30,991 nucleotides of DNA from a virus. Shown piece by piece: positions 1 through 30,991 of this stretch; position 1 is the stretch's first letter; the number at the start of each line of letters is the position of its first letter. Location: positions 1 to 30,991 of the IMG/VR virus record IMGVR_UViG_3300038410_000092; one strand, 5' to 3'. The notes under the pieces are model-generated. The model searched no databases and had not been told where the DNA came from. It worked only from the letters and a program-made list of their open reading frames with translations. Made by a program: the position numbers and the translations under genes.

Positions 1-26
1 GTCAGCGCGACCGCTTGGTGCACGGG

Positions 27-341
27 CTAGGAAGGACCCGACACAATTCGCCTTGACTGCTCAGACAGCGGGACGAGCCGGCAGCCGCAATGCTTGCACT
101 TGCGCGCTTCGTTGAGCACTAGCTCCGCGCAGTCGGGGCATCTGACGTGCGTTGATGGCATCGGCGTGTGCCCACCGTCTGGCTGAGCGCCCAAGCTCGG
201 CAGGAGCAAGAGCAGGATGAGACCGAGCAGCGGGCTAATCAGCAGCGAGAGTACGAACCAGCCGATGCCGCTCCGGCCCCTTGCCGCGGCGCCTATGGCG
301 ACCACGATGGAGAAGAGAAACCAGACCGTCCAGATGTCCAT
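27..341 (-). CDS. Small membrane protein with C-terminal zinc ribbon
   Basis: Encodes 104 aa. The first ~50 residues hold two hydrophobic segments (about 4-19 and 27-49, the latter with an LLLLL run). A linker follows, then a CxxC...CxxC zinc ribbon (CPDC and CKHC at about 68-90). The layout suggests an inner-membrane protein with a cytoplasmic metal-binding knuckle. It lies downstream of the zinc-finger gene at 445-1278 in the same direction and probably shares its transcript. The start is an ATG with no competing upstream start. Membrane plus zinc-ribbon proteins of this size are common in phage genomes, usually without known function. I see the topology and the Cys pairs; no role can be assigned. 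Confidence 0.7.
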   Translation of the reverse strand: MDIWTVWFLFSIVVAIGAAARGRSGIGWFVLSLLISPLLGLILLLLLPSLGAQPDGGHTPMPSTHVRCPDCAELVLNEARKCKHCGCRLVPLSEQSRRIVSGPS

Positions 342-420
342 GGGTTCGTCGGGACGAGCAGAGGCATCGGGATTCCCGGGGCGCGCTGTGGGTTTTGTTC
401 TTATGTCGCCCGGGCCGATG

Positions 421-445
421 CGTCGTGCCGCTGTGCGGCGACGAC
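421..445 (-). other. Stem-loop just after the stop codon of the zinc-finger gene
   Basis: GTCGT-GCCGC-TGT-GCGGC-G-ACGAC forms a ten-pair hairpin with one bulged base, beginning at the stop codon of the 445-1278 gene. No T-run follows on the minus strand, so it is not a canonical rho-independent terminator. It could stabilise the 3' end or pause transcription before the downstream membrane gene. Confidence 0.35.
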
Positions 446-1278
446 TACTGGCTGATGCGCTTTATACCCTGTTCCATTTGCGCCTGCAAGCAGCGCTTCT
501 CGGTGTGATCGAGGCGATCGAGCGCGGCGGCGAGCCAGGTGAAGCGCTTTGCCCAGTGCCGCTCATATACCCGCACGTCGATGCCCAGGGCAAGCGCGTG
601 TTCAGCCTCGCTCGGGCGATGCAGCCCAGTGCCATTGCACGACCAGCACTGGCCGGGCTTCTCGCGCACGATGCGGAACAACGTTACGCCGCCCATGCCG
701 TGGCACGCCGAGCACGGGCGCGCGATCGTGTCCGGCATCAGCGTACCTCGGGCAATCAACTCTTTCGTCCGTGCCGAACGCTTAGGCTTGCGGGGCCAGA
801 GACGTAGTTCGCCAGCGCCGCCGCACCGCTTGCAGCGCACACGTCTGGACTTCACCGACCCGCGCTCGAGGCCGAGGAGCGCGCGCCCGCTGCACACCCG
901 GCACACCGGGTCGAGCCAGGCATGGAACCCCATGCGCACGAACTTCTCGAGGAGGCCTTCGCCGCCGGCGCGCAGCTTCCAGCGGCGGTAGGCTCGCTGA
1001 TGGCGGACCCAGGCAAGCAGCAGGCGCACCGTCCGCTCGGTGAGCGCCCGATCGCCGCCGTACTTGATCCGCACCAGCATGGCGCCGAGCTCCGTGCCCG
1101 GGTCGATGGCGACGGCATCGAGCGCGCGGTGCTCGAGCGCCTGCGAGTTGATCTGGGCGAACCCCAGTGCGCCGATCAGCTCCACCGCCCCGGCCCGCCC
1201 CTCGACCGGGCTGAGATCGCTCGAATTCAGCGCCGAGCCCAGCCGTTCGAGGATATCCGGCTTTTGCGTCACTGCCAC
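445..1278 (-). CDS. DnaJ-type zinc-finger phage protein, candidate late antiterminator (Q-like)
   Basis: Encodes 277 aa from a GTG at 1278, preceded at good spacing by a GGAGG. The open frame continues upstream through the octamer repeats with low-complexity residues, so a longer start is unlikely. An alpha-helical, basic N-terminal half (about 1-120) precedes four Cys pairs at about 126/129, 149/152, 189/192 and 211/214. Three of them have the CxxCxGxG style of DnaJ zinc fingers (CKRCGGAG, CSACHGMG, CWSCNGTG). Lambdoid late antiterminators of the phage 82 Q type also carry DnaJ-like zinc fingers and sit at the end of the early operon, which fits this position after the VapE gene. The antiterminator role is inference from domain style and location; a nucleic-acid-binding zinc protein is the safer statement. 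Confidence 0.6.
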   Translation of the reverse strand: MAVTQKPDILERLGSALNSSDLSPVEGRAGAVELIGALGFAQINSQALEHRALDAVAIDPGTELGAMLVRIKYGGDRALTERTVRLLLAWVRHQRAYRRWKLRAGGEGLLEKFVRMGFHAWLDPVCRVCSGRALLGLERGSVKSRRVRCKRCGGAGELRLWPRKPKRSARTKELIARGTLMPDTIARPCSACHGMGGVTLFRIVREKPGQCWSCNGTGLHRPSEAEHALALGIDVRVYERHWAKRFTWLAAALDRLDHTEKRCLQAQMEQGIKRISQ

Positions 1279-1301
1279 ATGCCCCTCCCCTGTCGCATTA
1301 C

Positions 1302-1480
1302 TCCGTACCTCCGTACCACTCCGCACCGGAAAGCCACGTGCGCGCGCGCGTGTGTATGCGCGCCTGCTCGCGTACACGCGCGCGAGGTGCGGAGGTGCGG
1401 AGTGCTGCGGATTTCGTTCGCCGCGCCAAGGCTTTGCGCATTCCGCACCTGGTGCGGAGTAGGTACGGAATAGGTGCGGA
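1302..1480. repeat. Array of ten octamers (TCCGYACC / GGTRCGGA) around an 11-bp hairpin
   Basis: TCCGYACC occurs at 1302-1309, 1310-1317, 1320-1327 and 1442-1449. Its complement GGTRCGGA occurs at 1386-1393, 1394-1401, 1451-1458, 1462-1469 and 1473-1480, with a degenerate GCTGCGGA at 1404-1411. The left and middle clusters are mirror images. Between them, CGCGCGCGTGT (1343-1353) can pair with ACACGCGCGCG (1374-1384). The pair 1442-1449/1451-1458 is a perfect palindrome with a one-base spacer. The array lies between the stop of the VapE gene and the start of the zinc-finger gene. It resembles iterons or a multi-site operator; a phage replication origin is a reasonable guess but unproven. Confidence 0.6.
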
Positions 1481-1486
1481 GTTGCA

Positions 1487-2758
1487 TCAGCCCTCCTCGC
1501 CCGGTTCCCGCTCGCGCAGCTTGTAGATGTAGCGCGGTTTCGCCGTCGAGCCGCGATCCACCTTGACATAGCCGAGCGTCGCCAGGCATTCGCCGACTCG
1601 CGTCTGCTCGGCCCGCGTCCATTTCGATTTTTCGCTCGTGACGCAGCCCTCGAGGACCTGCGCCATGGTGAACTCGCTCTTCCCGAGCGCCCATTCGCGA
1701 ATCAGATCCTCGTAGGCGTCGCCGACGTAGCGCAGCTCCTGCTCGAGCGCGAACAGCTCGCGCTCCGACTCGTCCACCCACCAGCGCAGGCCCTGATCGT
1801 AGTGATAGACGGCCTCGGCCCAGATCTGGTCGCGATCGCGGGCGAGCTCGTCGATCTCGGCGCGCTGGATCTTCACCGGCCAGTAGCGCCGATTGCCCGT
1901 CGTATCCCGCAGGTACGTGCCGTGATTCACGGTGCCCGCGAACACGCATTGCCGCGGCACCTTGATTGCCCAGGCGACGTACTTCGGCACGAAGGTGTCG
2001 TACCGCGACGAGAAAAAGGCCTTCGCCCGGCTCGACTCGGCGCGCGAGAAGCCGTCCAGCTCGGCGAGCTCGTAGATCAGGTGCCCGCGCGTCACGAGAA
2101 ACGAATCCTTGTCGCCGATCATGAACGGCGTATCGCCGAACCAGTCGCCGGCGAGCGTGGCGAGCGCCGTCGACTTCCAGCGCCCCTGCTCGCCCTCGAG
2201 GATGAGGACGTTGTCCATCTTGCAGCCCGGGCGCATGACCCGCGCCACGGCGCCGATCAGAAACTTCACCCCCGCAAGCTGCGAGTACTCGTTCTCGCTC
2301 GCGCCGCAATACCGCGCGAGCCAGGTGCGGAGGCGCGGCTGCTGGTCCCACTTGAGACCGGCGAAATACTCGCGCACCGGATGGAAGCTTCGCTCGTGCG
2401 CCGCCGCGATCGCCGCGTGGATCACTAGCTTCTTGTCGGCGTTGAAGCGGTAGTGGTGCGAGAGCCAGATCGCGGTGCGCAGATCGTCGATGTCGCCCCA
2501 TGGGCCCGCTTCGCTGCCATCGAAAGGCGGTGGCCTGCGCTTCGTCACCTGGTTGGCGAACTCGTCGAAGCCGAGCACGCCCTGCCAGCGCTCGTCGCGC
2601 GTCAGGATGAGGAAGATGTTCCGCAGGCTCGCAACGACGCGCAGCTTGTCGTTCTGCTCGAGGTTCTTCTCCCAGTAGTCGTCCGCCTCGCCTGAGGGTG
2701 GCGGCAGCGTGGCGAGCAGCGCTTTCGTCGGGCTGTACTTCTCGCCTTTCTTCGCCAT
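1487..2758 (-). CDS. VapE/VirE-family phage primase-helicase
   Basis: Encodes 423 aa of the virulence-associated protein E family, P-loop ATPases that phages and phage-like islands use in DNA replication. Walker A is clear at about 189-197 (GEQGRWKST). A Walker-B-like acidic strand (YELAELDGF) is at about 229-237 and a GNRRYWPV motif at about 288-295, which in this family lies in the helicase core. The N-terminal ~130 residues are less conserved, and the C-terminal ~70 look like a winged helix (WTRAEQTRVGECLATLGY). The ATG overlaps the TAA of the upstream gene as TAATG, implying translational coupling. The protein is full length. Its position in the leftward early operon beside the octamer array fits initiation or elongation of phage DNA replication. 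Confidence 0.88.
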   Translation of the reverse strand: MAKKGEKYSPTKALLATLPPPSGEADDYWEKNLEQNDKLRVVASLRNIFLILTRDERWQGVLGFDEFANQVTKRRPPPFDGSEAGPWGDIDDLRTAIWLSHHYRFNADKKLVIHAAIAAAHERSFHPVREYFAGLKWDQQPRLRTWLARYCGASENEYSQLAGVKFLIGAVARVMRPGCKMDNVLILEGEQGRWKSTALATLAGDWFGDTPFMIGDKDSFLVTRGHLIYELAELDGFSRAESSRAKAFFSSRYDTFVPKYVAWAIKVPRQCVFAGTVNHGTYLRDTTGNRRYWPVKIQRAEIDELARDRDQIWAEAVYHYDQGLRWWVDESERELFALEQELRYVGDAYEDLIREWALGKSEFTMAQVLEGCVTSEKSKWTRAEQTRVGECLATLGYVKVDRGSTAKPRYIYKLREREPGEEG

Positions 2759-3348
2759 TAGGCCGCTCGCGCATCGCTATCACGAAACGGCGTGCGGAAA
2801 AGCTCGCGCACCTGGTCCTTGATCTGGAAATCGCGCAGGCTGAAGCGCGCCGAGGCCTCGGCGTCGCCGCGGCGCTCGATGCGAGCGTATTCGCGCTGCC
2901 ATTGCTTCGCGGCGCGCAATTGCGCCTCGGTCATGACCATGCGGGCAGCGCTGATCGCCGCCCAGGAGAGCGTCGAGGTAACGCCGGCCGTAGCGGCGAG
3001 CTCACGCGCCCAATGCGCAAGCTCGAACGGCGAATCCCCGTCGTAAAGCAGCTTCCCGGACGCATCGAAGGCCCAGAGCTCGCGCGGCCCGACACGCATC
3101 AGCTCGACCAGCAGCTCTGCGAGCAGTGGCTCGGTGCAATCGTCGCCCGGTACGGCGACGACGTGCAGCCCCTGCAGCCAGCTGAGCTCGTAGCGGCTGC
3201 GCTCCCAGTCCTCCGGCCGGATGCAGACCTTGGGCACATGATCGAAATAGCGCCAGCCGGTCGAGAGCAGCACCGCGATCGCCATCGGCTTCTGCCCGCG
3301 CACGATGTGCGAGGCGAGCGTGCGGCCGTAGGCGGGGTATTCGCGCAT
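2758..3348 (-). CDS. Hypothetical phage protein upstream of vapE
   Basis: Encodes 196 aa that I do not recognise as a family. It is soluble, mixed alpha/beta in the first half (strand-like stretches around LHVVAVPGD and ELWAFDASGKLLYDG). The C-terminal half is helical and charged. It is coupled to the VapE gene by a TAATG overlap, so a role with replication is possible. The start codon sits inside the 8-bp target duplication of the adjacent small transposon: ATGCGCG spans the duplicated CGCGCATT on the complementary strand, so the insertion regenerated the start codon but replaced the upstream ribosome-binding region with transposon-end sequence. Before insertion the upstream gene ended TGA directly against this ATG. 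Expression may now depend on sequence in the transposon end. Confidence 0.75.
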   Translation of the reverse strand: MREYPAYGRTLASHIVRGQKPMAIAVLLSTGWRYFDHVPKVCIRPEDWERSRYELSWLQGLHVVAVPGDDCTEPLLAELLVELMRVGPRELWAFDASGKLLYDGDSPFELAHWARELAATAGVTSTLSWAAISAARMVMTEAQLRAAKQWQREYARIERRGDAEASARFSLRDFQIKDQVRELFRTPFRDSDARAA

Positions 3349-3349
3349 T

Positions 3350-3644
3350 GGGACTTATATAGTTGACTCCCTACCCTGCAATCCGTGTGAGCGTGCGCTC
3401 GATTTCGCTCAAGTTCATCGATGAATCGTAGACTCCGATTAATCCAGGGTCTTTATCGGCGATCTGTTGTCTGGTTTTCACCGTGTCGGCGAATACGGCA
3501 TTAACTTCTCCCTTTTTGTCGCATCGAAAAACGGCAATAGGGGATGAGGGGATAGCTCCCTTGATGCGGTCCATCGTGTGCGCTACGGTCATCAGTGACA
3601 TTTCACTTCTCCTTTCCCTTTCGGGAGTCAAGTATGTAATTCCC
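3350..3644. mobile_element. 295-bp non-autonomous IS1595-type element (MITE-like) carrying a small ORF
   Basis: The ends are 22-bp imperfect inverted repeats at 3350-3371 and 3623-3644. They read GGGA-n-TTA-y-ATA-s-TTGACTCCC and differ at 3 positions. Both match the ends of the full IS at 6764-8571 (GGGATTTATA...TGACTCCC). The 8-bp sequence CGCGCATT directly flanks the element at 3342-3349 and 3645-3652, a target duplication of the length typical of IS1595 elements. Removing the element and one duplicate joins the stop of the 3652-3870 gene to the ATG of the 2758-3348 gene. No transposase is encoded, so mobility would need one in trans, such as that of the IS 3 kb away. The ORF at 3371-3601 lies wholly inside. 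Confidence 0.85.
3371..3601 (-). CDS. 76-aa hypothetical protein carried by the small transposon
   Basis: Encodes 76 aa from the ATG at 3601, preceded by a strong AAAGGAG at suitable spacing. The stop codon touches the inner edge of the left terminal repeat, so the gene fits exactly between the element ends. The protein is soluble, with a helical start (MSLMTVAHTMDRIKGAI), a central strand pattern (PIAVFRCDKKGEVNAVFADTV) and a helical tail (SEIERTLTRI). I do not recognise a family. It reads in the same direction as the phage early operon and could be expressed by read-through. The good ribosome site and intact frame suggest a maintained gene, which would make the element a minimal cargo carrier. 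Function unknown. Confidence 0.6.
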   Translation of the reverse strand: MSLMTVAHTMDRIKGAIPSSPIAVFRCDKKGEVNAVFADTVKTRQQIADKDPGLIGVYDSSMNLSEIERTLTRIAG

Positions 3645-3651
3645 CGCGCAT

Positions 3652-3870
3652 TCAGAGCGAGTACGTCTTCCAGCGCTTCACCGGCGCCGAGCGCACGAGA
3701 TAGAGATCGCTCGCATGCAAGATCGAGCGCTGGCCGGTGGCCACGTCCTCGAGCAGCCGGAAGCCGGCCGGCCGCAGCTCCAGGCACAGCGCCGTGCGCC
3801 CCTGCGGCGTTCGCACCAGGTCGTCGGGCTTTATGAGCGGCAGCTTGGCGCCGACGGCGCAGTAGCTCAC
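3652..3870 (-). CDS. Hypothetical phage protein, 72 aa
   Basis: Encodes 72 aa from a GTG at 3870 that overlaps the upstream TGA as GTGA. The open frame extends to 3945, but that stretch is the shadow of the upstream gene, so the GTG is preferred. The sequence is beta-rich (DDLVRTPQGRTALCLEL, FRLLEDVATGQRSILHASDLYLV) and looks like a small SH3-like barrel; this is only a pattern impression. The stop codon begins on the last base of the target duplication of the 295-bp transposon, so the insertion left the coding region intact but moved the downstream gene 303 bp away. Probably a small early phage protein; function unknown. Confidence 0.6.
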   Translation of the reverse strand: MSYCAVGAKLPLIKPDDLVRTPQGRTALCLELRPAGFRLLEDVATGQRSILHASDLYLVRSAPVKRWKTYSL

Positions 3871-4292
3871 GGCGCGAGAAACTCCGCGCGCAGCCGATAG
3901 ACGCCGCGCGAAGCGCGCTCGATCTCGGCCATCGTGTTGAGCCATGCCGAGATGCCGTGCGTGCTTGTGCCGACCGCTCTTGCCACCTCGACGCTGCGCA
4001 GGCCTGCGGGGTGCTGGCGCAATAGCGCGATGATCTTCGCGGCTTTACCTCGCCGTGCATGCGGCGGGGGCGCAGCGCGCCTCCATGGGCTGTCCTTCGG
4101 AAGCTCCTCGCCCCTCTCGAGGATCACGAGTCGCTCGTCTTCGGCGTAGCGCGCGCGGCCGATAATCTGGCCGAGATTCGAGGCCTCGAGCAGATTTGGG
4201 CGCAGGCAGCGCGCGCTGGGCTCGCTCCGCGGCTCTTCTTTTTGTCCAGCGTGCCTTGTCGCCACTTCTTGCGGCGGCCTCCCATTCCGCAC
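3867..4292 (-). CDS. Winged-helix DNA-binding phage protein
   Basis: The frame gives up to 141 aa. The C-terminal ~60 residues are the convincing part: a helix-turn-helix (KIIALLRQHPAGLRSVEVARAVGTSTHGISAWLNTM) followed by a wing-like segment (IERASRGVYRLR). This is typical of small winged-helix regulators. The first ~35 residues are low-complexity and overlap the reading frame of the next gene upstream, so the true start is uncertain. The GTG at 4292 is only the longest possibility. The next gene overlaps its stop by GTGA. The position just downstream of the Cro-like gene suggests an early transcriptional regulator. Confidence 0.6.
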   Translation of the reverse strand: MRNGRPPQEVATRHAGQKEEPRSEPSARCLRPNLLEASNLGQIIGRARYAEDERLVILERGEELPKDSPWRRAAPPPHARRGKAAKIIALLRQHPAGLRSVEVARAVGTSTHGISAWLNTMAEIERASRGVYRLRAEFLAP

Positions 4293-4585
4293 TGGACGCC
4301 GGGCCCTTCGAAAGGCAACTCGCCGCGGCGCCCTACTTTTCTCAGCATCCGTGCGATGCCCATCGCATCCACACGCATCAAAAAAAGCGAAATACGGTTA
4401 CTGCGTGCCCACCTTCGACTTGAGCTGCTGCAGGACGCGATCTGCACGGAGGGATGGCTCTCGGCGACGCGCTGCAGCCAGCGCGATGCCGGTCGATCCT
4501 CCGCGCGCGCCACCTCCGCGATCGCCCGCTTGAGCATGGGTGGGGCGTGGATCGTGATCGGCGCGATGCGCTTCTCGCGGCTCAT
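4124..4585 (-). CDS. Small Arc/ribbon-helix-helix-like protein, probably with a frameshift
   Basis: The ATG at 4585 overlaps the stop of the Cro-like gene as ATGA, so the start is well supported. Residues 1-45 look like a ribbon-helix-helix repressor (strand ITIHAPP, then helix LKRAIAEVARAE and helix PASRWLQRVAE). After about residue 48 the frame becomes Ser/Arg-rich and unlike a natural protein, running to 4124 over the start of the next gene. In a different frame the same DNA reads LRADRVLQQLKSKVGTQ and stops at 4398, which looks like the genuine C-terminus. A one-base difference near 4440-4460 would restore a 62-aa protein spanning 4398-4585. It could be a real lesion or a sequencing error. 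The 153-aa reading is the less likely one. Confidence 0.45.
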   Translation of the reverse strand: MSREKRIAPITIHAPPMLKRAIAEVARAEDRPASRWLQRVAESHPSVQIASCSSSSRRWARSNRISLFLMRVDAMGIARMLRKVGRRGELPFEGPGVQCGMGGRRKKWRQGTLDKKKSRGASPARAACAQICSRPRISARLSAARATPKTSDS

Positions 4586-4776
4586 GCGGCCTTGCCGTCC
4601 ACAGCTTCGTCGGTGGCCTTCAGGGCGCCATCCGTCAGGATCTGGATACGGCACTGCTCGCCAGCCGGCACGCCCTGCTCTTTCCAGTTGTACAGCGTCT
4701 GCCGCGACTTCAGACCGAGCGCCCTGCGCGCCGCCTCCACTCCGCCGAAGTGCTCCTTGATCTGCTCGAAGGTCAT
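4582..4776 (-). CDS. Cro-like helix-turn-helix regulator
   Basis: Encodes 64 aa starting MTFEQIKEHFGG. The helix-turn-helix spans about 10-33 (GVEAARRALGLKSRQTLYNW), the pattern of phage Cro/YdaS-type proteins where Gln-Thr-Leu lies in the recognition helix. It is the first gene of the leftward early operon, divergent from the CI-like repressor. The promoter's -10 box ends 7 bases before the ATG at 4776, so transcription would begin at or next to the start codon and the message is probably leaderless. An alternative ATG at 4785 lies inside the promoter and is unlikely. Its stop overlaps the next start as ATGA. Expected role: opposing the repressor in the lysis-lysogeny switch. Confidence 0.75.
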   Translation of the reverse strand: MTFEQIKEHFGGVEAARRALGLKSRQTLYNWKEQGVPAGEQCRIQILTDGALKATDEAVDGKAA

Positions 4777-4783
4777 GCGCTGC

Positions 4784-4822
4784 ATTGTCCATAGCGCTAG
4801 ACGGCTGTCAAGCACAATAGAC
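4784..4822 (-). promoter_or_regulatory. Leftward early promoter/operator (39-bp module, copy 1)
   Basis: On the minus strand this reads TTGACA, a 16-bp spacer, then GACAAT, in front of the Cro-like gene. The 39-bp block matches 34 of 39 positions of the block at 5784-5822 and includes a TTGTCCAT half-site (4785-4792 on the plus strand). The shared sequence beyond the hexamers suggests a common operator for the CI-like repressor or Cro. Confidence 0.75.
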
Positions 4823-4846
4823 GTAGGAGGGCATAGCCTCCCGGTC

Positions 4847-5356
4847 ATGTCAAAGCAAATGGACGCCGGGCAGGGATTCCCTGAGCGGCTCCTGAAAGCG
4901 GCCGCGCACGCGAAGGTGCCCTACAAGCCGCAGGCACTCGCCGATCGGCTCGAGACGACGCGCAGCAAGGTGCACATCTGGATGAACGGCAGCCTGCCGC
5001 GCGCCGATACGTTGTTCATGATCGCCGAGAAGCTCGGCGTCGATGCGCGCTGGCTCGCAACTGGAGAAGGCGATATGATCGCGCGCGCCGCGCCGCAGGG
5101 TTTGCCGCTCCCCGAGGCGCAGCTGATCGCCCGCTACCGGGCCGCCGATCCGCGCTGGCAGCTTTCCCTGCGCCTGCTCGCCGCGCTCGCAACGGAGGAC
5201 CAGGTCGAAGCCGCGACCGACGTGAATATGGTCATGGCGCGCATCCTCGGCAAGAAGCCGGCTGAAGTACGCTATGCGAGCAACGAAGCCGTAGCAGCGG
5301 CTTTCGGAGACGCGCCGCACGTCGCGGCTCGAAAGAGAAAGGAACGGGAGAAATGA
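4847..5356 (+). CDS. CI-like phage repressor without peptidase domain
   Basis: Encodes 169 aa from the ATG at 4847. An XRE-type helix-turn-helix lies at about 26-65 (PQALADRLETTRSKVHIWMNGS), followed by LFMIAEKLGVDARWLATGEGD, a signature of phage repressors. The rest is short, charged and mainly helical (LIARYRAADPRWQLSLRLLAAL). The LexA/CI-type self-cleavage domain is absent, so induction cannot use RecA-stimulated autocleavage of this protein. The start is preceded by an AGGAGG at 4825-4830, 16 bases away, sitting in a short hairpin (GGAGG-GCATAG-CCTCC). The gene diverges from the Cro-like gene and shares the operator region. Its stop overlaps the lipoprotein gene as ATGA, so both are probably made in the lysogen. 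Confidence 0.8.
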   Translation: MSKQMDAGQGFPERLLKAAAHAKVPYKPQALADRLETTRSKVHIWMNGSLPRADTLFMIAEKLGVDARWLATGEGDMIARAAPQGLPLPEAQLIARYRAADPRWQLSLRLLAALATEDQVEAATDVNMVMARILGKKPAEVRYASNEAVAAAFGDAPHVAARKRKEREK

Positions 5357-5736
5357 GAGCGATATGTGCCCTAGCGATATTGGCGCTGTCGGGATGCGTG
5401 CCAACTGACCTTATTCAGCCAGCGCGCATGGACGTCGATCCGGCGCCGTTCCCTTACCCGGGTATGTACAACGGCGCGATCCGGGGAGGGCAGCTCACCT
5501 ATCGAATCGGCAGGGACGGGAAGGGCCTCTCGTGCGTGCGCTCGACGAATGGCTCCATGGCCTACGGTGATGTGATCTACACCGGCCCCAGACTGCATAC
5601 CGAAAGCATGACCTTCGATGTGCGGCGGCTCACCGAAAGCGAGCTTGCGCTCGCATGGGGCGGCGTCGAGGCGACGCTGCACAAGGTCAAGGAGGCGCCC
5701 ACCACCTGCCGGGAGTTCTTCGCCAAGGGCCACTGA
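5353..5736 (+). CDS. Predicted lipoprotein co-transcribed with the repressor
   Basis: Encodes 127 aa. The N-terminus is a lipoprotein signal peptide (MRAICALAILALSGC, with Cys15 as the lipidated residue). The mature part is polar and beta-rich (GQLTYRIGRDGKGLSCVRS, DVIYTGPRLHTESMTFDVRRL), with two further Cys that could form a disulfide. The start overlaps the repressor stop as ATGA, and a strong terminator follows, so it belongs to the two-gene lysogenic transcript. Genes in this position in temperate phages are often lysogenic-conversion or superinfection-exclusion factors; a role at the cell envelope of the lysogen is inferred from that and the lipobox. No family is recognised. Confidence 0.72.
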   Translation: MRAICALAILALSGCVPTDLIQPARMDVDPAPFPYPGMYNGAIRGGQLTYRIGRDGKGLSCVRSTNGSMAYGDVIYTGPRLHTESMTFDVRRLTESELALAWGGVEATLHKVKEAPTTCREFFAKGH

Positions 5737-5747
5737 GCCCATAGCAG

Positions 5748-5773
5748 GCCCGGCCGCTCGCCGGGCTTTATTT
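5748..5773 (+). terminator. Rho-independent terminator after the repressor-lipoprotein transcript
   Basis: GCCCGGC (5748-5754) pairs with GCCGGGC (5760-5766) across a CGCTC loop, followed by TTTATTTT. It separates the lysogenic transcript from the rightward promoter that starts 18 bases further on. Confidence 0.85.
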
Positions 5774-5783
5774 TGCCCGCCTT

Positions 5784-5822
5784 GTCCATTGTTCTTGACA
5801 GCCGTCTATTTCTATGGACAAT
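5784..5822 (+). promoter_or_regulatory. Rightward early promoter/operator (39-bp module, copy 2)
   Basis: TTGACA at 5795-5800, a 16-bp spacer and GACAAT at 5817-5822 form a sigma70-type promoter that is nearly identical to the leftward one (34/39). An inverted pair TTGTCCAT (5782-5789) and ATGGACAA (5814-5821) brackets it. It should drive the accessory operon beginning at 5872, under the same repressor as the leftward operon. Confidence 0.75.
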
Positions 5823-5871
5823 AGCTCCCGCCAACCGGCCACCGCCGGGAAACAAAAGACGGGAGACAGCA

Positions 5872-6087
5872 ATGGCAAAACCGATTCTTCGAGTAATCGC
5901 CGGACGGCCAATCCAGTTCGACAACGCCGGTGCCGAGGCGCCCGTCCTGCGCGAGGAATATCACGCGCTCGAGCGTCGGCCGAGCTGGCTTGAGATCACC
6001 TTCCAGATGATCGTCGGAGGCATTGCGCTCTTCGCCGCGGCATTCGCTGCCGCCGTCCTCATTCTGAGCCTCGGGGGCGCGCGATGA
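5872..6087 (+). CDS. Small single-pass membrane protein
   Basis: Encodes 71 aa from the ATG at 5872, preceded by GGGAG at suitable spacing. The N-terminal ~45 residues are soluble (MAKPILRVIAGRPIQF). One long hydrophobic helix follows at about 46-67 (MIVGGIALFAAAFAAAVLIL), with a short basic tail. It is the first gene of the rightward operon, about 40 bases downstream of the expected transcription start. The stop overlaps the next start as ATGA. I do not recognise a family; small membrane proteins are typical in this position of phage early operons. Confidence 0.68.
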   Translation: MAKPILRVIAGRPIQFDNAGAEAPVLREEYHALERRPSWLEITFQMIVGGIALFAAAFAAAVLILSLGGAR

Positions 6088-6167
6088 CGGCCCTCCTTGC
6101 GCTCGCGATCGGCCTCGCTCTTGGCTTCTTGCTCGGAGCCCTCTATGTCGGGCTTCGGCGTTCGTGA
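6084..6167 (+). CDS. 27-aa hydrophobic peptide
   Basis: A 28-codon ORF starting on an ATGA overlap with the preceding gene. Almost the whole peptide is a membrane helix (MTALLALAIGLALGFLLGAL) followed by YVGLRRS, an inside-positive tail. The coupling, composition and location beside another membrane gene support expression, but it is too short for homology to help. Confidence 0.5.
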   Translation: MTALLALAIGLALGFLLGALYVGLRRS

Positions 6168-6226
6168 GCTTTTTTGTGATGCCCGAGGCGGACCGGGATT
6201 CTTGCCCGCCATTTCAGGAGATTGAG

Positions 6227-6349
6227 ATGAAGAACCGCCAGAAGGGTCTTATCACCGCCGTCATGATCGCTGCCATGGCGATCTTTTCGGCGGTCGTCGT
6301 CACGCATGAAGCCGCCTGCAACAAGTCGCCGACGGCTTGCCAGAAGTAA
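6227..6349 (+). CDS. 40-aa secreted or membrane-anchored peptide
   Basis: The ATG at 6227 has an AGGAG six bases upstream. The peptide begins with basic residues (MKNRQKG), followed by a hydrophobic helix (LITAVMIAAMAIFSAVVV) and a short tail with two Cys (ACNKSPTACQK) that would face the periplasm. It could be an anchored peptide or a leader-type small protein. The region between 6168 and 6226 contains no other gene. Function unknown. Confidence 0.55.
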   Translation: MKNRQKGLITAVMIAAMAIFSAVVVTHEAACNKSPTACQK

Positions 6350-6396
6350 CTTCAGGCCCGGGAGGGGGTGCACGCCTCCTCCCGCCAGATCGGATT

Positions 6397-6453
6397 ATGA
6401 AACTTTTCAGCGGCGAGCGCGAGGAGATGTACCGGCACGGGGTCGCATCATGA
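6397..6453 (+). CDS. Possible 18-codon upstream ORF coupled to the next gene
   Basis: ATG at 6397 opens an 18-residue frame (MKLFSGEREEMYRHGVAS) whose TGA overlaps the next ATG. The next gene lacks its own clear ribosome site, so translation through this short frame may deliver ribosomes to it. No strong Shine-Dalgarno precedes the short ORF itself. Confidence 0.35.
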   Translation: MKLFSGEREEMYRHGVAS

Positions 6454-6731
6454 ACGACGCCGTGCGCCCGCCGTCGCCCTGGACCGCGATCCGCGCCGAG
6501 TACGGCCCGCTCTGCCCGACGCTGCGCGTGATCGATGTGCAGGCCGGCACCGATGAATTCCGCGCGCTCCAGGCGCTGCCCGAGCTCGGCGAGCTCACGC
6601 TCGACGGCTGCACGCTCATCGTCGGGCTCGAGCAAGGCATCGAGTGGGAAGAGCGCCAGGCGCTGATCGCGCGCGCCGACGAGGCCTTCTGGCGCCGGCG
6701 CGCCGAGGCCGAGACACGCCGCCGGAGATAG
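6450..6731 (+). CDS. Hypothetical phage protein, 93 aa
   Basis: Encodes 93 aa from the ATG at 6450. The sequence is acidic to neutral with a hydrophobic middle (LRVIDVQAGTDEFRALQALPELGELTLDGCTLIVGLEQGIEW) and a basic, Arg-rich helical end (WRRRAEAETRRRR). The start is set by ATGA coupling to a short upstream ORF; a longer frame back to 6306 has worse composition. It is followed after three bases by the interrupted gene at 6735. I do not recognise a family. Confidence 0.6.
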   Translation: MNDAVRPPSPWTAIRAEYGPLCPTLRVIDVQAGTDEFRALQALPELGELTLDGCTLIVGLEQGIEWEERQALIARADEAFWRRRAEAETRRRR

Positions 6732-6734
6732 CGA

Positions 6735-6763
6735 ATGCGCCGGCCACTCAACCCCAAAGAAAA
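6735..6763 (+). pseudogene. 5' fragment of the phage gene split by the IS
   Basis: ATG at 6735 begins MRRPLNPKE and is cut after 29 bases by the IS at 6764. Joining 6735-6763 to 8580-8877, with one copy of AAAGAAAA removed, gives an uninterrupted 108-aa frame. That proves this is the original start of the gene now continuing at 8580. Read through the IS end, the fragment would produce only a hybrid peptide. Confidence 0.8.
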
Positions 6764-6768
6764 GGGAT

Positions 6769-6897
6769 TTATATACATGACTCCCGCTGAACCTTTCTGC
6801 GCTTGCGCGCCCGCTTCTTCGCCTTCTTCGTTCGGGCGGGGACGCGGTAGGCCAGTACGCGGTCAGCGATCCGATCCAGTTCCTTGGGCGGCTTCAT
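6769..6897 (-). CDS. 42-aa basic protein at the transposase-distal end of the IS
   Basis: ATG at 6897 overlaps the transposase stop as ATGA, and the stop codon lies inside the terminal repeat. The peptide starts MKPPKELDRIADRVLAYRVP and ends in a very basic tail (KKAKKRARKRRKVQ), suggesting nucleic-acid binding. The conserved-looking start, tight coupling and exact fit against the IS end support it as a genuine part of the element. Role unknown; an accessory to transposition is a guess. Confidence 0.6.
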   Translation of the reverse strand: MKPPKELDRIADRVLAYRVPARTKKAKKRARKRRKVQRESCI

Positions 6898-7814
6898 GCG
6901 GTCAGTTCCTTGTAGGTGATGCGGCGCTTGGCCGTGGCAGCGATCAGGCTATTCAGGCGCTCAAAGTGGTGCCGCTTGACGTTGCCTTCGTTCAGCCGGA
7001 ACGTGAACTCGCTGACGTAGCGGCCAAGGTGCTTGTCGCTCGCGTGATGGTAGACGCCATGCAGCCCGCGCTTAAGGACTGCCCAAACGGATTCGATGCC
7101 GTTCGTGTGGACGCCGTTCCTGACGTACTCGCCCGCGCTGTGGTTGACGGTCTCACGGTTGAAGAAGAGGCCACCCAAGCCACGGTAGCCCGCATGCTCG
7201 TCGCTGTGGATCGTGCTGCCGGGTTCGATGTGCGTGTGGATCGCGCGGTGCAGGTTCGCCGTATTAACGTCCTCGACAGGCATGGCGACGGTCGCACCGC
7301 CGCGCTCACGCATTCCGAGGACGGCGGACTTTCCCACAGCGCCGCGCCCTTGCTTGAGTCGCTTGCTCGCGTGCTTCGCGGATTCCTTGCCGCCGATGTA
7401 AGTCTCGTCCACTTCGATGATCCCGGCGAGGCTCTTGAAGTCAGAGCCGCAAGCCTCGCGCAGCCGCCCGAGGACGAACCACGCGGATTTCTGCGTGATG
7501 CCGATTTCCTTCGAGAGTTGCAGGCTGCTGATTCCCTTGCGCGCCGTGACGAGCAGGTACATCGCGTACAGCCACTTGTGGAGCGGAACGTGGCTGCGCT
7601 CCATGACCGTGCCGGTGCGCACGGTGAAGTCCTCCGCGCACTTGTTGCAGCGGTAGTAGCCGCCCTTGCGCGTCGTGATCCGGTCAAGCCCTTGACAGAT
7701 CGGGCAGCGCGGTCCCGAGGGCCAGAGCCGCGCTTCGAGATAGACCCGCGCGGCCTCCTGGTCCGGGAACATCTTGAACAACTGGAACGTGCTGATGGTG
7801 AGTTTGTCGTCCAC
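6894..7814 (-). CDS. IS1595-family (ISXO2-like) DDE transposase
   Basis: Encodes 306 aa from a GTG at 7814 with AAGGA upstream. An N-terminal zinc ribbon (Cys37, Cys40, Cys56, Cys59: CPIC...CNKC) is followed by a helix-turn-helix (SSLQLSKEIGITQKSAWFVLGRLR). The catalytic RNase-H fold then has Asp136 (IIEVDETYIGG), Asp205 (STIHSDEHAGY) and Glu241 (NGIESVWAVLKR). These are the hallmarks of the IS1595 family, and the length matches. The frame is intact and all catalytic residues are present, so the enzyme is probably active. It could also move the 295-bp element at 3350-3644, whose ends match. It lies antisense to the phage operon. Confidence 0.93.
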   Translation of the reverse strand: MDDKLTISTFQLFKMFPDQEAARVYLEARLWPSGPRCPICQGLDRITTRKGGYYRCNKCAEDFTVRTGTVMERSHVPLHKWLYAMYLLVTARKGISSLQLSKEIGITQKSAWFVLGRLREACGSDFKSLAGIIEVDETYIGGKESAKHASKRLKQGRGAVGKSAVLGMRERGGATVAMPVEDVNTANLHRAIHTHIEPGSTIHSDEHAGYRGLGGLFFNRETVNHSAGEYVRNGVHTNGIESVWAVLKRGLHGVYHHASDKHLGRYVSEFTFRLNEGNVKRHHFERLNSLIAATAKRRITYKELTA

Positions 7815-7817
7815 GGT

Positions 7818-7970
7818 CTATTCCTTGACAGCGAACTGATGCGGATAGCACTCGCGCAACACGCCGGTCGTCACGCCACGAAGCAAGCACTTGAGCGCGC
7901 CCGCCTCATGAAGATCGGAGACGAAACAGGCCACAACTTCTGCCTGATCGTCGGTGTTTCCATTTCGGCC
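7818..7970 (-). pseudogene. Fragment of an IS passenger gene ahead of the transposase
   Basis: An open frame of 50 codons ends TAG three bases before the transposase GTG. Its sequence looks natural (DDQAEVVACFVSDLHEAG, ALKCLLRGVTTGVLRECYPH), yet the frame has no ATG, and the first GTG would leave only ~37 residues. Upstream, other frames carry protein-like stretches, including a GTG coupled to the preceding gene. A frameshifted longer gene is the simplest reading. It may act in translational coupling to the transposase. Confidence 0.4.
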
Positions 7971-8024
7971 TCAGGCAGAAGTGCCAGGTCGTGCGGCGCA
8001 GTGCTGCCAGGACAGCACCGGGCT

Positions 8025-8279
8025 TCACCGGGTCGCCCGCTCTTCTGCCACACGGTATTCGTCTGCGGTGTAGATGATTTTGCCGCGCGGGGTGACTATC
8101 GCCGCCCCCTCTGGACCGTGGTTTTTCGCATCGGCCGAGGCGGCCAGCGCCTCATGGAGGGTGCGCGCGTAGGCGCGCGGGTTGGGCGAGAGATGCAGAC
8201 CGTCGGTGTCAATAGATGCGGCGTGGATGCGATAGCGACTCATGGGTCTTCTCCTTTTCTTCGCGAGTTTGCGGCTCAT
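8025..8279 (-). CDS. IS passenger protein, 84 aa
   Basis: The frame starts at ATG 8279 with GGAGG five bases upstream and an ATGA overlap with the preceding reading frame. A second ATG at 8243 has its own AAGGAG and would give 72 aa (MSRYRIHAASIDTDGLHLSP). The first 12 residues of the longer form are very basic (MSRKLAKKRRRP). The core is soluble with a C-terminal strand-turn-strand (GAAIVTPRGKIIYTADEYRVA). I do not recognise a family. It is inside the IS and in the transposase direction, so it is cargo or an accessory gene of the element. Confidence 0.6.
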   Translation of the reverse strand: MSRKLAKKRRRPMSRYRIHAASIDTDGLHLSPNPRAYARTLHEALAASADAKNHGPEGAAIVTPRGKIIYTADEYRVAEERATR

Positions 8280-8448
8280 GCGACCCTCCGCTGGAGTTCT
8301 TCGCCGGTTTGCTGGAGCAGGCTGAGGAAACGGCAGTATTCTCGGTGTCCTCGCACGTCAGCGCCAGCCTTTCGAGGCGTAGGCGGCGCTCGATAAGCTG
8401 CTTGACCGTCAAGCTCGTAAGGTCGTGTTTCCTTTGGATCTGTTCCAT
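8276..8448 (-). pseudogene. IS passenger gene with apparent one-base frameshift
   Basis: ATG at 8448 has a good AGGAG and begins MEQIQRKHDLTSLTVKQL, then a basic helix (IERRLRLERLALTCEDTE). From there the frame continues as a Ser-rich tail to 8209. The -1 frame at the same place reads EYCRFLSLLQQTGEELQRRVA and ends in a TGA overlapping the ATG at 8279. That is the coupling seen elsewhere, and it makes a much more natural protein of about 57 aa. The spacing 8276-8448 is 173 bases, one short of a codon multiple, consistent with loss of one base near 8335. The frameshift could also be programmed or a sequencing error. Confidence 0.5.
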
Positions 8449-8500
8449 GATCTCTCCTAGATGGTTGAACCTACAGCCATATTGGAGCAAAAATACTTAC

Positions 8501-8522
8501 GGGAGTCAAGTATAAAATGACC
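8501..8522. repeat. Extra subterminal copy of the IS end sequence
   Basis: GGGAGTCAAGTATAAAATGA(CC) closely resembles the right terminal repeat at 8548-8571 (GGGAGTCATGTATATAAATC) and the right end of the 295-bp element (GGGAGTCAAGTATGTAATTC). It lies 47 bp inside the IS in the same orientation. It could be a second transposase-binding site or a relic of a former end. Confidence 0.6.
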
Positions 8523-8556
8523 TATGGAAAATCCCTTAATAATCAAGGCGGGAGTC

Positions 8557-8877
8557 ATGTATATAAATCCCAAAGAAAAGGTTCTCCTCGACGAAATGTC
8601 CCGCTCCGGCGACCCCCGCGAAGAAGCGATCCAGCAGCTCCTCTACGAGCTCGAGCACGGCGATCCGATCACGCGCCGCGCTTTCGTCGCCGAGCTCCTG
8701 CGCAACCGCCGCGTCGTCGACGCGGTGCGCCGCCACGTCCACCGGCTGCCGGGCGCCGCGCAGAGCGCGGTCCGCGACGCCGTCAAGGCGAAGAATTTCG
8801 AGCACCTGGTCGCGCTCGCCGCGGCGCGCGGGGAAGAACCGCCGACGCTCGACCTCGAGCCCGGCTCGCTCGCATGA
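8557..8877 (+). CDS. 3' part of the IS-split phage gene, restarted from the IS end
   Basis: After the insertion, the ATG inside the right terminal repeat (8557) is in frame with the truncated gene and gives MYINPKEKVLLDEM..., 106 aa against 108 aa in the reconstructed original. GGGAG lies close before it and AAGG at 8545-8548. A second in-frame ATG is at 8524. The protein is soluble and helical (EEAIQQLLYELEHGD, FVAELLRNRRVVDAVRRHVH), ending in an acidic tail. I do not recognise a family. The IS thus replaces only the first few residues, and the protein may still be made if transcription enters from or through the element. The stop overlaps the next ATG. Confidence 0.65.
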   Translation: MYINPKEKVLLDEMSRSGDPREEAIQQLLYELEHGDPITRRAFVAELLRNRRVVDAVRRHVHRLPGAAQSAVRDAVKAKNFEHLVALAAARGEEPPTLDLEPGSLA

Positions 8878-9011
8878 AAGAGGGACCCATGGAACGTCGC
8901 TTTCTCTTCCTCGCCCGCCTCGCCCGGGCGCTGCGCTATTACAGACGTCTGCACTACAGCTGGCGGCTTGCCTGGGCAAAGGCCGGCTGGCCGGGGAGCG
9001 AGCTCGCATGA
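8874..9011 (+). CDS. Hypothetical phage protein, 45 aa
   Basis: The ATG at 8874 overlaps the preceding stop as ATGA and the stop overlaps the following ATG in the same way. The peptide is strongly basic and aromatic (RRFLFLARLARALRYYRRLHYSWRL with Trp and Arg repeated), forming an amphipathic helix. A second Met six residues in (MERRF) follows a GGGACCC. The two-sided coupling is the main support. Function unknown. Confidence 0.5.
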   Translation: MKEGPMERRFLFLARLARALRYYRRLHYSWRLAWAKAGWPGSELA

Positions 9012-9202
9012 GGATCGCCAACGGCGGGGCGTTCGTGCGCATCTCCCCCGAGGGCGGCGCTGGGCGAGTCAAGCGCTGCGCCGGCTGCCAGCGCGACAAA
9101 CCGCTCGCCGCCTTCACCAAGGGCTCCGGCCCAGGCGGACTGCACCGCCATTGCCGTGACTGCTGCCGGGCCTGGCGGCGCATGCACAAGAGGCAGGCAT
9201 GA
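9008..9202 (+). CDS. Small zinc-knuckle protein
   Basis: Encodes 64 aa starting on an ATGA overlap. Four Cys in the pattern CAGC...CRDCC with a His (LHRHCRDC) form a zinc knuckle similar to the N-terminal half of small phage HNH or HNH-associated proteins (KRCAGCQRDKPLAAFTKGSG is a familiar style). The HNH catalytic part is absent, so it is more likely a nucleic-acid-binding knuckle. It is coupled on both sides. Role unknown. Confidence 0.62.
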   Translation: MRIANGGAFVRISPEGGAGRVKRCAGCQRDKPLAAFTKGSGPGGLHRHCRDCCRAWRRMHKRQA

Positions 9203-9537
9203 GCGCCGCGCTGCTTATTTTCGCCGCCACCTACATCAGCGTCTTCACGCTCGGGCTGCAGAGCCTGAACGTCAACCAGGGTCATTACGTCGCCGCGGCG
9301 GTGACCAGTTTCTTCATCGGCACCGGCCACATGCTGCTCTATCGCTACATGCCGACGGCCTCGCTGCCCGATCTCGCCGGCTACTACGTAGGCGGCATCA
9401 CCGGCATTACGTCGAGCATCTGGTTCCACAAGCGCGCGAAGGCCTGGCTGGCGGCGCGCTTCGGCCGGGGCCGGCGTCCCGACGAGCACCGCGACGTCGG
9501 CCGCTGCGGCGCGGTCCGCGGCACGGACGTGCACTGA
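9199..9537 (+). CDS. Phage membrane protein with two to three helices
   Basis: Encodes 112 aa, starting on an ATGA overlap. Hydrophobic segments are seen at about 3-20 (ALLIFAATYISVFTLGL), 29-50 (YVAAAVTSFFIGTGHMLLYRY) and 60-75 (GYYVGGITGITSSIWF). A long basic and polar C-terminal tail follows (HKRAKAWLAARFGRGRR). Membrane proteins of this kind recur in proteobacterial prophage early operons; I cannot name a function. The last ~25 residues are Arg/Gly-rich. Confidence 0.65.
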   Translation: MSAALLIFAATYISVFTLGLQSLNVNQGHYVAAAVTSFFIGTGHMLLYRYMPTASLPDLAGYYVGGITGITSSIWFHKRAKAWLAARFGRGRRPDEHRDVGRCGAVRGTDVH

Positions 9538-9761
9538 TGCGCGCCGCCGCGAAGCTCCTGCGCATGGTGGCCCTCGAGAACGGCGGGCCGCGCAAGCGCA
9601 CCGTGCTCGACGCCGCCGCCAAGCGCTACGGCGAAGGCCCCTACCTCGTCGACTACCTGATCGCCGCCGGGCGGCTCGTGCGCTACGGCCGCGCCCGCGG
9701 CGCCACGTGGGGCCTGCCTCGCCGCAAGCGTGCCCAACCTTTTCCCTCGAGGAGACCATGA
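9537..9761 (+). CDS. Hypothetical phage protein, 74 aa, winged-helix-like
   Basis: The ATG at 9537 overlaps the upstream TGA by one base (TGATG). The sequence KLLRMVALENGGPRKRTVLDAA, then YGEGPYLVDYLIAAGRLVRYGR and GATWGLP, has the spacing of a small winged helix: helices followed by a wing ending in WGL. It is basic and probably binds DNA. Its stop comes after the ParB start (ATG at 9758), overlapping by four bases. The regulator role is inference from pattern only. Confidence 0.55.
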   Translation: MRAAAKLLRMVALENGGPRKRTVLDAAAKRYGEGPYLVDYLIAAGRLVRYGRARGATWGLPRRKRAQPFPSRRP

Positions 9762-11530
9762 ACGCCCCGACCCGCACCGACCATCTCACCCAGCCGAACG
9801 TCGAGCTGTTGCCGCTCGGCGCGATCGCGCTGTCCGAAACGCAGGTGCAGAAGCTGCGCCGCGGCCAGTATGAGGCGGCCGCGCTGGAGGAGCTCGCGAA
9901 GAGCATCGCCGAGAACGGCCTGCTGCACCCGATCGTCGTGCGGCCGCTCGCCGCGCTGCGCGGCCTCGCCAAGTACGAGCTGATCGCCGGCGAGCGCCGC
10001 TACCTCGCCGTGCAGCAGCTCGGCCAGGAGCACGTGCTCGCGCGCATCGTCGCCGCCACCGACGACCAGGTGGTCAAGCTGCAGCTCGTCGAGAACCTGC
10101 ACCGCGAGCGGCTCGACACCCTCGCCGAGGCGCGCGGCTACAAGGAGCTGCTCGACACCGGCATCAAGGCCGAGGCGATCGGCGACCTGATCGGCAAGAG
10201 CCGCAGTTACGTCTACGCGCGCGTGAAGCTCCTCGAGCTCGCGCCGGCGGTACAGGAGGCGCTGCACACCGGGAAGATCGACGCCTCGCAGGCGCTGCTC
10301 TTCGCGCGCATCCCGACTGCCAAGCTGCAGGAGCAGGCCCTCGCCACGCTCGACAAGTGGAGCTATCAAGGCCACGGCGAGCGGCTGAGCTTCCGCCGCA
10401 CCGCCGAGATCCTTGGGGACAAGGCGAAGGGCATCTTGATCCCGCTCGCCGCGGTGCCGTGGCGCCTGGACGACGAGACCTTCCATGTCTTCGGCCCGAA
10501 GGACCGCCGCGGCACCCAGGAGCCGATCTTCCTGCCAACGTGCCTCGCCTGCCCGAAGCGCTCGGGCAACGATCCCGAGCTGCTCGTCGCGCTCGGCGAT
10601 GCCAACGTCTGCACCGACAAGGAATGCCACGACACGAAGGCCAAGCAGACCTTCGAGCGCCGGCGCAAGGAGGTCGAGGCGAGCGGCCGCGAGGTGCTGA
10701 CGGGCGAGGCCGCCGCGGCGATCCTCCCCGGGCAATGGGCGACGCGCGGCTTCGTCGATCTGGACGCGGAATGCGAGGATGACCGCTACCCGGAGCCCGC
10801 GCCGCGCGATGAGAACGGCAAGAAGCTGAAATGGGACGATCCGCGCCAAGAGGCGTGGGAAGAGGCGGCCGAGAACTACAAGCCGCGCACCTACCGCCAG
10901 ATTCTGGGCGATGCCGTTGCTGGCCTGGAGCTTACGCTCGTGCAGGACCCCAAGCGCAAGGGCCGGATCCGCGAGCTCGCGCCCGACAGCGCGGTCAGAA
11001 AGCTGCTCAAGGAGCGCGGAATCACCTATACGCTGCGACGCGAGGCGCCGCCCCAGCCCGAGAAGCCGGCGAAACAGGAGAGCCCGGAGGCCGCGGCGAG
11101 GCGAGCCGAGAAGGAGGCGCGCGAAGCCGCCGAAGCGGAGCTCGCCGAGAAGGTGCGCGTGGAGACCGAGCAGCGCGTCCTCAAGGCGCTGCACGACGCC
11201 TGGAAGGGACCGCTGAAGCCCGAGGACCTCGAGCTCGTCGCCGAGCATCTGCTCGAGGATTACGACTTCCAGAACGCCATCGGGCGCTTCCACGACAAGC
11301 GTCCCTCGCCGGCGACCATGAGCGAGCGCGACCTGGGACGGCTCATCGTCGTGGGCATCGCCACCGCGTGGCTTGAGGGCGACGGCAACGACAAGCCGCT
11401 CAAGGCGCTCTGCAAGCGCCTCAAGGTCGATCCGAAGGCGATCGAGAAGGAAGTGCGTGCCGAGCTCTCGCCCAAAGACGAGGGCTCGCTCGGTAAGAAG
11501 GCGGCGAAGAAGAAAGGCGGCAAAAAGTGA
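9758..11530 (+). CDS. ParB-family protein (large, phage-encoded, no ParA neighbour)
   Basis: Encodes 590 aa from the ATG at 9758 with GGAG upstream. The ParB N-terminal domain spans about 15-120, with the CTP-binding GERRYLA motif at 78-84 and ENLHR at 112-116. The DNA-binding helix-turn-helix is at about 136-160 (KAEAIGDLIGKSRSYVYARVKLLEL). A Cys cluster follows (262, 265, 285, 290), probably binding zinc. A charged coiled region and a Lys-rich end (KKAAKKKGGKK) complete it. It is about twice the usual chromosomal ParB length. No ParA gene is in the window, so it may act as a sequence-specific clamp or regulator rather than in classical partition. Plasmid-prophage maintenance is an alternative. 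Confidence 0.85.
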   Translation: MNAPTRTDHLTQPNVELLPLGAIALSETQVQKLRRGQYEAAALEELAKSIAENGLLHPIVVRPLAALRGLAKYELIAGERRYLAVQQLGQEHVLARIVAATDDQVVKLQLVENLHRERLDTLAEARGYKELLDTGIKAEAIGDLIGKSRSYVYARVKLLELAPAVQEALHTGKIDASQALLFARIPTAKLQEQALATLDKWSYQGHGERLSFRRTAEILGDKAKGILIPLAAVPWRLDDETFHVFGPKDRRGTQEPIFLPTCLACPKRSGNDPELLVALGDANVCTDKECHDTKAKQTFERRRKEVEASGREVLTGEAAAAILPGQWATRGFVDLDAECEDDRYPEPAPRDENGKKLKWDDPRQEAWEEAAENYKPRTYRQILGDAVAGLELTLVQDPKRKGRIRELAPDSAVRKLLKERGITYTLRREAPPQPEKPAKQESPEAAARRAEKEAREAAEAELAEKVRVETEQRVLKALHDAWKGPLKPEDLELVAEHLLEDYDFQNAIGRFHDKRPSPATMSERDLGRLIVVGIATAWLEGDGNDKPLKALCKRLKVDPKAIEKEVRAELSPKDEGSLGKKAAKKKGGKK

Positions 11531-11886
11531 CCGCCATCGGCGTCCTCGCCAGCTGCATCGGCTGTGGCTGCGACGACTTCCACGCCTGCGAGGACGGTTG
11601 CTACTGGCTGCGCGTCGACTACGAGGAAGGCCTCGGCGTGTGCAGCGCCTGCGCCGAGTTCGAGGCGCAGTGGGACGCCGGCGATCACACGCCGCACGCC
11701 CAACCTGTTCGCGAGCTCGAGGATCCGCAGCGCTCGCGCATCCCGAGCGCTGAACGGCCGCGCCCGGCGCTGAAGCCCGGCGAGCGCTGCCCGCACGACT
11801 GGCCGTTCGAGGACGTCCAGGACGACGACCGGTGCCGCTGGTGCGGCATGGGCTTCATCCGATACGTCTTCACGGAGTGCGCATGA
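11527..11886 (+). CDS. Cys-rich hypothetical protein with metal-binding clusters
   Basis: Encodes 119 aa from a GTG at 11527 that overlaps the ParB stop (GTGA). Two Cys clusters stand out. One is at the N-terminus (CIGCGCDDFHAC...CYW...CSACAEF), a pattern like small phage proteins with a treble-clef-like site. The second is at the C-terminus (CPHDW...CRWCGMGF). The linker is Pro/Arg-rich. It probably binds zinc or iron. No family name is certain. The next start overlaps as ATGA. Confidence 0.62.
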   Translation: MTAIGVLASCIGCGCDDFHACEDGCYWLRVDYEEGLGVCSACAEFEAQWDAGDHTPHAQPVRELEDPQRSRIPSAERPRPALKPGERCPHDWPFEDVQDDDRCRWCGMGFIRYVFTECA

Positions 11887-12266
11887 GCCACCTCAACGAC
11901 ACGCTGACGTTCGACCAGCTCACCGATGCCAATCGGCGTCGCTTGCCGCTTTTCAAAAACCGCGCCGGCGGCCCGGCGCACTCGCAGCCGGACGGCAGCG
12001 ACTGGAACCTCGCCGAGTGGACGAATGCCGTCGCCGGCGAGACCGGCGAGGCCTGCAACCTCGCGAAGAAGATCATCCGGGGCGATTTCGGGGCGCCCGG
12101 CATGCCGTCGTATCAGCAGGCGCTGAAAGAGCTGGCGCTCGAGCTCGCGGACATCGTGACCTACGCCGACATCGCCTGTCAGCGCACCGGCCACAAGCTC
12201 GGCGAGGTCGTCGCCGAAAAGTTCAATGTCGTATCGGAGCGTGTTGGTTGCGACGTCACGCTCTGA
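11883..12266 (+). CDS. MazG-like nucleotide pyrophosphohydrolase
   Basis: Encodes 127 aa from the ATG at 11883 (ATGA overlap). The all-alpha MazG signature is present: AGETGEACNLAKK (about 51-63), supplying the first acidic helix, and ELALELADIVTYADI (about 83-97) with the ExxD element. These coordinate Mg2+ for hydrolysis of nucleoside triphosphates or similar nucleotides to monophosphate and pyrophosphate. The domain is full length. Phage MazG proteins are thought to adjust host nucleotide or (p)ppGpp pools; which substrate this one uses cannot be read from sequence. It is directly upstream of the DGR target genes. Confidence 0.82.
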   Translation: MSHLNDTLTFDQLTDANRRRLPLFKNRAGGPAHSQPDGSDWNLAEWTNAVAGETGEACNLAKKIIRGDFGAPGMPSYQQALKELALELADIVTYADIACQRTGHKLGEVVAEKFNVVSERVGCDVTL

Positions 12267-12289
12267 CCAACCCAAGGGAGCAGCAGCCC

Positions 12290-12712
12290 ATGACCACCGC
12301 AACCGCCCGGCGCTCGGCGCCGAAGAAGTCCGCCCCGGCCGCCGCCGCGGCGATCGCCCTCACCCTGCCGACGCTCGCCAAGGGCGAGCGCTACGTCGGC
12401 GCCGTCATCGGCCCCGACGGCCGCGGCGAGCACTGCATCCTGCTCGCCGGCGATGCCGAGCCCCTCACCTGGTCGCAGGCGCAGGAATGGGCGGTCAAGC
12501 AAGGCGGCACCCTGCCCAATCGCCACGAGCTGCTCCTGCTGTGGACGCATCACCGCAAGGAGTTCAAGCGCGACTGGTATTGGTCGAGCGAGCAGTACGA
12601 GTCGGACGAGCGCTGGGCCTGGTACCAGAGCTTCCTCGACGGCTACCAGGGTTACCTCGACAAGGGCAGCAAGCTCAGAGCTCGCGCCGTCCGCAGAGTG
12701 CCCATTCGCTAA
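12290..12712 (+). CDS. DGR target protein 1 (C-type-lectin-like, variable C-terminus)
   Basis: Encodes 140 aa from the ATG at 12290, after GGGAG. An Ala-rich basic start (about 1-25) leads to a core (KGERYVGAVIGPDGRGEHCILL, LTWSQAQEWAVKQGGTLPNRHELLLLW, then WYWSSEQ). This resembles the DUF1566/C-type-lectin fold used by many DGR targets. The last ~40 residues are the variable repeat, ending in the conserved KLRARAVRR. Diversified codons encode Y, S, L, D, Y, G, L, G and S at sites where the template has AAC, AAT or GAC. No signal peptide, membrane helix or tail-fibre domain is visible, so its display site is unknown. Paralogous to the next gene over the C-terminal half. Confidence 0.85.
   Translation: MTTATARRSAPKKSAPAAAAAIALTLPTLAKGERYVGAVIGPDGRGEHCILLAGDAEPLTWSQAQEWAVKQGGTLPNRHELLLLWTHHRKEFKRDWYWSSEQYESDERWAWYQSFLDGYQGYLDKGSKLRARAVRRVPIR
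12592..12697 (+). repeat. DGR variable repeat 1 (VR1)
   Basis: This 106-bp block aligns without gaps to the template repeat at 13886-13991. It differs at 12 positions, all of them adenine in the template; the 72 non-adenine positions are identical. The last 27 bp (AAGCTCAGAGCTCGCGCCGT...) are unchanged, and identity to the template ends at AGA. Confidence 0.95.
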
Positions 12713-12743
12713 TTCACCCATTTCCCGCGAGGAGTCTTCGACC

Positions 12744-13271
12744 ATGAAAAACGATCTGAACGTGCCGCAGCGCAGCCACCTATCGGCGAGCCTGAGCCTC
12801 GAGCAGCTCGGGCAGGAGGTGACGTTGGTGCTGCCCCTCGGCGTCGTCCTCAAGCTCGCCGAGACGCCGCCGGAGATGGTCGTGTCCCGACGTCTGGATG
12901 CGCTCGCCAAGCAGGGACCGGCGATCGGCGAGCAGGGCCTGTACGGCATCTACGCCGGCAACGCGCGCGGCTATGACGACGAGGCCGATGGCGTGCTCGA
13001 GGTGCTCGCCGAGGCGCCCGAGCGCTTGACGTGGCCCGAGGCGCTCAAGTGGGCCGCCTCGCTCGGCGAGGGCGCGCGGCTGCCGACGCGCAAGGAGCAG
13101 GCGCTGCTCTTCGCCAATGTGCCGGAGCTCTTCCGGGAAGAGGCGTACTGGTCCTGCGAGCAGCACGACGAGCGCTGGGCCTGGTACCAGAACTTCAACG
13201 GCGGCGTCCAGGATTGCAACGACAAGGACTACGAGCTCAGAGCTCGCGCCGTCCGCAGATTGCCGATTTAA
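12744..13271 (+). CDS. DGR target protein 2 (C-type-lectin-like, variable C-terminus)
   Basis: Encodes 175 aa from the ATG at 12744, after GAGGAG. The N-terminal ~65 residues are distinct from target 1. From about residue 66 the paralogous core begins (GLYGIYAGNARGYDDEADGVLEVL, LTWPEALKWAASLGEGARLPTRKEQALLF, YWSCEQ). The variable repeat forms the C-terminus, ending ELRARAVRRLPI. Diversified codons give H, G, V, D, C, Y and E where the template has AAC, AAC, AAC, AAT, TAC, AAC and AAG. Two template AAC codons remain N here. No export or anchoring signal is visible. The presence of two targets with different N-termini suggests two separate binding roles using one diversification engine. Confidence 0.85.
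   Translation: MKNDLNVPQRSHLSASLSLEQLGQEVTLVLPLGVVLKLAETPPEMVVSRRLDALAKQGPAIGEQGLYGIYAGNARGYDDEADGVLEVLAEAPERLTWPEALKWAASLGEGARLPTRKEQALLFANVPELFREEAYWSCEQHDERWAWYQNFNGGVQDCNDKDYELRARAVRRLPI
13160..13259 (+). repeat. DGR variable repeat 2 (VR2)
   Basis: This block matches the template with 9 substitutions, all at template adenines, and lacks the hexamer GAGTCG found in the template (13893-13898) and in VR1. Without the gap, 93 bp (13167-13259) align with 8 substitutions. The conserved end CTCAGAGCTCGCGCCGTCCG is intact; the AAG before it has become GAG. Confidence 0.93.
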
Positions 13272-13301
13272 CCATTCACCCATTGCCGAAGGCGTGAAAT
13301 C

Positions 13302-13670
13302 GTGGGTCTGCATAGCGACACCGATCTCTACCGCGCGGTGACGGACCTCGCCCGGTTCGTCGCCGGCGCGGTGGCGAGCCTGCGTCGCGACGTGAAGCCG
13401 ACGCTCGGCCGCATGCTGCTCGACGAGTGCGTGTGGATGGCGGTCGTCGTGCGCCGCGCCAACATCGCGCGCGACGCCGCTAAGCTGCCGCTCCTCGAGG
13501 AGCTGCTCGAGCAGCTGGAGATCGTGCAGTTCACGCTGCGCATCGCCCGCGACTGCGCCTTCCTCTCCAACAACGCCTTTGCGACGTCGCTGCCGCTCAC
13601 CGCCTCGGTCGGGCGCCAGGCGACGGCGCTGAAGAACCACTATGTCTCCGCACCGTCGCCTGTTGCGTGA
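13302..13670 (+). CDS. avd: Avd-type DGR accessory protein
   Basis: Encodes 122 aa from a GTG at 13302. It is a nearly all-helical protein with four helices (LYRAVTDLARFVAGAVASL, PTLGRMLLDECVWMAVVVRR, LPLLEELLEQLEIVQFTLRI, LPLTASVGRQATALKNHY). The size and pattern are those of Avd, the small basic four-helix-bundle family related to 23S-rRNA intervening-sequence proteins. Avd assembles into a barrel that binds the reverse transcriptase and template RNA and is needed for mutagenic retrohoming. Its place between the targets and the template repeat repeats the Bordetella phage BPP-1 order. The end overlaps the upstream ATG of the RT reading frame by 29 bases. Confidence 0.85.
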   Translation: MGLHSDTDLYRAVTDLARFVAGAVASLRRDVKPTLGRMLLDECVWMAVVVRRANIARDAAKLPLLEELLEQLEIVQFTLRIARDCAFLSNNAFATSLPLTASVGRQATALKNHYVSAPSPVA

Positions 13671-15090
13671 TCGTCACGGCGATCGCGCCCGCGCGATTTT
13701 CAATCTGGTCGCGCCGCTGGCCATGCCTGCCGTGGCCACCGCCATGCGCACAAGGGATACCACCGGGCAGCTCGCGCTCGATTTCGACGCGGCGCCCGCG
13801 CCCGCGTCCCGCGCAGCCGACGAGCTGACCGACCTGCCGCTGTTCGCGGGTCTTCGGCCCGCCGGCGTCGATAGCGCGAATGACGGCAGAACGAGTCGGA
13901 CGAGCGCTGGGCCTGGTACCAGAACTTCAACAACGGCAACCAGAATTACAACGACAAGGACAACAAGCTCAGAGCTCGCGCCGTCCGCAGATCGAACCGG
14001 GGCGGATTTTTCTTACGGCGAGCTGCTGCAGGCGTGGCTCGATTGCCGGCGCACCAAGCGCCACACCGCGAGCGCGCGCGCCTTCGAGGCGAGCCTCGAG
14101 GAGAACCTCGCGCGCCTGCAGGCCGAGCTCGCCGGCGGCTCGTACCGGCCCGGCCATTCGATCTGCTTCGTCATCGATCGGCCGAAGCCCCGCGAGATCT
14201 GGGCCGCGCCCTTCCCCGACCGCGTGCCGCACCATCTGCTCTATAACCGGATCGCGCCGCGCTTCGAGCGCGCCTTCATCGCCGACACCTGCGCGTGCAT
14301 AGAGGGCCGCGGCACCCTCTACGCCGCGCGCCGCCTCGAGGCGAAGGTGCGCTCGATCACCGCCAACTGGACGCGGCCGGCGTACTACCTGAAGTGCGAC
14401 GTCGCCAACTTCTTCGTCTCGATCGACAAGCGCATTCTCGCCCGGCTGCTCGAGCGGCGCCTCCCCGAGCCCTTCTGGCGCGGCCTCGCCCGCACCATTC
14501 TCTTCCACGACCCGCGCGACGGCGTCGAGATCCGCGGCCGCCGCGATCGCCTCGCGCTCATCCCGCCGGCGAAGAGCCTCTTCCACCAGGATGCGCACCA
14601 CGGCCTGCCGATCGGCAACCTGTCGAGCCAGTTCTTCGCCAACGTCTACCTGAACGAGCTCGACCAGCTCGTCAAGCACCGGCTGCGCGCGCCCCACTAT
14701 GTGCGTTACGTCGACGACTTCGTGCTGCTGCACGAGTCCCCCGCGCAGCTCAATGCCTGGCGCACGGCGATCGCCGCGTTCCTCGAGGAGCGCCTGCAGC
14801 TTCGCCTTAATGACCGCAAGACGGTCCTGCAGCCGATCGCGCGCGGCATCGACTTCGTCGGCCAGGTGCTCAGGCCTCACCGCCGCCAGATCCGCCGCCG
14901 CACCTTCCACGATGCGCTGAGCCGCACCGCGGCCGCCGGTGCCGAGGACCTCACGCAGCGGGCCAACAGCTATTTCGGCCTGCTCCGCCAGGCGACACAT
15001 AGCCACGGCGATCGAGCGCGCCTCGCCAATATCGTCCGCCGCCGAGGCCTCGCCGTCGACCATCAGCTGAGGAAAGCCTATGGGCGATAA
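13642..15090 (+). CDS. DGR reverse transcriptase
   Basis: The open frame is 482 codons from the ATG at 13642. The RT core begins near residue 118. Motifs are RPKPREIWAAPFPDRVPHH (RT1 region), KCDVANFF with Asp253, IGNLSSQ at 324-330, YVDDF at 356-360 with both catalytic Asp, and GIDFVGQ at 402-408. IGNLSSQ in place of the QGxxxSP of group II introns is typical of DGR enzymes. The first ~117 codons include the whole template repeat, read as a Thr/Ser/Arg-rich stretch, and I find no ATG, GTG or TTG between the repeat and the RT core. In-frame starts exist only upstream (13642, 13723, 13744). The true N-terminus is therefore uncertain. The stop overlaps the next gene. Confidence 0.93.
   Translation: MSPHRRLLRDRHGDRARAIFNLVAPLAMPAVATAMRTRDTTGQLALDFDAAPAPASRAADELTDLPLFAGLRPAGVDSANDGRTSRTSAGPGTRTSTTATRITTTRTTSSELAPSADRTGADFSYGELLQAWLDCRRTKRHTASARAFEASLEENLARLQAELAGGSYRPGHSICFVIDRPKPREIWAAPFPDRVPHHLLYNRIAPRFERAFIADTCACIEGRGTLYAARRLEAKVRSITANWTRPAYYLKCDVANFFVSIDKRILARLLERRLPEPFWRGLARTILFHDPRDGVEIRGRRDRLALIPPAKSLFHQDAHHGLPIGNLSSQFFANVYLNELDQLVKHRLRAPHYVRYVDDFVLLHESPAQLNAWRTAIAAFLEERLQLRLNDRKTVLQPIARGIDFVGQVLRPHRRQIRRRTFHDALSRTAAAGAEDLTQRANSYFGLLRQATHSHGDRARLANIVRRRGLAVDHQLRKAYGR
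13886..13991 (+). repeat. DGR template repeat (TR)
   Basis: A 106-bp template with 34 adenines, rich in AAC codons in the target reading frame, ending CTCAGAGCTCGCGCCGTCCG-CAGA. After the end the template continues TCGAACCGG. The two variable repeats instead share kTGCCsATT, the expected distinction between the homing-initiation site in the target and its counterpart in the template. It lies between avd and the RT core, in frame within the RT ORF. Confidence 0.95.
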
Positions 15091-16117
15091 CAGCACCATC
15101 GAATGGACCGACGCCACCTGGAACCCGGTGCGCGGCTGCTCGATCGTCTCGAAGGGCTGCACCAACTGCTACGCGATGCGCCAGGCGCACCGCTCGAGCG
15201 GCGAGGGAGCCGCCTATGCCGGGCTGACAAAGGCGACGAGGGGCGGGCCGGTGTGGACGGGCGCGATCCGCCTCGTGCCCGAGCTGCTCAACCAGCCGCT
15301 GCGCTGGAAGCGGCCGCGGCGCATCTTCGTGAACAGCATGAGCGATCTCTTCCACGAGGCCGTGCCCGACGAGTTCATCCTCCAAGTATTCGATGTGATG
15401 CGCCAGTGTGAGAACGGCTGGACCGGACGCATCGGCGGTGATGGAGGCACGCTGGTGGCCTCGCACACTTTTCAGATCCTCACTAAGCGATCGGCGCGCA
15501 TGCTCGACTTTTGCGCACGGCTGCGCTTCGCCCAGAATGATGGGCGAGGGCTATATCTGGCTAGCGATCTCTCGCACAACGGTTTCAATCCTATGTCGGC
15601 ATTGCGGCACGTCTGGCTGGGTGTCAGCGTCGAGGACCAGGCCGCCGCCGATGAGCGGATCCCGCTGCTGCTGCAAACGCCGGCGGCCGTGCGCTGGATC
15701 TCGGCCGAGCCGCTGCTCGGGCCCATTGATCTGCACGATGTCGCCACGCTCGCCCCCGACCACATCGAGCGGCATGCATGGCGCCTGCTCGACTGGGTCG
15801 TTGCCGGCGGCGAAAGCGGTCCAGGAGCGCGGCCGATGCATCCGGACTGGGCGCGTAATCTGCGCGATCAATGCAGCGAGTTCGGCATCGCGTTCTTCTT
15901 CAAGCAATGGGGCGCCTTCCGTATCGGCGAATTCGATCGGCACCATGATGTGTCGATTCGTTGGCAGGACGGCGCACGAGAATGGTACGGCGACGGGGCC
16001 GACATTAAATACTCGGAAAGCTGGCTCGACGACAAAGTTATCGCATGGCCGGCGTCGAAGAAATCCACCGGCCGCCTGCTAGACGGCCGCACGCACGATG
16101 AGTATCCGGCAGCATGA
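15080..16117 (+). CDS. Phage Gp37/Gp68-family (DUF5131) protein
   Basis: Encodes 345 aa from the ATG at 15080, overlapping the RT end by 11 bases. The start IEWTDATWNPVRGC is diagnostic of the Gp37/Gp68 family found in many phages. Cys20, Cys27 and Cys30 (CSIVSKGCTNC) form a C-x6-C-x2-C motif that recalls the iron-sulfur site of radical-SAM-like enzymes. The family motifs VNSMSDLFH (about 86-94), ILTKR (about 132), WLGVSVE and GGESGPGARPM are all present, so the protein is complete. The biochemical role is not settled; a radical SAM or DNA-related enzyme is only a suggestion. It closes the accessory operon together with the next small gene. Confidence 0.82.
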   Translation: MGDNSTIEWTDATWNPVRGCSIVSKGCTNCYAMRQAHRSSGEGAAYAGLTKATRGGPVWTGAIRLVPELLNQPLRWKRPRRIFVNSMSDLFHEAVPDEFILQVFDVMRQCENGWTGRIGGDGGTLVASHTFQILTKRSARMLDFCARLRFAQNDGRGLYLASDLSHNGFNPMSALRHVWLGVSVEDQAAADERIPLLLQTPAAVRWISAEPLLGPIDLHDVATLAPDHIERHAWRLLDWVVAGGESGPGARPMHPDWARNLRDQCSEFGIAFFFKQWGAFRIGEFDRHHDVSIRWQDGAREWYGDGADIKYSESWLDDKVIAWPASKKSTGRLLDGRTHDEYPAA

Positions 16118-16335
16118 GCATACTCCTCGATGCCGATATCCTGCGCGCCGCCGAGCTGTTGGAACGACAGGCCCGGCTGCTCTTCGATTCGTACACATGC
16201 CGCGGGGCGTGGCGGGGCCGGGCACGGCAAGGCGGCGGTTGGGCTGGCAGGGCCGGGCGCGGCATGGCTTGGCGAGGCATGGCAAGGCAAGGCGTGGCGT
16301 GGCGGCGATGGCGCAGTTATGAACCCCGTTCATAA
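16114..16335 (+). CDS. Small protein whose C-terminus is made of a GGCNN repeat
   Basis: Encodes 73 aa from an ATG on an ATGA overlap. The first ~29 residues look ordinary and helical (MSILLDADILRAAELLERQA). From residue ~31 the coding sequence enters the pentanucleotide repeat, and the product becomes a Trp/Arg/Gly/Ala pentapeptide-like tail (AWRGRARQGGGWAGRAGRG). The stop codon lies inside the downstream palindrome. Either a genuine short protein has been extended by repeat expansion or the original C-terminus has been overwritten. Confidence 0.5.
   Translation: MSILLDADILRAAELLERQARLLFDSYTCRGAWRGRARQGGGWAGRAGRGMAWRGMARQGVAWRRWRSYEPRS
16206..16305 (+). repeat. GGCNN pentanucleotide tandem repeat, about 20 units
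   Basis: A 100-bp tract in strict 5-bp register, where 18 of 20 units begin GGC (the exceptions being CGGTT and GGGCT). The last two bases vary among units (GGCAT, GGCTT, GGCGA, GGCAA, GGCGT and others). It occupies most of the ORF at 16114-16335. The regular GG doublets could also support two-layer G-quadruplex folding. Confidence 0.8.
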
Positions 16336-16479
16336 TTCCGGCAGCTAAGTCGTTGACGTAGAATAGTCCCCGGGAGTCGGCCAGTCCGGCGCGTAATCCC
16401 GAATCCTCAAGGAGTTGCCTCCGTCACCGTTCATAACGGCCGCGCTGCAGCACACGGGCGTGACGGTCGAGTTATGAAC
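16316..16479. promoter_or_regulatory. Four inverted GTTATGAAC sites in the intergenic spacer
   Basis: GTTATGAAC occurs at 16316-16324 and 16471-16479. Its complement occurs at 16328-16336 (GTTCATAAT, one mismatch) and 16429-16437. The first two form a near-perfect palindrome around CCC that includes the stop of the upstream ORF. The other two lie 33 bp apart in converging orientation. A flanking CCGTCAC (16422-16428) is mirrored by GTGACGG (16460-16466). The layout suggests binding of a dimeric protein, perhaps a phage regulator or ParB; which one is unknown. Confidence 0.5.
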
Positions 16480-16674
16480 GGTCGTCCAGACGTCTGCAAA
16501 GCAAAAAAGCCCGACCCCTTGCGGGATCGGGCGTGAGGGCCGCGGCGCGTCGAGCCGCGGCGGGCTGTTGTTGTTCTTGCGCTCCCCGGGGAGGATCCGG
16601 GGCCGGGACCGCGAGCCGTGCGCCCGCTCGAGGAGGAGGAGGTTTTTCCGCGCGGGCCGCGGTCCGGCTTTCGG
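16337..16674. other. Non-coding spacer between convergent operons
   Basis: This 338-bp stretch has no convincing gene. It holds the two right-hand GTTATGAAC sites and the leftward terminator at 16503-16532. Between 16533 and 16674 there are only GC-rich low-complexity sequences and no recognisable site. No tRNA-like or attachment-core sequence was seen. Confidence 0.6.
16503..16532 (-). terminator. Rho-independent terminator of the leftward late operon
   Basis: On the minus strand, GCCCGATCCC and GGGGTCGGGC pair around GCAA, with one mismatch, followed by TTTTTT. It lies 143 bases beyond the last late gene and would end the long leftward transcript before it runs into the DGR operon. Confidence 0.85.
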
Positions 16675-16902
16675 TCAGGCGGGCGGCGGCGCCTTCAACG
16701 CGGCCTGCGCGCGGGCGAGCATCTGCGCCTCGAGCTCGTCGCCCGCCTTGAAGAGGCCGTCCAGGTCCGCGAGCTGCAGCGTCCCGCCGGCGGCATGCTT
16801 CTGCTCGATCAGGGCCGAGATGCGCTGCAGGAAATCCGACAGATTGACGCCGGCGACGAGCGCGGCGTTGACGAGCTGCACGGCGACGAGCGCCTCGTTC
16901 AT
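16675..16902 (-). CDS. Small phage protein, 75 aa
   Basis: Encodes 75 aa, starting on an ATGA overlap with the lipoprotein gene. It is helical (MNEALVAVQLVNAALVAGVN, then LSDFLQRISALIEQKHAAGG) with an amphipathic second half and an Ala/Pro end. It is the last gene of the late operon. The sequence style is seen in short proteins at the end of phage lysis modules, but I cannot name a family. Confidence 0.62.
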   Translation of the reverse strand: MNEALVAVQLVNAALVAGVNLSDFLQRISALIEQKHAAGGTLQLADLDGLFKAGDELEAQMLARAQAALKAPPPA

Positions 16903-17285
16903 GGCTTTCTCCCTTGCTGGGCCAGGTAGGTCTCCACCTCGAGCAGGACCTGCTGCGCGGCCATCAGACAGTCCCGACCTGTCCGGCTAGCACCGAGGCA
17001 TTCCCCGCCGCTCTCCGGCAGCCGTACGGACGCCTTGAGGGCCTGGCGGACCTTGGCGACCTTGCCGATCAGGTCGATCGCCTGGGCGGGCTGGAGCGGC
17101 TTGCCGGGCGCCAGGCACGCGCCGTTCGCGTCGGCGCCCTGGGTGCAGGTCAGGTCGCCGATCGTCTGCAGGGCGGCCTCGGCGCCCGCCTCGGCGAGCG
17201 CCACCTCCTCGATGAAGGACTTCGGCGCGGGCGTCACGCAACCGGCCAGGGCGAGGGCCGCGAGCGCGGCGAAGAGGAGCCTCAT
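16899..17285 (-). CDS. Predicted phage lipoprotein
   Basis: Encodes 128 aa. A lipoprotein signal (MRLLFAALAALALAGC, Cys16) is followed by a mostly helical mature part with four further Cys (DLTCTQGADANGACLAP; GGECLGASRTGRDCLM) that could pair in the periplasm. ATGA overlaps bind it to both neighbours. It belongs to the group of small genes after the endolysin. It could be a spanin-like outer-membrane component, though it is longer and more Cys-rich than Rz1 proteins; the role is uncertain. Confidence 0.68.
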   Translation of the reverse strand: MRLLFAALAALALAGCVTPAPKSFIEEVALAEAGAEAALQTIGDLTCTQGADANGACLAPGKPLQPAQAIDLIGKVAKVRQALKASVRLPESGGECLGASRTGRDCLMAAQQVLLEVETYLAQQGRKP

Positions 17286-17473
17286 GGCGCCACCTTCTGG
17301 CCGGCGACCAGGTAGCCGACGGCCGTGGCCAGGACCTGCAGGTTGGCTTCCTGGCCGCTGAAGTCCACGTCGAGCTTCTGCTTGAGCACGGCGAGCACCA
17401 CCGCGACGAGCGCGTTGGCGATCAGGGCGACGGTGACGGAGGCGTGATTCGTGGTTGCGGGGAGAAGATCCAT
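17282..17473 (-). CDS. Small membrane protein, holin-like size
   Basis: Encodes 63 aa from the ATG at 17473 with a strong AAAGGAG. One hydrophobic segment lies at about 12-30 (VALIANALVAVVLAVL) and a second weaker one at about 47-60 (LATAVGYLVAGQ). A charged loop (KQKLDVDFSGQE) separates them. Size and topology fit a class II holin or a late phage membrane protein. Its location among the small late genes supports a lysis-related role, which is inference. Confidence 0.6.
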   Translation of the reverse strand: MDLLPATTNHASVTVALIANALVAVVLAVLKQKLDVDFSGQEANLQVLATAVGYLVAGQKVAP

Positions 17474-17579
17474 CGGGAAAACTCCTTTCGGTCGTTGATC
17501 AATCATGCTCGCGCTTCGGGACGACCATCGCCGCGCCGAGCGCGATCGCGCGGGCCAGCCTGACGGCGAGCCCACAGGC

Positions 17580-18068
17580 TCACGTCCCGACTCGCTCCTC
17601 GGTTCCATCCCACACGAACTCTCCGTCCGCGCCGACTGGCCGGTGCATTGAGCAGCCGCAGCAATACGTCGATCCATAGAAGCTCGGCTTGCGCGCATAG
17701 GTCTCGGCGAGCGCCTGGCCCATCGTGGTGACCGTGCCGCAGCCTTTGCCGATGCTGTCGAGCTCCCGCCGCGTCCAGAAGCGCCCCGTCGCGGACCCGT
17801 GCGTGCCGGCCGGGTATGCCTCGAATTTCACGAAGTCCTCCGGACCGTTGTCCCAGCCGTAGCGCTCGCGTTCCTGCGGGGTCACATCCCGCAGCGGGAA
17901 TTTCGGTCCGGCGATGCCGACATGGCGATAGCTCCGCCGCACCGGGCGGACGAAGCCTTTCGCGCGCTCTTGCTCGCTGAGCACGAGGTACGCATCGTTC
18001 TGGCGCACCGGCTTGCTGTCGATGCCGCGGCCGAGACGCGGATCCTTCGGGTCGGTCGTCAGGCTCAC
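17580..18068 (-). CDS. Hypothetical phage protein, 162 aa
   Basis: Encodes 162 aa from a GTG at 18068 that overlaps the upstream TGA. The sequence is soluble and basic, with a central stretch (DAYLVLSEQERAKGFVRPVRRSYRHVG) and a conserved-looking end (GCGTVTTMGQALAETYARKPSFYGSTYCC, CSMHRPV). The four Cys and the His near the end may bind a metal. Proteins with a GCGTVT...YGSTYC...C...HRPVG pattern are found in phages of high-GC proteobacteria; the function is not known to me. Not part of a recognisable lysis or tail family. Confidence 0.68.
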   Translation of the reverse strand: MSLTTDPKDPRLGRGIDSKPVRQNDAYLVLSEQERAKGFVRPVRRSYRHVGIAGPKFPLRDVTPQERERYGWDNGPEDFVKFEAYPAGTHGSATGRFWTRRELDSIGKGCGTVTTMGQALAETYARKPSFYGSTYCCGCSMHRPVGADGEFVWDGTEERVGT

Positions 18069-18292
18069 GATTTTTTCTCCAGCACGAATACAAAATTGCG
18101 GCCTTCGATCTTGAAGGCGAGAAGGTCTTGGCCGGTGTCGTCGGTCTCGGCGACGGGGAAGATCAGGTCGTCGCCGTACTTCTCCTTCAGCCGCTTCAGG
18201 AACACGATGAGAAGCTGATCCTTGAAGTCGTCCAGCACCTCGGCGTGCAGCCCGGCCCCGGCTGCGCGCGCGGTATCGATCCCTTTGCCCAT
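18065..18292 (-). CDS. Hypothetical phage protein, 75 aa
   Basis: Encodes 75 aa; the ATG at 18292 shares a base with the endolysin stop (TAATG). A helical first half (LHAEVLDDFKDQLLIVFLKRLKEKYGDD) leads to a strand-rich end (IFPVAETDDTGQDLLAFKIEGRNFVFVLEKK). It is soluble and acidic. It is coupled to the endolysin and the next gene. I do not recognise it. Confidence 0.65.
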   Translation of the reverse strand: MGKGIDTARAAGAGLHAEVLDDFKDQLLIVFLKRLKEKYGDDLIFPVAETDDTGQDLLAFKIEGRNFVFVLEKKS

Positions 18293-18873
18293 TACGCCAG
18301 CACCGCCTGCGCCCGCCGGAAATAGCCCAGCCGGTCCTCGTAGCCGTTGAAGCCGCCGTTGACGGCGAGGGTGATGCCCTCGAAGTCGCCGCGATCGGCG
18401 AGCTCGTTGAGGTTGACGAAAGCCGGCACGCCGTAGGCGAGCGCGCGCCGCGAAAGGTTGAGGCCGGCGCCGACGGTCCAGAACCAGCCGGCCGAGCGGC
18501 AGGCATGGATCGGTTCCTCGAGGAGCTCGGGCTGCTCGAGGAGCGGCAGGCCGAGCGCCTCGGCGGCGAGCGTGTAGTTCTTGCGGCCGGTGATCTGGAT
18601 GAGGCCGCGGCCGCGATAGCGCGGTCCGTCGCCCGCCTCGGTGTTGCCGAGGTGCGCGTTGCCTTCGTAGGCGGCGCCACTCGCGAGCTCGCGCAAATAA
18701 TGAAAGCCGCCCGACTCGTGCGCGACCTGCGCGAGGAAAGCGCAGCCCCTGGCGAGCGTGTCGATGGCGAATTCGGCGAGGGCGGCGTTGAGCGGCTCGA
18801 CGAAGAGCTCGAGCCGCGCGCGCGGGGTCGGCGGACAGAGCGCGGCGAGCTGCTCGAGGGTGAGGACGGTCAT
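18292..18873 (-). CDS. Endolysin, glycoside hydrolase family 19
   Basis: Encodes 193 aa, a single GH19 (chitinase-like) lysozyme domain that cleaves the peptidoglycan sugar backbone at lysis. The catalytic glutamate is Glu53 in AHESGGF. The family block YRGRGLIQITGRKNY spans about 86-100, and the C-terminal motifs SAGWFW and NLNELADRGDFEGITLAVNGG are present, so the domain is complete. No signal peptide is seen, implying that a holin is needed for release. The start overlaps the upstream lipoprotein stop as ATGA. It is the central gene of the lysis cassette. Confidence 0.92.
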   Translation of the reverse strand: MTVLTLEQLAALCPPTPRARLELFVEPLNAALAEFAIDTLARGCAFLAQVAHESGGFHYLRELASGAAYEGNAHLGNTEAGDGPRYRGRGLIQITGRKNYTLAAEALGLPLLEQPELLEEPIHACRSAGWFWTVGAGLNLSRRALAYGVPAFVNLNELADRGDFEGITLAVNGGFNGYEDRLGYFRRAQAVLA

Positions 18874-19070
18874 TTCTGGCTCTCCGCGAATTCCTGCGGC
18901 GACTGGCAGGCCTGCAGCACCACGGCGTAACCCTCGGCGGTCTGCCCGAGGGGCCGCAGGTAGCAGACCTTCGCGGCGGGCTCCGAGGCGCAGCCGGCGA
19001 CGAGCACGAGCAGGATGGCCACGGCGATCCCCGCCAGGACCGCGGCGAGGCACCGATAGAGCGTCTTCAA
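18870..19070 (-). CDS. Small lipoprotein of the lysis cassette
   Basis: Encodes 66 aa from a TTG at 19070, preceded by GGGAGG at good spacing. A hydrophobic signal (CLAAVLAGIAVAILLVLVAGC) ends in a lipobox with Cys27. The mature peptide is short (SEPAAKVCYLRPLGQTAEGY...). The size and its location directly before the endolysin fit an outer-membrane spanin subunit (Rz1-like), but the Pro-rich content usual for Rz1 is weak and no clear inner-membrane partner is seen. The assignment is tentative. Confidence 0.6.
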   Translation of the reverse strand: MKTLYRCLAAVLAGIAVAILLVLVAGCASEPAAKVCYLRPLGQTAEGYAVVLQACQSPQEFAESQK

Positions 19071-19073
19071 GGC

Positions 19074-19373
19074 CTACCTCCCGGGATACCAGGTCGGGTC
19101 GCCGCGCATCAGGCGGTGGAAGTAGCGCAGCGTATGCCGGACGAGGAAGAGCGCGAGGCCGATCCAGATCAGGACGCCCTGCGGCGAGACCCAGGCGTTC
19201 GCACCATGCTCGAGCAACGCGCCGAGGCGGCTCAACGCGGCGATGGCCACGAGCGAGAGGCCGACCTTGCCGAATAGCCCGGCGTGATACTGGCGATTCG
19301 CCACGAGCGCGACACAACAGGCGAGCACTGCCGAGGCGCCGGCGAAGATCGCGGCCCACACGAAAACGCTCAT
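19074..19373 (-). CDS. Membrane protein of the lysis cassette
   Basis: Encodes 99 aa, starting on an ATGA overlap with the preceding gene. Three hydrophobic helices are visible: about 4-25 (FVWAAIFAGASAVLACCVALV), 36-55 (VGLSLVAIAALSRLGALL) and 64-80 (GVLIWIGLALFLV). The tail is basic and aromatic (RHTLRYFHRLMRGDPTWYPGR). Three-helix proteins of ~100 aa ahead of an endolysin are often class I holins; the paired membrane gene upstream is the other candidate. Confidence 0.65.
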   Translation of the reverse strand: MSVFVWAAIFAGASAVLACCVALVANRQYHAGLFGKVGLSLVAIAALSRLGALLEHGANAWVSPQGVLIWIGLALFLVRHTLRYFHRLMRGDPTWYPGR

Positions 19374-19744
19374 TGCCCGCCCCCGGTTTTCTGCCGCAGC
19401 AGGCCGCTCAGGATGGCCCTCCAGTCGGTCTCGCGGATGAAGCGCATCAGCTCCGCCGCCACCGCCATGCCGAAGAGCCCGAGCACGAGCACCACGCCGA
19501 TCTCGATCTCGGGCTTGAGCTCGAGCCAGGCGTTCAAGGGACGCCCGCCATAGGCCGCCATCGCCCAGCCGCCGACGAAGGTCGTCCACTTCTGCATGGC
19601 GTTCATCGACTTTATCGAACCGTCCGGCAGGCGCTGCCCGTCGAAGAAGCGCAGGCTCACGAAGCTGGTCACCGCCCCAGCAAACAGGTTCTTAAGCGAC
19701 AACCCGAGCGCCGACAGCGCGCCGTCAATCGACTCGATGGACAT
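19370..19744 (-). CDS. Putative holin
   Basis: Encodes 124 aa from the ATG at 19744, with AAGGA upstream. The N-terminal region (ALSALGLSLKNLFAGAVTSFVSLRF) contains a hydrophobic helix, another is at about 50-66 (WTTFVGGWAMAAYGG), and a third at about 78-98 (EIGVVLVLGLFGMAVAAEL). The end is basic. A longer frame to 19849 exists but lacks a good ribosome site. As the first gene of the lysis block, with several helices and a short length, it fits a phage holin. Which of the two membrane genes is the true holin is not certain. Confidence 0.6.
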   Translation of the reverse strand: MSIESIDGALSALGLSLKNLFAGAVTSFVSLRFFDGQRLPDGSIKSMNAMQKWTTFVGGWAMAAYGGRPLNAWLELKPEIEIGVVLVLGLFGMAVAAELMRFIRETDWRAILSGLLRQKTGGGQ

Positions 19745-19890
19745 GGTTCCTTGGGATCTCCGGCCGATTTCGCAGATGGCCCTTTTTTGGTAGCGTTTCG
19801 ACCCCGACCTATGAGGGGCCTGCGCTCGTAACGGGCGACCCGGGGCCAATCCGGGGCGCCCCCTCTCAAAACCTTTTTTCGGAGTCCGCC

Positions 19891-20160
19891 ATGAAACGGA
19901 TCTCGGTTCTCGCAGTCCTCGCGGCCGCAGCCACCGCCTGCACGCCGCTGCCCTACCGCGCCGCCGATGGCTCGGAGGCGCCGAAAGAGATCGCGGCGCA
20001 GTGCGAATACGAGGCCGCCAAGGCCACCGCGTCGGCGACCGACCCGAACCCGCTCGCCGGCCCGATGGGCGGCGCCTACGCCTTCACCGAAAACAGAGAA
20101 TTCCGCAAGGCCTCGCTCGAGGCGCAATGCATGCGCCTGAAGGGCTATGAGCGCCGCTAG
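19891..20160 (+). CDS. Antisense-oriented lipoprotein gene (moron candidate)
   Basis: Encodes 89 aa from an ATG with CGGAG upstream. A lipoprotein-type signal (MKRISVLAVLAAAATAC, Cys17) precedes a polar mature part with two further Cys (QCEYEAAKATASAT; EAQCMRLKGYE). It is the only gene on the plus strand within the leftward late region, placed between tail and lysis blocks and converging with the fibre gene at 20157 by four bases. That orientation fits a moron expressed independently in the lysogen, for example for envelope modification or superinfection exclusion. The role is inference; the signal peptide and orientation are seen directly. Confidence 0.72.
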   Translation: MKRISVLAVLAAAATACTPLPYRAADGSEAPKEIAAQCEYEAAKATASATDPNPLAGPMGGAYAFTENREFRKASLEAQCMRLKGYERR

Positions 20161-21215
20161 GGGGTGTTTTTCCAGGTGCAGGTTGCCGCGAGCACTCGCG
20201 GCGGCGCGCGGCGCACCGCTGGCGTTGCGCTAAGCTGGACATAGCCCCGCGCGACCAGCGCGCCGACGTCCTCGCCAGCGCCGTGCAGGTCGGCGAGGTC
20301 GTCGAGCACGCCCGAGAGCGGGATCATGGCGACGGTCTCGCCGGCCTCCAGCGTCGCAAACGGATGCGGGATGAGCGCCATGTCGCGCTGCTTGAGCTCC
20401 TGGGTGATCTCCTCCTCGACCCAGGCGGCGGCGCGGATGCGCTGCAGGGCGCCGGCCCGCTTCACCGGGTCGAGCAGCTTCGCACGGTCTTGCGGATCGA
20501 TCTCTCGCACCAGGCGATAGGGCTTGCCCCGCTTCTCCGGCGCGATCGCCTCGGCGGCCTTGCCCGAGCTCGGCCACCAGCCGTCTGGGCGCACCCGCGT
20601 CGGCCCGTTGTTGGCCCATGGCGGATCCTCGGCCGTCCAGACGGCCTTCGTATTGCCCGCGCCGTCCACGCGCGCGAACATGAAGAGCGGCACCGGCCCA
20701 TCGCCCAGATCGTAGGGCGGCGAGCCGCTGACGTACTGCACGCGCACCGTCGCCGAACCCCCCACCCGCTGCAGGTCGTACCAGATGGTCACGATTTCCG
20801 AGCCGTTCTGGTTGACGCTCGCCGTCTCGGAGAGCGCGGTATTCAGGGTCGGTGTGAAAGAGGTGCCGCCATTGACCGAATAGGCGAGCGCCTGCGCGCG
20901 ATCGGCTGCGTTGTTCTGACTGTACTCGGCGGTAGGAAGGAAGCAATATCGCCCGCCGGCGAGCACCGAATAGCCGTGCGCGGCCGAGCTGCTGACCGAA
21001 TTGAGCGCCGTCTTGAGCTTGGCCTGCGAGACGGCGGACGAGGCAAGGATCGCCTCGGTGACGTAGCCATTCGCCAGCACCGCACCGGCGCTGACCGCGC
21101 TCGAATCCTTCTCGAACGCGGCGAGCAGGTTCTCGTACAGCGCGAAGGCCGTCGTGCTCGTCGCGATGCGGTCGACGCCGAGATGCGTCACGTCCCGAGT
21201 TACGAATGAGGTCAT
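20157..21215 (-). CDS. Putative tail fibre or tail-tip associated protein
   Basis: Encodes 352 aa, starting on an ATGA overlap with the hub gene. The sequence is Ala/Ser/Thr-rich in the first third (AVSAGAVLANGYVTEAILAS). A beta-rich middle follows (YSVNGGTSFTPTLNT, SATVRVQYVSG). The C-terminal third is more charged and helical (EEEITQELKQRDMALIPHP). Its position at the distal end of the tail block, after the hub, fits a host-contact or tail-tip protein. No enzymatic or known receptor-binding domain is recognised. Confidence 0.65.
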   Translation of the reverse strand: MTSFVTRDVTHLGVDRIATSTTAFALYENLLAAFEKDSSAVSAGAVLANGYVTEAILASSAVSQAKLKTALNSVSSSAAHGYSVLAGGRYCFLPTAEYSQNNAADRAQALAYSVNGGTSFTPTLNTALSETASVNQNGSEIVTIWYDLQRVGGSATVRVQYVSGSPPYDLGDGPVPLFMFARVDGAGNTKAVWTAEDPPWANNGPTRVRPDGWWPSSGKAAEAIAPEKRGKPYRLVREIDPQDRAKLLDPVKRAGALQRIRAAAWVEEEITQELKQRDMALIPHPFATLEAGETVAMIPLSGVLDDLADLHGAGEDVGALVARGYVQLSATPAVRRAPPRVLAATCTWKNTP

Positions 21216-23113
21216 GCCCAGGTCTTCCCGTCGTCGCCGGCCGTGCCGAGCTCGCCGTCGGCTGTGTCGGCCCAGAAGAGATAGGTTGCCTTCTGGTCCG
21301 CCGTGGCGCTGTCGTAAAGCAGACCGCTGTCGGCTTCCGCTGCCCAGCGGGCGAAGGTCGCCTTGAAGAACTGCTCGCGCGCGCGATAGGTCAGCTGCTC
21401 GCCGGAGGAATCTGCGCGCAGTACCTGCACCCGCAGCGTCCGCGGCACGCCGAATTGGTCGAGGATGTAGAGCGTCGTCAGGTCGGCGAATTGTGCCGTG
21501 CGAATATTCTCGTCCTTGCGCTCGAGCTTGAATTCCAGCGAGACGAGGTTCTTAACTCGCGCGTTCAGGGTCCGCGTCGCCCAGCGCAGCGCAACGGCCG
21601 AATTCGCCACCGGATGCCAGCGGCAGAACCTACGCAGAATGCGCCGCGCACCGAGCTCGTTCGCCGATTGCGAGTCCGCGTCGATCACGGCACCGCCGCG
21701 GCGGTAGTTCTCGATCTTGTCTTCCTGCTCGACCGGATCGAGTTGGCCGTAGAGATATTGCACCTCGTTGACGATCTGGTCGGCGAGGTCGGTGATCACC
21801 ACCGAGCCGGCCACGAGATTAGCGTCGTCGCCGACGGCGGCGATCGCCTCGCCAATGTCGGGCGGGTGAATCGCGCGGAATTTGATCTGCTGGTCGACCT
21901 CGTCCCACCAGAACGCCCAGGTCAGCGTCTGGCCGATGATCTCTTCGATCAGAGACTTCACGCCCTCGGGATCGGTGACGAGGCGCTGTATGTCGTCGCC
22001 GGCGAGCCATGTCAGCGCCTCGGCGTCCCACTGGTCCTTCGCGATGTAGCCGGCACTCACGCCGCCGAAATCGACCATCAGCTCATGGACAACGTCCGGG
22101 ATCGTGCCGCTGAAATAGCGGCAGCGCTGCACCAGGTCGCCGGTGGAATGCGATTCCTTCGTGGTGCTATAGGGCGATGGCGCCGTTCGCGTAACGCCGG
22201 TCAGCCGCACGCCGCCGGTGATGGGCGTCGTGCCGGTGTAGGTGAAGATTTCCTTCCCTATGCGAACGTAGTCCGCGCTCTCGCCGGAATAGAGATCGTA
22301 TTCGGTCGGCTTGTTCGTCGAGAGATCGAGCTGCGTATAGGCGGTCGAACCATCGAGGTCGGAAGTCAGCTCCCCCGTGCTCTTCAGCGGAGCCTGTGCC
22401 CGGTCGTCATCCAGCAGCTTGATGACGTCCTTGGTAACGACGGAGAAACTGCCCTGGAAGTCCGGCCCGGCCTCGCTCTCGATGACATATTCGCGTTTGC
22501 GAAAGTCGGCGAGCGATGGCGCGGCGGTGAGATAGCCCTGGTACCAGCGAAGGCGGCGGCCCACGTAGAACGGGAAGCGGGCCTTGAGCTTGCGCAGCAT
22601 CGTCCCCTGGCGCATCGCATCGTAGGAGCGCTCGGCGATGTACTTGTCAATGCCGATGTCGTGGTGCGGCGCGTCCGCGAGCTTCGCGGTGAACTTCGTC
22701 CGCGAGCCGAGCGACTCGCCCGGGTCCGGAAGTCCCGGTTCGTGAGAGACCGAGCGAAGGAAGGGCAGGAAATTAGGCACGCCATCGTCGGCGAAGATGA
22801 ACGTTGGAGGCACGCCCTGGATCGCCTCGCAGAAGCGAATCCAGTAGGGGAGCGGGGAAAAGTGCTCATTGTCCTGGCACGTCTCCCAGCCGTTGAAGCA
22901 TTTCTCGCTGCCGGTCACGCCCAGCGCCGCGGTGCACGGCGCAGAGCCGTAGGTGAGCGAGCAGCGATCAATCTCGCGCTCGATCCAGTTCCATGGCTGC
23001 TTACCAGGCTTCGAGCGCTCCGTCTCCCAGTCCGAGCCGGCGACGAGGATGCGCTCGTCGCCTTCCTCGGTGATGCGCTGGTCGCCTTCCTCGGTGATGC
23101 GGAAGTCGGTCAC
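21212..23113 (-). CDS. Large tail hub / tip attachment protein
   Basis: Encodes 633 aa. It opens with a short duplicated motif (FRITEEGDQRITEEGDERIL, coded by a near-perfect 24-base direct repeat). The Cys-containing segment RCSLTYGSAPCTAALG...KCFNGWETC (about 50-80) resembles the zinc or disulfide region of baseplate-hub proteins such as the DUF2163 type. The central and C-terminal parts are beta-rich with many aromatic residues. Length, location after the tape measure and the ATGA coupling to both neighbours support a structural hub. It is not a recognisable homologue of lambda J. Confidence 0.68.
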   Translation of the reverse strand: MTDFRITEEGDQRITEEGDERILVAGSDWETERSKPGKQPWNWIEREIDRCSLTYGSAPCTAALGVTGSEKCFNGWETCQDNEHFSPLPYWIRFCEAIQGVPPTFIFADDGVPNFLPFLRSVSHEPGLPDPGESLGSRTKFTAKLADAPHHDIGIDKYIAERSYDAMRQGTMLRKLKARFPFYVGRRLRWYQGYLTAAPSLADFRKREYVIESEAGPDFQGSFSVVTKDVIKLLDDDRAQAPLKSTGELTSDLDGSTAYTQLDLSTNKPTEYDLYSGESADYVRIGKEIFTYTGTTPITGGVRLTGVTRTAPSPYSTTKESHSTGDLVQRCRYFSGTIPDVVHELMVDFGGVSAGYIAKDQWDAEALTWLAGDDIQRLVTDPEGVKSLIEEIIGQTLTWAFWWDEVDQQIKFRAIHPPDIGEAIAAVGDDANLVAGSVVITDLADQIVNEVQYLYGQLDPVEQEDKIENYRRGGAVIDADSQSANELGARRILRRFCRWHPVANSAVALRWATRTLNARVKNLVSLEFKLERKDENIRTAQFADLTTLYILDQFGVPRTLRVQVLRADSSGEQLTYRAREQFFKATFARWAAEADSGLLYDSATADQKATYLFWADTADGELGTAGDDGKTWA

Positions 23114-24216
23114 GCCATGATCTCCGATACGCGTAACCAGCTGTAATACGCGCCGCCGAATTTGCGAGCTGACGATTGTCCATTTATGGTGTTTGTGCCA
23201 GTACTATCAGCGCCCATACGGACTTTAAATGTTGTCGTTGACGTCGTTCCGGCCAGTAGTTCATGCTCTATGTCGCCACCGTAATTGGCAGTAGCGGTAT
23301 CCAAACGCCAGGAAGCTGCCGCAAGAGCGCTTGAAATCGAGTCCTGAAATAATGCCAACGTTCCCCATCGCCCGCCGGTATCGCTGCTCATATTCAAATG
23401 CCCACCAATGCGAAGGATGTTTGCTGCGCTCCGTGGGGTTATGGCTTGCGCAAGATATTGATCGCCCTCTGTATTCTGCGGGATAGTGTCATCCGTAGGT
23501 ATTTGCGTAGAGCCAGTTGCCACAGCTGCCGTACTACTTCTAGCGCTTTGAATTTCGCAACCAGGCAGCTGTGCGTCCGGCCCGAATAATTGTGCGCGTG
23601 TCGGTCCACCGCTCCACGTACCAGCGGTCGCGAGCCCGGTCTCCCACGTCGCGTAGCCGAGCACGACGTAAGGCTTGTTGCTGACAGCCGTACCGGTATA
23701 GAAGACTTGCGCGCTGTCGGCTGCGCCGGCGCCGCCTTCGGCCGTGCTCGAGCCTATGGCCCAGCCGGCGAGCGGGTAGATATTCACGCCTGAAAGACAA
23801 TTGATGACGCCGAGCCGCACCGTGCCGCCGTCGTCGAAGGCGACGATCCAGAGGCGGAATGGCGTGCTGTTCGCCGTGCCGAGCGTGGATCCGGAGGAGA
23901 TGACGAGCGAGTTCGCTGCCAGCACGCTGCGCCGCGTCGGCGTCCCGGTGGCCGCGGTTACATTGCGAAAGGGGATCGAGACCGGCGAAGCGGGAGAGGG
24001 GTCATTGCCAGCCGCAGTCTTCAGCGCGATCGTCAACGCGTTGCTCGCGACAGAAAACGAGAGGCCCACGTTGTTCGGTAGGAGTAGGCGCGTGGAGCCG
24101 CCCAGCACCGCCATGCTGGATCTCTTCGAGGCGCCGCCTTGGTTGATCTCCGCCTCGTCCGAATCGTTCAGCAGATCGCCGACGGCATTTAGGCCGCTTA
24201 TCTTCTTCTCAGCCAT
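23110..24216 (-). CDS. Putative tail fibre / receptor-contact protein with mosaic composition
   Basis: Encodes 368 aa. The first ~20 residues (MAEKKISGLNAVGDL) have the style of phage tail-fibre N-termini. The rest is Ser/Thr/Gly/Ala-rich and beta-type (SLVISSGSTLGTANSTPFRLW; SGVNIYPLAGWAIGSS). The C-terminal third (about 23110-23560) has noticeably lower GC, about 52% in a hand count of 23161-23520, than the neighbouring genes. This suggests a recently exchanged distal domain. The ATG directly follows the stop of the upstream gene and the end overlaps the hub start. A host-recognition role is inferred from composition and mosaicism. Confidence 0.65.
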   Translation of the reverse strand: MAEKKISGLNAVGDLLNDSDEAEINQGGASKRSSMAVLGGSTRLLLPNNVGLSFSVASNALTIALKTAAGNDPSPASPVSIPFRNVTAATGTPTRRSVLAANSLVISSGSTLGTANSTPFRLWIVAFDDGGTVRLGVINCLSGVNIYPLAGWAIGSSTAEGGAGAADSAQVFYTGTAVSNKPYVVLGYATWETGLATAGTWSGGPTRAQLFGPDAQLPGCEIQSARSSTAAVATGSTQIPTDDTIPQNTEGDQYLAQAITPRSAANILRIGGHLNMSSDTGGRWGTLALFQDSISSALAAASWRLDTATANYGGDIEHELLAGTTSTTTFKVRMGADSTGTNTINGQSSARKFGGAYYSWLRVSEIMA

Positions 24217-24999
24217 CTAGCGCACTAGTCCTTTCAGCTTGAACTTGGCATCCACGTCCAGCCCTGAAAAGGCGGCGCTGCGCGAATCGATCGCCGCATA
24301 CATGACCTCCCCGAGGCCGAGGTATTGCCACCAGAAAAACACCGGGTAGAGATCGGCAACGTCCATCAGCGCCGCCCACTCATTGCGCGCAAACGTGTAG
24401 TCCACGTTGCGCGATTCGACATCGGTGATCGCGCCCCTGCGCACGATGTTGCGGCCGAGGATCTGCCCGCCCTCGCTGATGGTGTTCGTGTAAGCGATGT
24501 CCTCGTTCAGGGTGGGCGGCATCCACGAGGTCGGCAGCCCTGCATCAAGTACGAGCATCGGCCCAACGTGGATTGCCTTCACCGAAAGCGCGCCCGTCGC
24601 GTTCTCGATGAGCAGCCGCCAATAGACGTCGGAGACGTCGGCGAATTCCCAGACCGTCGGCCGCCCATCCGGCGCGGTGTAGGCGCCGTCGAGATTGGTC
24701 CACGACGCGCCATCGGTGGAGCGCTGCGGCGTGAGCTGGCACCCGGCGAGGTCGCCGAAGACCGCCATATAGCTCGCGGTCTGCGCCGCAGGAAGTTGAA
24801 CCTTGAGCCATTCCGTCGCACCGCCCGTCGATTGCCAGGCGTCATAGGTGAACCCGTCGAAGGCGAGCTCTTTCGGGTGCCCCGTCGCCTCGCTCGATGC
24901 CGTAACGGTGCCATCACGAAAAAAATTCGCATATCCAATGCGTGGCCGCTCTGGATTGGCGAAGCTCCCGCTCACGCCATCATGGCGGACGCGGCTCAT
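24217..24999 (-). CDS. Tail protein with discoidin-like (F5/8 type C) domain
   Basis: Encodes 260 aa. Residues ~20-150 have the pattern of a discoidin/F5-8C galactose-binding-like fold (VTASSEATGHPKELAFDGFTYDAWQS, ATEWLKVQLP, WRLLIENATGALSVKAIHVG). The C-terminal ~100 residues (ISEGGQILGRNIVRRGAITDVESRNVDYTF) resemble distal tail structural proteins. The combination suggests a tail-tip protein carrying a carbohydrate-binding insertion. It follows the tape measure module and is coupled to a small upstream gene (ATGA). Confidence 0.68.
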   Translation of the reverse strand: MSRVRHDGVSGSFANPERPRIGYANFFRDGTVTASSEATGHPKELAFDGFTYDAWQSTGGATEWLKVQLPAAQTASYMAVFGDLAGCQLTPQRSTDGASWTNLDGAYTAPDGRPTVWEFADVSDVYWRLLIENATGALSVKAIHVGPMLVLDAGLPTSWMPPTLNEDIAYTNTISEGGQILGRNIVRRGAITDVESRNVDYTFARNEWAALMDVADLYPVFFWWQYLGLGEVMYAAIDSRSAAFSGLDVDAKFKLKGLVR

Positions 25000-25166
25000 T
25001 GCCTCTCCATCCTGGGGAACACCGCACTTCTCGTCATCTCGCTAAAGCCATCGATCAGGCTCTTGTAGAGAGCTGTCATCGCTTCGCTGCTGGGAGGCCC
25101 AAGCCGAACCATGCGATAGCGCACACCATTACGTACCCATAGTGAAGGCCTCTGTCTTTTCTTCAT
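24996..25166 (-). CDS. 56-aa hypothetical protein between tape measure and tail tip
   Basis: ATG at 25166 opens a 56-aa frame (MKKRQRPSLWVRNGVRYRMV, then LGPPSSEAMTALYKSLIDGFSEM) that ends in an ATGA overlap with the next gene. It fills the gap after the tape measure gene exactly. The basic N-terminus and amphipathic second half are natural protein sequence. Small genes are frequent at this location in phage tails, but the function is unknown. Confidence 0.6.
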   Translation of the reverse strand: MKKRQRPSLWVRNGVRYRMVRLGPPSSEAMTALYKSLIDGFSEMTRSAVFPRMERQ

Positions 25167-25171
25167 AACTC

Positions 25172-27175
25172 TCATGCCGGCTCCAGCGCGAATGGCATCG
25201 GGTAGCCGTCCTTCGCCAGCTCCTTGAAGCCGTCGGCGAGCTCCTCGATCACCTGGCGCTGCATGGGCGTCTTGGTGAGGATCACCACGCGCGTCTCGAA
25301 CGTCTTCTGCGGCGCCGGCGCTTCGGCCGCCACCGGTGTCACCGGCGGCGCTGCGGTGGTGCCTGAGATCGACGGGGCGGAACCGCCGCCGAAGTTCGTG
25401 CTGGCCGCTGCGGCCGCCTGTGCGGCCATGGATGCAGCGGCCAGCCCTGCCATCACAGCACCGAGCGGCGGGCCGCCGAACTTCGCCCCGAACTCGTAGG
25501 CGCTCGCGATCGCCGATGGCGTCTTGATCGCGATGTTCGCGATCGTAGCGATCTTGTTGACCTCGAAGAGGAATCGGCTCTGTGCCGTGACGCCAGCCGT
25601 CATGTCCTGCACGAAGCCGAGCACGGTGGCGGCCTGCCCCTGCCAGCTCGAGCGTGTATAGCCCGCCAGCTGGTCGAGCGAACGGCGCCGGATGGCGAAG
25701 AGTTGCGCGGCGTGGTCGAGCTCGAGGCGCTTCTCGGCGGCGTTGCGTCCGCCCAGGGCCTCAAGCTCCATGTCGCTGTAGCTCTGCAGCTCGACGAGGC
25801 GCTGGTTATAGGCCTCCATCTCGAGCTGCGCCTCGTCCTTCAGCGAATTGCGATAGGCCTCGAGCGCCGCCGTGCGGGCGGCGAAGGGGTTGTTTCTCGG
25901 ATCCTCGTCCTGCTGGGTAGTGCCGAGGATGGCGCCGCGCGCGACCAGCTCGTTCAGATCGCGCTGGCCATCCTGCAGCTTCTTGAAAAGGTCGAGCTTA
26001 TCCTTATCTTGCTTCGCGAGCTCGGCATCGTATTCGCGTTGCTGGCGGTTGAGCTCCTCCTGCCCCTCAATCTGCTGGCGCGTGATGACGAGCTCGCGTT
26101 TGCGCGCCTCCGCAGGGTCGACCGGGTGGTAATTCGCCGACGGCAGCGGCTGGGCTGTGCGCGAGGCATAGCGCGAGACCTGGTCGCCGGTGTCGACGCC
26201 CTCCGCTCCAGCGAGCGCCTGCTGGCGCTGCAGCAGCTTGAGGAATTCGAGGCGCTTCTTCAGGAAGTCCGGCACCTCGTCGTAGTTGACGCCGAGCGGC
26301 TTCTGGAAGAACCGGCCGATGCCGCCCGATTTCTGCCAGTCGTCGAGCGCCTGCTGCGTTTGCTCGATGTTCTCGCGCAGCGACTTGCCCGGGTCGATGG
26401 TGCCGAAGTTGAGCAGCGCCTTGCCGAAGCCGCCGGCGATCTTGCTGCCTTCTAGCAGCTGTTCGGTAAGGCGGGTAATGGCCGGCGTGAACTTGTCGAC
26501 CGTCTCGCGCCGCGCGTCCTCCATGGCGAGGTGCAGGCGCCGGATGTTCTTCTCCGCCTCCTCGGCCGCGGCGGCCTGCTTCGCGGTGACCGTGGCGTGC
26601 AGATCGGTGCCCTTCGCCATGTCCTCGAGGAGCGGGATGTAGCGCTCGGCGCCCTTGCCCAGGGCGTCCTGCACGATCTGCATCTTCGATCCGTCGTCGC
26701 GGTACTTCGCGAGCTTCTGGGCGAGATCGAGGAGAACGGCACTCGTGTCCCTGAAGCTGCCGTCAACCTCCCGGGACTTGATGCCGAGGAAGGCGAGCGC
26801 CTCGCCGGCCTTCGTTCCCTCGCCGGTGCCATCGCGCAGGCCCTTGACCATGCGGCCGAGCTGGACGGTCAAGCCATCGAAGTCCCGCCCGCCGACCTTG
26901 GCGACGCGCTGAATGGCGGAGAGCCCCTCGACGCTCGCGCCGGTCTGCTTCGCCATGTCGGCGAGCGCGGCCTCGGCCTGCAACGCCTGGTGCTCCAGGT
27001 TCACGAAGGCGCCCACGCCGACCGTCACGCCGATCGCGCCGAGGGCGTCCTTCACGCCGTCGAGTGCCTGGCGCATGGTCTTGACCGCGGCCTCGCTGTT
27101 CTTCGAGATCGCCGTCAGACGGTCGACGCCCTCGAAGACGATCTGCTCGACGGTCCTGTTGACTTGATCGGCCAT
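25172..27175 (-). CDS. Tail tape measure protein
   Basis: Encodes 667 aa from the ATG at 27175 with GAGGAG upstream; a longer start at 27196 is possible. The N-terminal ~270 residues are helical (TVEQIVFEGVDRLTAISKNSEAAVKTMRQALDG), and FVNLEHQALQAEAALADMAKQTGAS resembles the TMP core of lambdoid siphoviruses. A long coiled-coil middle (QQIEGQEELNRQQREYDAELAKQ) follows. Hydrophobic, Ala/Gly-rich segments near 555-620 are typical of membrane-spanning parts released on DNA injection. Its length sets the tail length. Order and coupling with the chaperones upstream confirm the identification. Confidence 0.88.
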   Translation of the reverse strand: MADQVNRTVEQIVFEGVDRLTAISKNSEAAVKTMRQALDGVKDALGAIGVTVGVGAFVNLEHQALQAEAALADMAKQTGASVEGLSAIQRVAKVGGRDFDGLTVQLGRMVKGLRDGTGEGTKAGEALAFLGIKSREVDGSFRDTSAVLLDLAQKLAKYRDDGSKMQIVQDALGKGAERYIPLLEDMAKGTDLHATVTAKQAAAAEEAEKNIRRLHLAMEDARRETVDKFTPAITRLTEQLLEGSKIAGGFGKALLNFGTIDPGKSLRENIEQTQQALDDWQKSGGIGRFFQKPLGVNYDEVPDFLKKRLEFLKLLQRQQALAGAEGVDTGDQVSRYASRTAQPLPSANYHPVDPAEARKRELVITRQQIEGQEELNRQQREYDAELAKQDKDKLDLFKKLQDGQRDLNELVARGAILGTTQQDEDPRNNPFAARTAALEAYRNSLKDEAQLEMEAYNQRLVELQSYSDMELEALGGRNAAEKRLELDHAAQLFAIRRRSLDQLAGYTRSSWQGQAATVLGFVQDMTAGVTAQSRFLFEVNKIATIANIAIKTPSAIASAYEFGAKFGGPPLGAVMAGLAAASMAAQAAAAASTNFGGGSAPSISGTTAAPPVTPVAAEAPAPQKTFETRVVILTKTPMQRQVIEELADGFKELAKDGYPMPFALEPA

Positions 27176-27180
27176 CAGGC

Positions 27181-27816
27181 CTATCTCCTCGCCCATTTCA
27201 TGGCGATTTCTCCGCGTGCTATTCGATCGTGCAACGCCAATCGAAAATTCATCTCTTGCTTGAGCGCTATCTGGAAGCGCACGCGGCCAAGTCCGACCAA
27301 GGCGTCACCGATTCCCTGCTCCCTGAAAGCGTGGGCAAGGCTCGGCGCCACCACGGCCTGGAAGGGGACGCTCCCCGTGCCTTCGCGGACCCATACGTTC
27401 ACCACGCCGCTCGAGCGAGCGCGTTGCAGGAAGAAGCGCCGGAACATCTCCTGGCTCACCGGCGTGCCATCCGCGAGCTCTAATCGAAAGGGCAATCGGC
27501 CGAGCCGCACGCCAGTTCCCCATTTGGTCGCGATTCGCCGCAACGGCACATTTCCGAAAAGGCGAAAACGATTCCCCGAGAAGCTGAGTTTTGCCTGTGG
27601 CGCGCTGCTCGTCGCGAGCTGCATGCGCATCTGCCGCTTGAGGGTCGCCGACTTGATGCCCGGGAATACGCCGGCCATTCGCTTCGCGCCTTCCTTGCGC
27701 AGCGTGCTGATCGTGCGGTTTTGCGCCCGCACCGCCGCGGTGAGCATCTGCTTCGGGTACTCGGCGAGCCGCGCCTCCAGCGCATTCAGGTCGTGCCGGA
27801 TGTTGATGCCATACAT
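27181..27816 (-). CDS. Minor tail protein (gpZ-like)
   Basis: Encodes 211 aa from the ATG at 27816, with AAGGA upstream. It starts helical (NALEARLAEYPKQMLTAAVRAQNRTIS), followed by KEGAKRMAGVFPGIKSATLK and a basic beta-rich middle. The sequence AVRAQNRTISTLRKEGAK... is characteristic of minor tail protein Z-type components that help join or stabilise the tail. In lambda Z lies earlier in the tail block; here it sits between chaperones and tape measure. The family assignment is reasonable but not certain. Confidence 0.65.
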   Translation of the reverse strand: MYGINIRHDLNALEARLAEYPKQMLTAAVRAQNRTISTLRKEGAKRMAGVFPGIKSATLKRQMRMQLATSSAPQAKLSFSGNRFRLFGNVPLRRIATKWGTGVRLGRLPFRLELADGTPVSQEMFRRFFLQRARSSGVVNVWVREGTGSVPFQAVVAPSLAHAFREQGIGDALVGLGRVRFQIALKQEMNFRLALHDRIARGEIAMKWARR

Positions 27817-27820
27817 GCAT

Positions 27821-28575
27821 TCAGTCCTTCGCTGGGGCGAGCCAGAGGGCGTCCAGTTCGCGCAGGATCGCCACCTCCGTCGGGCTCAGGCTGCGCCCGG
27901 TGAGCCGCGCCCAGGCGTCCAGCTCGGCGTAGCTGAACCGCTGCGGCACCCCCTTCGGCATGGGCCGGCTGACGCCGAGCTCGACGAAGCCCATCCACAG
28001 GTCGGCGAATTCTTCCGGTAGGGCGGGGCCCGCCAGCGCCTCGGCCGCCCCTGGCGCGCTGAATCGGGCGGCGTGTTCGAGGTGTGCCCGCCGCGTGCGG
28101 CCGTCGCCCTGCGGCTCCAGCATGCGCCGCTCATGGCGGGCGAAGGCGATCAGCTGCTCGCGGACCCCGGCAAGAAATTTGCGCGCTTCCCGGCGAACTC
28201 GATGACCTGCTCGAATATCCAGGAGTGCTGCTCGAGCACGCGCGCGACGTTCGCCGGCGTGCATTCCATCGCCGCTTCGCCCTTCTCGAAGATGAGCGCC
28301 GCCGGCTTGCCGTCGACCGACCACGCGCACACGAGTGTGGCGTAAAGCTCGATCGTCTCGGCGTTGAGCTCCGCCTCGGAGGGCTTGCGCGGCAGGATCT
28401 CCTTGCGCCGGCGCAGCTGCGCCTTGAGCTTCTCCTGGTAGGCCATGCTGTCGATGCCGCGCACCCGGAAGACCACCTTCGTGACGTTGCCCGAGGGGTC
28501 GAGGAGCGGCATCTCGGCGCCTTCCTCGGCCCGCGGCCGGACGTCGAACGAGGAGAGATCGAGGATCTCGCTCAT
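27821..28575 (-). CDS. Tail assembly chaperone GT fusion, produced by -1 frameshift
   Basis: A 251-aa product formed when ribosomes reading the G gene slip back one base at AAATTTC (28174-28180) and continue in the T frame to 27821. The T part (FLAGVREQLIAFARHERRM, then FADLWMGFVELGVSRPMP and LTGRSLSPTEVAILRELDALWL) has no start codon with a ribosome site of its own. This is the arrangement of lambda G/GT, where both forms bind the tape measure and recruit tail tube subunits. Slippery heptamer, frame relation and location all agree. Confidence 0.82.
28150..28575 (-). CDS. Tail assembly chaperone G
   Basis: Encodes 141 aa starting on an ATGA overlap with the tail tube gene. It is a small soluble protein (LDLSSFDVRPRAEEGAEMPL, VTKVVFRVRGIDSMAYQEKL) with a helical second half. 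This is the standard unshifted chaperone product. Its last eight codons follow the slippery heptamer at 28174-28180, so a minority of ribosomes make the longer GT form. Confidence 0.83.
   Translation of the reverse strand: MSEILDLSSFDVRPRAEEGAEMPLLDPSGNVTKVVFRVRGIDSMAYQEKLKAQLRRRKEILPRKPSEAELNAETIELYATLVCAWSVDGKPAALIFEKGEAAMECTPANVARVLEQHSWIFEQVIEFAGKRANFLPGSASS
28174..28180 (-). other. Slippery heptamer A AAT TTC for -1 frameshifting
   Basis: Minus-strand AAATTTC lies in the G frame as A-AAT-TTC, the X-XXY-YYZ form. After slipping, tRNAs re-pair with AAA and TTT, and the T frame continues. The G stop follows 8 codons later. Confidence 0.8.
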
Positions 28576-29795
28576 GCGAGCGAATCCTGGATATAGAGCG
28601 AGGTCTGCTCCTGCTGCTGGCCGGAGCCGCCGCCGGCGTTATACGTGCCCATGAAGGGCAGCGTGCGGATCAGGCTCTTGTCGCCGTCGTCCTTGTCGGC
28701 ACCGGTGAACTTGAGGAGCGGCACCGTGAAGCCCACGAAGTCCGCTGCGGCGCCGGCGCCGTTCGCGAAGGCCCCCATGAGCGCGCACTGTGTCTCGTTG
28801 AGGAAGTAATCGCGCAGCGTCGCGTCCGGAAAGTAGGCGGTGAGCTGGCCGTCGACGAGGATCCGCCCGGGGTTGATGGCCTGATAGGTCGACGCGCCGG
28901 CCGCCGGATCCGGCGCCGCGTTCTTCTTCACCGAGAGCGTGAGCCCGGTCACGTAGGCGATCTGCCCGGGCGAGGCGGGAGCGCCGAGCACGAACACCGA
29001 GCTCGCCGAGTGGCAGATGTCGGAGGTCGTCTCGGCCGTCGGGGTGGTGAAGTATTGCGACGTCGCCGTGGTCATGTCCTTGCCGAGCATAGCCATCGTG
29101 AGCTCGATGTTGCCGTCGGTCGGAATCGAGAGGCCGAGCTCGTTTATCTTGAGTCCGAGATAGAGCTCCGACTGGTTGATGTCGGAGTGCCAGTCCTCGA
29201 AGGCGAAGGAGTCGTCCGTGTGGCCCGACGAAGGCGCATAGGTCACCTTGCCCGTCGGCGTCCAGGTCGCGGAGCTGACCGGTCCCTCGGCCACGAGCGC
29301 CACGCCGTTCAGCGGCAGTACGGTGAGGATGGTCGCCGTGAGCGAGAGCACGAGCAGGTTCTTGTTCAGGTTCGCCGCGTTGAAGCTGCCCGCGGTGAGC
29401 CGCCCGACCTGCCCCTGCTTGATGCCGTCGGTGAGCCAGGAGCCGGCGCTGCGCGTCACCGTGTAGGTCGGCCCGCTCCCGGCGATGGTGATCGAGAGCG
29501 AGGAGATGGCCGTCACGGTGGCGAACGCCTTGCGCACGCCGTCGGCGAGGAAGTCCTTGAACGTCCCCGGCGAGAGCTTGCCGGCAAACTGCGCCTCGAC
29601 CGACTTCATCCCAAGGCGCAGGCCGGTGCGCTGCCGGTGCGACGCGATCTCGTCCGACTCGGCGGTGGTGCGCTTGAGGTTCGGCACGTGCGTCACGCGC
29701 CGCAGGAGCTGCGCGCCGGTGGCACCCGGCGCGGTGCCCCAGGCCGATTCTTTCTTGTAGCGTACCTGCTTGGCCGAGCCGTGTCCGTCCGCCAT
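28572..29795 (-). CDS. Major tail tube protein
   Basis: Encodes 407 aa from the ATG at 29795 with AGGAG upstream. It begins QVRYKKESAWGTAPG, a start typical of phage tail tube proteins. The body is beta-rich with Thr/Ser/Gly (SLSITIAGSGPTYTVTR, TWTPTGKVTYAPSSGHTDDSF). It is directly upstream of the G/GT chaperones, as in lambda, where gpV lies before G. The length is larger than lambda V and in the range of long-type tail tube proteins. Expected role: hexameric rings polymerising around the tape measure. Confidence 0.85.
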   Translation of the reverse strand: MADGHGSAKQVRYKKESAWGTAPGATGAQLLRRVTHVPNLKRTTAESDEIASHRQRTGLRLGMKSVEAQFAGKLSPGTFKDFLADGVRKAFATVTAISSLSITIAGSGPTYTVTRSAGSWLTDGIKQGQVGRLTAGSFNAANLNKNLLVLSLTATILTVLPLNGVALVAEGPVSSATWTPTGKVTYAPSSGHTDDSFAFEDWHSDINQSELYLGLKINELGLSIPTDGNIELTMAMLGKDMTTATSQYFTTPTAETTSDICHSASSVFVLGAPASPGQIAYVTGLTLSVKKNAAPDPAAGASTYQAINPGRILVDGQLTAYFPDATLRDYFLNETQCALMGAFANGAGAAADFVGFTVPLLKFTGADKDDGDKSLIRTLPFMGTYNAGGGSGQQQEQTSLYIQDSLA

Positions 29796-29804
29796 GGTGA
29801 TCTC

Positions 29805-30245
29805 CTAAAGAGCAGTGGCCGGCGCGCCAGGCGCCGTGATGTAGGGAGCCGTCAAGGTCATGCGCATGCGCGCGGCCGGCTTGTCGCCCTCGCGGTCGCG
29901 ATCGAATTCGATGCCGGAAAGGCGGATGCGCTTCGCGCCGCCCAGGTCGAGCCCGGGCGCACCGAGCGCCGTCTCGACCTCCTCGAGGATCGTGTCGCCG
30001 AGATCGTCCAGGCTCGCCGTGTCCTTGAACGAGGCCTCGACCACCACCTGCAAGTCGCGCTCGAGATGCCCGCTCGGCCCGGCACCGCCCACCCGCACCG
30101 GCTCGTCATCCGTATAGACGGTGAGCCCTGGCAGTTCCGCCTCCTGCAGTGGATAGATGCGGCCGGGAAATACCCTCGAGCCCGTCGTGGTGAGGCCCGT
30201 CAGCGCCGTCACGACCGCATCGCGGATGCTCTTGCGGACGTGCAT
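29805..30245 (-). CDS. Putative tail terminator / minor tail protein U-like
   Basis: Encodes 146 aa from the ATG at 30245, sharing a base with the upstream stop (TGATG). It starts MHVRKSIRDAVVTALTGL, followed by strands (RVFPGRIYPLQEAELPGLTVYT) and a helical segment (LDDLGDTILEEVETAL). This layout is typical of tail-terminator proteins, which cap the tail tube and connect to the head. The location just before the tail tube gene supports it. The family is judged by pattern only. Confidence 0.7.
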   Translation of the reverse strand: MHVRKSIRDAVVTALTGLTTTGSRVFPGRIYPLQEAELPGLTVYTDDEPVRVGGAGPSGHLERDLQVVVEASFKDTASLDDLGDTILEEVETALGAPGLDLGGAKRIRLSGIEFDRDREGDKPAARMRMTLTAPYITAPGAPATAL

Positions 30246-30520
30246 CAAGCCTCCAGTTGCAGCCGCACCAGCGCCCCGTCGTCGACCGGCTCGCGGTTGC
30301 GGATGGTGTAGGTCACCCCGCTGACGAGGAGCGTCTTGCCCACCGCGGCGGCCGGGAAGTCCGAGGCCTTGCCCAGGGCGACGGGGTTCGTGCCCGCCAT
30401 GCCGAGCGCCTCCTGGTAGGCGGCGTCGAAAAACACCCGGACCGCCGTCGCGCCGTCATAGGTCGCGTCCTCGGCGAGTTCGCTCGCGTAGGCGGCGTCG
30501 AGGTCGGCCTGGCCGTACAT
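30245..30520 (-). CDS. Putative head-tail joining protein (gpFII-like)
   Basis: Encodes 91 aa from the ATG at 30520. The N-terminus is helical (DLDAAYASELAEDATYDG); the rest is strand-rich (AVRVFFDAAYQEALGM, KTLLVSGVTYTIRNREPVDDGALVRLQLEA). This ending is the characteristic beta motif of lambda FII-type head-tail connectors. It lies next to the tail terminator gene, where a joining protein is expected. It is coupled to the next gene (TGATG). Confidence 0.72.
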   Translation of the reverse strand: MYGQADLDAAYASELAEDATYDGATAVRVFFDAAYQEALGMAGTNPVALGKASDFPAAAVGKTLLVSGVTYTIRNREPVDDGALVRLQLEA

Positions 30521-30529
30521 ATGTCTGGA

Positions 30530-30991
30530 CTAGAAGTGCACCCAGGCGCGCCCGGCCGGGCTCACCCGCACGCGCGCGCCGAAGGCCTCGTCCACCGCCT
30601 TGCGCGCCCCGGCGAGCGGCACGTAGTCGTCGAACACCATCAGCCCGCCCGGTGCCATGAGCGGTGCCAGGCGCTCGCAGCAGGCCTTGACGCTGCGGTA
30701 CTGGTCGCAGTCGATGTGGGCGAGCGCGATGCGCGCGAGGCCCTCCGCCTCGGCCTCCTTGAGGGTCTTGGGGAACACGCCCACCACCAGGCGCGCGTCC
30801 GGGATGGCGCGCTGCACCGCCTCGGCCGAGGTATCGGCGAATTCGCCCTTCTGGTGCACGTCGAGCGGCTCGGCGTGCGGCATGCCGGCGAAGGTGTCGA
30901 AGAGCCAGAGCGCGCGGCCGCGCTCGCGCGCCACGCCGCCCAGCACCCAGGCGCTGCCGCCCTTGTAGACGCCCACCTCGACGAAGTCGCC
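30530..30991 (-). CDS. TylF/MycF-type SAM-dependent methyltransferase, 5' end outside the window
   Basis: At least 153 codons; the frame is open to the window edge, so the N-terminus is missing. Motif I is FVEVGVYKGGSAWVLGG, followed by ALWLFDTFAGMP, the hallmark of the TylF/MycF (macrocin O-methyltransferase) family. AHIDCDQYRSVKACCERLAPLMAPGGLMVFDDY supplies the metal-binding and catalytic acidic residues. The enzyme would transfer methyl groups from SAM to a hydroxyl, in known members to sugars. It sits between the expected capsid genes and the tail genes in the late operon, which is unusual. Its substrate is unknown; glycan or protein-linked sugar modification is a guess. Confidence 0.82.
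   Translation of the reverse strand, partial: GDFVEVGVYKGGSAWVLGGVARERGRALWLFDTFAGMPHAEPLDVHQKGEFADTSAEAVQRAIPDARLVVGVFPKTLKEAEAEGLARIALAHIDCDQYRSVKACCERLAPLMAPGGLMVFDDYVPLAGARKAVDEAFGARVRVSPAGRAWVHF

Follow-up and report, generated by a model that had tools for sequence, protein, structure and literature searches.

Among described DGRs, that of Bordetella phage BPP-1 (mtd-avd-TR-brt; Rfam Phage_DGR, RF03022) diversifies a single and larger target, Mtd, a tail protein encoded among the tail genes. Its template repeat (TR) lies outside brt, and its structured RNA sits between TR and brt, 3′ of TR; priming from this 3′ spacer has been reported (PMC12875486). In BalMu-1, the structured RNA RT-14 is likewise 3′ of TR. 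Multiple variable repeats (VRs) per TR occur in 28.6% of non-redundant DGRs (PMC6642488) and were also reported by Schillinger et al. 2012 (PMC3521204), where TRs that overlap the reverse transcriptase (RT) open reading frame (ORF) make up structural group 3; the passages describing the group analyse neither RNA structure nor reading frame. A template shared by two targets and a TR overlapping the RT ORF are already known arrangements.

We describe a DGR in IMG/VR virus record IMGVR_UViG_3300038410_000092, the whole of which (30,991 bases) is referred to as the window. Its target-avd-TR-RT order, adenine mutagenesis, and C-type-lectin target are those of BPP-1. It differs from BPP-1 in 3 respects: the structured RNA is 5′ of TR, TR is inside the RT ORF, and the targets are 2 small proteins encoded in the early region. 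The structured RNA is Rfam RT-15, and since the RNAs of BPP-1 and BalMu-1 are 3′ of TR, the layout of the RT-15 clade is reversed. The less ordinary part of the locus is its template RNA, with a 5′ RT-15, a nested TR, and a retron-like closing loop. The best explanation of the whole, to which we assign a probability of about 0.8, is a phage DGR with 2 lectin-fold target proteins and a template unit composed of RT-15, TR, and a short closing strand, Q.

The cassette and its two targets

The window holds a complete DGR: 2 Lcl_C targets, Avd, a single 106-nt TR, and a DGR-type RT. ORF calls place these in the order T1, T2, avd, and RT, all on the plus strand (Table 1). The first-pass annotation had proposed such a complete set, with one template repeat and two variable copies; every defining part was found, both VR1 and VR2 were located, and there is one TR.

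Table 1. Coordinates of the DGR cassette and of the template RNA elements in the window
Feature	Position	Strand	Description
T1 target gene	12290-12712	+	ORF; 140 aa, small stand-alone protein, Lcl_C / predicted C-type-lectin fold
VR1	12592-12697	+	12 differences from TR, template adenines only
T2 target gene	12744-13271	+	ORF; 175 aa, Lcl_C paralogue
VR2	13160-13260	+	Relative to TR, 9 adenine changes and a 6-nt deletion; 13167-13260 aligns without gaps
avd, accessory protein	13302-13670	+	PHROG 3206 Avd, 1.4e-10
RT ORF	13642-15090	+	482 aa; PHROG RT; residues 1-115 encoded by RT-15 and TR
RT-15 structured RNA (RF03018)	13654-13886	+	cmscan; 5′ module of the DGR RNA
P, single-stranded RT-15 segment	13698-13707	+	TTTCAATCTG; pairs with the TR 3′ end (covariation)
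Invariant G at the junction of the P/Q helix and RT-15 closing stem	13708	+	Candidate priming (branch) residue
RT-15 multi-branched core	13709-13879	+	Closing stem 13709-13714 / 13874-13879; adjoins the TR 5′ end
TR	13886-13991	+	Thr/Ser/Arg-rich linker when read in the RT frame
Q, TR 3′ end and linker	13988-13997	+	CAGATCGAAC; pairs with P (covariation)

TR and VR1 differ at 12 of 106 nt, and, as had been claimed, all 12 differences are among the 34 template adenines (p = 2.5e-7 under random placement); VR1 stops 15 nt short of the T1 end. Comparison of TR 13899-13992 with the ungapped part of VR2 gives 8 differences in 94 nt, all among 30 adenines (p = 5e-5 for this part). The ninth VR2 change that had been counted is an A>C at 13164, and it can be included only with a 6-nt in-frame deletion in VR2, which extends VR2 to 13160. 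The count of 9 adenine changes stands, 8 of them ungapped and the ninth through the gap; because that ninth change requires the deletion, the companion claim of no change on other bases leaves out an indel. Further VR copies were sought across the whole window, tail genes included, and none was found; additional VRs in the tail genes were rejected, as no copy lies there.

Pfam Lcl_C matches T1 at 5e-8, just under the family cut-off, and T2 at 7.5e-6, also under the cut-off. An AlphaFold2 model of T1 (pLDDT 93) returned, in Foldseek, the Legionella Lcl C-terminal domain (8q4e) as the best PDB match, followed by C-type lectins; VR1 thus lies at the C-terminus of a target with a predicted C-type-lectin fold. 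The targets had been described as having different N-termini and the same variable end. T2 does carry a longer N-terminus, but the 2 proteins are ~40% identical and the Lcl_C domain is common to both. T1 and T2 are small stand-alone proteins, not tail fibres; median target sizes in relatives are near 160 aa. Their plus-strand neighbours include a ParB-like gene and DUF5131, and the opposite, minus strand carries the genes for tape measure, minor tail, and endolysin. Two targets per template are the usual arrangement in the RT-15-bearing clade, a point missed by the first-pass annotation together with the position of TR inside the RT frame, its adjoining RT-15, and the VR2 deletion.

The accessory protein matches the PHROG family "Avd protein of DGR" and, at 25 bits, falls under the cut-off of Pfam bAvd. 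The RT matches PHROG RT at 2e-110, and its translation contains the motifs IGNLSSQ and YVDDF; motif 4 reads SQ instead of SP. Its best solved relative is the BPP-1 enzyme bRT (8ub7; 2.8e-37); the next solved RT is at 1.3e-10, with group II intron RTs at ~1e-10. On this ranking of solved structures, the window's RT belongs with the DGR enzymes and not in the retron clade. In a tree restricted to DGR RTs, with neither retrons nor group II introns as outgroup, it groups with the DGR enzymes and falls among those that bear RT-15; the grouping outside the DGR clade that the first-pass annotation had named as a refutation is not seen. The earlier identification of Avd and a DGR-type RT is upheld by the PHROG matches, the motifs, the top structure, and the tree. 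A reading of this tree that gives RT-15 a single origin was set aside, since the root and several long branches are unsupported.

Diversification was assessed in related loci with >93% RT DNA identity and identical TRs. VR differences off the adenines, which the first-pass annotation had taken to speak against a DGR, are almost absent in these relatives: 8 of 2889 other sites differ versus 403 of 1229 template-adenine sites, and 122 of 7140 in the flanks, counts that take every pair within a group and are thus non-independent. The stretches compared between loci L048 and L049 show no difference apart from 14 adenine sites in VR1. Between two P. aeruginosa phages, Haboob (L109) and phPA-G (L110), 12 adenine sites are changed in one VR and 13 in the other, with zero non-adenine VR differences. 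Since the relatives' VRs vary at adenines and hardly elsewhere, the DGR family appears to be active on both targets; this conclusion is drawn from the relatives' loci.

RT-15 and the closing helix

RT-15 is matched over its full length by cmscan (117.6 bits versus a cut-off of 82; E 3e-27). It overlaps both the last part of avd and the beginning of the RT ORF, and the match ends on the first base of TR. A profile built from nine hits found RT-15 in 104 of 112 loci of a first set and 156 of 163 of a second, the 2 sets having some contigs in common; TR starts within ~8 nt of the RT-15 end in 93/101 and 142/148 loci, respectively, and RT-15 ends at the TR start in about 235 related loci. RT-15 is also annotated in Pseudomonas phage Cruim01. 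When the Rfam structure is placed on a 65-sequence alignment, 44 of its 56 pairs have changes on both sides, and covariation is 0.290 versus 0.129 in shuffled alignments (0/500) and 0.05-0.07 when the structure is slid. At 3 loci (L206, L215, and L273), TR adjoins the RT domain with no detectable RT-15, so the RNA as modelled does not extend to every member of the wider clade.

The single-stranded segment P, 5′ of the RT-15 closing stem, is complementary to Q, formed by the TR 3′ end and the linker that follows. This complementarity was first spotted by eye in alignments and tested afterwards. In the discovery set of 76 unique pairs, position 6 is paired in 92% versus 44% with permuted partners, and its pairs occur as C-G, G-C, and U-A. 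In 82 new unique pairs, taken with the same anchors, position 6 is paired in 93% versus 42% when permuted, and position 7 in 88% versus 61%. Position 6 changes 18 times among 99 disjoint pairs of nearest relatives; 12 of these changes are compensatory, where 0.5 are expected and 5000 shuffles gave a maximum of 4. Folding assigns a mean pair probability of 0.54 to a locus' own P/Q partners versus 0.28 to swapped partners; the window's helix, with one mismatch among its first nine pairs, has a pair probability of ~0.41 in thermodynamic folding. Covariation, confirmed in the new pair set, thus shows the pairing, and flanks that pair to join a 5′ RNA to a 3′ template, a retron trait, are present here. 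The Q positions beyond TR double as RT codons, and constraint on them may come from coding.

The bases at the junction are invariant in 159/159 unique loci: C, G, and G on the RT-15 side, and T, G, and C on the TR side. The helix stops one nucleotide (G13708) short of the RT-15 closing stem, which leaves TR looped out from a junction of stacked helices. Covariation proves pairing, not function, and the helix might instead close or protect the RNA, or tell TR from VR transcripts, with priming left to a free 3′ OH or to some other molecule; the VR2 end, CAGATTGCC, might also pair in part with P. We consider such a role somewhat unlikely, as the invariant G/G is found exactly at the junction, and retron branch priming uses the residue at the corresponding position.

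The region downstream of TR bears on a second alternative: that the locus is a standard DGR of the BPP-1 type, with a priming spacer 3′ of TR that is concealed in the RT codons, and that RT-15 serves translation or RNA stability only. This has precedent in the 3′ positions of Phage_DGR and RT-14 and in the 3′ spacer priming of BPP-1. However, in the 240 nt 3′ of TR, not a single pair in the alignment of relatives has changed on both its sides, and Rfam has no match 3′ of TR in the window; a structured spacer of the BPP-1 kind was not found in the window, and one hidden in the RT codons was rejected for want of covarying structure there. RT-15 pairs, moreover, with the TR 3′ end. At 2 further loci, L074 and L100, a methyltransferase-like ORF, a DNA cytosine methyltransferase by reading of its translation alone, lies between TR and RT; RT-15, TR, and a 9-bp helix stay together ~1 kb upstream of RT, and the VRs are altered at adenines only. 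On this evidence, a BPP-1-type spacer is unlikely. Because the unit survives the separation of TR from RT, the functional RNA is most likely RT-15, TR, and Q.

The template within the RT reading frame

In the window, TR lies within the RT ORF. The stretch from TR to the RT domain is stop-free in the RT frame in 98/98 related loci (77 and 70 in the other frames), and the RT-15 stretch in 82/98 (1 and 6 in the other frames). We judged a stop-free frame by itself to be weak proof of coding, since conservation of the RNA determines where stops fall in the other frames; because RT-15 is itself a conserved RNA, a modulo-3 distance test was used instead of stop counts. Distances from RT-15 anchors to the RT domain take 19-25 distinct values, yet for the individual anchors 91/91, 86/96, and 82/91 loci are congruent modulo 3; the same holds for the TR anchor in 92/93 loci. 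Indels over RT-15 and TR thus come in multiples of three in related loci.

The frame could still be an accident of GC-rich DNA, with RT starting further downstream. RT-15 has no codon-position bias (0.346/0.362/0.360), and the frame is broken within RT-15 in eleven loci, nearly all of which have an in-frame start inside TR or directly after it; both observations fit an accidental frame. Yet it would have to produce multiple-of-three indels across so many distinct lengths as well as the excess of stop-free RT frames over RT-15, and in the window it would have to supply a start where there is no in-frame ATG, GTG, or TTG between 13744 and the RT domain. We regard it as very improbable.

Over RT-15 and TR, the frame is not predicted to encode a folded domain. 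For residues 1-115 the structure prediction indicates disorder (pLDDT below 50), and the predicted RT fold begins at about residue 116-117, at the TR end. An N-terminal extension conserved as a protein domain was rejected on the lack of codon periodicity together with the low pLDDT. Because RT-15 lacks codon bias and encodes part of this disordered stretch, we conclude that it is kept as an RNA and merely held readable. A requirement for TR to lie in the ORF was likewise rejected: L074 and L100 separate TR from RT and nevertheless carry adenine-only VRs. Nesting of the template in the RT ORF is usual, not required.

A model of the template RNA and its relation to known systems

In the model we propose, the template RNA consists of the RT-15 fold at the 5′ side, TR, and a ~10-nt closing strand at the 3′ side that pairs back to RT-15. 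RT and Avd most likely bind RT-15, and the P/Q helix would bring the TR 3′ end to a priming residue at the junction, such that priming would occur from RT-15. The first template base would be the invariant G before CAG. Synthesis of cDNA would then cross TR, misreading adenines, and would probably stop at the RT-15 closing stem that adjoins the TR 5′ end; the product would replace VR1 or VR2, whose 3′ ends have the conserved GCCGTCCGCAGA in common. Because the whole unit sits in the RT reading frame, a given RNA might serve as template or else as the message for RT, whose N-terminus would be disordered, and translation and templating may compete. The specific retron-like form of this model, in which RT-15 gives both a docking site and the branch primer G13708 and the unit encodes the RT N-terminus, coupling RT synthesis to template use, is tentative, and we put it at a little under even odds.

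In the open literature searched, which does not include the RT-15 source paper, no paper describes the link between RT-15 and a DGR template, the 5′ layout, or the closing helix. If the model is correct, an orphan Rfam RNA gains a function, and DGR template RNAs have at least 2 geometries, with structure 3′ or 5′ of TR. DGR priming would also be linked to retron priming, a connection testable in cultured phages of the clade. The self-contained unit of RT-15, TR, and Q, roughly 340 nt, could in that case be of use as an alternative scaffold of compact size in tools for targeted mutagenesis.

The same clade includes the DGRs of Burkholderia phage Magia (NC_070954) and of related phages of Pseudomonas, with an RT 65% identical to that of the window and with RT-15. 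Magia also has TR in the RT frame and 2 adjacent targets, and its authors annotate a DGR with lectin-fold targets; it differs in having a third, remote target at 38802-39182, and its RT starts later because of a stop within RT-15 in the RT frame. The Rfam RT-15 model, matched here in full, comes with a name and no stated function; it ends at TR and omits both the TR adjacency and the P/Q helix. Retrons share with the window a 5′ structured RNA, a 3′ template, inverted pairing flanks, and a conserved junction G; they differ in that the window encodes a DGR RT, whose product would be a mutated cDNA for VR replacement.

Gene neighborhood and additional targets

In the window, the diversity-generating retroelement (DGR), a ParB-like gene, and a DUF5131 gene all lie on the + strand; the tail genes are separate, on the - strand, and no recognised tail domain was found in the small DGR target proteins of the window. 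The DUF5131 gene is directly followed by GC-rich tandem repeats (GGCATGGC-like), which are short and imperfect. Several relatives have a third target gene for the same template repeat (TR), farther off, as in Burkholderia phage Magia; third variable repeats additionally occur in loci L025, L029, L033, L052, L053, L095, and L101.

Coordinates of features in the window and compared loci
Locus	Feature	Position	Strand	Remark
Window	DGR, ParB-like and DUF5131 genes	12290-16117	+	
Window	Tandem repeats	16199-16294		
Magia, L120 (NC_070954)	Third target	38802-39182	-	~7 kb distant
Pseudomonas aeruginosa phage Haboob, L109	Hypothetical gene	4268-4480	-	Antisense across RT-15/TR
Bacteroides phage F2, L115	TR	3842-3944		
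BalMu-1, L114	RT-14	3798-3941		

Database records

Shewanella phage vB_Sb_QDWS (OK094664.1) and "Hujiaoplasma phage zrk29-1" (OP650936.1) have records of the same length (47,902) with an identical reverse transcriptase (RT) match, nearest to the Magia RT, and stated hosts in different phyla; one of the two host assignments looks doubtful. The annotated Haboob gene is probably an artefact.

Variation in RNA layout

At three loci (L206, L215, and L273), a gap of 14-25 nt separates TR from RT domain, a placement like that in the window's clade; RT-15, the structured RNA directly 5' of the TR in that clade, was not detected at these three, where the 5' RNA is perhaps of a divergent type. In Bacteroides phage F2, only 57 nt separate TR from RT domain, which therefore makes this locus a second candidate DGR lacking a 3' spacer, the structured RNA found between TR and RT in BPP-1. 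In the BalMu-1 DGR, the orphan Rfam RNA RT-14 is located between TR and RT and so probably represents its 3' spacer.
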